From NCBI GenBank assembly GCA_032821775.1, contig JAVLRN010000017.1:479180-543179 (forward strand): a DNA stretch of 64,000 nucleotides, read 5' to 3'. Source of the DNA: Sanguinoderma infundibulare (Eukaryota; Basidiomycota; Agaricomycetes; Polyporales; Polyporaceae). This document shows positions 1 to 64,000 of this stretch, in pieces. The notes below the pieces were generated by a model that was not told the DNA's origin, did not search any database, and was given only the letters and a program-made list of their open reading frames with translations. The first letter of the stretch is position 1. Each line of letters starts with the position of its first letter. A program made the translations under genes and the position numbers.

Positions 1-448
1 AACGCCAAAGCGGAAGCGTACCTCCGTTCCTTTCGGAATTGCAAACGCGCCCGGCCGTGAGCTTCCGAACTCTCCTTGCCCAAACTCCGGAAGGGACACC
101 ACAAAGGGCAACGGGTAGATGGCTACTGCAACCGAGACGGGTCAGCTACCAAGCGCCCACTCCGATCAGTAAACTCGCGTGGCATGGTTGATGGGGCCTC
201 CGGACACCGCTCTGGAATAGAACATACCTTCTTCTCCCGTTGTTCAACCCCTCAAGCTCTGGATCTGACTCGCGCCGCATTGTACAGCCCTTAAGTCCTG
301 CAACTCACAAGATGAAACATGCGAAACGGAACATTCAGCGCCGAGAGCGTAGATGGAGGACCGACGACCAGAACCGGGAGCCTAGGAGCCGTATGTTCTT
401 CTCTGTACGACTAACTCTCGCGATGCGGAAACTAACAATTTCCTCTAA

Positions 449-1204
449 TTGGAGAGCCTCGACATCCAATACACCATCGTCGGGCTCGCGACGAACGTGC
501 CCGTGGAGTTCATTTCCGCCGGGGGCTCGGACCCGAACGACTTCTTCCAGTCCATCCCGGACCTTGTCAGCTTCCTCCTCAAGCAGGACACCCCGCCCCC
601 GGTGCTCACGACGAGCTTTGGTGTGGATGAGCGCTGTTCCGCAGGAGGTCGCAGAGTGAGCGCGCTGTATGTCCCGCAGCCCGACTACCAGTCCGTCGCA
701 GCCGTCACCTACCTCAACATCACTGCCAACGCCTCCGACTCAGGCTCGCTTGCGGGCAGGTTCAACACCACCGGCCGCGCGTTCCCCGACGTTGCCATTC
801 AGGGTCGCGAGGTCGAGATCGTCGCGGCGGGCCAGCCCCTCCCGATCTTCGGGACGAGCGCGTCGAGCCCGATGTTCGCGAGCCTGGTCGCGCTCGTCAA
901 CGACCAACTGCTGAACGCAGGCAAGCCGCTGGGCTTCCTCAATTCGCTGCTATACGGCATGGCGGCGGAGGTGGGGGTGTTCAACGACATCACCATGAGG
1001 AGCAACGTCGAGTGCGGGACAGCGGGCTTCCCGGCGATGCCTGGTTGGGACGCGGTACGTGCCACAGTCTCGGTCGTTTGGTTCTGTGGAGAGGACGCGG
1101 TCAGCGGTGTTGACGGATGTGTGTCCAGATCACTGCTGGGCACGCCGGATTATGTCAAACTGCTCAGCGTGGCTATGGGGAGCAACCAATCCTCGACTCT
1201 TTAG
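449..1204 (+). pseudogene. Sedolisin (S53 serine-carboxyl peptidase) remnant
   Basis: The reading frame encodes the C-terminal half of a fungal tripeptidyl-peptidase/sedolisin, a secreted acid peptidase family. It contains the nucleophile motif GTSASSP (Ser codon 857-859), followed by a calcium-site-like FNDIT segment and a GWDA segment at about 1044-1055. A GTACGT donor at 1056 and a tccag acceptor near 1129 bound a likely intron. The downstream LLGTPDYVKLLS piece is shifted by two bases relative to the spliced frame. The pro-domain and N-terminal catalytic half are absent. The text also jumps from FGVDE straight to a GGR...PQPDYQS segment, so the middle of the catalytic domain is deleted. 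Family members are usually about 550-600 residues and only about 200 remain here. Family assignment is fairly secure; function is lost. Confidence 0.75.
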
Positions 1205-1900
1205 GATGAGAGAATCCGTGTCCCAGGCGGTGCTCCGTACGAGTACAAGTATCAGATGCGGGATGGGTACGATATCAAAGCAAGGACGGCCTGTCTCACG
1301 ACGCGCCATGCATCGCAAGCAGACGCAAACGTTGACGGAGCCCACGCCACGCCACCATTGCAGGCCGACGTCGCGGTTGCGGTAAGGCAGGTAGCCCGAT
1401 GCTCAGATGGTCAGAGCACAGAGGAACTCACAACCCGAAGACTCGGACCTCGGAGGGAAGAAAGAGGCGTGGATGCAGCTGCGGTCAATGTTGCTCGACC
1501 CCATCGGAGTACGTCCCCATCGCTACAGGCCGCAAATTCGTCCGACAAGGTGGGTGTCACTGGCGGTCAACATGTGCCTGCGGGCAGTATCCTTGTCCAG
1601 TTGCTCTTGCGGTTTTCCATATTTCCACCCGGGTTTGTAATGAGCCAGTGCTACTGGCCGTGGAGTCGTGGTGCGAACTGTCAACACCTCCACTGACACG
1701 CCACCTGCCGGACAGCGCCCTGGAGAGACGCTCCGGTCGCCGTCAAGTCCCGCATCGCGGTAAGTTATATGAATCAAAACTTAGTACTCGAGTCCTCTTC
1801 GTCTGGCTCACTGCTTTCCCCAGTATACCGTGTGTAGAGATGTCCCAGACGGCCAGTGTCCAATGTCCGGTTCCATCCCCTGCGTTCTACCCCCATATTC
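1205..1900. other. No recognisable gene
   Basis: Short open frames occur on both strands but none shows a domain, sustained codon bias or a convincing exon chain. The right edge leads into the 7TM-like pseudogene. Confidence 0.5.
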
Positions 1901-2108
1901 GATATCGACTTTGAAAACCCTTGGTCCTTCACTCAAGGACCAACTTGTAATGATGGTGCTCTCTAGCCTTCTGTTTGGTAAGTTCTCTTCCGAGGCTCGA
2001 GGACTTCATGTGAACGATCGGCTCACAAGCGTCACAGGGATATTAACACTATTATTCGCAATTGCCACACTGTATGTCAAAAACTTCCGGATTCTTTGGC
2101 GACTCAAG
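1901..2108 (+). pseudogene. 7TM-like membrane protein pseudogene, 5' part
   Basis: The piece encodes STLKTLGPSLKDQLVMMVLSS..FGK, then a GTAAGT intron, then an exon beginning GGATATTAACACTATT. A homologous exon chain lies on the minus strand at 43.7-45.4 kb, with the same exon-intron boundary after FGK. The reading stops at 2108, where a transposon end begins, and homology resumes at 15991 beyond the transposon. The family is a large basidiomycete group of predicted multi-span membrane proteins with no established function. No intact start or full exon chain is visible. Confidence 0.65.
2102..2108. repeat. Target site duplication, left copy
   Basis: The sequence ACTCAAG lies directly outside the left inverted repeat and recurs at 15984-15990 directly outside the right one. 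Confidence 0.75.
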
Positions 2109-2133
2109 CCCAGTCAAAATCGACAAACGCTCC
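2109..2133 (+). repeat. Terminal inverted repeat, left
   Basis: The first 18 bases are identical to the reverse complement of 15966-15983. Over 25 bases only positions 19 and 23 differ, both as transitions. Confidence 0.8.
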
Positions 2134-2139
2134 AGCGTG

Positions 2140-2600
2140 CCGGACCGTGCCCGGTCGTGCTCGGTCGTGCTCGGTCGTAGGCATTGGCGCCTGGCATTTT
2201 CACGATGGGGCACGATGGGGCACGCTGGGGCACGCTATTTAATACTATTAGGGTCGCAAATCGTGCCCAGTAGTTTCGTCAGGTTTGTGATCATACAGTG
2301 GCTAATAATACATATTTGTCTGTCGTCCGACATCGTCTCCTGTCGTGCTCAGCAACGCCCCCTTCTGCTCTCCGCCAATCCTACCCGACGTCACCCAACA
2401 CGACCGTGCACGATGGTGCACGATGGTGCACGATCACGCCCCCCCTCGCCAATCCTACCCCACGTTCCCGGACACGACCACGCATGATGGTGCACGATCG
2501 CGCGCCCTCTCCTGCACCCCCTCGCCAATCCTACCCGATGTTCCCGGACACGACCGCACACGACTGCGCACGATGGGGCATGACTGCATGCCCCCTCGCG
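2140..2600. repeat. Left subterminal repeats of the transposon
   Basis: Several short arrays with a 10-bp period are visible: CGGTCGTGCT repeated at 2152-2180, CACGATGGGG repeated at 2200-2236, and GCACGATGGT repeated at 2408-2440. Further single CACGA motifs run to about 2580. The shared core CACGAY, in both orientations, resembles the subterminal transposase-binding repeats of CACTA-like elements. Confidence 0.6.
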
Positions 2601-2862
2601 CGTCCCCTCACGGCATCCGGTGCCTATCCGGCCTTGCGACGTCCCTTGGGGCCCATGGCGGCCTTGTTCTGCTGTTCATATTTCTAGGAGGTCCAAATTA
2701 GCTGTCAAATAGATACTCAAAAAAAACATGACTTGCCGCCCTTGTCTCGGCATCAAGACTCTTCCATGCCAACTCGAACTCCTCCCTCGGGGCCTTTTTC
2801 GGAAGTGAGTGTTCTAAGATGTAGTCCTTGAGGTATAAATTCCTCGAGGGCTGTTAGTGTGA

Positions 2863-5800
2863 TCACGGACGCGGAGGATAAGTTACTAACCTTGCAGAGT
2901 TGCTCGTCGTGTTATAGCGGACGAATTTCTGGGGCACGCCAGCGGGTTTCTGAGCCGGAGTGGTGGATGTCGAGCCGGAGTGCGTGTTGTTCAAAGATGG
3001 GGCGGAAGCCCCACCAGATGGCATAGTGCTGGAGGACGCCTCGGCTGTCGCTTCATCTTGACGCGCCGGCCGAGGCTGCTGCAAGACAACATTTGCCCTT
3101 GGGCACAGTTAGCTACTGCATAGGAGAGATGCGAGCGACGTACAAAGGGTTGGTGCGGCGCCGAGGCCTCAAAACAGGCTTATCCACAGTTGCTGACATT
3201 GATATAAGTGACTCCGCTGCAGAGAGAGCTGGAGTCACATCCGAGAGCAGAGCGTCTGCTGGCTGCGCCAAGGGGTGCGCCAACAAGAGAGAGGCTGAGC
3301 TCTCCTGTCGATTCTCTGCGCCCGGAGATAGAGCCTGTGGCTGCAGAATGTCAGGGGAACTGTGTTAGTTTGAACACTCCACTGGCGCAAGGCCCGTCAG
3401 GCAAAGCTCGCGAGCATTGAGGCTCATGTACTTGGAGTACGAGACTCCGGTCTGGAGCGTGGTCATGATATGGTCGACGCTCTCCTCAAAAGAGGCCAAC
3501 GAACGACAACTAGAACTGGCGACTCACTAGGTGCTCTGCGCTGCTCCCAGCAAGCGTCGTCATCGTCATCAGCCGCGGTGGCAGCTCCAAAGTATCTGGG
3601 CAGCTCTCGGGGGGAGCATGGGAGTCCAGAGACAGGTCTTGAGGCTGAAAAATGTCAGGAGGCGGCGCGACGAAGCTGTCAAATAACATCAGCGTGCAAC
3701 TCACTGCACTGCTCCCGGCGGGTGTCGTCATCGTCGTCGGCCGTGGTGGCAGCTCCAAAGTATCTGGGCAGCTCTCGGGGGGAGCATGGGAGTCCAGAGA
3801 CAGGTCTTGAGGCTAAAAAATGTCAGGAGGCAGCACGACGAAGCCGTCAAATAACATCAGCGCACAACTCACTGCGTGCGTTTGAGGGAGTGCGCTCGTG
3901 GATGGTTCCGGTGCCGGCGTTGCTGGAGCTATCGTCGGGGGAATCACAGTGTCTGGGAGTGTCGCTTGAGGCTGTTGGAACTGGGGTGTAGGCGGAGGCA
4001 GAGAAGAGGATAACAGGGGCGGTGGCGGCTGGTTATGTACATCCTGCGCTAATTGAGCTCCAATTGGTCGGGGAAGCTGCAGCGATGCGGGGCCAGAAGG
4101 CAGATGGCCGCTCGGGTGGGATGTCTGATTTGAAATGATCTGGAGGGTTGGGCGCGGTGTGAACAATTTATACAACTTGAGCGACTCACCGCAACCAAAT
4201 TGGACATCTCGTCGACCAATGGGGCAGTCGTAGATGAGCGTGTCGAGTTGGACATGCTCCGACGGGCATGCTTTTCAACATGGTCCGCCAGCACAGTTCA
4301 CGCACGTCGCTTGCCGTTGGCATTGGGTGTTGGGTCCATGTCGTTATCTGCATGTAACTTGGCCAGCAATGGTGCCACATTGTCACCTTGCACCCAATTT
4401 GAGTAGTAAGACGTGGCGAGGGCTTTCACTTTCCAGAAAGCGACACCCTGTGCAAGCCACGGAAATTGCTTACACATCGCCTTGCGATGATACATGATTG
4501 CCAGCTCCCCCGCGCTACCCCAGCGAAGCGGTGCGATACCCTCTCTGAGCAGGCTCCCAAACATGACCCTCTGAGCTGCCAAGACGGCCGTATGCTCTGT
4601 AGTTGAAATTAGTTCCCCGTCCTCGTGCTCCATATACGTCCAAATCTTCGTCGTGCTGATGCGCTTTTCGATCGCGCGGGATTTGTGAGCGGCCGCCCAC
4701 TCATCCGCATCCCACCATCTAATGCCTTCAGCCCGAGGGGGAGGCGTGAGGTACGTGTCAGAGACAGACGGTATGACTGTCGGACTGGCTGGAGCAGTTG
4801 GGGCTGGACGTGACAACGTCGCAGTGAGCATATGGTTCAGAAACTGTATCTGCTGCCTGAGATAATATGTTAGTATATGAGTGCATTGAACACCCGTGCG
4901 GAAGACTGATAGACGTTTATGAGAGGACACCATCGTCCTGGAATCAACTTCCTGCTGCATGCCCCGCCTCTGCCATGAACATTTGAACACACCCCAGCAT
5001 TTGCAAAGGCTCCACGGCTCCCACATTAGCTTCGAATCTGGGAGAATGGGTCCACTGACGTGTAACGTTACACGGAAAATGGGTGATGGCCTCCCGACAC
5101 TTGCAGTTGGCCTATGTTGGACATGCCAGGATCGAAAGACCACCACCAAAGCAGCCACGCACCCACGAGCACACGGAAAAGCCTCCCATACAGAAGAGAC
5201 GATCTCTGGAATTCGGCAGTGGAAACAGCACAGGGGAGCACTCCCACTCCCTGCCAGAGAGCATCAAGCATCGAAGTGACCCGTCGAACGTCTTGAGTTA
5301 GACGTGCGCATGTGGCAGGGGTTTGTGGCCGCTGCACGCTCGGGCAGCAGACCATATCAGAGGCCGACAGCGCGTGGCGGCCATCATCGCTGTTCGAAAG
5401 GTGTGAAGGGAAAGCGAAAGGTGAGACGCGCTGTGGGGAGAGATGCCAAGGCCGCAGCGGGTGATATGGGACGCGATTAAGAGGGAGAGGGACTTACAGA
5501 AGACGGTCTCATTCCTGGCTGCCGCAATTCACCTCACTCTCCAATGCGGCGATACGCAATGCGTCCTGCTGGTTTTGGATACGATACTTGTTTGCTTGGG
5601 CTCGAATTGCTTGAATTTCTTGGCATGCTTGGATGTATGTAGCGTTCTTGAGATGTATAAGAGTGTCGTGAGAAGCGTGTTGGATGTGGCGGTTGAGAGA
5701 AGCTGATGACTGTGAGTGACGGCGATAAGCTTCTACGGCAATGACGACTGCTTCCGGGATTTTAACTTACTGAAATCTCAGGAGCAGTCGTCATTGCCAG

Positions 5801-6170
5801 GTCCAAAGGGTGTGAGTGAAGTGCCGGAGAGTTGCGGGTCATGCTGGATGTGCCGGACGAGGCAGGGGGCTGAGTTGACATTTTGTAATGGAACGGGGTG
5901 CTGAGAATTCCACCATCATCCTAATACCATTGAGAGAAGATGCTCTCCAAGGTACGGGAGATATAAGAAACATACCAGAGGTGAACGGAACATTCCCCTG
6001 CCCAGCTCGGGCGACTCACTCTCCTCATTGAAAGGTTCGGGCATTGACCTTGTACTCACATTTTGAAATGACAAATTGTCCACCAGGTTTGGATCGAAAT
6101 CGAGAGAAGCAGTGGGTTCACTTGAGGGTCGAGAGAGCATCGAAACCGAATGCCAGGAGCCGAGAGAAGC
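2863..6170 (-). CDS. Multi-exon gene of unknown function in the transposon (accessory gene A)
   Basis: A chain of coding segments lies on the minus strand. They are an N-terminal exon near 6170-5990, exons at about 5881-5770 and 5720-5500 (the latter a helical segment rich in Gln and Ala), a conserved-looking exon at 4860-4298 rich in Trp and Tyr, Pro/Ser/Thr-rich exons between 4175 and 3500, and a short end near 2863-3084. Typical donors (GTAAGT, GTATGT, GTGAGT) and CAG acceptors separate them. I do not recognise a domain. The Trp-rich segment (WWDADEW, then FWKVKALA) recalls uncharacterised proteins linked to basidiomycete transposons. It faces gene B across a 300-600 bp shared upstream region. 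Exon joins are approximate and the true start is uncertain. Confidence 0.45.
3541..3876 (-). repeat. Tandem duplication of an intron-exon unit (2 x 168 bp)
   Basis: Bases 3541-3708 and 3709-3876 are near-identical. Each unit on the minus strand holds an intron (GTGAGT ... TTTGACAG) and a Pro-rich exon containing PPDIFQPQDLSLDSHAPP, so the duplication adds one exon in gene A. Confidence 0.75.
5737..5798. repeat. 16-bp inverted repeat (hairpin)
   Basis: GGCAATGACGACTGCT at 5737-5752 pairs perfectly with 5783-5798, leaving a loop of 30 bases. It covers an exon/intron boundary of gene A. Confidence 0.7.
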
Positions 6171-6478
6171 CATAGATTCAGAAACCAGAAAGCTGCAGAG
6201 CACACCCGCAGTTAAGTTAAAAGAGAGAGCACATAAAGAGAATGTCGTTGGAATCGATTAAACAGAGAGGAGAGTAGAGGAGGAGAACGAGCATATCAAG
6301 GTGGGTGTATGCGTCCAAGGAGGGCAATGTCGATCGCGCCAATCCGCCACAACCCTAACCTTATCCTGATCGGCAGACTACCTTCCCTTGCTGCCGCGAC
6401 ACACCTTGCTGCCTCCTCCCAACCACACAGTCTTCCTAGCTTTCCCAACTCTACTCTGGCGCACTCGGAAATGAATCT

Positions 6479-7990
6479 ATGGACCAGGAGTCTATGTCAC
6501 CGATGCAAAGGGACCCGGAGGGTCAGCTCGAACTGTTTTCGCAGTATGTATCCACTTTTCTCTGCCCGGCGAATGGTTTGCTAACTCTATCATAGATTCA
6601 TTGCTCGTGATGGTTCGAACATCTTACTCTGGGCAAGCGATGCTGGCCCTATCTCGGAAAGCGATAGGAACGACGACAACACTGTTTGCCTCGCGGTTGC
6701 AGACAAGTCCCTTCGCCTCGCTCAGTGTGCGGCACAAGTGGCCTGGGGCCTGCGCGAACACATACACGCCTACGACGACCACAACACAGACTTTGACGGC
6801 ATCCAACGGGATCTTCAACATGCGTTCTCTCAAGTTCAAGACGCTATTAGGGTGGGAACTGCTAACAATGTGTAGGTGCATTCAAACTTCAATCTCGTCC
6901 GGCTGCACGCCCAACATGATGACCTTGTCCAATCTGCCTGGCTTGCATCCATCCTTGAGTTCGACACCGACACCCCATGTAGCTCCTCTGTCAGGCCCCA
7001 TCGTACTCCCGTGCAATGCGACCCAGGCATCAACCAGCTCGTTCCTGTCGATGAACGTATGATCGTCGGCGTGGAGTGCATTGAAGTCGCCTGCGATGAT
7101 GCTGCTGCTGCATCCGGGCTCGCGCAGGAGGCCAGCCAGGATGCGCATCTGAAGCGCAGACGCTGTTGAGCATCATCTTGAAACTGCCCTCGCCCTTGCC
7201 CTCACTCTTGCTCTCGCCCTCCTCCCCCGCGAGCAGCGGAGAGCTGAAACGCTTGCTGGTGAGCAACGTCATCATCGCAAATGGTATGCCCTTGAAAGGC
7301 GCATCGTCCTCAGCGTCAGTCATTAGGAAGCTCGAGCGCACTCCGGGATGGCTGAGGACAGATTCCCAGGTGCTGGACGGAAACTTGGGTCCTTTGAGGA
7401 CGTGGTCGAGGATGAGCTCGGCGCGTTCGCCGCGCCTATGCATAGAGGCCTGGATGTTCCAAGATGTGAGTGTCCCTCGCTGAAGCTCTTCTATTTGCAG
7501 CGACGTTACTCTGGTGGACGACCCACCTGATGATGGTTCTCCGTGGATCTCTCCCGCTCAAATCGTCCCCGACGGCTCCCGGCACCCTGATCACATCTGC
7601 GAGGCATTTCTTGGGTCGTCTTTGGATGCTGTGTACGATGCTATGGCCGAGCGGCTTGTCGACTCTCTTGCGGAGCGGGTGGTCGATGGCCTGACTGAGC
7701 GGCTTGCGGATACCCTGGAGAAGCATCTTGTAGCGAAACTGTCAGTGCGTCTGGGTGACCAACTGGCCGAAACGATCATTCTCGCACTGGGCGACAAGCT
7801 TCGAGAGGCGCTCCAGGTGCAAACACCGCGCTCTGGCATGGCGGGATCGTCTCGCGCGGCAGTTCAATCGACTGCGGGCGGTCCGCTCGACGACCCGATG
7901 ACCATGTCGTCTGGCTTCACGAAGCGCGACAGGACCCAATATCTCCACACACCTGGAGAGCTCAAACGTCGTCGTACCGGCACGAACTAA
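6479..7990 (+). CDS. Unknown protein of the transposon (accessory gene B)
   Basis: Three exons join in frame to 276 codons plus stop: 6479-6543, 6596-6871 and 7501-7990. The introns are GTATGT...CATAG (52 nt) and GTAGGT...TTGCAG (629 nt). The N-terminal part is a mixed Ser/Asp/Gln region. The third exon holds a long heptad-like helix of repeated (A/T)ERLVD-type units (about 7640-7810) that looks like a coiled coil, followed by a disordered tail with a basic KRRRTG end. No enzyme motif is seen. It is transcribed away from gene A. The second intron is long for a fungus and contains an antisense nuclease fragment. Alternatively the last exon is a separate gene. Role unknown; a DNA-binding or oligomerising accessory protein is only a guess. 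Confidence 0.5.
6882..7443 (-). pseudogene. EEP-family nuclease/phosphatase fragment (TDP2-like)
   Basis: On the minus strand two frames encode a Leu/Ser-rich segment ending in a SHPG..SSFLMTDAEDD motif and, after a short gap, IIAGDFNALHADDHTFIDRN ... DAW ... GPGRLDK-like text. The GDFN motif and the later RLDK are hallmarks of endonuclease/exonuclease/phosphatase proteins such as tyrosyl-DNA phosphodiesterase 2. The N-terminal catalytic region (the Glu-containing QEV motif) and the C-terminal His motif are missing, and a frame change separates the two parts. It lies antisense inside the long second intron of gene B, consistent with capture by the transposon. Confidence 0.6.
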
Positions 7991-8700
7991 GGTGCGAGTC
8001 CCTGCTGTTTTCATCGCTACCACGGCCTTACATGGAGTAAATGGAGGGGGAGAGGGAGAAGACGGAATGCCGGCTGTGTGAGAGAGTACGGAACGAAGCC
8101 AGTCAGCCCAGCACGTAGTCGAGACGGAGAGGGACGAGGCAGAGACAGGCAGCTGTGCGCATACTAAAGCACAGAGAAATATGTTACAAGATAAGAGCAA
8201 TGCAGTCCAATAATTATGCCGTCACCGCCGTAGACCCCCGCGCCTTGCCTCCCTCCCTCTAGAGTTGCAACTATGACGATGAGTGCATTGCCCACACTGT
8301 CGAAGGGCCTCATAACAACTCCAGTGTGGACTGTGGTGTGTGTCGCAGCTGAGTCGAGTCTCCGATAGAAAAGTCGAGTGCAGCGGCGCACACAGGCAAG
8401 TCGGTGGTGGCGGTGCAGTTGGGCGGGGGGCAGAGAGGGGCAGGGGAGCATAAGTTGGATTGTTATTGAATGCGGAGGACAGATGGTGGCGATATAGCTG
8501 GCTGGCACGATGGTGGGGTGTAAACGAATCCATGGGAATAGTTTTGGAAGGCCTACGGTATGTGACATGAGCGGAACGGGACGAAACGTATGAGGTACGG
8601 TGATGGGCACTACGTACGAGAGACCCTCGCTGACGCCGCTAACACAGGTATGCACTCGAACGTAACCCGTATGGGGCATCCAGAATTCTAGTACAATCCA
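7991..8700. other. No recognisable gene
   Basis: Open frames on the minus strand are rich in His, Pro and Ser and show no domain. Nothing else was seen. Confidence 0.4.
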
Positions 8701-8775
8701 GAACCTAGTTCATCGAGTGTCCAACGGGAACCAAAGAGGAGGACTCCTGACGGTGTCGCATGCACGGCATCCACA

Positions 8776-9957
8776 TCACCTGCGTGAACGGGTCACCCTC
8801 ACCCGCGAGTTCTCGAACTGCTCCTTCCGCCGGCGATAGTCCTCGCGGTTCATATGCGGCAGGAAGTACTCCCCGCCCCCGCCGCCCCCAGACACGCTGC
8901 CGGGCCGGAACAAATGCGCCGTGACGGTGAAGAGCTCGCCGATGGCGTCGAGCTGGCAAAACAACGCCATCAGCACCTCGGGGCGATGCGCTGCGCTCAC
9001 GGGCTGCGGACCTGCCAGAGCCCATCAGACACTTGAGCGAGACGACGCGCCCTCCTTCAGGTCCAGGAACTTCTGCCGAAGCGCCTCGTTCACTGTTTCC
9101 GGATCCGTTTGTCATCAGCCATACAGCAGATCGACCGCACGAACGCTGGGAAGACGGGCACTTACGCGGCTCAAGAAACACCTTGTTGTTGACGAGGATG
9201 ACGTCGGCAGTCTTGACCAGCTTGTCCGCCGTCTTGCTCTTGAGCATGTCGCCCTCCTCGAGCTCGACCTCGTCCATACGCACGCCCCACATTCGGCACC
9301 TTGCCCGGAACTGCTCGAGCTGGTTCCGCGCGATCTTCGCTGGCTCTGGCATGATCTCGATCCCACAGCTCCTGCAGCCTGTCTCCAAGCTCGCCTGGAG
9401 GACGACGTTGCCCATGCCCGAACCGAGGTCAAGGAAGAGCGACTCCTCGGTGAGGCCCGTCATCTGGATTAGGTCTGAGACGAAGGTTGATCTGAGCTCG
9501 CCATAGACTTCGGACGAGAACGCCTCGTAGTGCCTGAGGTTGTCGATGTGCGGCCCAACTGCACGTTGGTATGTCTCCTCCACGATGCGGTGCACGACCT
9601 CTTTGGGAATACATGTCCACGACCTGACCGTGGAACGCAGCCGGTTGGACCGGGGCCGTTTGAATAGGTCCGGGTGAAGGGGAGGGTATTTGAGGAGGGA
9701 CAGGAGCGCGTCGATGGCGCTCATGACCTTGACCAACAATGGCCCGTCTTCAGTCTTGATGGCACGTCGCAAGAGACGAAGGTAGTCCACGCTCGGTGGG
9801 GAGTCGGGCGACTCCTTCCTCGCATAGCAAGACAAGGCACGGATGGAGGAAAGGGAGGAAGCGGGTGATATGGATAAGGCCGAAATTGACGAGAACGAGC
9901 CCTCGGGAACCTGGTACAAGCCTGGGTAAACGTCATTGGGCTGGGGCTGATAGAAGA
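8776..9957 (-). pseudogene. Dot1-type histone H3-K79 methyltransferase, probably degraded
   Basis: The minus strand encodes the Dot1 fold in order: an IVEETYQRAVGPHI helix, YEAFSSEVYGEL, the SAM-binding FLDLGSGMGNVVLQA motif, the acidic ELEEGDML loop, DVILVNNKVF, then, after an intron starting GTAAGT near 9163, NEALRQKFLDLKEG, and a C-terminal FRPGSVS...EYFLPHMNREDY. Dot1 methylates Lys79 in the nucleosome core and needs this motif set. A one-base frame change falls between LKEG and VVSLK, and the following exon joins are poor, so an active product is doubtful. The N-terminal extension is short. It lies inside the transposon, so it is either a captured copy or a host gene engulfed by the element. 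Confidence 0.7.
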
Positions 9958-10097
9958 CCGATCGTGATCAGCAGTCTGTCCTCACCGCAGCACGTCGACA
10001 ACGCGCGAACTCACCTGGAGAGTGCTGTCAAAAGTGGAAGGTGTTTGATACGATGGCACGAAGAGTTGGTCGTTACAAGGTGTGTACTCGAATGTCG

Positions 10098-10700
10098 TCA
10101 GTGGTGCGGACTCCGTGGGCAGCGGGATATTGGGCATGGGTGCTGGAGACCGCCCGCTAATTCTCGGGATGCGCGTTGGCGAGGTGGGTCACGAAGGCAT
10201 CCAGACCGAGGGCAACGAAATGGCCTGGAATGCTGTCGCTGGCAGTGGTGTTGGCGCGGAGGCGGCGCCACGTCTGTGACTGTGGCCATGGGTCGGAACG
10301 TAGTTGTGCGAGATGCTGCGCGAGGTGGGGGACGTCGAGACGGGGAGGAGGAACGAGAAGCTCTCCGCACCCGTGTCGTCGCCGCCATTGCGTGAAAGTT
10401 GCGAGATGGGTAGAAAGAAGAAGGGGGAAACACATGGCATGCGCATGGGAGGGTGCGAAGACTGTCCGCGTGCAGTACATGATGCAATCGGTGCGGGGGC
10501 CACTGGGCAGCCAAGTGGAACCCCACTACCTCCTGCAAGCACGTACACAAACACACTTCCGGCTGAAGCAACTCCAAGCACATTGAGGTCCCCAAGAAGG
10601 AGGTAGGTGTAGCTGGCAAAAGAGATATACGACGTGGAATGCTTACATATGACTCGGACATGATTGCCGCTGGGTAGTCCGGCAACTGGTATCAAGTACC
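10098..10700 (-). other. Unresolved Ser/Arg-rich low-complexity region
   Basis: All three minus-strand frames are open for long stretches with Ser, Arg, Pro and His bias. It could be the disordered N-terminus of the neighbouring Dot1-like gene, but I cannot choose a frame or splice sites. Confidence 0.25.
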
Positions 10701-10705
10701 GTCCA

Positions 10706-11280
10706 TTGCAGCTCACGATCTAAACGACTCCTACGGGTCCACGGACAAGTCCAATAGCTACAGGTCGAGCAACAACAGCTATGGTTCCAGCAACCGCCGC
10801 GACAACGATAACGAGAGTGACAACACTTACAGCTCCAACAACGGCGATGACAGCTACGGCTGGTCGAACAAGTCGGACACCCACGGTTCGAGCAACTGTG
10901 ACCAGTCATACGGCTCGAGCAGCCGTGACGATTCCTACGACTCCTTGAACGGCTCGGACAGCTACGGCTCCTCCAACCGTAACACCTCGTCCGACTCGTA
11001 CGGTTCGAACTCGAACTCGTCCGACTGGCTCCAGAAGGGCGTCGAGTTCGCCTCCCAGAAGGCCGGTTACAACCTGGTGCATCTGGACCACGCCCTTCCC
11101 TGTCCTGAGCTAACCGTCCAGCTTGTCCTCCAGGACGAGTCCACTGATAGTGGTGATGGGAGAGTCGGAGTGGGAGTGAGAAACATGCCTCCCTCATCCT
11201 CCTCCCCGCACACTCACAGACGATTCAGGCCCGACACGACAGAACGACTGACTCGGGATCAGGAAACACCTCCGCCATAA
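10706..11280 (+). pseudogene. Ser/Tyr/Gly/Asn-repeat protein fragment
   Basis: An open frame beginning after a TTGCAG acceptor-like site encodes repeats of the DSYGSSN type (about 10725-11020), then SDWLQKGVEFASQKAGYN. Small, possibly stress-related fungal proteins share this end, but no function is established. There is no start codon upstream in frame, and the end runs into unrelated sequence, so it looks like an exon cut out of a larger gene. Confidence 0.5.
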
Positions 11281-11289
11281 ACGGACGAT

Positions 11290-11549
11290 GTTTATGACTA
11301 CGTCCTCGCCATGCTTCGGACGGAAGACATATGTGAGGTGTGCAGTGCGAGAGCGCATGGCCGCATACAGGTACAGGTACGAGTGCAGCTCGTGGAAGTT
11401 GGGGGAGTCGAGCGAGGTATAGATGAATGCTGTCTTTGGCGGGAGGTTGAGCAGTCCGACGGTGTTTGGAGGACGTGGTCGAATGGGAGCAGCCTTGGCA
11501 GCGACGGAACAGAAGACGACGTGCTAACGAGATTGGTTAAGTTATACAC
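11290..11549 (-). pseudogene. Possible UDP-glucose:glycoprotein glucosyltransferase fragment
   Basis: On the minus strand one frame gives VPSLPRLLPFDHVLQTP and a second gives PPKTAFIYTSLDSPNFHELH, followed by LTYVFRPKHGED. The order and wording recall the N-terminal thioredoxin-like region of fungal UGGT, an ER glycoprotein folding sensor. The fragment spans about 85 codons with a frame change in the middle and has no flanking exons. The match is from memory of the family and is tentative. Confidence 0.4.
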
Positions 11550-11608
11550 TCACAACGCAACATGCCTAGGAACACGTACACATTCTCGACTGCTTGCGCG
11601 GGGTCCTG

Positions 11609-14600
11609 TCAATTTCTACTCTCATTGTCCATGTTGTCCAGTGTCCTGCCTGCCAGTCGCATAACACCGAGTCCCATGCGCTCTGCTAAAAAGTACTTGT
11701 CTCCAACAATCAACTGTGGTGTCAATGCCGTCCGGGGCTCATGCGTGTCGGGAATCATTGCAACGATGGATTTGATGTGTTTTGCGGGGATGACCTTGAG
11801 CGCGGCTGGTCCCTCGTATTTTGCAAGATAGACAGCACCATAGGACTCCTCGAGCAGAGACGCATCTGAAGCAGAGTACACAGAGACGAGTGCAACAGGT
11901 ACTCGTTTGTCATGAATGTCGAGGTAGCAGAAGTACTGCACCTCGCCAATGGCGTCCTTGTCGCCATCCCGAAACTATAATAATAACTGAGATGTGGTGT
12001 CCGCAGCTAAACAGATTTCGTACCTTGACATTCCGGGACATGCGAAGCTTCTTGAGAGGCTTGAGAGTTTCCTTCCATGCCGTCCGTGCGATCTGTGTGT
12101 TCGGAAGCCGGAGACGTGCCCACTTCTGAATTTTGCCATCAAATGTTACGTTCGGGTCCAGGGTGCTGGCATCAACCAGATATGTTGCGAATGCGTTGGC
12201 CTCATCTTGAGGAAGCCGGTATGCGGTTCGTGCGTGTGCATGCAGGAAGATGTAGTCATTGCCAAGAGATTCAGCTCCTCTCGGAAGAGCATAGTCAGAT
12301 AGGCCGCCGAAGAGAGCGGGGAGCATGACTTTGAGTGCGTTCACTTGACAGCGTATGACAGCACGTTCGGAAAGGTTAGCGTATGGATTTGATGGCTGTC
12401 GTATCTTCTGACCGAGGTCTCCGATCGCGCGTTCGATGGGCCACTGAGTGACAGTAATGAGTGATCCGACGTGAGGAATCTCCTCTGCGATGTGGGCAGA
12501 GACATGGATGCATGGCCGAACAAAGTGCAAGCGCTCCGGTTTTCGTTGGTAATAGAGCTCCTCAAAGTCAAGCGCAGCGTCGTTCAGATAAGTATGGATG
12601 ACAGGGATGTCATTGTGGGGTATGGAACGTTCGTGAGCCAAAGTAATGCCAGTGACTGTCTTGCAGTAATGTCGCCAGTAGGGCTTTGGTAGTCGCCGAC
12701 GCAGATATGCAGGTCCGAGCTTATACCAGTACGTCAAGAACTCCCAGGCTTTGTAACCACTAGAGAGTCTCTCAGCGATGTTACAAGGGGGATGGTCGAA
12801 CGATCCGGGGAGAAACGGGTTGGTGAGCTCAATCTCCTTCCCATGTGCCTTCCACACACCCACATCCCTGAGCACAGCAAAGTCCCAAGTCTGCTTGTCG
12901 TCCGCTGAACCGTCGATGGTGCCACGCCAGAGATCAATGAACAAAGCAGGCAAGTTCAATGCAGCAAAGTGCATCAGGTCAAGGGGAAACATGCCAGTGA
13001 TGTCGAATGTGCGTGACAGACCACTGAAGACAGATGGCTTCACGATGCCGTACTTCTTGCAGTTATCTTCATAGTCTCTGTTCATCGTTGATGTGCAGAC
13101 GATTTTGAGTGCTTGCTGGTACTCTAGTAATGATGGTCGAGGTTGGCAATGGGAAGGGACATCAGGATGGGCGCAGTTGGGCACATCGCGCTCATAATTG
13201 CCGCCAGGTTTCAACAGCACAGGATAGTACATCGACGTCCTCGGCTTTCACCGTCCAAGGAGAGGACACCAAAGGCAGCATGCACGAGAGCCGTGGTGCC
13301 CGACGAGACCATTCATGTACGCCATTGCGGGGGTGTCTGCGGTGACCCAAGCAAGGAAAGGGTAGTCGACGTAGAGCTTGTTGTCCACTGCATCCCAGAA
13401 TGTCAGACCTTCCTTCATGAGCGCAGACAGATGATACAGTCCAGGGTAGAGGAACGACTCCAGATTCTTCGGTTTTTCTGGACCGCGGATGATGGCACCC
13501 GGGAGGACGTGCGTCTTCTTGTAGCGTCGTGTGGGGTCGAGTGTGTGCAGAACCCAGACGTAGATCCAACAGTCTGACTGCTTCTTCTCATACAGCTGGC
13601 ACCCATCGATGGAGAGCTGAAGAACAGAGTCATGGGGTCCAATGGTGCCGGCCTCGACCTTGTCCTGGTACTCCTCCGAATGGCACAGATCTTCGAACGC
13701 ACGAATGACGCCACCAGTCTCATCCATCTCTCGCAAGACCTCGCATACTGCCGCATGCAACCAGCGAGCTGCCTGGGAGCCTTCGGGTGAGCGGCGGATA
13801 GCCTGAAGCTGTGGCCCCAAGGCGAACGTCTGGAACGTCTGCTGTGGTACTGCCTTGGTGCCGAGCGGATGGTTTCGTGGTTGCTTGCAGTACGGGCACT
13901 CGGTGAGATCTGCAAAGGGACCCGTATATGCGATGCACGACTTGATGCACTGCGCGTGCTTGATGGGGACGATTCCGCTGAGCTCCTGTACCTTTTGGCG
14001 CACTGCGTAGTATGACAGGAGCTTGGCCTCGGGATATCTGCGAAAAAAGGCCTGGCACATGCGATTGTACGTGTCTTCAGATGCGTTGAGAGTGGCGAAG
14101 AAGACCTCGATCGAGAGGAGAATGTCAGGGTCATCGATCTCGAGAGGGTGCTGTGGTGGGTTGCGGAGGCGGTGGAGCTCGTCTTCCGAGAGACCCGAGT
14201 TGTCGAGCGTGGCATTCTTGAGCCAGCGCACAAACTCCTGGGCAATCTTCAAGTCTGCGAGTTTTGGTTGCACGGTAATGTCGATGATAGTGTCAGATGT
14301 GAAGGGGGTGTATTCGTTGTCCTCGGACGAAGGTGGAGGCGGCTCAGGGCCACGTGCAGGCTCCTCGCGCATCTCTTGATCGTAGTTGCTGCCCGGATCT
14401 GGTGCATGTTCATCCTCGTCCTCCTCATCTTCATCAGCATCCTCCACGGTGGTGCGGAACCGTCTCGAAGAAGTTCCGGACTCAGGCCGTGCATGAGTGG
14501 GCTCGTCGACAGCCATCTGTGCAGTACGTATCAGCACGTCTGTCCGCCATAAACACACTGGCCCGGGACCCGAACGAAGACGCTGAACGAGAGCATGTAT

Positions 14601-15718
14601 GGTAGCCTGACATAAGAGACATTTGTGTGGATCATACAGTATGTCCCGGGGATCCCAGATGTCCATGAGCATATACCAGTAGCGAGGGGTCACCTCATCT
14701 CCGTCGATGACCGCATACGTGTACTTGTGAGTAGCATGGATGGAGACGGAAGCGAACTTGTCTGGAAGGACGTATCCGAGCGCATACAGCTGGCCGGTCG
14801 CCTCGAACGTTAGATTCACAGTGTGCAACCTAGAATCAACGCCAGAGAAAAGCAGCCCCATGTCAGGCGTGCTCGGGTCCGGCTCGAGGCTGTAAACAGC
14901 AGTCCGAGTCCTCGAATCTGAAGCAAGCACGAAGGGAAAACCGAAACATAGAGAGCAAATCCTGAACCGACACCGGGATGGTAAGCTGCATGTTGTATTT
15001 GAGTTATAGGCCGTAGCCAGCAACCCATGACATCCCTGGTCTGCTAAGCCCGAGTCGTAGGCTGTAGCCAGCAGCCTACGAACCGGAACAAGACAGGCAC
15101 TGTGCCGGAACGAGTCCATACAGAACAAACACAATCAGAACACAAGATCAAACGGGAGACGGAAACATACGCAGTCATCGTGCGGCTGCTCTTCTATTCC
15201 CTGGCCATCGTGTGCCTCCCGGGCTTCTCCCTGGTCAGCGCGACCTCCCAAGAATGACGCGCTCATGCGCACGTCCGAATCGTGTGCCTCGCCGGCTCCT
15301 CCCTCGTCCGCGCGACCTCCAGTGAAAGACGCGCCTGGATGCGTCTCCGGATCGCGGTCGTGCGAATGCGCATCCACAGAGGTCCGGTTGCTGTCAAGAG
15401 AACCAGAACCAGAACCAGAAGCCCCAGTAGTGCCAAAAGCCCCAGTATTCGCCCCAGTACTAGCCCCAGTGGACCCGAGATCAGACCCCGCACGCATGTC
15501 CGCATCCTGTCCGCGCGTGCCTGAAAACCCCAGTGAGCCGCGCACCTCCTGCAGAGTAGGAGGATCCACCTACTGGTGGGGTTGTGCTTGTACCAGGTGC
15601 ATTTTGGGATGTACTTCCCGCCGCCACAGTACACAGTGCAAGTACAGAACTTCTTGGGCCCAGAGCCACGCTTGCCACGCTGACGACGGAGGGTAGCCAT
15701 ATCCAGATTAGAGTCCAT
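11609..15718 (-). pseudogene. Tnp2-family transposase, interrupted by one stop codon
   Basis: The transposase reads leftwards. A first exon at about 15718-15574 encodes a Cys-rich start (KKFCTCTVYCGGGKYIP) typical of basidiomycete Tnp2 proteins. An acidic, Gly/Ser-rich linker follows. The main exon carries a zinc-ribbon-like segment (CIKSCIAYTGPF...CPYCKQPR) and the catalytic Tnp2 region (SIDGCQLYEKKQSDCWIYVW, LYHLSALMKEGLTFWDA, FLAWVTADTPAM). A TGA at 13250-13248 (probable CGA-to-TGA change) breaks the frame, which continues directly as YYPVLLKPGG...DLMHFAALN. Near 12020-11965 a GTACGA...TATAG intron leads to a last exon ending at 11609. Apart from the stop, the protein looks complete. Exon joins between 15574 and 14525 are uncertain. 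Confidence 0.8.
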
Positions 15719-15879
15719 TGCGCGAGAGCAATAGCTCTTCGCAGATCATACACAGTTGAGCAGGCCGAGGAGACACAGACAGAACACGGAACATTGCAAA
15801 GACTCGATAACATACACGTGACGCAAATCTCGGCGCTCGTCAACATCAAGAAGCAGCCAAAAATCACCTGCCCGCTTGC

Positions 15880-15955
15880 AAACACGATGGGGCACGATCC
15901 TCACAACCCCACACGGCCGAGCACGCTCCTCCACGCTCCTCCACGATCCCGGAAT
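15880..15955. repeat. Right subterminal repeats of the transposon
   Basis: CACGATGGGG, CACGATCCTC and two CACGCTCCTC units occur with a 10-bp period. They share the core of the left array, which supports both ends belonging to one element. Confidence 0.6.
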
Positions 15956-15958
15956 GGT

Positions 15959-15983
15959 GGGGCGCTTGTCGATTTTGACTGGG
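15959..15983 (-). repeat. Terminal inverted repeat, right
   Basis: This is the reverse-complement partner of 2109-2133, ending ...TTTTGACTGGG at the element boundary. Confidence 0.8.
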
Positions 15984-15990
15984 ACTCAAG
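15984..15990. repeat. Target site duplication, right copy
   Basis: The sequence ACTCAAG abuts the right inverted repeat and is identical to 2102-2108. Removing 2109-15990 restores the homology between this locus and the related pseudogene at 43.7-45.4 kb. Confidence 0.75.
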
Positions 15991-16640
15991 TCTCATCCAC
16001 CCGTCCAGAGGCCGCCAGGGCCCCCAATCCTTCAAAATTCTCATAGTCGGTGTTGTGCTGGTGCTTTACGTCTCCACAACGTTCTACTGGGCGATCGAGC
16101 TCCTGGACGTCCTGCACTTCCACCACCTCGTCGCGTGCGGTATACGCAGCCTTCCGTCTAGTTCGAGGGAATCCTTCGACGGGTCCATCAATCTCGGCGA
16201 CCCTTCCAATGCAACCCAATACTCTTAAATAATCAATATCACACTCACAGTCAATATCAATATCCGGGATCCCAATCCTCGAGCTTGGGAGCTAACGTGG
16301 TGTATGCTATGAAGATGAGCATCGGAGACGCGGTCGTATGGTGGCGCGCTCAAGCGCTGTGGCCCCAGAAATGGCTCGTAACCGGCCTCTGGGTTGTGCT
16401 TGAGACAACGACAGTTGGTGCGTACCTCGGTATATCTCCACGAAATCGTCTTCATTCAGCGTTTTTTTTCGGCCCCGTCATCAGTGCTAGGGATAGTGAC
16501 TTGTTACCGAGTAAACTCGATCAAGGACAGTTTCCTCCTCGACTTCCGTCCGTACGTCGCGGATGAGTTCGGTACCGCCGGAATCGCTGTCTCCCTCGTC
16601 TCGAACCTGCATCAGCAAACAGGGTTTGAGGTTTACAGAG
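15984..16640 (+). pseudogene. 7TM-like membrane protein pseudogene, 3' part
   Basis: Homology with the copy at 43.7-45.4 kb resumes at the transposon edge. An exon encoding FKILIVGVVLVLYVSTTFYW..ELLDVL is followed by one with MKMSIGDAVVWWRAQALWP, a signature of this basidiomycete membrane family. Later parts are frameshifted (a run of Ts at 16464-16471) and the C-terminal segments are not found. Together with 1901-2108 this was one gene before the transposon entered. Confidence 0.7.
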
Positions 16641-17450
16641 ACATGTATAATCCATATAGCTCTGTAGGCATTGTAGTGGTTTGTAGGTGCCTCACGGTAT
16701 TATGCAATTCAGAATATAGCTCTATAGCCATCTGGCGTATGCGACGATATCCTACAATCTATAGCGGAACGTGCGGCAGGGCCCTGTAGCATTCCGCCGG
16801 AACCGGGGGAAATACTGTAGTGCCATGTAGGACTCATAGGTAGATTGTAGAGGACTGCAATGCTCACCGCAGATGGTAGCATACGACAAATACCTACAGA
16901 GATATACTGTCATCCTGTGGTCCTCATAGCAATTACGCTGGTACTCGCCCACCGGCCATGGGACACAACGAAATAATGGTCAAAATTCATCAATTTATGC
17001 TCGAGCGGATCACACGACAGTAATATATCACACCATCTATTATGAAGTGAGAGTGAGCACGGGCAACTTGGGACCATAGGAATAATAACTAGTGAGACAG
17101 CCTGAGAGTGGGAACCATTGCCATTCGCACCTTGATCAGCGCCGTCGCCGTTCGCGTGTTTCACGTCGCATCCGCCATCGCCATCGCTGTTGCGCTATGC
17201 TTTCTCCCTGTAACAACTGCAAGATCAGCATCGTCCGCCTGTCTGACCGACGAAACAACGGAGCAGGGCAGTGATGGGGGAACGTGAGACGATGATCTCG
17301 TCGTCTACTGATCATTGCTCAAGGTGAAGAAGCAATGAGCTTCGCGACAGCGATTGGCATAACGGTAGAACGCCCACCTCGCAAGCACCGAGCCCCATTG
17401 CGAACATGTCGATTATTCCTCACAAGTCTCCGCCGAACAGAGACGGCCAC
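16641..17450. other. No gene; weak short repeats
   Basis: Recurrent TGTAG/CTATAG words occur at 16640-16920, with similar words near 19180-19370, but no clear repeat unit was seen. Nothing codes convincingly. Confidence 0.35.
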
Positions 17451-17456
17451 GCACCT

Positions 17457-18720
17457 TTCTGGCACTTTGGGCAGTTCCGCATGAGAGTGCGCACTGAAAA
17501 GTTAAAGCGCCACACGGTCGTCAGTCACGAGAAAGAAAAGTCGGGAAACATGGAACGGCGGTCACGCACTCATAGCTTCCTCGATCGCGTGCCGTACGTC
17601 GAGCTTCTTGTCATCTTCGACTTCTACAACGCCGGCGGATCAAACGAGTCCCGTCAGCAAACGCAAAACGCACTGCCCAACGGCATATAGGGTTTTCCAA
17701 CAAGTAAACGCACCTTGACAACTCTTCGGAAGGTGGTCCTGTAGCATCAGCGCAGGCGGGAAGATACCGTCAGCATCGCGCTAACCTTCCATGCAAGAAC
17801 TCGAGCGACGGGACGTCGCACATTGGGAGATGGACGCAGAGCGGGGAAGGCGACAAGTGCGCACCGACAGATGAATGGACTAGCTAACGAACGAAGGAAA
17901 AAAGGGTCAAGTTTCGCAGATGGGCCATCGCCAAGCTGACGCCGCGAAAGACAACCCACACCCACGCGTGACAAGACAAGGGGGTAGGAACGATAGACAC
18001 GAGGCATGGTCGATGATGAGCAATAGATAGAGGGAGAAAACAGAACGAACGTGCCATGTACAGACGGCAGGAAAAACAACAGAACAGAACAGGCCAACGA
18101 CACACTCACCGGCTTCTTGCACGCCCTGCACGTCACCGCCCCGCAGCCCTCGTTCTCGCACCTGAACAGCCGCTCCTGCTTGTTCTCGATCACGACCTTG
18201 TACTCGCAGAACGGACACTCCTCCAGCCCCTCCAGCTCCGCCGCCTCGATCTCCTTCCGCTGCTTGACGCTCTCGTACAGCTCCAACAGCTTCGGCGTTA
18301 GGAACCGCCGAAGCTCCGACTCGGGGAACGCGAGCTTGCACTCCGACCGGTCCATGCACACAATCCGCGCGTCGTGCTCGCCCAGCTTCGTTTCCGCGTA
18401 CGTCATCATGCACGCCGTGCAGACAGGTGCGCCTCCAGGCACTGCACCATCTTGTCCTGTATGCCATGTCATCCGAAAGGCGAGCCGTAGGAGAGGCCAG
18501 GTAGTGTGTAAGAACTGCATGTACACGACGCAAAAGACGACCACTCACGAACGGATACTCGCAAAAACAACACCCGCACTTGATCCCCCCCTCCTCCTGC
18601 ATCCGCACCTACTCCTCGACCGCCTTCGCCCGCTCCATCTCCTCCTCCACCAACCTTGTCCTCACCCACGTCATCTCCCGGTCCAGCTCCCATCGTGCTT
18701 CTGCACGCGCTAGCCCTTGA
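17457..18720 (-). pseudogene. RBR-type E3 ubiquitin ligase (RNF216-like) pseudogene
   Basis: Minus-strand exons encode a helical lead-in (ELDREMTWVRTRLVEEE), a RING1 start (KCGCCFCEYPF), VCTACMMTYAE..LGEH..IVCMD, ESELRRFLTPKLLELYESVKQ, the IBR (ECPFCEYKVVIEN...CENEGCGAVTCRACKKP), then tiny exons DHLPKSC (about 17730), KKLDVRHAIEEAM (about 17590) and TLMRNCPKCQK (17458-17496). This is the order seen in RNF216/TRIAD3-like ligases. A TAG stop at 18611-18609 sits before RING1, and RING2 with its catalytic Cys is absent to the left. The intron after the IBR is about 380 nt, unusually long. Confidence 0.75.
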
Positions 18721-20250
18721 TCTTCCGCGGGCGCGACATGGCCTCGTACAGGCGTGGCACGCGCTGCTCCTGCTCCCGGAGGATCATTGGGGCCGCCGCC
18801 ATAGCATTCACAAAGTGCAGGAAGAGGTTGAGAAGAGCGGCAGCGGCAGTCTTGGACCCAAGCACGGTGCTGAGGTCATGGTGGAGTATGTTAGACAATG
18901 TAGTAAGCGTAGGACATGCAAGACAGAAAAAAGGATGAGATCAAGATGCGAACGCGTTCGTGGGGGAAAGTCATTTAAAGCCACGCGCTCACCCCAATGA
19001 TGGGAAACCACTCAAGCGCCCATGTGATTAGGGTTTGGCTACGACCAAACTTGGCCGCAACATCCACGACTTGCGTTTCTCGGGCTGGTCGCCGATACCC
19101 CTTGTATGGTGCCCAGCACTCTGAAGCATTCGCACCTGACTGTTGTATCGCTTTGCAATACTTGGCGGTATCCGTCCGATGAATTATAATGCTCTACAAT
19201 AATCTATCAGGTGCGTCGGATGAGCTACAATGCTCTGATATCGTATACGGCGGAACCCTGCAGGATTCCATCGTATCCGACGACTTCCTACAGAGTCCTG
19301 CACGGTGGGACCGGATCGGGCGAAACCCTGGATAGCCCCTTAGCGCTCAGCATAGCCCTGCAGGCAGGTTGCGCTTTTGCTGATGGGGACTGCGCTCGTT
19401 GTGTATGCTTGCCGTCGCTCTCATGGCCGCGTCCGTACTTTACTATTTACTACAGTGTGTTTCCCGTGCGTGTCCTGTCTCCCTACGTTTATCCTGATAC
19501 GTACGTCGTATGTTTCATGTCCTGAACATGCTGCCGTTAGACTCGAGATCCGTTGTTGGACCCAGCACCGCAGTCTTTTACCTCATTGACCGATGCACTC
19601 GTTTCCCTTCGTACTAAGGCACACGCACTGTCGTGTGCGGTCGGTCGGTCCCAGACTATAAGGAGCAGCGAAGCTCGAATGTAGTATGAAGTCTACTAGA
19701 TAAGTCCTGTACATCATCATGATCTCCGGAGAAGAGAAGCAGGAGTCGGACGGCATTTTTGAAAGAGAAATCAAAATACCTAGAACTCGTAAGATTAAAT
19801 TTCAAGGCCTATGGCGTCTGTAGAGCGACCGCCGGCGCCGCCTCACTGTGTCCTGACTTGAAGTCGAGCGTCTGGGAGCACGCTGGAAACCCACCCGTGC
19901 TAGAGTCTAGAGATAGAGAGAGTGCAGGGTGCAGGGTGCGTACCGGTTCCTGTTCATGCGAGTCCATGCTGGCCAAGTTCGGCTGACAGAAACGCCTCGA
20001 CAGCGCCGCCCGTCCCAACACAGTATCCGAGGTACTGTAGGACACGCTCCGATCCACTTCCCATGACTCACGCTCAACGCCAATGCCGACTGACCACTTT
20101 ACACCTCCAGCGTGATCGCGACGGGAGAGCGTCAGCACGTCTATCAGCAGTGATATACCCTCGTAGGCATCGTCCCATCTATACTCTAAGCAAGCCAGCT
20201 CCGCTCGCTCAGCAGCGCACCCACAGTCCCCTACGAATACGAACAGCTCG
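18721..20250. other. Intergenic, no recognisable gene
   Basis: A short minus-strand frame at 18898-18710 could be an upstream exon of the RBR pseudogene. The rest shows no coding signal. Confidence 0.35.
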
Positions 20251-22694
20251 TCACCGCTGCCCCACGGCCAGCCCCCGCACGAACTCGATCAGTGCCCTGT
20301 ACCATTGTCAGCCACCACGTCAATCACAACCGTTGGAGTCGGACGTACCGCGTCGGACGACCCGTCATGCCCTTCTCGTGGTACGGCCCGCTCCCCGACG
20401 CCTGTCCAAGTCCGTCACTCCGTCAGTTGGCCGGGAGGGACGATCCACACGAGCGCGACGCACCTCCATGGATCCCGCGATATCGATGTGCGCCCACCGG
20501 ATCGCGGGCTCGTCCGCGCCTTCAGCGGGCTCGACGCCCTCGACGAACGACTTGAGGAAGAGCGCGGCGGTGCAGCAGCCCCCGCGCGAGCCGCCCGTCT
20601 GTCGGGTTCGGGTCCGAACCGTCAGCGTCACGCGGAGCGGGAGAGAGAAAGACGGAAGGGATCGGACGCACGTTGCATAGGTCGGCGTAGGACGAGTATA
20701 TCTGGGGTCCGTACTCGTCGTCGAGCGGCATCCGCCAGAAGCGGTCGTGCTCGCGCGCGCCGGCGGCGTGGAGCCCGGCCCAGAGCGAGTCCGAGTTCTA
20801 CAAGTTGACATTCAATTGCGAGACTGGGGGCATGACGCGAGGGACGTACAGTGAACACGCCAGAATATACCTCACCGAGGCTGTTGTCCATCGAGCTGGC
20901 GAGCGAGTACTTTAGAGGTGCGAGGAGGACACGGGGCGGCTCGACTTACCCCGTGAGCGTCGCGACGTCGATGAGCGTATGTGGCTTGAACTCTGTCGAG
21001 CCGTAGTAGATCGCATCTGCAAGGGGACTATATGAGGACAATGTGTCCAAGATTGGGGGATAATTACTGCACCAGAGAGGATAAGACGGCCCTCAGCGTC
21101 CGTGTTGTCGATCTCCACAGACTTGCCGTTCATCGCATATATACTGTACACAAATCAGCCTCCGGATCGGGTGCTGAACAAAAGCGACGGACGTGTCACC
21201 GGGCTTGTTCGCCGCTGGTCCGGGAAGGTTCTCGGTGAGCGGGGTGAGGACGACGATGTTGATACTGCCAAACAAGATAACGGTAAGTTCGTTCGTCGCC
21301 ACCCAAGGCGGACCACACGCACGGCACTTGGAGCTTGGCAATAGCGAGCGCAGCCGCGCACACGGTCGCAGCGCCACCTAGAAAGGGAACGATCAACGCG
21401 CGCCGCGTTGGTGAAAGGCGCGGTACTTACCCATATCGCCGCGCATGAGTTTCATGTCCTGTGCAAGAGGTTATGACGAGCGCAGTCTCCGATGTACTGA
21501 ACGGCTTACTGCAGACCGCTTGAGGGAAATTCCTCCGGAGTCGAAGGTGATGCCCTTGCCGACGAGGACGAGTGGAGGAACATGACTCGGGCCAGCTTTG
21601 TAGTGCCTAGGAAACACAGAGCTCAATGCTAGGCGGACCAATCATAGGACGGAAGGTGGTACATCTCGAGGAATTTTGCGGGCTCCTGGGAACCTTTGGC
21701 GACGGAGAGGAAGGTGCGCTATTTGCGAGGGGTGAGTACCGTGGATGCTGGGAGGAGTGTTGGGAAGGTTCACGGACCATGCCCTTCTCTGCAGCCCATT
21801 CTATACGTGGATGGGTAAGACATGTAAGAGGGCGGGAGGGGCAACTTTGGATGCTTACCGGTGTCACGAACAAAGACTTGGAGGTTGGGGATGCCGGCTG
21901 CGTCGGCCTTGATACGCTCTGTGAATGCCTGTAGATCGGTCAATTGAAAGGCGACAGTGGGATACAATGGGACGTGTGAATTGGGCATACCGTAGGCGTG
22001 ATGATATTCCCAGGGAGTTCCATGAGCTGTAGGGAGCGTCAGCAAATGGACGTGTGACGAACAAGTTTTGAGACAGACGGTGCGGGCGAGGTTCTGGGCT
22101 TGGCCATAGACGACGCCTGTCTCCCACTCGGTGCTCTCGGACAGTGGTGCGAGAGAGAGCTTGTCGGGGAGGGGCTGTGTGAGGCGGGGGTCGAAGGCGG
22201 AGGTGGGCTTTGTCTTGAGGGTGAAGTGGTAAAGGGCGAGGTGGGCGGCAACAGCTGTACGGTGGTACGTCCGTGCGCGCACGGTGCATAACGTGAATCA
22301 AGAACGTACCTGCGGCATGTGGGTCTGCGGACGCGTCGACGACCACTCTGCTGCCGTCGACGTCCTCTCCGAGCTCGCGGACCTTCTTGACGGCGCTGCC
22401 GACGGTTTTGCGGACGACCTCCCTGCGGTCGTTGCCCCTCTTTTGCGCAAACTTGTCACCGAGGGAGGAGACAGCCGAAATGTTGTCGTCGTAGAAGAGG
22501 TGAGTAGTGCCGGCCTTGGAGGGCCTGGACGAGTTGGCGGCGGGGGTCGTGTGCCAGAGCTTTGCTACGTCGACGGACGCTGCTGTCGTGGCGGGCGCGG
22601 CAGGGTCGATGGGGAGGACGTAGATGGAAGACATTCTCCTCAGCATAGATGGCGAGCGGAGGACGAGACGAGCAGCAGAGCGGCAAGGCAGCAT
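20251..22694 (-). CDS. M17 family leucyl aminopeptidase
   Basis: The gene encodes a cytosolic/mitochondrial metallo-aminopeptidase that removes N-terminal residues using two metal ions. The ATG at 22694 starts a basic, Arg-rich leader that could target mitochondria. About a dozen exons with short introns follow. The N-domain leads to AQNLART|LMELPGNIITPT|AFTERIKADAAGIPN, then TFLSVAKGS..PAKFLEM, the metal/Lys motif LVLVGKGITFDSGGISL, MKLMRGDMG|GAA, VVLTPLTENLPG, the NTDAEGRLIL signature (about 21130-21080), KPHTLIDVATLTG, and a C-terminal ALIEFVRGLAVGQR before TGA at 20253-20251. All catalytic motifs are present and exon joins keep frame, so it is probably functional. It is one of the few intact genes in the window. 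Confidence 0.88.
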
Positions 22695-23480
22695 GTCTCA
22701 ATCTGCGTTTTATGAACAACACCGTACACCGACAAGTCTCCCAAGCGCCCGCCCTCGGTGCCCAATCGGGGACGAGGACCGCATCGGTGATCTCCATCGG
22801 TGCACGTGAGCGTCCGAGTCAGGCTGAGCGTGTACGAGTTACTGATGGACTTATAGCCTCGAGCTATAGCGCCTCACAGCCCTCGCTTTCCTCGACCGTC
22901 TCGAGGGTTTCAGAGCGCGTTTGCGATCCCTGTGTCTTCAGCTCTGGGTCCCCATGTCCCCACCGGGCCCTTGGTCCTTGCTCGGATATCCACCCTCCCT
23001 TCGCCATCCTCAATACTGCGCATTCTATTGGCTACGCCGAGAACAGCACTGTCTTTTCCTCATCCAATACCCACGCTCTTTCCAACGATGGCCATTCAAG
23101 TGCCCTATTTGGACGACTGCAGCCATCTCACCGTGCTGGCTTGGTGAGTGGTTCCTTCTTTGAAAATATACTTTTATCTCACATTTTTCATGAGTCCTGC
23201 TCGTTGCGGCTACCCGCGTTTTTAGCGCGTTTATACACCGTCAAAAATTTCTCTTCCGTTCACGCTCCCTGCGCGCTGACCCGTTCACAGACAGTGCATC
23301 TTCCAGAGCGCGACGTGAGACAACCCCCCGCTACCCGCTTCGAACCAGCATGTGCCATTGGAATCTCCTCATGAGCTTTCACAAGCGCTCCTCCCATCCT
23401 TGAGTCCTCCTTCCCAGCAGTCGTTAACGTGCTGTGCCTGTTAGTTCCTCTCCTACATCCTTCTGAGCACCGCATCACAG
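22695..23480. other. Upstream region between divergent genes
   Basis: This is the 5' side of the aminopeptidase gene. Short plus-strand frames (for example MAIQVPYLDDCSHL at 23089) could be a first exon of the hydrolase fragment downstream, but the join is not supported. Confidence 0.3.
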
Positions 23481-24057
23481 CCACACGTGCGGCTTCTTCG
23501 ATGTACCACTGGACTATCGTAATCCGGACGCTGGCCGACGTCGACTCGCTGTCCTAAACGCCAAGAACGCCGTGGCACAGTTTTCTGTAACCCGGGAAGC
23601 CCCAGCGGTTCTGGACTTGAAGCTCTCGATGCCATTGCCGCGCCGCCGCTCAACATCATGTACGTGCCCATATGTGACTTACTTAGAAGCAGCAGCAAGG
23701 GCTGACGTTTTGCGCTGGCAGACCTGGCGAGGTTTTCTACTTCAGTAGCACTGAGGAGCACGACGCTTTCTTCGACGGCACCATCGATCTGACCGGGATC
23801 GAGTACGTGGGCAATTTTGCCGACCCCGCCGACGTCGACGTGCTGCTATCCCATGCGTCGATCATGCAGCACAAGTACGAGGAGGTGTGCAAGAAGTTCC
23901 TAATCAGCCCGTCGGGGCCGTACTTGGCGTACATCGGTGAGGCGGCGACGGTGCGTAACATGGTCGCCATGGCGGACACCCTGGGCGGTCCTGAGCAGCC
24001 GGTGAACTACCTCGCGTTATCATATGGGATGCTTTTGGGTTCTTGGTTTGTGAATAG
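23481..24057 (+). pseudogene. Alpha/beta-hydrolase (tripeptidyl-aminopeptidase-like) fragment
   Basis: Plus-strand segments encode CGFFDVPLDYRNPDAGRRRL, an eroded oxyanion-region GSGLEALDAIA, then, after an intron ending TGGCAG, a clean exon with EEHDAFFDGTIDLTGIEYVGN...MQHKYEEV, ATVRNMVAMADTLGG and the nucleophile elbow LSYGMLLGSWFVN (Ser codon 24020-24022). Fungal secreted TAP-like hydrolases have this layout. The catalytic Asp and His regions and C-terminal cap are missing after a GTGAGT donor at about 24057. The N-terminal pieces are in different frames. Confidence 0.65.
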
Positions 24058-25916
24058 TGAGTCGCACGCTGATTATAGTCTTGTTAGACGTATCAGTCAT
24101 GATAGCGTTCGTAAAGTGTATCTCAGCACGTCCGCCTTCCCTCAGCCCGCAACCACCGTGGCACCCGCTCGCTGTCCCATCCAGCATCCTTCCGGCCCTC
24201 GCCGTGTGTCCGGCGAAGAGCCTGCGGATAATTCTCGTGGACACCCGTCATTGCAGGAGATATTCATTGCCAGATACATAGCCTTCGCTCGTCATTGTGT
24301 TTGAGGTTATCTTCGTTTGCGGTGAGCGCTTATTTGACGTTGTGTGCTTCGGCCATGCTATGGAATTGCCAATCAATGCCTTCTCGTCGTCTTCTCATTG
24401 TGCATTTGCCAAGGCAGACTCAACAAAATCCAAACCGCCCCGCGCCAGAAGTTCCGCCGAGCGGCCAATTGGTATGCGGTGAGTGTTGAGCTGGAGGCAT
24501 GCTGAACGTCGCACTGAAACTTTTACGTTCTTTATTGTAAGCTATAACAATAACAGATTTCCGCTGATATTATCTCACTCACAAGGAAACGCGAGCGGGC
24601 GAGCAACTACCATGAGGTCTTGTTCACGATCGTCGACCAAAAGACTTCGCTAAAACTGCTATGGCCAGCGTTGCGGACGGATCTCGTTCGCAGCTTTTCA
24701 CCAAAATACAACACTCGTCGGCGCGGTCTCTAGGCCTGGTCAGCTTGTTCGTCGGGGCTCGCGAATGCAGAAGAATACAAAGTCGCCGTCGATACCGCTA
24801 CCACCCTAAAATTGCAGCGCCGAGGAGACCGGCCCAATGTCTCTGTGTCTTCTGCCAGCGTTTGACACTCAATACCCAAAGCCGGATTTTGGGTGAATGA
24901 TAAACCATCGGGTACGGATTGCTAATCGTAACTCTTCTGACATACGGTAGCGCGTTCTTAACTCGGGTGACAGGGGACAACATTGAGAATGGCGCAAACA
25001 ACAGTGACTTTAGTGCTCGGGCCAAGAAACGGCATCGTGTGGAGCTTGTGGAGTCCAAAATCAGCTTCGCCCGACCGAGTGTCTGGGAACCCATTGCGGC
25101 CCTCTGATGCGCTTCCAGACCGCGCTGACAGTCACAGGTTTGGCAACCGTCCGTGGAATTTCGCAGGATGTACGCGTTTGTTGAGTCGTTCCTGCCATTC
25201 AAGGGAAACGCTTCATCCACTGTTCGAAAAAATGGACCGGAAAGGAAGGAGTCGGCGAGCACCGCCGCGCGCTGCCTCGGCGCTCAAGCACAATCAAATG
25301 TCAGGGTGTACAGTGGCACTAACACCCGTGCCGTTGCTTATGGTGCGTACCCCCTTCTCAGTCCCGTTGCCCGTCGGTACTCTCGGAATTGACATGGTGC
25401 AAATCGCACGCTCTGTGAATAAAGCGAACGCGTTTCTAGATCTCTCACGTCTTGCCAGTGTTTCCGCCACCCGCCGCAGCTGCAAGGCGGATGGACCGCT
25501 TCCGCCTTGGACAGGACAAGGGTCCGTGGTGGGAATCACTACAGTTCTTGGTTGTAGTTGTATTGGTGGCGTCATCAACCAGTCTTCGATTGTCCAAAGC
25601 GGGTTGATCTCGATTGACGGCCATGCAAAGCGGTGACAATGCGTCACGCGGATCTTGCTGCAACGCCCCCTTCTTTTGTTCCGCAGGTTTGGCCATTCAT
25701 CCCGTTTAACCCAAAGGCACGCTTCGGCGCCATTGGGCCATGGCCCCTCCCCTGGTATAAAGCTGCATCAAAGGCGATTTCTGCCAGTTGCTGCTCCCGT
25801 TGCTCTCGCCGACCATAGTTGCTTGCGCAACTGGTGATTGGCCCTTTGAGCTTGATCTGCTTCGTACCGTCCTCCCCGCCTCCACCTCAGCTCTTCTTGC
25901 TCTTCCACCCTCGCCG
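24058..25916. other. No recognisable gene
   Basis: Scattered open frames carry no domain or exon chain. The right 200 bp may be promoter of the next gene. Confidence 0.4.
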
Positions 25917-27804
25917 ATGGAAGTCCTCCCCTCCTCCGCGTTCTCTTCTCCATCTCTCTTCCCTGCGCGCGTCCGCCGGACGTCGTTCAGTGGCAAGTTC
26001 CGCGACTTTTTCACGGCGAAGCCAAAGTCGCCTCCCCAACCACCACCGCGCCCGATCATCTCCCGGCCCCAGCCACTGGCTAGCCGGATCCCCGTTCGCC
26101 CCAAGCGCGCCTACGGTGAGGTCTCCAAAGACCAGAACGAGCCACCTCTTTCTCCTCCTCGCTCTCGCGTACGGTTGTACTCGACTTCTGCCAGTGCGTC
26201 CACAGAGACTATCATACGCTCCCCGTCTCCAGAGCGCATTCACACGCCCCCCACCGGAGATCGTGCAAGGGTCCCACTCAAGAGCGCGCTTAAGAAGTCG
26301 CCTCCCGCTTCCCCAACCACCCCCGCCTCCAGGCTCTACGACCCATTGCGGACGCGTCCCAAGAATATCCTGTCACCTTCGCCCAAGCTCCGTAGTCTCA
26401 GCGCGCCCTCGCCGCACAAGCAAGCACCTTCAAGGCCGCCGACGACACCTAGCAGGCTCGCAAAGGCCCTCCCTGCACGCACGTGGAAGATGCCCTTCTC
26501 GCCCGCGTCCCGCAACCATCGCGCGCCCGCGCCCAGCGAGGTCACCTCGCCCCGTCCGCTCGCCAGCCCGAGGAAGTCGGTCACGTTCGCAGAGCCGGAG
26601 CAGCCTCGGACGCAGCGTTCGCCTCGTCTGGCGATTTCCTCGCCCATGGCTCTCAAGCGCAAGGCCGAAGAGGACCACGACCGCCCAAGCCACCGGCGTG
26701 CCAGTGGCCCAGGTTCGCCGCTCCTCTTGCGCAAGCCCGTGTTCATGCCCACGGCGGCCATGTCGCCTCGCAGCCCCTCTCGCCGCCCGCTCTCGAGCAG
26801 CGGCAGGCGCGCCCAGAGCGAAGAGACCGACACGGTATGTCGCCAGATTGCGTTTTAAGTACCGTCTCAGCACACTCACGCTGCTCTTACCAGGAGGATG
26901 AGCCGATCAGCATGCTCGACGCCCTCGTTCAAGCGACTCGCCTCGCCCCTCGTCCGACGCAGTCGAGGTTCGACCCGCCGCCGCCTTCGCCGGTGCGGCG
27001 CACGGTCATGGGCGGGGCCGCCGACGCGAGGATGGGCAAGTACGCTATGCAGGGGAAGACCCGCTCGTCGCTGTCCGGAGGCGCGAAGCCCGTAGTGAGG
27101 GGCAGCAATGCGACTCGCGGTGGCGGCGCAACGCGGAGGTTGACCGCCACCATCGAGCCGAGCTTCGTCCATAAGGAATTGTGGGATCCCGAGGAGAGGT
27201 GCGTCCCGCTTGTGTTCTCTCTGCACGCGAGGACGACCGATCGCTGATTGCTACTTGCTACTTGCTCGATTCGAACAGTGATGTTTATGCGTGGGGAGGC
27301 ACACTCCGAATCTCCATCCACGACTCCCACCCCGTGTCATGCTCCGCCCGCATCAGGGACGTCAAACTCGACTTTTCCGCCCAGGACGAGCCACGTTCCG
27401 CGTCGACCGGCGCCGAGCGCTCCTTCAGGCCGGTCTCGTACGACTGGCGGGTCTCGTTCTGCGACAACTACCTCGAGCCCAACAAGACCCAGCAGCTCCA
27501 CGTCGAGCAGGGCATCCTACTCGAGCGCCAGTATGTCTTCTGCGAGCCCAAGGCGCCTGGCGAGCCCGGCGAGTGGCTGATGAACTTCTGGGTGCCCATT
27601 CCGCTCGGCGGCGCGCTCTTCGGCCGGAGGATGTGCAGGAAGTTCGACTGCCGCGCGACGGTCGAACTCGGGGACGACACGATGGTGGAGGCGATGGTCG
27701 CTACGGCGCAGGTGACTGTCGGCGTCGAGATTGTCCGGACGCACAAGTTCCTGCCGCTCGCTGGGGGCGCGCGGTTTGAGCTGGCGCCGGAGGACGAGTA
27801 CTAG
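25917..27804 (+). CDS. Conserved disordered protein with folded C-terminal domain, unknown function
   Basis: Three exons (25917-26834, 26894-27198, 27279-27804) join in frame to 582 codons plus stop. Introns are 59 and 80 nt with GTATGT/GTGCGT donors and CAG acceptors. Residues 1 to about 400 are Pro/Ser/Arg-rich, with many S/TP sites and basic patches such as KRKAEED, suggesting a nuclear or cytoskeletal phosphoprotein. From about residue 410 a compact domain begins (DVYAWGGTLRISIHD, VSYDWRVSFCDNYLEP, EWLMNFWVPIPLGGALF), with a beta-rich pattern. I do not recognise the family. Codon use, introns and lack of stops suggest an intact gene. The ATG at 25917 was preferred over in-frame codons upstream because it follows the pyrimidine-rich leader. 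Confidence 0.75.
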
Positions 27805-28150
27805 GCTCACTTCAAGGTCAGAGTCACGGACACGGTGCTTATGAGTTTCGTGTTCGTTCGCAGTCGTTACGTATGCATCATATGGTACGCATCATGATAT
27901 AGTATACTACAGTAGTAGGTAGGTCCATTCCTTAGTCATCTCCATTTCTATCTCCCTCTCAGGTTATTCCGCCGGCGGACATGTCGTTCGTTACTCGCAC
28001 CGTTCACAGTCCTCTGTAGACTGCCCCTGTCACTCGTTTGTCATTTCTCGAGTTCTGTACATAGCTGTACATACGGAGTGTGCGAGTATTGCGGTGACAT
28101 ATGTCGTCCATTGGAATAGCATCCCATATTTAATGATTCAACTTGGGCGT

Positions 28151-28236
28151 CGCTAACGTTGAATCCTCGAACAACGGACTTCTGCAAAATATCATGTCGC
28201 TAACGTGGGATCCCCGAACGATGGACTTGGGCAAGG
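28151..28236. repeat. Degenerate direct repeat, two copies
   Basis: GTCGCTAACGTTGAATCCTC and GTCGCTAACGTGGGATCCCC start about 46 bp apart, and both continue into CGAACRAYGGACTT. The flanking 27.8-28.8 kb holds no recognisable gene. Confidence 0.55.
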
Positions 28237-28806
28237 CACAAGTGGTTCAGTTCTTCGGCTATACTAAATCGGGGAGCATCTGTCAACCGGTCTGACAGGG
28301 ACCTACAGTGTCAAATATTGTGCCCGCTCTATGAACCGAAAGGATCCGTTCAACCCGTGTTCTACTCGGATTTCACGTCCCGGGCATATCGTCTGAAATT
28401 TGTCCCGACTCGCGACACGGCTCCTCTCGAAGCACCACACCCCGAACAGGATCATTGCAAAAGCGCCAGAGCCTGACAGCCCAGCGATGGGACTAGTGGC
28501 TGGCCGTTGGCCATCATTCGGCGACGAGGGAGACCTCACCGTGCGTACGTCCTTCGAGAACTCTGTCGAAGTGATGCGGGGAATGAATGAGGTATAATAT
28601 TGTGACATAAACCCTAAGAAGTATTGCGACATGAGAGAGGGAGGGTACGGAGGGGTATAAGGACGACGGGACAGATGTTTCTCAATGCGAGTACACAGCA
28701 GAACGACAGCTGGGATGAAAACATTGGTCCGTGACGTGATGATGAAGTGGCCATACGATATGCGTGCATGCAGAGGTAAACGGGAAAGAGGAAGGATTAG
28801 CACTTC

Positions 28807-31800
28807 CTAGATGCCTTTTTTGGGGAGGGAGATCGTGGGTGTAACAGCGGGGGAGATGGGCGAAGCACGGGCTTGCGCGGTACGGCGCTTGACTTGGGCC
28901 TCGAGTTTGCTGCGTTGCTTGCGAACGTCGTCGTCTTTGAACTTCATGGAGAAAGCGAGTTCGATGAAGGCGTCCGGGCTCGGTGGAAGTGCGGTCGGCG
29001 GAGGGTGGAATAGAACATCTAAAACAGTTTCAGGCGACGTGGACTGCAGGAAGAGATGTCGAGTACACGAGAACAGAGCCAAGCCGGCTCTGAACAGGAA
29101 CGTTACACCTGAGATCGCATCAGAACGAGTGGTCAATCGCCCTGGCCATCGGCTCGACGAACCTTCAAACAGGAATACATCCCAAAGGCGGACAAGATAA
29201 TCCGAAGGTAAGGCATCTGCAAATACGGTTGTGAACCTTGGAAGCAGTCAGCACGTATGCGTAACACACAAGAGAGCGGGATCTTACCACGCGCGACAAA
29301 CAGCTACAGGAACGATCGCCATGTCCCGGAAGACCTTCTTCGCCGACGCCGCATCGTTCGATTCCAAGGCTTTCGCGAACAAGGCGGCATCGACTTCCAG
29401 CTGGACACTGCTGCTCGAGAAGTAAGGGCGCAGATGGCTGTCCATGAGCGAGATGAACGTCCAGAACGCGTCTTCCTCGGGAGACTGGAGGAGGAGCTGC
29501 GCAGCGATCATTGCTAGGCCTGAATCAAACAAGGCATGTCAGCTGCGCGCGAGCAAGGTGCTCTTCGCACGAGAAACATACCTCTCGAATAATGGATGTC
29601 CGGTACCATGCACAAATACGCCTGGAGCAGCTTCGCCAGCGACCCGTCCTGCAGTTGAGGATGCGCCGGGAACGACGATCGGATATCGCGCTCGATTTCC
29701 GCGTACGCCGCGACCTTCTCGCGCTGTGCCATGCGCTGGTACAGGCCCTCCATCCTCTTTCCCTTGCTGTCCGTCAACGTCGCCCACACCTGGTACCGCA
29801 CCGACGCCGGCACACCCTCGAGCACCATCTTCCGGACCTTCTTGCTGCTCTTCGCTTGGGACGGGGGGATCGACGACATCGTGGAGATCCAGCGGAGTTC
29901 GCGCTGGCGGTGCGCCTCAATCTGCAATGCGTCGCTGTCCTTGGGCGACCGCGTATCACCGCCGGGCGAGACGCTTCCTCGCTGCTGATGGCCATTGCTG
30001 TGCCCAGAGAGATCCGACAGAGCTGGGCTAACCGTGCGGAGTAAGCCCGGGCGGGCAGGACTAGGCGGGGACTCGAAGCTCCCGGAGAACGGCGACGGCG
30101 GCACTGAAGGCTTGATAAGCTCGAAGTCCGTATCTTGGACCTGCACCATATCCTGTTCGCTTGTATAGTCGCTGGTGCTGACACTGACTGTCGGGCTCCT
30201 GATGGATTGATGCGAAAGTTGATCCGTCGTCACGAGGTGCAGAGGAGCCATCTGCGGTTTGCCGTTGATACGTTTGTTCACGCGAAGTCCCATCACGCTG
30301 CTATCCGGCCTCTCGTCCACGGGCGTTATGACTAGCGGAGACGACGCTTCCGATGGGACTATGTCAGACGACCGCCGCGGGTCAAACAGGCCCTGCGAGG
30401 CAGTCCTAGCTCGAGACGGGGACGAAATGTGATTAGAGAGCGAAGATCTGGTGCTAGTGGGTAACATCGCTGAACGGCTGTGGCGCAGGATCCGCGGAGA
30501 CCCGGATCCGGGCAAAGGGAAGTTGATCGTGGACCGTGGCGACGAAGGCGGACTTGAGCTGAGAACAAGGGCCTCTGGCAGTGTCGCCAATGGAGAGTGG
30601 AACTGTGGTGTAGGCGATCCTTGTTCGATCCCAATCATGTCGAACTTCGGGGAAGCAGTACCAGTGGACTGGGATTCGAGCGAAGGCCGCGAGTCTAGAG
30701 ATGACGTCCGGGGCGTTGGTTGCCGTATTGGAGCGAAATCGTCCGCTGGGGAAGGAGACGATGCTGGCAGCGGATTCGTGGACGCGCGCAGTGGAGGAGA
30801 ACGTACAGGCGGGGGGACGACCGCAGGCCGGCCCGCGGGGACTGTATTGTTCTGCGAGAGCGACAACGGCGAGGGGGCGTGGATCCCACGCAACACGGTC
30901 GGCGAGTGCGATACGGTCGCGCGCTGAGGGGTAGGTACGTTCGCGACCGTTGTCGTCGTGGCCATCGCCGACTTTGACCGCTTTGTTGTGATCTGCAGTG
31001 GTCGGATCGAGGATAACGTCGGGGACAGCGGAGCTGGCGACGTCGTTTCGGAATCGTGGCGGCTGGAAATATTTGTGAATCATCAAAGTTCAGGTTCTCA
31101 ACGAAAAGGAATCTGGACAACAAACCTTGCCTCGTCGAGAGCCTCCGTCTTGATAGTCAACTCAACAGCACTCGGAAGGGCTGAGAACGACCGTGACCTC
31201 GGACGTGATGCATGGACCGCAGGAGTGAAGTTCGCCCGCTGAATCGGTTGTCCGCCAGCGGGTCCCACTCCCGGCCCAGGTGCCGGGCCCGCAAAAGGTC
31301 CAGCTGCATTCAACATCTGCTCGATATGTGCTGGAGGCGGGATAGGGGGTGAGGTCGCGCTTCGTCTCCCGGTCGGGTCCGCACTCCTCCGTCCCGCCAA
31401 GTCAAACGCGAGCTGAGTCGGCGGCGAACTCGCCATCGCCCGAGGCATTGGACCCGCAGCGTTCAGCATCTGTTCGATATGCGCCGGGGGCGGAATAGGG
31501 GGCGACGTCGCACTGCGCCGTCCTGTAGAGTCTGCGCTCCTTCTCCCCGCGAGGTCAATGGAGAACTGTGACGCCGGCGTACCCGTCCGACTGGGCGGCG
31601 CCCAAGGCGGGCGTACGGCGCGGTTCGCGGGGACGTTATTCTGCGGCTCATGGCCAAATGTGATGGGAACAGGGCCCGTAGATGACGCCAGGTCGAATTC
31701 GAACCGTCCGTAGACCGTCGGCGGAGCAGGACGACCTTCGCGCCTCGCTATCAAGATCATGCCGAGTATGTGGTGGATTGAGCCCGGAGGCGGACCGACG

Positions 31801-34755
31801 TGCTGGGGCGACGGTGGAGGCGGTTGCTGCACTGGTTGAGGGCGGCCGTACATCGGGCCTGCGGTAGATGGCGCGGGCTTCGGCGCGCCAGGATGGGGCA
31901 TGAACAGGCTTTGGCGCATGAGGGGATGCGGCGCGGGACGGTTAGGATCTCGAATGCGGGCTTGAGGATGGTTTGGTGGTGGAACGGCGACAGCTTGAGG
32001 TGGAGGCGAGGTCGTAGGAACAAGAATTGGAAAAGTCGAAGGACCTGGAGCGGCAGCGGCCACCGCACTCGGGCTATAAGGTGGTGGGGGAGGGCTCTCT
32101 GTGTCGTCCGCATTTGAGAGGGCCAGCATTCGCTTCTCCTTCCCCGTGGAGGTTTCCGCGGGCCGAACAGGTGTAGGAGACGGAGACTGCCCAGCTGCAG
32201 GATGGTCGTCGACAATCTCGGCCATCTGTGATTTCGCAGTCATGGGCATCGCCCGCTCATCGTCCTCTCCAAGAAGCCGCTGTCGATAGCTGTCGCGCGA
32301 ACTCATCTCTTCGCCGTCTGTGGCCCCCTTCTTCACATTCATCGCAGCGACCGTGTTTGAAGGATAGACCGGAGACATAAGCGTCGGCGAACCCAACGTC
32401 CCTGACGTCGCAGATGCTGCACTTGGCGAAGCTTCCGGGGAACCGAACGTCGCGCGTAGCAACGGGGAGGGCTCCGGATCCGGCTCGTTGCTGAAGGTAA
32501 GCGGAGCCGGCCGGTTCTTCTCCATCTTGCTCATCTCCTTCGCATCCGCGTCCGCGTCCGCACCCTGGACATCTGCCAAACTGGTCGACTCGGCCAACCG
32601 CGACGGAAGCTTCCCCTTCGACTCCTTCCGCTCGCGCCCGCTGTTGGTCGACTCCAGACTCGCGCGCTGGCAGGGCATGGGCGGCGCGTCAGAACCTGAC
32701 GCGACCGCGTACAGCGACCCCTTCGAGAACCGAGACATTTTCGACGCCATTGAGAAGCGCGAGTAGCGATACTGGTCGTAGATATCGTCCGCACCCTCCC
32801 AATCGCCCGAGCCATCAGACCCGTAATCTGATTCCGAGTGCGCTGACACAGGTGAAGGCAGCGATGTTGGCGAACACGGAGCCGGTGCTGGTGCCGGCGC
32901 TGAAGGGGGAAGCGTTGCACTCGGAGGTGGAGACTCGGAGTACTGGGAAACAGAACGCTCAGACAGTTCCGAACGGCCGGTGAGCGGAGGCTCGAGCATG
33001 TTTGGAATCACCAACGTGACGCTGCGAGGACTCGCGGAGTACAGCGACTCCGAGCGTATTGAGCGAACTGATTGCGTGGAATCAGGAACATCCTCCAGCG
33101 TAGACTCCGGCGACTGGACGTGGCGAACAGGAGAGGCGTTGCCGTCGTCAGAATCGGAGTCATCCCCGCCGCCAGCAAAGTCCTGCAAGAGCGACAGGCC
33201 GATGTTGCCAGCGCCGCTCTCCGATATTGCGAGCGAGACGCGATGGTTTGATGTATCGTCGGAGTAGATGCTCGAATCACGGTCAGCCGGAGGGAAACGC
33301 GAAGGCGAGGAGTCCGGCGAGTACAGATGTTCAACGGGGCTGTCGTGGTTGAGCTGCTTCGCGAACTGGTCCAACCGGATCGAGGGCACTAATGACGCCG
33401 TATCGGACTGGCCATCGTCAGGGCTGGACGCGATATTGGCCTCGTCCTGATTGTAGTCCGCCGGAGTCTTGGGCAGGGAAGAGAGGGACGTAGCTTGAGA
33501 TTCGTGGCTCATGGTGCGTTCCGGGGTGTAGGAAGACGCTTGGCTGATTGAGCGTTCCGGCTGGGGCGACGGTGCATGGGAGTACGTAACGGCGGATATG
33601 CTGCTGGAGGACGATAGGCTGGGGGTGATAGGAGGACAAACGACGTCTGGTTCATGGGTGACAGAGATCGTTGGTGAGGGCACCTCATGAAGTGAGTCAA
33701 CGATTGGGGAAGGGGCATCGTGGCCGGATAGCACAGCAGGCGAGGTTGCGTCGCGAACGGAAACGGTGAATGCGCTCTGGGACGAGGACGGGCGAGAGAC
33801 AGGAGAGGCGGTGGATTGCCTTTTGGTGAGAATGGGTTTCTTGAGACGTCCGTGGAATCGGACGTCTCCTCCACGAAAGTTGCCGACGACACCCTCGCAA
33901 TAACCCTTGACACGGCATCAGCGACGGGATTAGAGAGTGGTCATAAATCACCAGGGGCATCAACCTATTGAACAGTGTCCTATCGCCTCGGTTCATCATG
34001 AACGAGTCATCTCGTCCAGGGAAAGAAATTCATTGTGATTCTAGGCCACGAAACGTGTCTCCAGCACTTCTAACACTTCTTTGACGTCCTCTTTGCTCTC
34101 CGGGAAATGCGGTAGACACGTTGAGTGGGGTAAGACATTGTGAATATGAGAAAGATGGGGGTTCGCCCGACGAAACTGAAAGGAACGCGAAGCACGGCGG
34201 AGTTGATTCCCCGCGCTTTAACTTGGTCAATCTGTTTGGGCTGGAACACCAATCACGATGGGCAATGGCAAATACCGCCTTAGCAGCCGAGCCGGAACGG
34301 AGCGAGGATTCGACAGATTATGTCTAGCCTCCATAGGCTCGGCCTCCTGCCCGCTCTCGGCCGCGAGATTCTGCGCACGCCGCGGGTCTAACGGTCAACT
34401 TGGGCCTTGGAATCATTGACCATTGCCCGTCGTGAATCCAAGACTTTTGTCGCTGGGACGACCGACAGCAGTGCAGCAAGGCGTTCGATAGGTCTATGCC
34501 TCAAGTGTAATGGTACACTCACCAGATACAGGTCGACTTGGCCTTGAACTTGCATGAGGACCGTAATCTCGTCGTCCTACGATAGTGCGAAGGTCGGCAT
34601 GCGTCGGACGTGCGAGTGTACGGACATACCTTCATGAACATCAGGTCCTCTGCCCGCTCCGCCACACAGTCCTGAACCGCAGTGCACTTCCCTATCCCTC
34701 CCTTGCCCGCAAACCGAGTCCACCTCCCTAGCTGGCCGGCATCCATCTCGGACAT
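28807..34755 (-). CDS. SH3-TBC domain protein (predicted Rab GTPase-activating protein)
   Basis: ATG at 34755 begins MSEMDAGQLGRWTRF, leading into an SH3 domain split over three exons (KGGIGKCTAVQDC...EDLMFMK | DDEITVLMQV...DLYL | GYCEGVVGNF). A very long disordered Ser/Pro-rich region follows (about 33800-29900) with two near-identical PPPAHIEQMLNAAGP units. The TBC domain starts at KKVRKMVLEGVPASVRYQVW, continues with LLQAYLCMVPDIHYSRG, ALIAAQLLLQSPEEDAFW-like text and ALFSCTRHLFLQS, and ends at TAG 28807. TBC domains stimulate GTP hydrolysis by Rab proteins through an Arg and a Gln finger; the Arg position was not verified here. The intron before GYCEG is about 617 nt. The gene looks intact. 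Confidence 0.82.
33906..34522 (-). other. Unusually long intron in the SH3-TBC gene
   Basis: The donor GTGAGT follows ...DLYL and an AAG acceptor precedes GYCEGVV in the middle of the SH3 domain. Neighbouring introns are 50-80 nt. No inverted repeats or ORF explain the extra length. Confidence 0.55.
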
Positions 34756-34944
34756 GTCGTCGGGAAACAAGAACGCCAGGAGGCTGAAACGAGCGGCTGA
34801 GAGTGAATAAGATTCCGAGTCCAGAGAGAGGGCGGATGACAAGCAAGATGTGCGGTCGACGACGAGTACAACGACGTTGTCGTCGTCGTCGAGGTCGAGG
34901 ACCGAGGTGAGGACAGCGCAAACGGTCCATCAACTTCGATCAAA

Positions 34945-34956
34945 TTAGGGTTAGGG
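34945..34956. promoter_or_regulatory. Telomere-like motif upstream of the SH3-TBC gene
   Basis: TTAGGGTTAGGG lies about 190 bp upstream of the start codon. On the coding strand it reads AACCCTAACCCTAA, like a telo-box. A regulatory role is inference. Confidence 0.35.
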
Positions 34957-34959
34957 TTC

Positions 34960-36200
34960 TGACCTTTGTACTTCCGCGCGCGCTTGCTCCCAGCTTGTGA
35001 TTATACTTCCACCTCCCCCGGCGTGCATCTACTGCAATCGAGTATGCTTCCAGATTGACACTAAACAAAGTACAGAACTTGCGGACAGTGGGAACTGGAG
35101 GTCAAAACTCGTCACATCCCACTTTCTGAATCCAATTCTCCTCGTAAGTTCTAGATTCGAGAACTTCGCAATCGTTCCCTACTAGTGGCCAATGACGTGC
35201 AATTGGTATCACCTGGATGATATATACTATGCAGCTTCAAAATCTCCCCTGTCTCCATCGACCCAAGTCGCGCCCGGGTTTCCGCAAGAACCGCAAGTCA
35301 AGTACCGCCATCCTTGAAATCAAGGTGGCTGTACCCGTCGCGGCGGTCGTGCGACATGACGAGGAGTCGTTTTGGGTTTTCGCAGTATCATACTGCAGGG
35401 ATTCTCCCTGCATGTAAAGCCGGTCAGCTCGGAGCGGTCGACGCTCAGCGCCTCGAGGTCAATCGCTCTAGACGTCGAGCCAGGACGCGCCAACGACACT
35501 AGACCGGTGCGCACGAGGTGAGCCTGCCGGCCATTATATCTACCGTTGAGCGCGACGCATCCATAGCTAGAGACCTCTGGCAGCTTGCGCGCGGTGTGCT
35601 CCGACTCTCCTTCGTCGACCCGTGCGCTTAGTGGTAATCTCCTCAGGTCGTCCTTTATCGAGGTTTTGGGCATGTCATCTTTGGCAGCCCTGCTGTACGG
35701 GAGAACTCCCCAGACGTCCGACCTCTCCCTCACATCTGGCCGATCAGCCAGGTATTGGCAAAGCAAATCCCCTACGTGCAATAGAATGGCGCACGCATCC
35801 CAGTGAAGGTTTGCCGTCTATGGGGACATCTACTGGCTCCTCGTTCGCAAGGTTCTGAGCATGTTTATCTGTTATTTTCCCAAAGGTCACACGGCGCCGC
35901 TAGAGAGCTGGTAGAGTGCTTCACCCTTCACACTTAATTCGAACAGTCAGCGCCCCGGGATCAAGGTGGCGTTATTCTTCATGTTATCCGATCGCGCATG
36001 TGGGCCTGATCCAACTTGCATACAGAACTCTATCTTGGGTAGTTACCCAGTGGCACTCTCAGAGTCCTCGCACCTCGATCGCGGCCTTAGTATTTCATCC
36101 CTCCCCTTTCATTCATCCCGCCGCCGCGCCTGACACCGTCTCACCACGAGTGCCGAATCTTCAAGTTCGCAGTCGCAGGTCAACTATCTGGCTGTCTCGG
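34960..36200. other. No recognisable gene
   Basis: No exon chain or repeat was found in this stretch. Confidence 0.4.
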
Positions 36201-36204
36201 TAGC

Positions 36205-37860
36205 GGAAGGCGTAGCGTCTTCTCTGAACCAGGCACTGGCAGCCATCGCACTGTCTAGCGTTTTCCTCGGTGCAGTCGCCAGTCGTGGTCACGCTTCGTG
36301 ATATCACTCATACCAGTTCACATCACAGGGGCCCTGTCCATGCTCACCGTCATGTCCGCATACCTCCTAATGTCAGCCTGCCTCCTGCTTTGCCATTTCT
36401 AGGTCTCTCACTCACAAAATACTCCTCGTAGTAACCAAGGGGCGAAGAACACGACCAGGCGATTCCTGCTTGTCAGCACGTTCACGTTCCTCGCCTCGAC
36501 CGTCACGTATTGCGGCACGATTCTCTCCAACGCCGCAAGTATCAACTGTTTTCTCGAGAGCATCATTGTCGGGCTACCATTGCCGTCGTATGCGCCCGAC
36601 CTAAATGCGCGAGCCTCCCTCGTCGAAAAAGACTCGTGGCTAGTTTCCGCAATGCTCGGCTTAAACGTGCGCTCTCGCCCCGCCCATACCGGTTCTCGCT
36701 TGACTCGGATGTGATGGCATGCAGATTGCGTTTGGGGACGGGATCGTGTGGTGGCGCGCATCCATGATCTGGAGGAATACGCCCGTGTACGTCCTTGGAG
36801 CCACCCTGCTCTCAGGAACGATAGGCAGGTCTTCTTCGTTACGTTCATCGCGCGTTAACTGACTCCCCTTGTTTCAAAGGCTTTGGAATCGCGGCAGTCA
36901 CGCGCTAAACCACGTCCTCCATCACAGTGCCCACTATACACTTCTCGAATCCGTATGCTGCGCTCACCGCGGGACTGTCCTTTGCGACGAACTCCATCGC
37001 TACCGCGCTCATAGGATACAAGCCATGGTAAGCCTTGTACATGTACTATCCCTGGCGACATCCACCTCAGTAACCTCCATTGCTGCAGGAAACATCGGAA
37101 ACTCCTCCGTGGGGTTGACGGATCCAGCTCTGGCTCTAGTCGTGGACACGCTCACGGTCGATCGCGGGGCGTGAAAGTGCATGTCATATTGGTGGAATCT
37201 GGGGGGCTCTTTTCCGCTATCTGGGTTCGTCTACCGTTTCGCCCTTCCGTCCACTCAGGCGGCTGATCACACGTGTGACGGGACGTGGGTTTTAGATATA
37301 ACATATCGCGTCCGGGCTGGCAAGCTGCGGTGCTGGTGATTCAAGTGTTCGAAATTTCGAGGGATAGGACCAGGACGGCCACGGGCGCGGCACACTTCGG
37401 GGCGTATCCGTTCTCCGTGGGCGCGCTTGGTCCGATAGTGGTGCGCTTTTGTTATTTGCTGCTGCTGAATCTAGGCGGAGCGTTAACTTCGTAGGGGCCT
37501 CTTTCCGACCAGGCGATATACCTGGCCGTCATCATCGCCATCCTCGCCCTTGGCAAGTCCTAAGTGGAGCGGGCGTTGGGAACCGCTGGGAGTCACGGGT
37601 CGTCGAATCAGCCATCGATCGAACTTCGCAGTTCAGCTTCCACTCCGAGAGTTAGACTGTCGCCGGTGGCACGGAAGGCTCGTCTGGATCTATCTGCGGG
37701 GACGTGTTCGACGTCATCTGAGACGTGCACGCGGCTGCCCTCTGTGTTGGACAATGGGGGGTGTGAGGACTTGAAGGGACGGGACTGCCCTGCGGAGGGG
37801 TACGACACATCCGTTGGAGAGGAGGAACTGTTAGATGCTAATGAGGTTTGACGGATGAGT
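36205..37860 (+). pseudogene. 7TM-like membrane protein pseudogene, second locus
   Basis: Hydrophobic segments appear in order on the plus strand in shifting frames: QALAAIALSSVFLGAV (about 36225), RRFLLVSTFTFLASTVTY (36460), IAFGDGIVWWRASMIW (36725-36775), YAALTAGLSFATNSIATALIGYKPW (36955-37030) and YLAVIIAILALGKS (37520-37560). The GDGIVWWRA and LIGYKPW motifs mark the same basidiomycete family as the copies at 2/16 kb and 44 kb, though more divergent. Stops and frame changes separate nearly every segment, so it is inactive. Confidence 0.6.
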
Positions 37861-38199
37861 GAGTCTCCCTGAGTATTGTGTATTTTTGTTTGTCAGTTCG
37901 CGCTACTCTCGAGTGTACTTCTACTGCTCTGTACTAGTCTATCTGGGCCGGAAATGTCCCCCGAATGTAACGAAGTCTACCTCCAATGCTTTACTCCCCG
38001 TCTGTGATGGAAACAACCTATACGCTTTTCGTAAACGTGCTCGGCTACGCCCGAGAAGCTTCTCCGCAAGATTCCGAACCGGATCCGACCAAGGACACCG
38101 TTGGACATCGAGCCTCCGCAACCAACATCAGCAAAAGCGCCAAAGTGTTGCCTTCCGTAATGTAATGGCAGTCTAATGGAACATAGTTATTAGTTTGCA

Positions 38200-38640
38200 T
38201 TACAGCCCCGAGTGTGTCAATAATGAGCGTTACAAATGAGAACTAAATAACCCCTTCGCAATGCAACCCCCACAGTGGCAAGGTGGTGTGTTGCAATCCA
38301 CCATCATCAATGCGAGGGATTGCCACGACATATGAGGATTGGAATGGCATGACAATCCTCATATTGGGCTAGACTGGTATTGCAGGCGGCCTCAGATACC
38401 AGTCAATAGCCTCGCAGCGGGCAAATGCAATTCACACAGGATATAATAAGAATAAAGCATGCATTGTATTGCGCTGCAATAACATATAAACGTGGTAGTC
38501 GCGGACGCGAGGTGGGAACGGGGGGACACAAGCAACGTCACAACTGGCACCAGTGGACTAGAGTAATACAAGAGGAGAGAGCGTAATCAAGCGAGCAACC
38601 GAGCAGGCGAGCGAACAAGCAACTGGGCGAGCAAAAAGCA
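38200..38640. repeat. Repeat-like low-complexity region
   Basis: The stretch holds short inverted words (ACTGGTATTG...ATACCAGT), a 21-bp segment shared with 43741-43761, and a GCGAGCAA-type simple repeat at 38590-38636. It may be a decayed non-autonomous element. Confidence 0.35.
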
Positions 38641-38897
38641 TATGAGACGAGAAGGGCTAAGCGCTACCTTCTTCCACTCAGCGAGGACGTCGCTACTCCT
38701 GGAAGTACGCATACCATCAGCTTTGAGTGGTAAAATGATGCATACATGCACTTACAGACGCTGCTTACCGTTGCCGACCATCTAGAGGCCGGCTTTCTTG
38801 ACGTCCTCTGGAGTCCAAGGGTTGGAGGGCCGTCATCGTCATGGGCACGGATAATTAGCTGGGGGTCGTCGTCGTCGTCAGTCGAAAGTGCTGCTCA

Positions 38898-39020
38898 CCA
38901 TGCGAGTGGGGTCGCTGATATCACGAACCGCAGCGGTCTCGACCATGTTGCGGACGGTGAAGCGCTTGATGGTCTTGTCCTTCGGTACGCATCGCGAGCA
39001 GCTCGAGCAGCAAATGAGGT
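38898..39020 (-). pseudogene. Ribosomal protein S26e fragment
   Basis: One minus-strand exon encodes [18 protein letters not shown], then [16 protein letters not shown], which is the zinc-binding core and following helix of the small-subunit protein eS26. It ends at a GTGAGC donor (38897). The basic N-terminal exon and the LPKLYIK..YCVSCAIHS half are not found nearby. A lone exon of a housekeeping gene in this position is almost certainly a duplicated relic. Confidence 0.75.
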
Positions 39021-39421
39021 GCGGGCTGTGGTGTGGCCTGGGGTTATGGCGGCAGCGGAGAGTCGTGCATGGGTGAATGCGGAGGTGAGAGTAGAGGGAG
39101 AAGGCGGATGGTGGGGGTTGGACGAGGTCAGCGGCTTAAGTAAAGGCAGCCTGGCAGTGTGACGTCACAACACATCGCTGCCAAACCGGGCAGAGGCGCC
39201 TCTCCCAGGCCTCTGCCAATCACTGTCTTCGCTTCTCCTCCGCGTGCCTCCCGTTCCTTCCCTCTGCTCTACCGTGCACATCTACCTGCTATTTTCCACT
39301 CTCATCGGTTCCACCATACTCTCCGATTGTCCCGCCTCCGACTCCCGCACCCTCTCCGCCACTAGGGCAACCGTCCTTCCAGCCACACCCTTCCGTCGTC
39401 TCTCATGTCTCTCGCTTTGCC

Positions 39422-40358
39422 ATGCTCTCCCCGGCGTCGCGTCGGCAACACCTGTACGCGATCATCCAAGAATGCACGCCCTCCGAACTCCTCTTCCTTT
39501 CCACCACGATCGCGCCCCTGCTCAAACGCGACTTCCTCAGCGCCCTTCCACCCGAGGTCTCCCTGCACATTCTCAGCTTCATAGACGACCCACGCACGCA
39601 CGCACGCTCGCACGCGCGGCTCGCGTTAGCCGGTATTGGAACGAGCCCCTCCAGGACGACTACCTGTGGAAGACCATGTGTATCCGCCACGGGTTCTCGC
39701 GCGACGCGGATGCAGTGGACAGCTACAGAGTCGAGCACGGCCTGGCCAGCGGCAGGCGACATTCAAGACGCTTGTCTGTCGAGTCGGACCTTGACAGCAC
39801 GAAGAGCGCACGTTCCCTCGCGCTGGAGTTCCAACCTTCCCCGCCTTCCTCAACTGCGTTCCAGTATCGGAGATTCTTTATATACGAGCATCTTCGAAGT
39901 AAGTGATCCCTCCCACGACAGGCAATGGTTGGAATCCCTCTTTGTGAAAGCATGCTATATTCCCGGATGGTCCTGTCCCTTGCAAAGGGAAAGTTTGGGC
40001 CATCCTGGAAAATACGACGTCTTTCACAAGGCAGGATTCCAGGTACCCACTGCCTTTTTTCTGCTTCCATCGTTGACGTATGGATAAAACAGCGTCAAAC
40101 TGGCTCCAGCGAGGACGCCTACTGCGCATACATCGCGCCCCGCTACACCCGCCCATCACGCCCGATCTCAACGCACACCCGAACGGCCAAGGCCAGATGC
40201 AGAATCTCGCCATCCCGACTTCCATCGCCATCGACTCCTCATGGGTCGTGGTCGGGCTTGCGAACAGCCGGATACACATCTTCAGCGCCCGGACTGGCGT
40301 CCTCTCACGCACGCTTGTCGTCTCCTTATTTGAGTACGAGCACGTCGAGGCCAATTAG
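39422..40358 (+). pseudogene. F-box/WD40 protein fragment with microsatellite frameshift
   Basis: ATG at 39422 begins an F-box protein: an N-terminal helix, then FLSALPPEVSLHILSFIDDPRT. The frame shifts within an ACGC repeat (39590-39612), after which RVSRYWNEPLQDDYLWKTMC and IRHGF continue in another frame. A later exon (about 40080-40325) gives NWLQRGRLLRIHR...IAIDSSWVVVGLANSRIHIFSARTG, the linker and first blade of a WD40 propeller as in Cdc4/Pop1-type SCF receptors. The remaining propeller is missing, so the substrate-binding part is lost. Confidence 0.7.
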
Positions 40359-40739
40359 AACGTTACGATGAGCAGGATGCATAGGCCGATTCATGGAAGT
40401 GAGTGTCTGCAAGGTTACCTACCATAATACTCAATACGAACATGTTGCAGTATCAGTTTGTTGTAGATCGTTCATTGCAAATAGATTGCTTGGATTCAGT
40501 TCGAAGGACGACATTATCATATATATCAACGCGCCAACGTCCTCAAAGGACAACCGCGGTGATCAAAACATGAGGCCGAGTTTGTACTGAAGACAGGGGG
40601 AAGTCAAGCAACGTACACAAAGCTGCGTCGAGGTGTGAGTACTCATAAGCAGGTCGTCGGAGCCCAATTCTTTCACTCCGACTTCCACGTTCGAACGGCC
40701 ACAGCGCCAGCACGGGTGCACTAGCGGACCGTTCGGGTG

Positions 40740-41250
40740 TTGGTCTTGAACTCGAACGTGAAGCCAGTCGCCGTCGTGCCTGCAGTTTGCCTGCACTCGA
40801 AGTCGCTCCACCAACACTTCTTCCGCCCCATGGTCGACTCCCACAGGGACGAATGCCAGAAACCCGCTAGCCGTGTGGCCACCCTGCCAGTTTCCCAGAG
40901 TCGCTGGAGGAAGAGCAAGGGGCTGACGGGGAACGGTCTGCGCGAGGTCGAGGTCGAGGTCGAGGGCTGCAGGTGCATGGTGAGGGATTCCAGCAGCCTC
41001 CAGCGCCGCTGCTCCGTCGTCCTCTGGTCTAAGGCCTCCTACATCTTCTTCGTCCCAGTCTCCCTCGCCTTCCTGTTCGTCCTTATCCTCATGGCGTACT
41101 ATATCCCCATGTCCCAAGGGCCGCCACTGCACCGCGTCCTCAACCGCCGCCTGCAGTCTCTCCTCGTGCCAGCGAGGACAACCACACGTCTTCCAAGGTG
41201 CACCGCAGACGTAACAGAACTCGAATCTGCACCGGCACGTCAAGGTACCC
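40740..41250 (-). pseudogene. RBR ubiquitin ligase, RING2 fragment
   Basis: The minus strand reads TCRCRFEFCYVCGAPWKTCGC followed by an acidic DEEDVGG linker. The CxCxFEFCYxCG...C pattern is the RING2 end of RBR ligases. RING1 and IBR are absent to the right, and the downstream reading is low complexity. It is not the missing end of the pseudogene at 17.5 kb as far as I can tell, because the flanks differ. Confidence 0.6.
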
Positions 41251-41730
41251 CTTCACGGACGTCCTCGAATCGGACTTTCTCGGCGCACTGCGCACCGTGG
41301 GTGCATCCGGCCTGAGGAGCCTGGCCTTCATGATCGAGTTGAAGGCCGCGACTTGGATCTCCGCTGCGCATTCATGAGTTCTTTGTCCTCTTGTCAACTG
41401 TCTGCGTGTACGATGCAACTGCATGACCCAATCTCACCCTCTTTTCCCTAGGCTGACATCGAAGCGACGCTTTCTGGCTTGCAGCTGACCAGCCTCGACA
41501 TCACCGTGAGCGACGTCAGGCTGGACGAGCAGGTTCCGGATGAGCATGACTCCGCGGACCAGTCAGAGGCCGCACCTGCAGTTCCCTGTGCCTCTAGAGA
41601 ACTACTAGGACATGGAGCGCGCCTTGCATATGAGGAAGGCGCATTCAATGTTCCGGCGCTGGCAGTGCGATGCTCTCGGAGTCCTCAGTTTACCAGGCCG
41701 GACAAATGTTTCCGCACCCGACTCGAGCAG

Positions 41731-41738
41731 TATAAATA
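41731..41738 (+). promoter_or_regulatory. TATA box
   Basis: TATAAATA lies about 250 bp before the ATG at 41988, followed by a long pyrimidine-rich leader as in strongly expressed fungal genes. Confidence 0.4.
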
Positions 41739-41987
41739 CCCTCCGTCCAGCATGCCAGTTCCCCAGCTCGCTTTTCCTTCGCTTCCGAGCCCCCTCTCCT
41801 CTCTTTTTCTCTTCGCCCAACTCCTTTCAGCTGGTACGCTCTCCCTCACCACTCTGTCCTCGTCGTTCTGACACTGCCGCACCCCATGCAGCTGTGCGGC
41901 TTTTTCCTTCACGTTCACTGACGAACCTACCACCTACACACCCATCGCTCCTTAACGCACATCTTTACGTCCCAGCGCACCTCCATC

Positions 41988-42555
41988 ATGCCGTCCTTCA
42001 GCCGCCTTCTCATTCGCTCCGTCCTCAGCGTCTCGCTCGCCGTGCAGTCCGCGCCTGTCCGTGAGACGTCCGGTACCCACCTTACTAATGTATGTGGGCT
42101 CTAAACGCTGCAGTGGTTCTCTGTGCTAACGGGCTGATTATTCGTAGGCGGTCGTGACCGAGCGCGATGTCATGCGGCGCCTGTGGATGAAGTCGACGAA
42201 GTTGACAAGGATGACGAGGTCGAAGACGACTGGAAGGACATGTACGTGCTCCCTCTGCCCATGCATTCTCTTTGAATATGCTCACAGTCTTGGTTTTCTC
42301 CTTCCTTGCGCAGCGCCATCGCGTTCGCGAACAACAACGCGAAGGTGAACCCGGCACCACCCGCAGGTCTGCGCCATCTTCGCCAAGTCAACCTCCAACT
42401 GGCGTGTCGCACTCCGCAAGTCATTCATCCCCGAGAAGCTCGTCGGCGACTCGTCAGACGCCGCGACTCAGGCCGCGCTCGAGAAGGCTCGCATCGACCA
42501 CGTCAAGAAGGCCGTCCCCGGTGTGAGCGCCGAGAGCGTCGTCAAGTTCTCGCTC
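41988..42555 (+). CDS. Possible secreted protein, 5' exons only, unknown
   Basis: ATG at 41988 begins MPSFSRLLIRSVLSVSLAVQ, a plausible signal peptide. An acidic exon (DEVDEVDKDDEVEDDW, about 42180-42238) and further segments (AIAFANNNAKVNPAPPA, then FAKSTSNWRVALRKSFIP ... VKFSLLN up to a GTAAGA donor at 42562) may follow, but the frames are not cleanly joined. A TATA box precedes it. I recognise no domain. It may be the broken front of a gene whose tail was replaced by the LanC-like segment. Confidence 0.35.
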
Positions 42556-42639
42556 CTCAACCGTAAGAGTGCGTGCTCCTCTCGCTTTTTTTTTTTTTTT
42601 TCATTTCCACACCTTGCGAACGTGCAGCTGACTGTCCGT

Positions 42640-43579
42640 GGCGGCGCGTTCCTAGCGAAGTCCGGCCAGATGGTCATCCCTGCGCGCGGCAACACCCCGC
42701 CCACCGACCTCAAGGCCGTCAAGCATCGCATCCACGATGCCTTGGCAGAGAACGTCCTCCGCGTCCACAGACATCCATCGACGAACCCAAAGGTCTACCA
42801 TGGTTCTGCAGGTGCGTCCCTTTAGCCTTGTCTCATATCCTATCTTGCACATCCCCAACGCCTCGCCCGCTCACTCGCGCCCAGGCGAAATCATCATGGA
42901 CATGCGCACATTCGCCATCCTCCCTTCAAAGACCTTCCCCAACACCTCCACCTCGTCCCTCATAGCCGACCCCTTCCACGAGTCCCGCCATGGCTCCCAC
43001 ATTGCCTACCTCGAGACCTCGGTTGGCCCTGCCACCCTCGTCCTCGTCCGCCAGCTCCGTCTTCGCCAGTCCCCCGACTCCTCTGCGAACAAGCATGCCT
43101 GCCGCGGCAAGCTCGATGGCGAGCGACTCGACGAGGTCGAGCTTTCAGAGACTAGGCGCAGCGCTATCGATCTCATCGCAGACGCCCAGGAGACCGCGCT
43201 GTCGGAGCCCATGGACGACGATGGCTGGGAGGTTCTGTACGGCCGCGCAGGGCTCCTGTATGCACTCCTCCTGCTTAGGAGCGAGCTCTCGGTCACGGTC
43301 AGCTATCTTGCACACGCGGGTCAGGCGAAGGATAAGGTCGTCCGGGACGTGGAGATGCTGTGTGCCGACGGCAACTTGAAGGACCTCGTGGACGATATCG
43401 TTCAGCGTGGCCAGCTCTGCGCCCAGAGGTACGTGGAGGAGCTGGACGAGGGCGAAAAAATCAAGGCGCCGCCGCTGATGTGGGCGAGTGGGAAATCGCG
43501 GCCGAGGATGCTGGCGAGGACTGCGCGTGACGATGGATGGTATTGTTATGTGGTATTGTTTTGTGAAGGGATGCAGTAA
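42640..43579 (+). pseudogene. LanC-like protein fragment
   Basis: Segments encode PTDLKAVKHRIHDALAENVLR, IADPFHESRHGSHIAYLET, WEVLYGRAGLLYALLLLRSE (the glycine-rich repeat of the LanC-like alpha-toroid) and NLKDLVDDIVQRGQLCAQRY...PPLMWA. Eukaryotic LanC-like proteins bind glutathione and zinc; the metal-binding Cys/His motifs in the C-terminal half are not reached. The frame ends soon after PPLMWA, where an H-GxxxG-A repeat would be expected. The first two segments lie in separate exons. Confidence 0.6.
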
Positions 43580-43689
43580 AGCACTCTTGTTCAATTGCCT
43601 CGGACTCAAATTGTGTAATAGTACATGCGTTGGAGCTAACGGCGACCGAAATGTCTATGAAGTGTGCGAATTGATACAGTACCATTAAA

Positions 43690-45429
43690 TCTAAGTCTCA
43701 ACAGCCCTACGAATATATCCCGGCACTACGACGTTTGCAATGGCAAGGTGATGTGTTGCAACCCCCGCCCTTGCCCATTTAGGGGTTGGAATCCCCGTCC
43801 GGCGTGGCAGTGCCCGTTGCAACCTTTTGGCGCTTTTGCTGATGAAGGTCGGGAGCACACTCGGACTGTCGCATGACAGTCCGTGTTCCAGCTGGGACTT
43901 GTTGAGTGCGACGACGACGATGATGACCATCGGATAGATCGCCTGCAAACATAAACGTAAGTTTGTAATGCCTCGCGTGCAGAAGGCATCGGTATCAAGC
44001 CTCACGACGAGCTGCACAACAGTGGCATCAAGAACATATGAGCTGACCCGCCAAAACGAGCCCTGGATTTGACCATCGGGCATCGCGTATATCGCAAGAT
44101 TGTATGCGAGTACTGTTAGCTACCGGAATCCCGGAGTCAATATTGTCTGGACATGTGCTCATAAGGTATATTACAACCTACACAAATCGCACAGTACCCC
44201 GCACCCGATTCGACCAATAGCGCCAAGACGTGCATGACATGTGTTTTACCCCTTCGGCTTCCGAGATTCTCTCGCAAGAATCGCCGGTGCTCCCTGATGT
44301 CAATCGGTTTTATCAACGATACCAACTGAAGACAGACATAGGCGAGTTTGTTCACCAGGCTTTCAGGCCCACAAAGGAGGTAGCGAGCAGGTTCGAGACA
44401 AGAGAGACTGCGACCCAGGCGGTAGCGAATCGATCCGCGAAGTACGGATGGAAATCGAGGAAGACGCTGTCCTTGCGCGAGCCGATCCGGTATGAAGTCA
44501 CTATCCCGAGCACTGAGGATTATTCCGGAAACGATGATGAAGACGAATTCATGGAGATAGATCGAGGGACGCACCAACTGTTGCTGTCACGAATGTGACC
44601 GAGAGGGCGGTGACGAGCCGTTTATGGGGCCAGAGAGCTTGCACGCGCCACCACACGACGGCATCTCCGATGCTCATCTTCATAGCGAATATCACGTCAA
44701 CTAGTGATCACGAGGATTGGGGTGCGCGATACCGACATTGACGGTGAGTGCGATGATGATTACCCAAGAGTATCGGGTGCCAAGCAGATTTGAAGTGTCG
44801 CCCGAAGTGACGGACCCGACGGACTCACTCGAGCTGGACGGAAGGCCACGTATGCTAGACGCGATGAGACGGTTCAAGGACAGTACGTCCAAGAGTTGGA
44901 TCGCCCAGAAGCATGACGTGGAGATATAAAGCGTTGTCACGGAGCCGGTGAGCAGCACTTTCGAATAATGGGGCGCCCGGCGGCCGCTGGATGCGACGGA
45001 TGAGATCATCGAAGTCGCAAAGGTAGACTAGAAGAGGCCTTGGGGTGGTTGACGTACATTAATATATACACGGAGATTGCGAATAACAATGTCAATGTCC
45101 CTAAGAAGGTTGTGAGCAGATCCTACATGAGATGTCTCGACCAGGAGCTTACCAAAGAGAAAGCTCGAGAGTACGATCATGACGAGATAATCCTCGAGTG
45201 ATGGGCCGAGCGTTTTCAGCGTCGATATCGAACCTGAATCCCCAGATGCATCGCTTGAAGGTGTTGTATCCATGGAAAGAGGGTGAATACCCATCAGCAA
45301 AAAGGCGACAACGATGGAGGGCCAGGCTGTGGATGCATGACGCCGCCCGGCCGGGCAGAATAAGGAGGGGGTATACATACGTCTACCTCGCCAGGCTAAT
45401 GGTATGTGTATGTGGCCCGGATAGGCCAT
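43690..45429 (-). pseudogene. 7TM-like membrane protein pseudogene, third locus
   Basis: Reading leftwards: ISTLKTLGPSLEDYLVMIVLSSFLFGK (about 45230-45150), an intron, DIDIVIRNLRVYI, VLLTGSVTTLYISTSCFWAIQLLDVL (about 44960-44870), MKMSIGDAVVWWRVQALWP (about 44690-44620), HRRFLRENLGSRRGKTHVMHVLALLVESGAGYCAI (about 44310-44190) and AIYPMVIIVVVALNKSQLEHG (about 43950-43890). This is the most complete copy of the family here and gives its domain order. Frameshifts and stops separate several exons, and the RNA could still splice only poorly. Confidence 0.7.
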
Positions 45430-45510
45430 GTACTCATACAGTTGCCTGGACAGGCAAACGTATGTATACTGTCACCTGGAGACGCATACGTATGTATACC
45501 TGATGGAAAC
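45365..45510. repeat. Degenerate minisatellite, ~30-bp units
   Basis: Units resembling CCTGGACAGGCAAACGTATG recur about four times with drift, each with a CGTATGTATAC-like word. It is adjacent to the 5' end of the 7TM-like pseudogene. Confidence 0.5.
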
Positions 45511-45953
45511 GATGGGCATATATGAAGGAAGGAGGGGTCAGACGTCAAGGTGTAGAGCGTTGGTTGGTTGCATCGCGAGCCTGAGCAATTCGGACACTTC
45601 TTCGCGATCGTCGAGAACGCGGACTTCTTACGGGGGGTGACGACCTCGACATCTGGCGAATTGCAGGAGGATGCGCGGGAAGACTGGCGAGAGAGCGAGG
45701 CCATGGAGTCGCGGTCTGGAATGCATGCAACATCAATCTAGAAGTACACTTTCAGACCACCTACACTCTAAAGCTGGCTCTGCGCCGCCTCCTCCACCTC
45801 CGTCTGCCGGACCGCAGTGATCACCTTCAGGTGCACGTCCCTACCGCTCCAGGCTGTACTCCTGCAGCTTACAGAAGTACTTGATCCGTTCCTGACGCTG
45901 GCGTGCCCTCTCCTGCAATGACCATCACGATCCCCTCAGCTCTGAGATCCATC

Positions 45954-47363
45954 TCAACAGCATAATGGTGGGTCACGCACCTCGTCCTCGCCAGGATCCA
46001 CTTCTTCCGCTGCAGGTTTCTTCCACTTCCCCTTCGACCTCGACGTCGGTGGCCGGCCTCGCGACGTTGGCCGTCCGCTGGATTCCGGAGCAGTCACGCG
46101 CCCATTCGTGACCGGGGCAGGCGCCCTTCGGCGACCTCGCCCTCGTCCGTGTCCGCGACCCCTCCCCCGTGCCATACGAGCAGGGGGTTTCAGCGGCGAC
46201 GAGTCCTTATCCTCGCTGTCTGTCACATTCTCTCTCCCCTTGCTCTTGCCCTTCTTGCTCGTCACCGTCACCCGCACCTTCTTCGACCTCTTGGGCAGCA
46301 GCGCCTTGAGCCTCTGCACCGCCGTCCTCGGGTTCGAGTCCTCGCTCACCCTCTCCTCTGGCCCCACCTGCGCCTGTGTGCGCTTCTTCCCCGGGACTTT
46401 GTGCGGCTGCGCGTACTACGGGTCTTCGAACTCGAGTGTGGCCAGAGGTTGGCGCCGCTTCGACGGACCTGCCTTGCCCTTCCCCTTGTCCGGCGCTGCG
46501 ACCGCTCTGCGCGTGGCGAAGGGCTTGACGGGACTCGGCGAGTCGTTCCGTATTGACCGCTCCTGGAGTGCGAGCCGGACAGGCCTCCGTCGGCGAAGTG
46601 CGGCGTCGGCAGTGGCAAGCGGTGCTGCACGCTGCGGTGCTTATGAGGGGTGCGAAGTGCATGCATCAGGCTCCCAGACGACGACGAGGCCTCCTCCAAC
46701 AGTTGGTCGAAACCCGCCTTCTGAACGGATGCCAGGAGGATTGGCATGATGGAGTTCTCAGTCTCTTCGTCGAACGGCTCGAGGGTGATGTCGACGTCAG
46801 CCTGTGAGCTAGAGCCTGCCGCGGGCGGGTCGTCCTCTCCCAAGGCGCTGGGAGCGAGATGAGGCGGGCGCATGTTCTCCTTGTCCTCGTTCACGTCATA
46901 ATTCTCCGTCGGAACGTTCTCCTTGTCTTCGTCCTCCAAATCATCCGCGTCATCGAGGTGCAATAGTTTAGATCGCACAGGATCGACATCAAGGTAGAGA
47001 TCGTCGATGTTGTACTCGTCGTCCGACGGGATAGGTGTTGGGAGACGATCGGGGATGGGCACAGCCGCAGAAGGAACCTCATCGAGCGCAAGGTGCACGA
47101 CTGTTGCCTGGGGCACACGACGCCTCGACCGTGGTCTGCCATTGTCGGATAGTCTCCAGCTTCGTCTCTGTAGCGAGGAGACCGAGCATGTCGTCCTGAC
47201 TCGGCGGCGTGTCCCTCTGGACATAGATCGGGCCGTTCACAGGCTCGTCCTCATCTGCCTCGTCCGAAGATATCACAGCTGTGAACTCGTCGCGACTGGA
47301 ACCTGCGTGGGGGCAAGTGGGCAGGAGATGATGGCGACAGGGAAGAGTATGCTCCCGAAACAT
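45954..47363 (-). pseudogene. Unknown acidic/basic disordered protein, frame broken
   Basis: Minus-strand coding runs from about 47363 (EPVNGPIYVQRDTPPSQDDML, TETKLETIR) through an acidic region (DDEYNIDDLYLDVDP, DEDKENVP) and a Gln/Ser region (FDEETENSIMPILLASVQKA, LRTPHKHRSVQHRL) to a Lys/Arg-rich end with GRGRGHGRGRGRRRAP near 46140. The acidic and basic parts lie in different frames with a switch near 46360-46400. The layout suggests a chromatin-associated protein, but no domain is recognised. Confidence 0.45.
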
Positions 47364-48020
47364 TGGCGTTCCACTGGAGAATAGTATTCGGATGTCGCAA
47401 GCGTTCGCTGGTGAGTTGGAGGGATGCCTTAAGCGACGGTAGACGCCCCAGAGGGGTAGATCGGATAGGAATGGGGGCCACGGATGATGCGTGTAGGAGA
47501 CGGGGTGTAAATGATCGCTCTGGCTGCTTGCACAGATTCAGGCGAAGTATGGCGCGCCGCTACCTGGCGGGGGATGCAAGCCAGGTAGAACAAGGCGGAA
47601 GGGTGCATGGGGAAAAAGAGGCGAGCTACTTGACGCTCGATGGCGGGCGACATGGGAGACGGAAGAACTGGGACATTCACGTTTGGGACAGCATCATCTG
47701 CAGTGTCAAGATCTGTAAATTAATGTTAAACGAACTGCGAGTCAACTTCAACACAATCAGATACAATCTATGACGCTCACCAGGCGAAAATGCGGTACAC
47801 ACATTCACACTAGCACGACGCAGAACCTGCTACCGTCTTGCATTCAAGCTCTAGTCAGCGCCTGCTCCGAATTGTCCTCGTCGGTTGAGGTGCACTTACG
47901 TCCAGTCGCCTGAGGTGGCGACACATCCTGCTAGCCGTTGTTTCGGTCGAACAAACTAGGCTACACACCTTCTCGCCTTGGCCGACGGAAGGCGTGGTCT
48001 GAGCGACAAACGACAACACG
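47364..48020. other. No recognisable gene
   Basis: No exon chain or repeat is evident. Confidence 0.35.
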
Positions 48021-48024
48021 CACC

Positions 48025-48183
48025 TTTGACGGGGCTCTTGCCGTCTTTCGTCAGCGTCTCCTGCTTGATGAGCTCGTTGAAGATGGACGCGGTGAGGACG
48101 CACGCCCGCCGGATGGCCGCAATCGCGATCTGCGTTTCAGCAGTGTAGGCAGGTGGGGTGGTGGTGGTGTCGTTGGCGGCCAT
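48025..48183 (-). pseudogene. 3'(2'),5'-bisphosphate nucleotidase, first exon only
   Basis: The minus-strand start at 48183 encodes a short Thr-rich leader, then AYTAETQIAIAAIRRACVLT and ASIFNELIKQETLTKDGKSPV. This matches the N-terminal helices and Lys/Ser-Pro motif of Hal2/Met22-like nucleotidases of sulfate assimilation. The frame then leaves the family, and the metal-binding DPIDGT region is absent. Confidence 0.6.
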
Positions 48184-48362
48184 GACTGAGACTCAACAAG
48201 GGGAGCTCTTCTGGTGGCCTCTTCAGGTCACGGTCCCGCTGTAACCGTAGGGCACGATGAACCGGCATGACGTCGTACGTGTGGACGAGACTTCCGATGG
48301 CAGGGTCCGCGCAAAGTGAGCTGTCTCGGATATCGTGTGCTGTGGAGTTGCGGAAGACTCAC

Positions 48363-48456
48363 CGTTGACGTAGAGCTTGGCCCAGGAGAGCGAGAGGTTC
48401 TTCACCTTGATGGGGATGTCGCCGATGTTGTTGATGAGGATGGTGACCCACTAGGG
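48363..48456 (-). pseudogene. Aegerolysin-like exon fragment
   Basis: One minus-strand exon encodes WVTILINNIGDIPIKVKNLS, then LSWAKLYVNG, resembling the first strands of the aegerolysin beta-sandwich, a fungal lipid-binding family. It ends at a GTGAGT donor (48362). No initiating exon or C-terminal part is seen. As only about 30 codons remain, no product is expected. Confidence 0.5.
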
Positions 48457-48578
48457 GGAGGTGAGGGTCGATGGGAGGACCTCAGCCTCAGCGCTCGCGG
48501 TCACATGACCTCAAAGACCTTCGCATTCCGGGACCCGACGCGTGAAGGCGCCCACGCTTGATCCCGTACTCCCACCTC

Positions 48579-48640
48579 CATCGCCATCGCCATCGCCATC
48601 GCCATCGCCGTCCCCGTCCCCGTCCCCGTCCCCGTCCCCC
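48579..48640. repeat. Microsatellite (CATCGC)n then (GTCCCC)n
   Basis: Five CATCGC units run into four GTCCCC units, coding for Ser-Pro repeats in one frame. Confidence 0.8.
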
Positions 48641-48665
48641 TCACACCCATCCTTTTCGACCACCA

Positions 48666-49316
48666 TGGTCGAGAGGCTCAGCAAAAAGGAGAAGGCGAAG
48701 AGAAAGGCCGAACGCGAGGTGAAGAAGCAGAAGAAAACTCAAGTTGAAGCACCACCCCGCTTCCTCGATCCGCGCTTCCACCGGACCAGGTTACGAGGTG
48801 CAAACGCAAGCTCAAGAAGATTCTACGTACCATGACACACGACAGGAAAGCTCAGAGGTGCGTTTTACAGTGCATATACTCACCGTTGCTGATCATACGT
48901 CTTCATGTAGTTCCACCCACGAAATCCTCGATTACCACGAGCAGGCCCGCCTTGCCAACCGTATTGTGAATCAATTCATGGATTCACATGCGGCTTTTTT
49001 ATTCAGACTCACCTTCGACGCCGCGGCAGATGTAAGTACACTTTAGTCGGACAACAATGACGACTCAGACTCGGAGGATGATGAGGATGATGCAGAAAAG
49101 GCGGAGCGGAAGGCACAGTGCGTGATTGTTTATTCATATAGCACATATAGTGACCTGACCCTCGACAAACTGGAGAGGCTCGCCAACCGCGAGCTCTTCT
49201 ACCCGTATGACGAACCTCTTAGATTGATCCCTGATCTGAAGACCAACATCCACGTCCTCGCCAACAACCAGCTTGTTGAGTATGCACAATATGTACGTGA
49301 TACCCGCACCTGTTAA
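48666..49316 (+). pseudogene. Unknown Lys-rich protein, partial
   Basis: ATG at 48666, in a CCACCATGG context, begins MVERLSKKEKAKRKAER, a highly basic helix. Later exons encode HEILDYHEQARLANRIVNQF (about 48920), an acidic DDSDSEDDEDD stretch (about 49060) and YSTYSDLTLDKLERLANREL...LIPDLKTNIHVLANNQL (about 49135-49290). GTGCG/GTACGT donors and TAG/CAG acceptors are visible but the frames do not join fully. It may be a ribosome-biogenesis-like protein judging by composition only. Confidence 0.35.
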
Positions 49317-49389
49317 CCTATCACTGACGCAGGGCTTCGGTGGGGTTCTTGACGTCTCTTGCTGACACCCAGCCAGATCCAGGTGCTGA

Positions 49390-49978
49390 CCTAGGGCGGC
49401 CCCAAGCACCTGCTTGAAGAGCCGTCCACGGAAGCGGCGTTACTTGTCGAGTCCACCGTCATCCTCGAGTTCCTCACTGAGACCTTCCTGTCCACGAACC
49501 TCCTCCCGCAACACTCTCCTCCATGCTCAAGCGCACATGTTCATCTCCATCGTCGAGGACAAGCTCGTCAGCAGCTTCCGTCAGCTGTTCTTCGCCGGCG
49601 CGCCCGTGACCAACCTCCTCGTGAGCGTCAAAGCGCTGCAGGCGCGCCTGCCACCCACCGGGTTCACAGTCGGAGAGTGGTGCGTCATGGACATTGTCGC
49701 GGGGCACGTCCTCGTCTGGATGCCCCTGCTGTTGGAGAATGAGCTAGGGATGTACCCCGCTGGGGGGGGGATGAAGCTTGAGGTGCTGCGCGGGCCAAGG
49801 TTTGCGCTGATCATGAAGTAGGTGGAGGACGTGAGGGCACAGCCGAGCTTCCAGGACACCTGGGATGAGGTGAGTTTCCCTCTGGTTCAGGGCGGCATCG
49901 GGTGCTTAGTCGAACGTTGTAGGCGGCCATGCTGGCGTATCTGAAGATGTTTATGAAGATGAAGCACAAAGGCTGAGA
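49390..49978 (+). pseudogene. Glutathione S-transferase pseudogene (C-terminal two-thirds)
   Basis: The first frame gives GGPKHLLEEPSTEAALLVES, then TVILEFLTETF, the end of the thioredoxin-fold domain with its ES motif that binds the glutathione gamma-glutamyl group. After a frame shift near 49515 the second frame gives FISIVEDKLVSSFRQLFFAG, GFTVGEWCVMDIVAGHVLVW and NELGMYPA of the helical domain. A TAG at 49819-49821 replaces a Tyr-like codon, after which VEDVRAQPSFQDTWDE and a last exon AAMLAYLKMFMKMKHK continue. The catalytic N-terminus is missing. Confidence 0.75.
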
Positions 49979-50129
49979 TTCAATGTGATGGTGTTTCGGC
50001 TGTTTGTATGCACTGTAGTTTCATTTCCACTTGCGCAATAGAATGTCCATTGTGTTCCATGTTCTCCCGCTTTCGTGATGAATTAAGGAATAGTAAATGC
50101 CATAAAGGGATGAATTCTAGAAATATGGG

Positions 50130-50420
50130 CGACTTTGCAAATATTCGACTATCCCTGCAAGGGGTATGGATACCCTGTCTCGCACTACCTAGACTCGCCC
50201 TATATCCATCCATACACAGGGTATTCATACCCCCTACCTACCATAGCCTGGACCCGTCGTGTATCCATATCCCGCCTCAGGCTGCATCCGATGGCCCAGA
50301 TCCGTCGCGTATCCATCCCGAGGCGGCGTTATGCAGCGATAGACGATTTGATGTCTTCGACTAGAGTACTGGTGGAATCTTTTGCTGTGGAGGCAATCTC
50401 TTACAGCGGCCGGTAGCGTA
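50130..50420. repeat. Degenerate repeats with CGTATCCAT core
   Basis: TATGGATACCC, TATCCATCCATAC, CGTGTATCCATA and CGCGTATCCATCC recur at 30-50 bp intervals, suggesting an eroded minisatellite. Confidence 0.4.
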
Positions 50421-50584
50421 TCTAAAAGTATCCATTCCAGCGGTCACTTTTGGTGATGACCGATTGCGGAGCCGTCTACACAGAGGCTTGCAAGTGCGCG
50501 GTTTATTATACCGGTGCCACTTGCAAGTGCGCGGCCCGCCGGTCCCGGTCTCCTCCCACTATATGTCCCTCCCTTCTCCGGTCC

Positions 50585-51135
50585 CCCTCTCCTCCGGCCC
50601 CTCCTCCAGTTAATAACTAATGCCTTGTCATGAATTCATGCTGTAGATCCATTTGTATACCACCATCAATGGCAATTACTCACTTTAAAAAAAAAATGCC
50701 ATTATGCAGACTTGAACCAAGTACCACATGACAGCTACTAACAATGCATTCTACCACTAGACCACCAGTTCCTTACACCAAATGGGGGAGAAAATACCTA
50801 TAACACATACATCAGGAAAACCCTCCCAAGCTAATTCAATGGAATTAGTACAACTATGATCTAATGGAGCTACTTCAATCTAATTTAATCTAATTAGCAC
50901 TAATATTGTACTAACATGCAGGTCATTTTTATAATTGTAATAATATGCACTATCAGGAATAGCAGTTGTACTACTTAGTACTACTTTTGCACTACTTCAG
51001 ACCTATTTTCATGTATTGAGACAATCAAAACATTCTGGTTGGGTGCTTTAACATCACATTCTGCATTATTCACAGTGCAAACAACAGCGAGGAATGGCAT
51101 CATAAGCCACACTATGTAACAACAGTGACAAACAT
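50585..51135. other. AT-rich island
   Basis: The stretch is markedly AT-rich between GC-rich flanks, with many CTAAT and ACTACT words and no coding frame. It encloses the tRNA-related sequence and may be a foreign or transposable insertion. Confidence 0.5.
50697..50772 (-). ncRNA. tRNA-related Pol III-like sequence (SINE head or tRNA relic)
   Basis: On the minus strand TGGTCTAGTGG (50764-50754) matches the Pol III A box and GGTTCAAGTCT (50718-50708) the B box at normal spacing. A run of ten Ts (50696-50687) follows, as in a terminator. The D arm reads well, but the T stem and acceptor stem do not pair, so it is not a functional tRNA gene. Confidence 0.5.
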
Positions 51136-51229
51136 GCACTACAACATGCATAAACCACAGATGAAGGGGGTGCTAGAGTAGGCGGGGTCAGGGTTAGGGT
51201 AGGTCAATGTTAGGACCCCCTTGGTGAAA

Positions 51230-51415
51230 GTGCGCGGACACAGGGGGGCTGTGTCCGTGCGGACACAAGGGCCGTGTCTCCGCGCGGACACATGACACGT
51301 GTCTCCGCGCGGACACAGGGGTGGTGTCTCCGCGCGGACACATGACACGTGTCTCCGCGCGGACACAGGGGTGGTGTCTCCGCGCGGACACATGAGTCAT
51401 CTCTCAGCGCGGACG
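51230..51415. repeat. 25-bp minisatellite with palindromic CGCGCG core
   Basis: Units of the form GTGTCTCCGCGCGGACACAN alternate with endings TGACAC and GGGGTG. The central units are identical; the outer ones degrade. The core CCGCGCGG with flanking GTGTC/GACAC makes each unit an imperfect palindrome. Confidence 0.85.
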
Positions 51416-52069
51416 GGCCGCTGCCCCCACGTGGCCCGTTGTCTCTGGCACATATATGCCGATCAAATATTTTAGATGTTCCGAGCGCAGGCGATGAAGC
51501 TGTGTCCGCGCAAGCGAAAGCGGGCAGCGTGTCAATCAAAGTGTCTGTAAACTGCATATATATTATGGAAACATATTCTGCAACAAAAAGAAGCGGGTTA
51601 CATAGCAGGGAACGCCAGGAAACGCAGACGGAGTTGAAGATGAAACAAAGTTAACGTTGAAAACGATCAAGAAGAGAAGTGATGTGGCAGTGCGCAGGAA
51701 TAAGGTACCGAGAAAGAATACAGTGCGACTCGGGAAAAGAAGCAGTCAGATGGGGAAAGAAGAGAGGTTGTCGCCGGTGCCTGGCGGGAGATGGTCGGAG
51801 GGAAAATGTCGATGGGTGGGGCGGCGATCGGCTGGATTTGGGGCGGAGAGACTGGGAATGGAGGAGCCATGAGGCAGGGCAGAGGGCACGGATCAATGGG
51901 GGTGATAGATGATGGAGGATGAGGGGGCGTGCTCCTTCTCCCTCATTGCTCACCAGCGACGCGAGCAAACTAGTGGACCGTTCAACAGATCAGCAACAAC
52001 AAACCGATTCGACTGTAAGTGATGATCGTGGTGCGAGAGGCGCGATTCTTACGGGATTGGCAGACGAGC
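51416..52069. other. No recognisable gene
   Basis: Purine-rich stretches occur at 51700-51930 on the plus strand. No exon chain is evident before the gene starting at 52070. Confidence 0.35.
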
Positions 52070-53173
52070 ATGCCGTCCAAAGGCAAAGGAAAAAAGACGG
52101 AGGGGACGGCGGTGAGTGGATCGGCTATTATCAGGGTTGTGGCATTGACTAAATATATTATTGTGTTGTGACAGGATGAGGGCAAGGTACGCTAGAGACG
52201 GATGTGTGCTAGGTGAGATGGGCTAACGTATTGACAGGTGTCCGGTGTGCGGATGCCGAAGCTGAAGGAGGGGGAGACGGCTCCGCATCCGCAGGAGCTG
52301 GCAATCCAGGCGCGTCAGAAGGAGGAGGACAAGGCGTTCCTGGGCAAGTGCCACCTCGACATCCTGACGGAGCCGAAGGGGGTGAAGTACCAGTGGGGGA
52401 CGTGGAACAACCGGGGGGTTGTGCAAGCGTCGGTTGCGAGGCTGGCGCGGGCATTCGACACGGAAGGTAAGCACCCGAACACGGCGCCGATGTTTGTGCA
52501 GGTGCGGGTCGAGGACCTGGTGGAGGGTACGTACTTGAAGAAGGGCGAGGAGGCTGTTCCGTGGGAGGAGCTCCCCGAGCTGAAGTTCAAGGAGCGGGAG
52601 GGCGGGGAGAAGATCGTGCTCGAATTCTTCAGTGGGCAGCACCGGATGCGGGCGGCAGAGATGTGGAAGACGCGGCTGGAGAAGGAGCGGGAGAAGAAGG
52701 CTGAGGGGGAGCAGCGGGTTGCGAGCAAGCTTGTGAACGGGGGCGGGGGGTCGAAGAAGCAGGTTGAGGAGCTGGAGGAGCTTCGGCAGGCGTTGGAGAT
52801 TGCGGATGGGAAGATTGAGAATGCGGGACAGTGGCTGCTACACTTGTTCATCGAAGGTGCGTGGTTGAGTGATGTGGATGTGAATTGTGCTGATATGTTG
52901 TGTGGATGTGTGACCATTGCAGCGTACTGCCCTCCGTCGTTGTGCCGGTACTTGTCGCAAAACGAGTACCTGCCGAGTCTTTGGGCGACGCTTGAGGAGC
53001 GGCTGTTTAGCTATCTTGCGTTGATGCAGGCGAACCTTGCGGAGTGGAAGGAGGCGCACCCTGACGGCGGGGAGCTGACGCCGTACTCGCTGGACTGGAG
53101 TGCGGTTGTCTTGCGGCCTGTGCTGATGGCGGCGCAGCAGTCGTCGTTAGGGTTAGGGTTAGGGAGGAGATGA
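52070..53173 (+). pseudogene. Unknown gene truncated at a former chromosome end (ParB-like GQHR motif)
   Basis: Exons 52070-52111, 52175-52186, 52238-52856 and 52923 onwards join in frame, with introns of 63, 51 and 66 nt. The protein starts MPSKGKGKKTEG and has HLDILTEPKGVKYQWGTWNN, FVQVRVEDLVEG and EFFSGQHRMRAAEMW; GQHRMRAA resembles the GxHRxxA motif of ParB/sulfiredoxin-like folds. A charged linker and an all-helical region (YLPSLWATLEERLFSYLALMQ) follow. From 53147 the frame is three TTAGGG units, read as LGLGLG, then RR and a TGA inside the retroelement 3' end. The natural C-terminus is therefore lost. Function unknown; the ParB link is a motif-level guess. Confidence 0.7.
53147..53164 (+). 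repeat. Interstitial telomeric repeat (3 x TTAGGG)
   Basis: Exactly three TTAGGG units join the broken gene (ending at 53146) to retroelement copy 1. Confidence 0.9.
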
Positions 53174-53629
53174 ACACCACGAACGACTATGCTACGAAAC
53201 GGTTGCCAACGGGGGACTTGGTAGTACCACGTCCCAGCCCCATTTCGCTTATAAGCTCGTCAGGGCAACCTTAGTATTCCCGTGTTTGCACGGGTCGCAC
53301 GAACTCTCATTGGATACAGACAAATCGTACCATGGTCCGTGCGCAATTGCAAATCGAATGCGCAACGATTGCGTGATGCCGGCCGAAAAGCCGGCATGCC
53401 GAAGCACATCATTACAACGTCAACGGCTCTCAAAATAGCCTGGCCGGGCCGAGGACTAATAATGCTTACATTTGATGGCCGAACAACCGATCAGCACGTG
53501 TTCGTGATATTAATCTACTCCCATCACATCCGGACCGTAGTCCGGGAAAGATAAGATAAGATGTATCACGTGTGCCGGGTCATGTGAACCTTCGCAAGCG
53601 GCGCTTACGGTTGCGAAGGTTCACGCGAC
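53165..53629 (-). mobile_element. Penelope-like retroelement, copy 1 (3' fragment, 465 bp)
   Basis: The fragment begins AGGAGATGAACACCACG as in the other three copies and is truncated on its telomere side at 53629. It differs from the other copies in several bases, and its terminal hairpin is rearranged into a perfect 14-bp stem (53584-53597 with 53611-53624). No coding part remains. Confidence 0.85.
53201..53270 (-). ncRNA. Hammerhead ribozyme-like motif, copy 1
   Basis: The minus strand has stem I GGTTGCC/GGCAACC, core CTGACGA, stem II GCT-TATA-AGC, core GAAA, stem III, then the TT site. One base change (CCCCA at 53238-53242) makes the first stem III pair a G-U wobble. Confidence 0.62.
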
Positions 53630-53647
53630 TTAGGGTTAGGGTTAGGG
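53630..53647 (+). repeat. Interstitial telomeric repeat (3 x TTAGGG)
   Basis: Three exact units separate copy 1 from copy 2. Confidence 0.9.
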
Positions 53648-53683
53648 AGGAGATGAACACCACGAACGACTATGCTACGAAAC

Positions 53684-53753
53684 GGTTGCCAACGGGGGAC
53701 TTGGTAGTACCACGTCCCAGCCCCGTTTCGCTTATAAGCTCGTCAGGGCAACC
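53684..53753 (-). ncRNA. Hammerhead ribozyme-like motif, copy 2
   Basis: Same core and stems as in copy 3, with no change in the conserved positions. Confidence 0.65.
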
Positions 53754-54065
53754 TTAGTATTCCCGTGTTTGCACGGGTCGCACGAACTCTTATTGGATAC
53801 GGACAAATCGTACCATGGTCCGTGCGCAATTGCAAATCGAATGCGCAACGATTGCGTGATGCCGACGGGAAAGTCGACATGCCGAGGCACGCCATAAGAC
53901 GTCAACGGCTCTCAAAATAGCGTCAGACGGGCCGACAACTAATAATGCTTACGTTTGATGGCCGGACAACCGATCAGCACGTGTTCGTGATGTTGATCTC
54001 TTCCCATCACATCCGGACCGTAGTCCGGGAAAGATAAGATAAGATGCATCACGTGGTGCCTTATC

Positions 54066-54117
54066 ACATGATCCTTCGCAACGTAAGCGCCGCTTGCGGC
54101 GCTTACGGATCACATGA
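54066..54117. repeat. Strong hairpin in the retroelement 3' region, copy 2
   Basis: GTAAGCGCCGC and GCGGCGCTTAC form an 11-bp stem with a 2-nt loop, extended by an outer ATGATCC/GGATCACAT stem. The equivalents are 58620-58671 and 63693-63744. Confidence 0.8.
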
Positions 54118-54189
54118 CCACCGAAACAGACTAAAGGCGCTTAACCTTACATAATGAGCACGTGCGATTAAGCGCGCGCTTATCTCAAC

Positions 54190-54335
54190 GGGTACTTCCG
54201 TTAGGGTTCGGTTAGAGTCTGGGTTCGGGTTAGGGTCCGGTTAGGGTTAGCTGATGATAAACATAAGCGTTGCGCATATATTCAGCGATTAAGCCGAGTA
54301 ACAAGACTCACGGTTAGGGTTTGGGTTAGACCGCA
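54190..54335 (+). repeat. Internal degenerate telomere-like tract, copy 2
   Basis: TTAGGGTTCGGTTAGAG, GGGTTAGGGTCCGG and GGTTAGGGTTTGGGTTAG lie within the 3' untranslated region. The same tract is at 58755-58885 in copy 3 and is where copy 4 passes into the terminal telomere. Confidence 0.75.
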
Positions 54336-55068
54336 CCGGCCCCAGTGAGCGGGGCCGTGAGTAATGTTGATGTGCAATAAAGTGCTTGCTACCGAGGAGT
54401 TGCAAGAGGTTAGTATGGTATAGGCGTTGAAGACAGTCAACGGGGGATCAGGTTATCACGACCGGCATATAAGTGACTTCCCACGTGCCACTAGGCCGGT
54501 ACGATATGTGACAACACATTTCAGATACGACGAGAAGACCGTATTTCCTCGAGCCAATGCCCAAGTAGACAGCAACGGTTGCCGTCCGGGTCCGCTCCCC
54601 CAAGCAGTGAGCTTACGAAGTATAAAGTCCAGTGCGCGTAGCCGAAGCAGTCGCGTCCGTGATCACGGATCAGTTACTTGTTATCGCCCACGTCACGCAT
54701 GTGCTCAAACACGGATTATATCATCGCGCGTGACATGTTTACCGCTCGCTCTCGATTAAATCATCAAGTCGTATACGGTGACTTTGAACAGTACGATCGA
54801 AGCACGAACTGGCCATTCCTTCTACTTCCGAAGACCCAATCGTCCGCCAGGCACGGCCGAAACGGGGTCCAATCCATAAAAGTAACAATTCGCTCCGCCC
54901 AGTGCCAAACCGGGGGTCGTTGGGTACAGTTTTCCCATTCGCTGGGGACAATGGTATAGCCCATACGGGACCATCCGGGGCGAGCCCCGGCCACCAGTGC
55001 CATTCCCGGCGCCCGCTTGAAGTGTTACGATCTGCGGGTCCGGACTGTTCATTCGCTTGTGTCTTCGC

Positions 55069-58000
55069 CTAACCAAATAGGCCTCTTCCGAGACCAGGCG
55101 AACGCCTTCCAGAGGGGTCATAATTGATGTAGACCACATCCTCAGTGTCATCCGATGCGGTAGGTAGTGTGTTAACCGCTGGCTGAGGTGCAGAGCTGGA
55201 AGGGGTAGGTGCGGGTGCTGGAGCCGGTATAACCGGGTCGGGATCTCGTTCCGACAGCACCCGTTCGTCTAACTTCTGGAACACCATCTTTTTCCAAAGA
55301 CTTGTAAGGTCGAACATGTTTTTCGTGCGCTTTCGCGACACTAAAACTCGACTGTCTAACATACTGATTTTACGGACGTCGGGAATCCAAAGACTCCCGG
55401 ACGGTGGAGTGAGCACCTCCGTTAAGAAGCGCCCCTCCGTGTCCGCAAGCGACTTTCCAAGGGTCGCCGGCGACGGCCGTGGCCAATCCGCCAGGGAGAT
55501 TCCAGGGCGGGGAAGACCGAGATCTGCATTAACATGCCAATCTCTCCAGTAATTAAGAATGGTTGCTCCAAACTCGGTAGCATTGAACCAATTCCAGGCT
55601 GTATTGTATTCGGACTTGAGGACCAAGACGCTTTCGGTTTCGCGATCGTTATTCTCACGTAAACGATTATCCCAGCGCTCGGTGAGGTGTTTCCTCGTCC
55701 AGTTTTCCAATAAGTCTTGCGGGTAGCCACGCTTTACGTACAGACATACCAAGTCATGCACGCTCTCCAAGTAGACGGGAAAGGTACTACTAAGCGTTGC
55801 GAGCCGCGACATCTCACCGGTAAAAGTACCGCGTTTAACATCGAGGGGATGGTGAGATATCCAAGGAATTCGCTCAAGGTGGTTCTTCGCCTTGCGGTAC
55901 GGACGCCACTCGAGGGACGAGCCATTGCCCCCGAAGTAGAACGTTGCGTCTAAAAAGTTACACCGCAAATCTGACGATTCCCATAAGATTTGACAGCCAT
56001 CGAATTTAATTTTACCGTCGAGATATTGTTGAGCTGCATCGCTACTCTTAGCGCGCACAATACCGAAACAGTCATCGATGTAACGACCGTAGAACGCTAC
56101 GCGATCATCGGTCATTATATGACTAAGCTTTTCGAAATGCCACCCGAACAGGTTAGCAAGATCGGGAGAATCCGCGACGCCCATAGCTAGGCCTCGCTTT
56201 TGCTTGAATAATTTATTGTCATATTTGCATATCAAATCAGTGTTGCCAACCTCAAGGCACTTACGGAAGATATCAGCGATCGTGCGGAGCTCAGCGCCTG
56301 CAGAGCCCTTTACGATGCCGTCGACTTCATACGTAGCGTTGAATTCTAACGGATCGAACGTGAAGTCCAGCCACATCTGGTACACAATATCCAGACATTG
56401 ATCGAGGGGGACGTTCGGGTAGAATGCGACTACGTCGCCGGTGACAAAGTACCACCGTTCGCCGTAAGGCGCGAGAGGAAGTTTAAGCTTGCTCAATTTT
56501 AACACCAGGTCTTTGGTTCCATGTATAATGGTTGGCGCCGCTCTAATGAGGGGTTTGAGTTGCTTAGACACGAATTTTGCTGCAGGCCCGAAAACGACGG
56601 AATGACATGGTATAATGGGCCGGAAGCCCGTCGGTTTCTTATGAATTTTCGGTATGCCGTAAAATTCCGGGTAATGGAATTTCGTTCCGGCCGCCGGGAA
56701 CTTGCTGCGCAAGAACTTGTCGACTTTAAGTGAGGCCAGCTCGATTGTTTTCTCATCGATCTGAGATGCTATACGATCGATACGTGTCTGTTTATCTCTA
56801 AATATTGCGTTTGCCATTATTTCACTAATAGGTTGATAATCCTTATCGTTACTTAATAGCTTTAGAGTTTGTGTATGTAACCAGGTACGCTCGGACACCG
56901 CGAGTCCCAAGTTCTTGTCGGTTAGAGTGACTACATAGTTTCGCTCATCAAGAAAGGCTCTTATTTCGGCGGGGTTCGGGCTGAGCGTTTTATAGGTAGC
57001 CTTTCCCTTTTCTTCGTCCGGGATTTTGGCGATCGTGTCATTAACGAAGCGCCTCCCACGGTCGATGCCTTTTTCGAGCCATAGTGGTAAAGTCGGTGGC
57101 GGCTTGCCCGAAGGGTCGCGCACCACGTCATAATCTGGATCATACTTACGGTCAGGTCCCTCGGTAAACGCAAAGAATATGCGCCATCGCAGACGGCGTT
57201 CGAAATCTTTGAATGCATCCAGTATCAAACTAGAATTGCGAGGGGAATAGTACATGTATTTAAGTCCAACCGAGAGCGAGTATGCGATGCGATCAGGTAC
57301 AACTACACCAGGCGACGTATGAACGTACGCCGCGAACTGGGACGCCCCGATAACACCGATCGGGGTGTGCGCGAGCACGTAATCAAGAGCCTGTGTGTGT
57401 GTCATAGTTAGTATCCTGTCCGGAAGGGTAGAGGGGCGACCATATACGTACTGGCTTTCGCCTTGCCCTTGCCCTTGGCCTTGTCGGCCTTTCCGGCGTC
57501 GGTGGACTGTTTGCCCGGCTTGCCTTTCGGCTTCTTCTCCTCCTTGTTCTTGCCCGACTTCTTGGGCTGCTGCTGAGTGGTGGAGGAGGAGGCGGTTTTC
57601 CCCGCCTTGCCGTTCGACTTGTTCGAGGCCTTCTGCTTCTTGTCGCTTGCGAGCGTGAGCTAAAGAAAGGTCCTTGATCAGCGGGGTAAGTTCGGAACGG
57701 ATCCGGGGACTTGCCTTTTTGATCTTGGCCTCGAGCGCCTTCACTTTGCCTGACACGGCCTTGTCGATTGACGATTGAATGGACGGCCCAGGGCGCGTCG
57801 CATCGGCCATGACGGTGTCGGCGTCTTTCTGAATCTCCGTCTTCTTCTCGATCTTCTGGCGCATGGCTGTGGCGCGATTCTCCGTGATGGAGATGAGGCG
57901 CTGCGCGATCCAAGGGAGATCGGACATGAGATCCGCGTACTCCTTCTCAACGGAGGCGGAGTTTCTCCAGCCAATCGGCTTCAAGTCGGTGTAACCCTCA

Positions 58001-58164
58001 TAGCGACCGTCGTCGACCCAAAGGTCGGTCCCGTCGACTATGACGTCGCCGTTACGGGGGTCGCGAGAGATGTACCGATATGAATAAATAACCTCTTTGT
58101 TGTTCTCGAGCAACTCGAAGAACTTTTGATGGGCGGGCTCCTTGAGCACCGGCCAGAGGCTATC
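55069..58164 (-). CDS. Reverse transcriptase of Penelope-like element, N-terminally truncated
   Basis: The frame is open from the truncation point at 58164 (LWPVLKEPAHQ) to the stop near 55069 and lacks roughly the first 170 residues of copy 3. It contains KIHKKPTGFRPIIPC, TGDVVAFYPNVPLDQ, KRGLAMGVADSPDLANLF and YGRYIDDCFG, the finger and palm motifs A-C of Penelope-type reverse transcriptases. No GIY-YIG nuclease follows the thumb; the C-terminus is a short Pro/Ala-rich tail (VIPAPAPAPTPSSS). The two introns of copy 3 are also present, with the same GCAAGT and TACTAAC signals. Catalytic residues are intact, but no start codon is available, so translation would need fusion to upstream sequence. 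Confidence 0.88.
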   Translation of the reverse strand, partial: DSLWPVLKEPAHQKFFELLENNKEVIYSYRYISRDPRNGDVIVDGTDLWVDDGRYEGYTDLKPIGWRNSASVEKEYADLMSDLPWIAQRLISITENRATAMRQKIEKKTEIQKDADTVMADATRPGPSIQSSIDKAVSGKVKALEAKIKKASPRIRSELTPLIKDLSLAHARKRQEAEGLEQVERQGGENRLLLHHSAAAQEVGQEQGGEEAERQAGQTVHRRRKGRQGQGQGQGESQYVYGRPSTLPDRILTMTHTQALDYVLAHTPIGVIGASQFAAYVHTSPGVVVPDRIAYSLSVGLKYMYYSPRNSSLILDAFKDFERRLRWRIFFAFTEGPDRKYDPDYDVVRDPSGKPPPTLPLWLEKGIDRGRRFVNDTIAKIPDEEKGKATYKTLSPNPAEIRAFLDERNYVVTLTDKNLGLAVSERTWLHTQTLKLLSNDKDYQPISEIMANAIFRDKQTRIDRIASQIDEKTIELASLKVDKFLRSKFPAAGTKFHYPEFYGIPKIHKKPTGFRPIIPCHSVVFGPAAKFVSKQLKPLIRAAPTIIHGTKDLVLKLSKLKLPLAPYGERWYFVTGDVVAFYPNVPLDQCLDIVYQMWLDFTFDPLEFNATYEVDGIVKGSAGAELRTIADIFRKCLEVGNTDLICKYDNKLFKQKRGLAMGVADSPDLANLFGWHFEKLSHIMTDDRVAFYGRYIDDCFGIVRAKSSDAAQQYLDGKIKFDGCQILWESSDLRCNFLDATFYFGGNGSSLEWRPYRKAKNHLERIPWISHHPLDVKRGTFTGEMSRLATLSSTFPVYLESVHDLVCLYVKRGYPQDLLENWTRKHLTERWDNRLRENNDRETESVLVLKSEYNTAWNWFNATEFGATILNYWRDWHVNADLGLPRPGISLADWPRPSPATLGKSLADTEGRFLTEVLTPPSGSLWIPDVRKISMLDSRVLVSRKRTKNMFDLTSLWKKMVFQKLDERVLSERDPDPVIPAPAPAPTPSSSAPQPAVNTLPTASDDTEDVVYINYDPSGRRSPGLGRGLFG

Positions 58165-58200
58165 TTAGGGTTAGGGTTAGGGTTAGGGTTAGGGTTAGGG
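58165..58200 (+). repeat. Interstitial telomeric repeat (6 x TTAGGG)
   Basis: Six exact units cap the 5'-truncated copy 2 and directly precede the 3' end of copy 3. Confidence 0.95.
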
Positions 58201-58236
58201 AGGAGATGAACACCACGAACGACTATGCTACGAAAC

Positions 58237-58306
58237 GGTTGCCAACGGGGGACTTGGTAGTACCACGTCCCAGCCCCGTTTCGCTTATAAGCTCGTCAGG
58301 GCAACC
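58237..58306 (-). ncRNA. Hammerhead ribozyme-like motif, copy 3
   Basis: Reading the minus strand: GGTTGCC (58306-58300), CTGACGA (58299-58293), GCTTATAAGC (58292-58283), GAAA (58282-58279), CGGGG...CCCCG, TT (58245-58244), GGCAACC (58243-58237). This satisfies the CUGANGA...GAAA...UH hammerhead consensus in a type I arrangement, with a 7-bp stem I, 3-bp stem II with UAUA loop and a long stem III. Predicted cleavage is after 58244. Confidence 0.7.
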
Positions 58307-58619
58307 TTAGTATTCCCGTGTTTGCACGGGTCGCACGGACTTTTATTGGATACGGACAAATCGTACCATGGTCCGTGCGCAATTGCAAATTGAATGCGCA
58401 ACGATTGCGTGATGCCGACGGGAAAGTCGACATGCCGAAGCACGCCATAAGACGTCAACGGCTCTCAAAATAGCGTCGGACGGGCCGACAACCAATAATG
58501 CTTACGTTTTGATGGCCGGACAACCGATCAGCACGTGTTCGTGATGTTGATCTCTTCCTATCACATCCGGACCGTAGTTCGGGAAAGATAAGATAAGATG
58601 CATCACGTGTGTGCCTTAT

Positions 58620-58671
58620 CATGTGATCCTTCGCAACGTAAGCGCCGCTTGCGGCGCTTACGGATCACATG
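58620..58671. repeat. Strong hairpin in the retroelement 3' region, copy 3
   Basis: CATGTGATCC pairs with GGATCACATG, and an inner 11-bp stem is closed by a TT loop, with an 8-nt bulge (TTCGCAAC) on one side. Confidence 0.8.
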
Positions 58672-59626
58672 ACCGCCGAGACAGACTAAAGGCGCTTAAC
58701 CTTACATAATGAGCACGTGCGATTAAGCGCGCGCTTATCTCAACGGGTACTTCCGTTAGGGTTTGGTTTAGAGTCTGGGTTCGGGTTAGGGTCCGGTTAG
58801 GGTTAGCTAATGATAAACATAAGCGTTGCGCATATATTCAGTGGTTAAGCCGAGTAACAAGACTCACGGTTAGGGTTTGGGTTAGACCGCGCCGGCCCCA
58901 GTGAGCGGGGCCGTGAGTAATGTTGATGTGCAATAAAGTGCTTGCTACCGAGGAGTTTGCAAGAGGTTAGTATGGTATAGGTTTTGAAGACAATTTACGG
59001 GGGATCAGGTCATCACGACCGGCATATAAGTGACTTCCCACTTGCCGCTAGGCCGGTACAGTGTGTGACAACACATTTCGGATGCGACGAGAAGACCGTA
59101 TTTCCTCGAGCCAATGCCCAAGTGGACAGCAACGGTTGCCGTCCGGGTCCGCTCCCCCAAGCAGTGAGCTTACGAAGTATAAAGTCCAGTGCGCGTAGCC
59201 GAAGCAGTCGCGTCCGTGATCACGGATCAGTTACTTGTTATCGCCCACGCCACGCATGTGCTCAAACACGGATTATATCATCGCGCGTGACATGTTTACC
59301 GCTCGCTCTCGATTAAATCATCAAGTCGTATACGGTGACGTTGAACAGTACGATCGAGGCACGAACTGGCCATTCCTTCTACTTCCGAAGACCCAATCGT
59401 CCGCCAGGCACGGCCGAAACGGGGTCCAATCCATAAAAGTAACAGTTCGCTCCGCCCGGTGCCAAACCGGGGGTCGTTGGGTACAGTTTTCCCATTCGCT
59501 GGGGGCAATGGTATAGCCCATACGGGACCATCCGGGGCGAACCCCGGCCACCAGTGCCATTCCCGGCGCCCGCTTGACGTGTTACGATCTGCGGGTCCGG
59601 ACTGTTCATTCGCTTGTGTCTTCGCC

Positions 59627-62600
59627 TTAACCAAATAGGCCTCTTCCGAGACCAGGCGAACGCCTTCCAGAAGGGTCGTAATTGACGTAGACCACATCTT
59701 CAGTGTCATCCGATGCGGTAGGTAGTGTGTTAACCGCTGGCTGAAGTGCAGAGCTGGAAGGGGTAGGTGCGGGTGCTGGAGCCGGTATAACCGGGTCAGG
59801 ATCTCGTTCCGACAGCACCCGTTCGTCTAACTTCTGGAACACCATCTTTTTCCAAAGACTTGTGAGGTCGAACATGTTTTTCGTGCGCTTTCGCGACACT
59901 AAAACTCGACTGTCTAACATACTGATTTTACGGATGTCGGGAATCCAAAGACTCCCGGACGGTGGAGTGAGCACCTCCGTTAAGAAGCGCCCCTCCGTGT
60001 CCGCCAGCGACTTTCCAAGGGTCGCTGGCGACGGCCGTGGCCAATCCGCCAGGGAGATTCCAGGGCGGGGAAGACCGAGATCTGCATTAACATGCCAATC
60101 TCTCCAGTAATTAAGAATGGTTGCTCCAAACTCGGTAGCATTGAACCAATTCCAGGCTGTATTGTACTCGGACTTGAGGACCAAAACGCTTTCGGTTTCG
60201 CGGTCGTTGTTCTCACGTAAACGATTGTCCCAGCGTTCGGTAAGGTGTTTCCTCGTCCAATTTTCCAATAAGTCTTGCGGGTAGCCACGCTTTACGTACA
60301 GACATACCAAGTCGTGTACGCTCTCCAAGTAGACGGGGAATTGACTACTAAGCGTTGCGAGCCGCGACATCTCACCGGTAAAGGTACCGCGTTTAACATC
60401 GAGAGGATGGTGAGATATCCAAGGAATTCGCTCAAGGTGGTTCTTCGCCTTGCGGAACGGACGCCATTCGAGGGACGAGCCATTGCCCCCGAAGAAGAAC
60501 GTCGCGTCTAAAAAGTTACACCGCAATTCGGACGATTCCCACAAGATTTGACAGCCATCGAATTTAATTTTACTGTCGAGATATTGTTGAGCTGCATCGC
60601 TACTCTTAGCGCGTACAATACCGAAACAGTCATCGATGTAACGACCGTAGAAAGCTACGCGATCATCGGTTGTTATATGACTAAGCTTTTCGAAATGCCA
60701 ACCGAAAAGGTTAGCAAGATCGGGAGAATCCGCGACACCCATAGCAAGGCCTCGCTTTTGCTTATATAATTTGTTGTCATATTTGCATATCAAGTCAGTG
60801 TTGCCAACCTCAAGGCACTTACGGAAGATATCAGAGATCGTGCGGAGCTCAGCGCCTGCGGAGCCCTTTACGATGCCGTCGACTTCATACGTAGCATTGA
60901 ATTCTAACGGATCAAACGTGAAGTCTAGCCACATCTGGTACACAATATCCAGACATTGATCGAGGGGGACGTTTGGGTAGAATGCGACTACGTCGCCGGT
61001 GACAAAGTACCACCGTTCGCCGTAAGGCGCGAGAGGAAGTTTAAGCTTGCTCAATTTTAACACCAGGTCTTTGGTTCCATGAATAATGGTTGGCGCCGCT
61101 CGAATGAGGGGTTTGAGTTGCTTGGACACGAATTTTGCTGCAGGCCCGAAAACGACGGAATGACATGGTATAATAGGCCGGAAGCCCGTCGGTTTCTTAT
61201 GAATTTTCGGTATGCCGTAAAATTCCGGGTAATGGAATTTCTCTCCGGCCGCCGGGAACTTGCTGCGCAAGAACTTGTCGACTTTTAATGAGGCCAGCTC
61301 GATTGTTTTCTCATCGATTTGAGATGCTATACGATCGATACGTGTCTGTTTATCTCTAAATATTGCGTTTGCCATTATTTCACTAATAGGTTGATAGTCC
61401 TTATCGTTACTTAATAGCTTTAGAGTTTGTGTATGTAACCAGGTACGCTCGGACACCGCGAGTCCCAAGTTCTTGTCGGTTAGAGTGACTACATAGTTTC
61501 GCTCTTCAAGAAAGGCTCTTATTTCGGCGGGGTTCGGGCTGAGCGTTTTATAGGTAGCCGTTCCCTTTTCTTCGTTCGGGATTTTGGCGATCGTGTCATT
61601 AACGAAGCGCCTCCCACGGTCGATGCCTTTTTCGAGCCATAGCGGTAAAGTTGGCGGTGGCTTACCCGAAGGGTCGCGCACCACGTCATAATCTGGGTCA
61701 TACTTACGGTCAGGTCCCTCGGTAAACGCAAAGAATATACGCCATCGCAGACGGCGTTCGAAATCTTTGAATGCATCCAGTATCAAACTAGAATTGCGAG
61801 GGGAATAGTACATATATTTAAGTCCGACGGAGAGCGAGTATGCGATGCGATTCGGTACAACTACACCAGGCGACGTATGAACGTACGCCGCGAACTGGGA
61901 CGCCCCAATAACACCGATCGGGGTGTGCGCGAGCACGTAATCAAGAGCCTGTGTGTGTGTCATAGTTAGTATCCGGTCCGGAAGGGTAGAGGGGCGACCA
62001 TATACGTACTGGCTTTCGCCTTGCCCTTGCCCTTGGCCTTGTCGGCTTTTCCGGCGTCGGCGGACTGTTTGCCCGGCTTGCCTTTCGGCTTCTTCTCCTC
62101 CTTGTTCTTGCCCGACTTCTTGGGCTGCTGCTGAGTGGTGGAGGAGGAGGCGGTTTTCCCCGCCTTGCCGTTCGACTTGTTCGAGGCTTTCTGCTTCTTG
62201 TCGCTTGCGAGCGTGAGCTAGAGAAAGATCTTTGATCAGCGGGGTAAGCTCGGAACGAATCCGTGGACTTGCCTTTTTGATCTTAGCCTCGAGCGCCTTA
62301 ACCTTGCCTGACACGGCCTTGTCGATTGACGATTGAATGGACGGCCCAGGGCGCGTCGCATCGGCCATGACGGTGTCGGCGTCTTTCTGGATCTCCGTCT
62401 TCTTCTCGATCTTCTGGCGCATGGCTGTAGCGCGATTCTCCGTGATGGAGATGAGGCGCTGCGCGATCCAAGGGAGATCGGACATGAGATCCGCGTACTC
62501 CTTCTCGACTGAGGCGGAGTTTCTCCAGCCAATCGGCTTCAAGTCGGTGTAACCCTCATAGCGACCGTCGTCGACCCAAAGGTCGGTCCCGTCGACTATG

Positions 62601-63223
62601 ACGTCGCCGTTACGGGGGTCGCGAGAGATGTACCGATATGAATAAATAACCTCTTTGTTGTTCTCGAGAAGCTCGAAGAACTTTTGATGGGCGGGCTCCT
62701 TGAGCACCGGCCAGAGGCTATCCCGGCTTAGCTGGGACCCCAGCCACGTCACCTCCTCAGTGAGGAAGGCGATGTTGGTCGCGTTGATGGCGGCCTGGGC
62801 GGTCTGTACCGCGCTCGAGATGGCGGTCTCGTGCTGCGTAAACAGTCCGCCCGCCTTGAACTCAGAAACAGCCTGCAACGTAGGCGTTTTGAGAACGAGG
62901 TGGGCTGGGGTTGTGCCGGCCGTTTGATGGGCCTCTGCCTTGCGAAGGGCAGACCGGACGCTCTCTCGCTTTTCAGCGAGACTCGCGATCTGGCGGATCG
63001 GAGCTTCCAGGGCTTGACGGTAGTTGAGCGGGACGCACAGGGCGACATCCGCAACCGTCGCGGCGTTGTTCAGCGCAATGCGCCGAGTGAACGCGGCCGC
63101 ATCTGTGGCGTTGTTGGACCGCCCCGCATGGGCTGCCTCGACCACAGTCGCCAGACCCGGGCTGACAGCCCGAGTCATCGCGGAACCGAAGGAGATGGAA
63201 GAAGAAGAGGCAGCGAAAGACAT
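59627..63223 (-). CDS. Reverse transcriptase of Penelope-like element (GIY-YIG-deficient)
   Basis: ATG at 63223 (MSFAASSSSISFG) is preferred to the in-frame ATG at 63289, because the latter lies in copy 4 and is reached only through telomeric sequence. The N-terminal 350 residues are Ala-rich and helical. A Lys-rich linker follows once a 55-nt GC-AG intron (62218-62272) and a 50-nt intron with a TACTAAC branch site (61949-61998) are removed; unspliced, the frame stays open for 1198 codons. The RT core has YGIPKIHKKPTGFRPI, TGDVVAFYPN, RGLAMGVADSPDLAN and YIDD (about 60630-60641). No nuclease domain follows. It copies its RNA probably from telomeric 3' ends. All catalytic motifs look intact. 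Confidence 0.92.
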   Translation of the reverse strand: MSFAASSSSISFGSAMTRAVSPGLATVVEAAHAGRSNNATDAAAFTRRIALNNAATVADVALCVPLNYRQALEAPIRQIASLAEKRESVRSALRKAEAHQTAGTTPAHLVLKTPTLQAVSEFKAGGLFTQHETAISSAVQTAQAAINATNIAFLTEEVTWLGSQLSRDSLWPVLKEPAHQKFFELLENNKEVIYSYRYISRDPRNGDVIVDGTDLWVDDGRYEGYTDLKPIGWRNSASVEKEYADLMSDLPWIAQRLISITENRATAMRQKIEKKTEIQKDADTVMADATRPGPSIQSSIDKAVSGKVKALEAKIKKASPRIRSELTPLIKDLSLAHARKRQEAESLEQVERQGGENRLLLHHSAAAQEVGQEQGGEEAERQAGQTVRRRRKSRQGQGQGQGESQYVYGRPSTLPDRILTMTHTQALDYVLAHTPIGVIGASQFAAYVHTSPGVVVPNRIAYSLSVGLKYMYYSPRNSSLILDAFKDFERRLRWRIFFAFTEGPDRKYDPDYDVVRDPSGKPPPTLPLWLEKGIDRGRRFVNDTIAKIPNEEKGTATYKTLSPNPAEIRAFLEERNYVVTLTDKNLGLAVSERTWLHTQTLKLLSNDKDYQPISEIMANAIFRDKQTRIDRIASQIDEKTIELASLKVDKFLRSKFPAAGEKFHYPEFYGIPKIHKKPTGFRPIIPCHSVVFGPAAKFVSKQLKPLIRAAPTIIHGTKDLVLKLSKLKLPLAPYGERWYFVTGDVVAFYPNVPLDQCLDIVYQMWLDFTFDPLEFNATYEVDGIVKGSAGAELRTISDIFRKCLEVGNTDLICKYDNKLYKQKRGLAMGVADSPDLANLFGWHFEKLSHITTDDRVAFYGRYIDDCFGIVRAKSSDAAQQYLDSKIKFDGCQILWESSELRCNFLDATFFFGGNGSSLEWRPFRKAKNHLERIPWISHHPLDVKRGTFTGEMSRLATLSSQFPVYLESVHDLVCLYVKRGYPQDLLENWTRKHLTERWDNRLRENNDRETESVLVLKSEYNTAWNWFNATEFGATILNYWRDWHVNADLGLPRPGISLADWPRPSPATLGKSLADTEGRFLTEVLTPPSGSLWIPDIRKISMLDSRVLVSRKRTKNMFDLTSLWKKMVFQKLDERVLSERDPDPVIPAPAPAPTPSSSALQPAVNTLPTASDDTEDVVYVNYDPSGRRSPGLGRGLFG
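61949..61998 (-). other. Predicted intron in retroelement ORF (TACTAAC branch)
   Basis: The minus strand reads GTCGCC...GATACTAACTATGACACACACACAG, followed by the ALDYVLAH exon. The branch site is ideal; the donor is weak. A GTACGT 11 nt upstream is stronger but does not keep the Lys-rich frame. Confidence 0.55.
62218..62272 (-). other. Predicted GC-AG intron in retroelement ORF
   Basis: AAG|GCAAGT is the standard GC-donor consensus, with a CTGAT branch and a TCTAG acceptor. Splicing moves the frame into a Lys-rich linker. Confidence 0.5.
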
Positions 63224-63263
63224 GGTTAATGTCAGAGTCTCCGGGTGAAGGATGTGTGGATAA

Positions 63264-63273
63264 AGGGTTAGGG
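63264..63273 (+). repeat. Residual telomeric repeat (AGGGTTAGGG)
   Basis: About one and two-thirds units separate copy 3 from copy 4. Confidence 0.85.
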
Positions 63274-63309
63274 AGGAGATGAACACCACGAACGACTATG
63301 CTACGAAAC

Positions 63310-63379
63310 GGTTGCCAACGGGGGACTTGGTAGTACCACGTCCCAGCCCCGTTTCGCTTATAAGCTCGTCAGGGCAACC
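63310..63379 (-). ncRNA. Hammerhead ribozyme-like motif, copy 4
   Basis: Identical to copy 3. Its position 94 nt upstream of the reverse transcriptase ATG means that cleavage after 63317 of a leftward transcript would create the 5' end of the copy 3 mRNA. Confidence 0.68.
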
Positions 63380-63692
63380 TTAGTATTCCCGTGTTTGCAC
63401 GGGTCGCACGGACTTTTATTGGATACGGACAAATCGTACCATGGTCCGTGCGCAATTGCAAATTGAATGCGCAACGATTGCGTGATGCCGACGGGAAAGT
63501 CGACATGCCGAAGCACGCCATAAGACGTCAACGGCTCTCAAAATAGCGTCGGACGGGCCGACAACCAATAATGCTTACGTTTTGATGGCCGGACAACCGA
63601 TCAGCACGTGTTCGTGATGTTGATCTCTTCCTATCACATCCGGACCGTAGTTCGGGAAAGATAAGATAAGATGCATCACGTGTGTGCCTTAT

Positions 63693-63744
63693 CATGTGAT
63701 CCTTCGCAACGTAAGCGCCGCTTGCGGCGCTTACGGATCACATG
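63693..63744. repeat. Strong hairpin in the retroelement 3' region, copy 4
   Basis: Identical to 58620-58671. Confidence 0.8.
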
Positions 63745-63869
63745 ACCGCCGAGACAGACTAAAGGCGCTTAACCTTACATAATGAGCACGTGCGATTAAG
63801 CGCGCGCTTATCTCAACGGGTACTTCCGTTAGGGTTTGGTTTAGAGTCTGGGTTCGGGTTAGGGTCCGG

Positions 63870-64000
63870 TTAGGGTTAGGGTTAGGGTTAGGGTTAGGGT
63901 TAGGGTTAGGGTTAGGGTTAGGGTTAGGGTTAGGGTTAGGGTTAGGGTTAGGGTTAGGGTTAGGGTTAGGGTTAGGTTAGGGTTAGGGTTAGGGTTAGGG
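63870..64000 (+). repeat. Terminal telomeric array (TTAGGG)n
   Basis: About 22 TTAGGG units run to the end of the window, with one shortened TTAGG unit near 63970. The G-rich strand running 5'->3' to the right marks a right chromosome end. Confidence 0.97.

What the first reader, a model, noticed from the sequence alone, without database searches (positions are those of the whole stretch)
58237..58306. Hammerhead ribozyme motif in every copy of a fungal telomeric retroelement
Seen: on the minus strand each of the four 3' ends (53201-53270, 53684-53753, 58237-58306, 63310-63379) has CTGACGA, GAAA and a TT cleavage site, held by stems GGTTGCC/GGCAACC, GCT/AGC and CGGGG/CCCCG. This is the complete hammerhead consensus. 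Known: hammerheads have been reported in the terminal repeats of Penelope-like elements. Inference: in the copy 4-copy 3 tandem, cleavage at the upstream motif would set the mRNA 5' end and at the downstream one the 3' end, giving a 5073-nt unit RNA. The short stem II and U at the cleavage position may make it slow.
Basis: partly seen in the sequence, partly recalled or inferred. Interest (0 to 1): 0.88.

Follow-up and report, generated by a model that had tools for sequence, protein, structure and literature searches.

The report
Hammerhead ribozyme in fungal telomere retroelement
A retroelement at the chromosome ends of a fungus carries a complete self-cutting RNA motif (a hammerhead ribozyme) near its 3' end; this is a known kind of pairing, but the genome's own record of insertions argues that the cut RNA, as a straight molecule, is not what gets inserted.

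Summary
In detail: four complete type I hammerheads on the minus strand; 1500 simulated windows gave one loose and no strict hit. Rfam does not recognise them. The assembly holds 55 telomere-primed copies in two subfamilies (36 A, 19 B). Of the 51 that span the motif, 49 keep the core and 51 keep stem I. Between A and B the catalytic strands are nearly unchanged, while distal stem III is replaced but its base still pairs. The host is a telomere-targeted Penelope-like element.

The processing model is partly supported. All 55 insertions start 42-43 nt beyond the cut, and none of the 52 known 5' ends lies at it, so linear cut RNA is not the usual template. In 5 of 5 full-length loci the cut lies 93-94 nt before the ORF's AUG, the first AUG after the cut. 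The 6 full-length units share one minimal link, run on into a next unit, and are flanked by identical repeats. This suits a rejoined or circular template, but 4 of 10 other adjacent pairs are also near-identical, so DNA recombination remains possible.

New member of a known kind; cleavage untested.

The parts
53201..53270 (-). hammerhead motif of copy 1 (U.G in stem III)
   Evidence: descriptor
53684..53753 (-). hammerhead motif of copy 2
   Evidence: descriptor
58237..58306 (-). hammerhead motif of copy 3; predicted cut between 58244 and 58243
63310..63379 (-). hammerhead motif of copy 4; predicted cut between 63317 and 63316, 93 nt before the AUG at 63223
53165..53610 (-). copy 1, cut short at its 5' side
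   Evidence: blastn to the unit
53648..58164 (-). copy 2, cut short at its 5' side
58165..58200 (+). (TTAGGG)6 on which copy 3 begins
58201..63273 (-). copy 3, full unit of 5073 nt including the minimal link
59627..63223 (-). ORF, 1198 aa from the first AUG; reverse transcriptase in the C-terminal part
63264..63273 (+). minimal telomeric link AGGGTTAGGG between copies 3 and 4
63274..63879 (-). copy 4, about 606 nt (terminal repeat), then telomere
   Evidence: the 5' end is approximate because telomere-like repeats run into the telomere
58755..58806 (+). telomere-like tract inside the terminal repeat

Best explanation
The motif is a type I hammerhead ribozyme in the terminal repeat of a telomere-targeted Penelope-like element without a recognised endonuclease, kept by selection as a catalyst. 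Transcripts that run from one copy into the next pass two hammerheads. A cut at the upstream one would free an RNA whose leader is 93-94 nt long with no AUG before the ORF's own. For insertion the template must carry an uncut, or cut and rejoined, hammerhead followed by CUAACCC: the TTAGGG end of the chromosome pairs there, and reverse transcription starts 35-36 nt 3' of the ribozyme. Shown: the motif, its conservation, the uniform telomeric 3' junction, the absence of cut-site junctions, the leader geometry. Inferred: cutting in the cell, the mRNA role, the pairing step.
For: Four motifs in the window, chance small. 49 of 51 spanning copies keep the core and 51 of 51 stem I. A against B: one difference in the strand from GAAA through stem II and CTGACGA to the end of stem I, none in the other stem I strand, about half identity with indels in distal stem III; pair 40-73 is G-C in A and A-U in B. 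55 of 55 copies begin at one position, after TTAGGG in 35 of 36 A copies (TTAGAG in one) and TTAGG in 19 of 19 B copies. The cut lies 93, 94, 94, 94, 94 nt before the AUG in five loci of two subfamilies, with 3-11 AUGs upstream of the cut and none between. The predicted fold of 5 of 6 distinct B sequences is the hammerhead junction.
Against: No RNA or cleavage data. Rfam does not recognise it. None of the 13 distinct A sequences with flanks has the hammerhead as its predicted best fold; for the commonest one a competing fold is 4.1 kcal/mol better than the constrained hammerhead. Stem I never varies, so it gives no covariation; only one pair has changes on both sides, which 481 of 500 shuffles match, though the covariation score is reached by 4 of 500. 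9 of 51 copies have a 2-bp stem II, among them the full-length B element. An AUG-free 94 nt is not rare by itself. In a lizard Penelope-like element core mutants still insert in vitro and no reads end at the cut (PMC11167929, passages).
Confidence: 0.55

Rival explanations
1. The fold is only a 3'-terminal handle: it presents CUAACCC to the chromosome end and binds the reverse transcriptase, as proposed for rotifer Terminons; cutting is vestigial.
For: 55 of 55 insertions used a template uncut at the 3' motif. Terminon proposal in PMC6431247 (passages). Two very short copies (A 36 nt, B 32-35 nt) stop at the outer base of stem I, as if reverse transcriptase met a folded stem.
Against: A handle would not need CTGANGA, GAAA and the UH cleavage site, which are kept between A and B while distal stem III is not; nor does it explain the constant distance to the AUG.
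Confidence: 0.25
2. The cut unit RNA is rejoined into a circle, and the circle is the template of full-length insertion: priming at the internal CUAACCC copies a full turn and more, giving repeat-ORF-repeat with identical repeats.
For: 6 of 6 full-length units have the same minimal link and run on for at least 589 nt of a next unit. The repeats flanking each of them show 0 differences, against 13-19 between the four full-length A elements. The retrozyme model predicts solo, monomeric and multimeric cDNA from a cut, circularised RNA (PMC4918200, passages).
Against: Of 10 other adjacent pairs with comparable repeats, 6 differ by 15-18 but 4 by 0-1 (C12 1, C67 0, C3 0 and 0). Mosaic differences in the C3 and C4 arrays show DNA recombination. 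Multimeric transcripts or end-to-end template jumping would give the same pattern.
Confidence: 0.2
3. The identical repeats come from DNA recombination between copies or from telomeric DNA circles; the hammerhead has nothing to do with them.
For: The C3 and C4 truncated arrays show recombination-like mosaics and identical tandem units; the C2 full units are identical over 5071 nt.
Against: Neighbours about 4.5-5 kb apart at C14 and C17 that lack the minimal link differ by 17 and 15.
Confidence: 0.45
4. One reading: linear RNA cut at both hammerheads is the template.
For: Cut-to-cut length is 5073 nt in the window.
Against: None of 55 3' ends and none of the 52 known 5' ends lies at the cut; the 3' cut removes CUAACCC from the 3' end.
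Confidence: 0.05

Closest known systems
Endonuclease-deficient, telomere-associated Penelope-like elements of fungi (PMC3846280, passages; clade name Coprina recalled; the 2007 source paper is not held)
   Same: Telomerase-like reverse transcriptase, location at chromosome ends, priming on the chromosome end, telomeric repeats added to truncated 5' ends
   Different: No difference found in the features tested; the passages read do not speak of a hammerhead in the fungal ones
Terminons of bdelloid rotifers (PMC6431247, passages)
   Same: 3'-terminal hammerhead directly followed by reverse-complement telomeric repeats; head-to-tail arrays; mostly 5'-truncated copies
   Different: 5-kb unit with one ORF instead of up to 40 kb with many; fungal host
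Hammerheads of animal Penelope-like elements (PMC7761336, PMC6155905, passages)
   Same: Type I hammerhead in the terminal repeats
   Different: Those are minimal, mostly without helix III, and may work as dimers; here stem III is long, so one motif could fold alone. My recollection of the 2014 abstract (paper not held) is that fungal ones are of this stable kind
Plant retrozymes (PMC4918200, passages)
   Same: A hammerhead in each of two direct repeats; solo, monomeric and multimeric copies
   Different: Non-coding, small, not telomere-primed; circular RNA is shown there and not here

Membership tests
Hammerhead ribozyme, type I | CUGANGA, GAAA and NUH in a three-way junction with stem I open | tested here: met
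   49 of 51 copies keep the core
Hammerhead ribozyme, type I | Match to an Rfam hammerhead model at its threshold | tested here: not met
   this is a database criterion, not a biochemical one
Hammerhead ribozyme, type I | Stems kept through compensatory change | tested here: inconclusive
   one pair with changes on both sides; stem I invariant
Hammerhead ribozyme, type I | Self-cleavage | not testable with these tools
   needs a bench assay
Telomeric endonuclease-deficient Penelope-like element | Telomerase-like reverse transcriptase | tested here: met
   ranks 1-13 are telomerases (best E 1.8e-9, TM about 0.3); model pLDDT 69. By sequence: no Pfam match for the window's protein, one relative (P0084) matches RVT_1 just above its cut-off; no PDB sequence match. 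No tree was built
Telomeric endonuclease-deficient Penelope-like element | No GIY-YIG endonuclease | tested here: inconclusive
   none found, but the reverse transcriptase was missed there too
Telomeric endonuclease-deficient Penelope-like element | 3' ends joined to telomeric G-strand repeats at chromosome ends | tested here: met
   55 of 55 copies
Terminon | Giant element with several accessory ORFs | tested here: not met
   unit of about 5 kb with one ORF
Terminon | 3'-terminal hammerhead followed by reverse-complement telomeric repeats | tested here: met
Retrozyme | Non-coding | tested here: not met
   ORF of about 1200 aa
Retrozyme | Circular unit RNA | not testable with these tools
   no RNA data in hand

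The most novel reading that the evidence does not exclude
The hammerhead yields a self-cut, rejoined circular unit RNA, and the telomerase-like reverse transcriptase copies this circle for more than one turn straight onto the TTAGGG end, so that a selfish element extends chromosome ends by rolling-circle reverse transcription.
Probability: 0.2. Interest if true: 0.8.

Novelty: new member of a known kind. Interest (0 to 1): 0.5.

Why it matters
The role of hammerheads in Penelope-like elements is called a mystery in a 2020 review (PMC7761336, passages). Here 55 insertions with their chromosome-end junctions separate models: they argue against linear cut RNA as template and make cut-for-messenger and cut-and-rejoin testable with one fungal culture and simple RNA assays.

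Tried and rejected
Chance motif: rejected. Rfam as arbiter: it misses the motif, perhaps because of the long stem III insert, so I do not count it against the reading. Relatives in other species: none confirmed in viral contigs, bacterial and archaeal genome contigs or plasmids; protein relatives exist, but I had no DNA for them, so the cross-species test is open. The competing fold of subfamily A as a switch: 9-bp helix, reached by 119 of 5000 shuffles; in B 6 bp, 2423 of 5000; left as a remark. The short copies as proof of cleavage: rejected, since two stop at the base of stem I, 7 nt short of the cut (B: 7-10 nt). Print: searches showed no paper on a hammerhead in a fungal telomeric element; the lists (30 of 199; 15 of 69) were cut, and the 2007, 2014 and 2017 source papers are not held, so this is no claim of novelty.

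Full report
Observation. On the minus strand GGTTGCC-CTGACGA-GCT-TATA-AGC-GAAA-CGGGG...CCCCG-TT-GGCAACC stands at the four stated places. Stem I (7 bp) is the open one, stem II has 3 bp and a UAUA loop, and stem III closes about 22 nt that can fold further. The descriptor finds nothing else in the window; simulated windows gave 0 hits in 100 and 1 loose and 0 strict hits in 1500. Rfam does not call it.

Census. The window is the end of contig 17 of a 48.9-Mb, 87-contig assembly. Two 3'-end patterns give 36 subfamily A copies (34 exact, 2 with one mismatch; I dropped 4 hits with 2-3 mismatches as chance) and 19 subfamily B copies (the tool calls such counts lower bounds). All 55 lie in the stretches fetched (listed). 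The core pattern gives 52 hits; the fetched copies account for that number: 51 that span the motif plus one truncated inside it; the other 3 of 55 are too short. Of the 51, 42 have the full consensus, 7 an intact core with 2-bp stem II, and 2 have G8 changed to A; stem I is intact in 51.

Conservation. A and B are 76-79% alike here. In one A against one B copy, the strand from GAAA through stem II and CTGACGA to the end of stem I has one difference (third pair of stem II), the other stem I strand none; distal stem III is about half alike, with indels. On 17 of the 19 distinct sequences 96.9% of cells pair, against 29-55% for slid versions; pair 40-73 is G-C in 11 and A-U in 6. Against: stem I never varies; 6 of 17 lack the third stem II pair and 2 of 17 the C-G pair next to the cut; one pair with a double change is matched by 481 of 500 shuffles, while the covariation score is reached by 4 of 500. 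So this is constraint on the catalytic strands plus one compensated pair, not broad covariation.

Fold. 5 of 6 distinct B sequences fold by energy as the hammerhead junction, 0 of 13 distinct A sequences do when flanks are included. For the commonest A sequence the hammerhead-like fold is best up to 10 nt of 3' flank without upstream flank; with 14 nt, or with both flanks, a fold pairing GCGAAACGG with CCGUUUCGU wins, by 4.1 kcal/mol on the 94-nt sequence.

Element. The unit is 5073 nt (A, window copy 3) or 4996 nt (B, contig 4). Its C-terminal 782 aa match 450 proteins, 120 listed. Pfam gives no match for the window's protein; one of four relatives tested matches RVT_1 just above its cut-off. 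The model (pLDDT 69, pTM 0.64) has telomerases as its 13 best PDB matches, with low TM-scores of about 0.3. No endonuclease was found, a weak negative. Five loci hold full units; the ORF is 1194-1203 aa in four and 930 aa in the C18 one.

Junctions. All 55 copies begin at one position, 36 nt (A) or 35 nt (B) 3' of the motif and 43 or 42 nt 3' of the cut; an independent blastn shows no copy that begins elsewhere in the unit. 52 of 55 5' ends are in hand. None of the 52 lies at the cut. 14 of 55 end at about unit position 534-606, in the telomere-like tract, where alignment into telomere blurs the exact place. Four copies end in or beside the motif: A 36 nt, B 32-35 nt, B 80 nt and A about 101 nt; the first two stop at the outer base of stem I.

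Full-length units. Six copies reach the unit's 5' end (C12, C17, C18, two at C2, and the B unit at C4). All six have the same minimal link and are followed by at least 589 nt of a next unit. The repeats that flank each show 0 differences over 555 (A) or 532 (B) nt, while the four full-length A elements differ by 13-19 (all 22 A and 15 B copies long enough were compared, the other 18 are too short). Among 10 other adjacent pairs of one subfamily in that table, 6 differ by 15-18 (C17, C14, C18, C4, first pair of C3, C5) and 4 by 0-1 (C12 8133/8744, C67, two pairs of C3). The C3 and C4 arrays show mosaic differences, a mark of DNA recombination. So the LTR-like identity is real, but its cause is open: rejoined circle, multimeric transcript, template jumping or recombination.

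Leader. In the five loci the upstream cut lies 93, 94, 94, 94 and 94 nt before the ORF's AUG, with no AUG between and 3-11 AUGs in the 547-563 nt before the cut. A and B differ in this leader's letters but not in its length by more than 1 nt.

Mechanism. My reading: a ribozyme that cuts read-through transcripts of telomeric arrays, so that cut RNA serves as messenger, while insertion needs the motif uncut or rejoined, since the CUAACCC landing site lies beyond the cut. The lizard element PAc agrees in part: reverse transcription starts inside the RNA, the hammerhead cuts only with protein, and core mutants still insert (PMC11167929, passages).

Known ground. Telomere-primed endonuclease-less elements of fungi (PMC3846280, passages), Terminons with a 3' hammerhead and telomeric repeats (PMC6431247, passages), hammerheads in Penelope-like elements with role unknown (PMC7761336, PMC6155905, passages), and the retrozyme circle model (PMC4918200, passages) cover the parts. 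The 2007, 2014 and 2017 source papers were not held; what I say of the 2014 abstract is recalled. Hence: new member of a known kind.

Noticed in passing
window 53584-53624: The 5' end of copy 1 carries a 14-nt perfect fold-back (GTGAACCTTCGCAA / TTGCGAAGGTTCAC) just before TTAGGG, as if the cDNA end had primed on itself.
   Followed up: no
window 51162-51210 and ends C1, C2 (both), C3, C12, C19: Another subtelomeric repeat (GAA[CA]GGGGGG..TTGAGTAG..AGGGTTAGGG) abuts the 5' ends of 7 of the 55 copies, each time at AT|GAA and without telomere between; a relative lies in the window.
   Followed up: partly
window 58755-58806: A telomere-like tract inside the terminal repeat is well conserved between A and B and is the commonest place of 5' ends (14 of 55, approximate).
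   Followed up: partly
window 58638-58661: A 24-nt near-perfect inverted repeat (GTAAGCGCCGC TT GCGGCGCTTAC), whose middle part (about 20 nt) also stands in subfamily B.
   Followed up: no
G000 contig 3 left end (L031, L032) and contig 4 right end (L041): Truncated units in tandem with identical break points and mosaic differences, pointing to recombination in telomeric arrays.
   Followed up: partly
contig 2 left end, copy at G000:C2:14351 (L038): One copy changes both sides of the competing helix of subfamily A (C-G to U-A); both are CpG transitions, so mutational decay may explain it.
   Followed up: no
window 59627-63223: The reverse transcriptase of the window escapes Pfam at E <= 10, although relatives carry precomputed PF28514, PF26215 or PF00078 labels in the protein table.
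   Followed up: no
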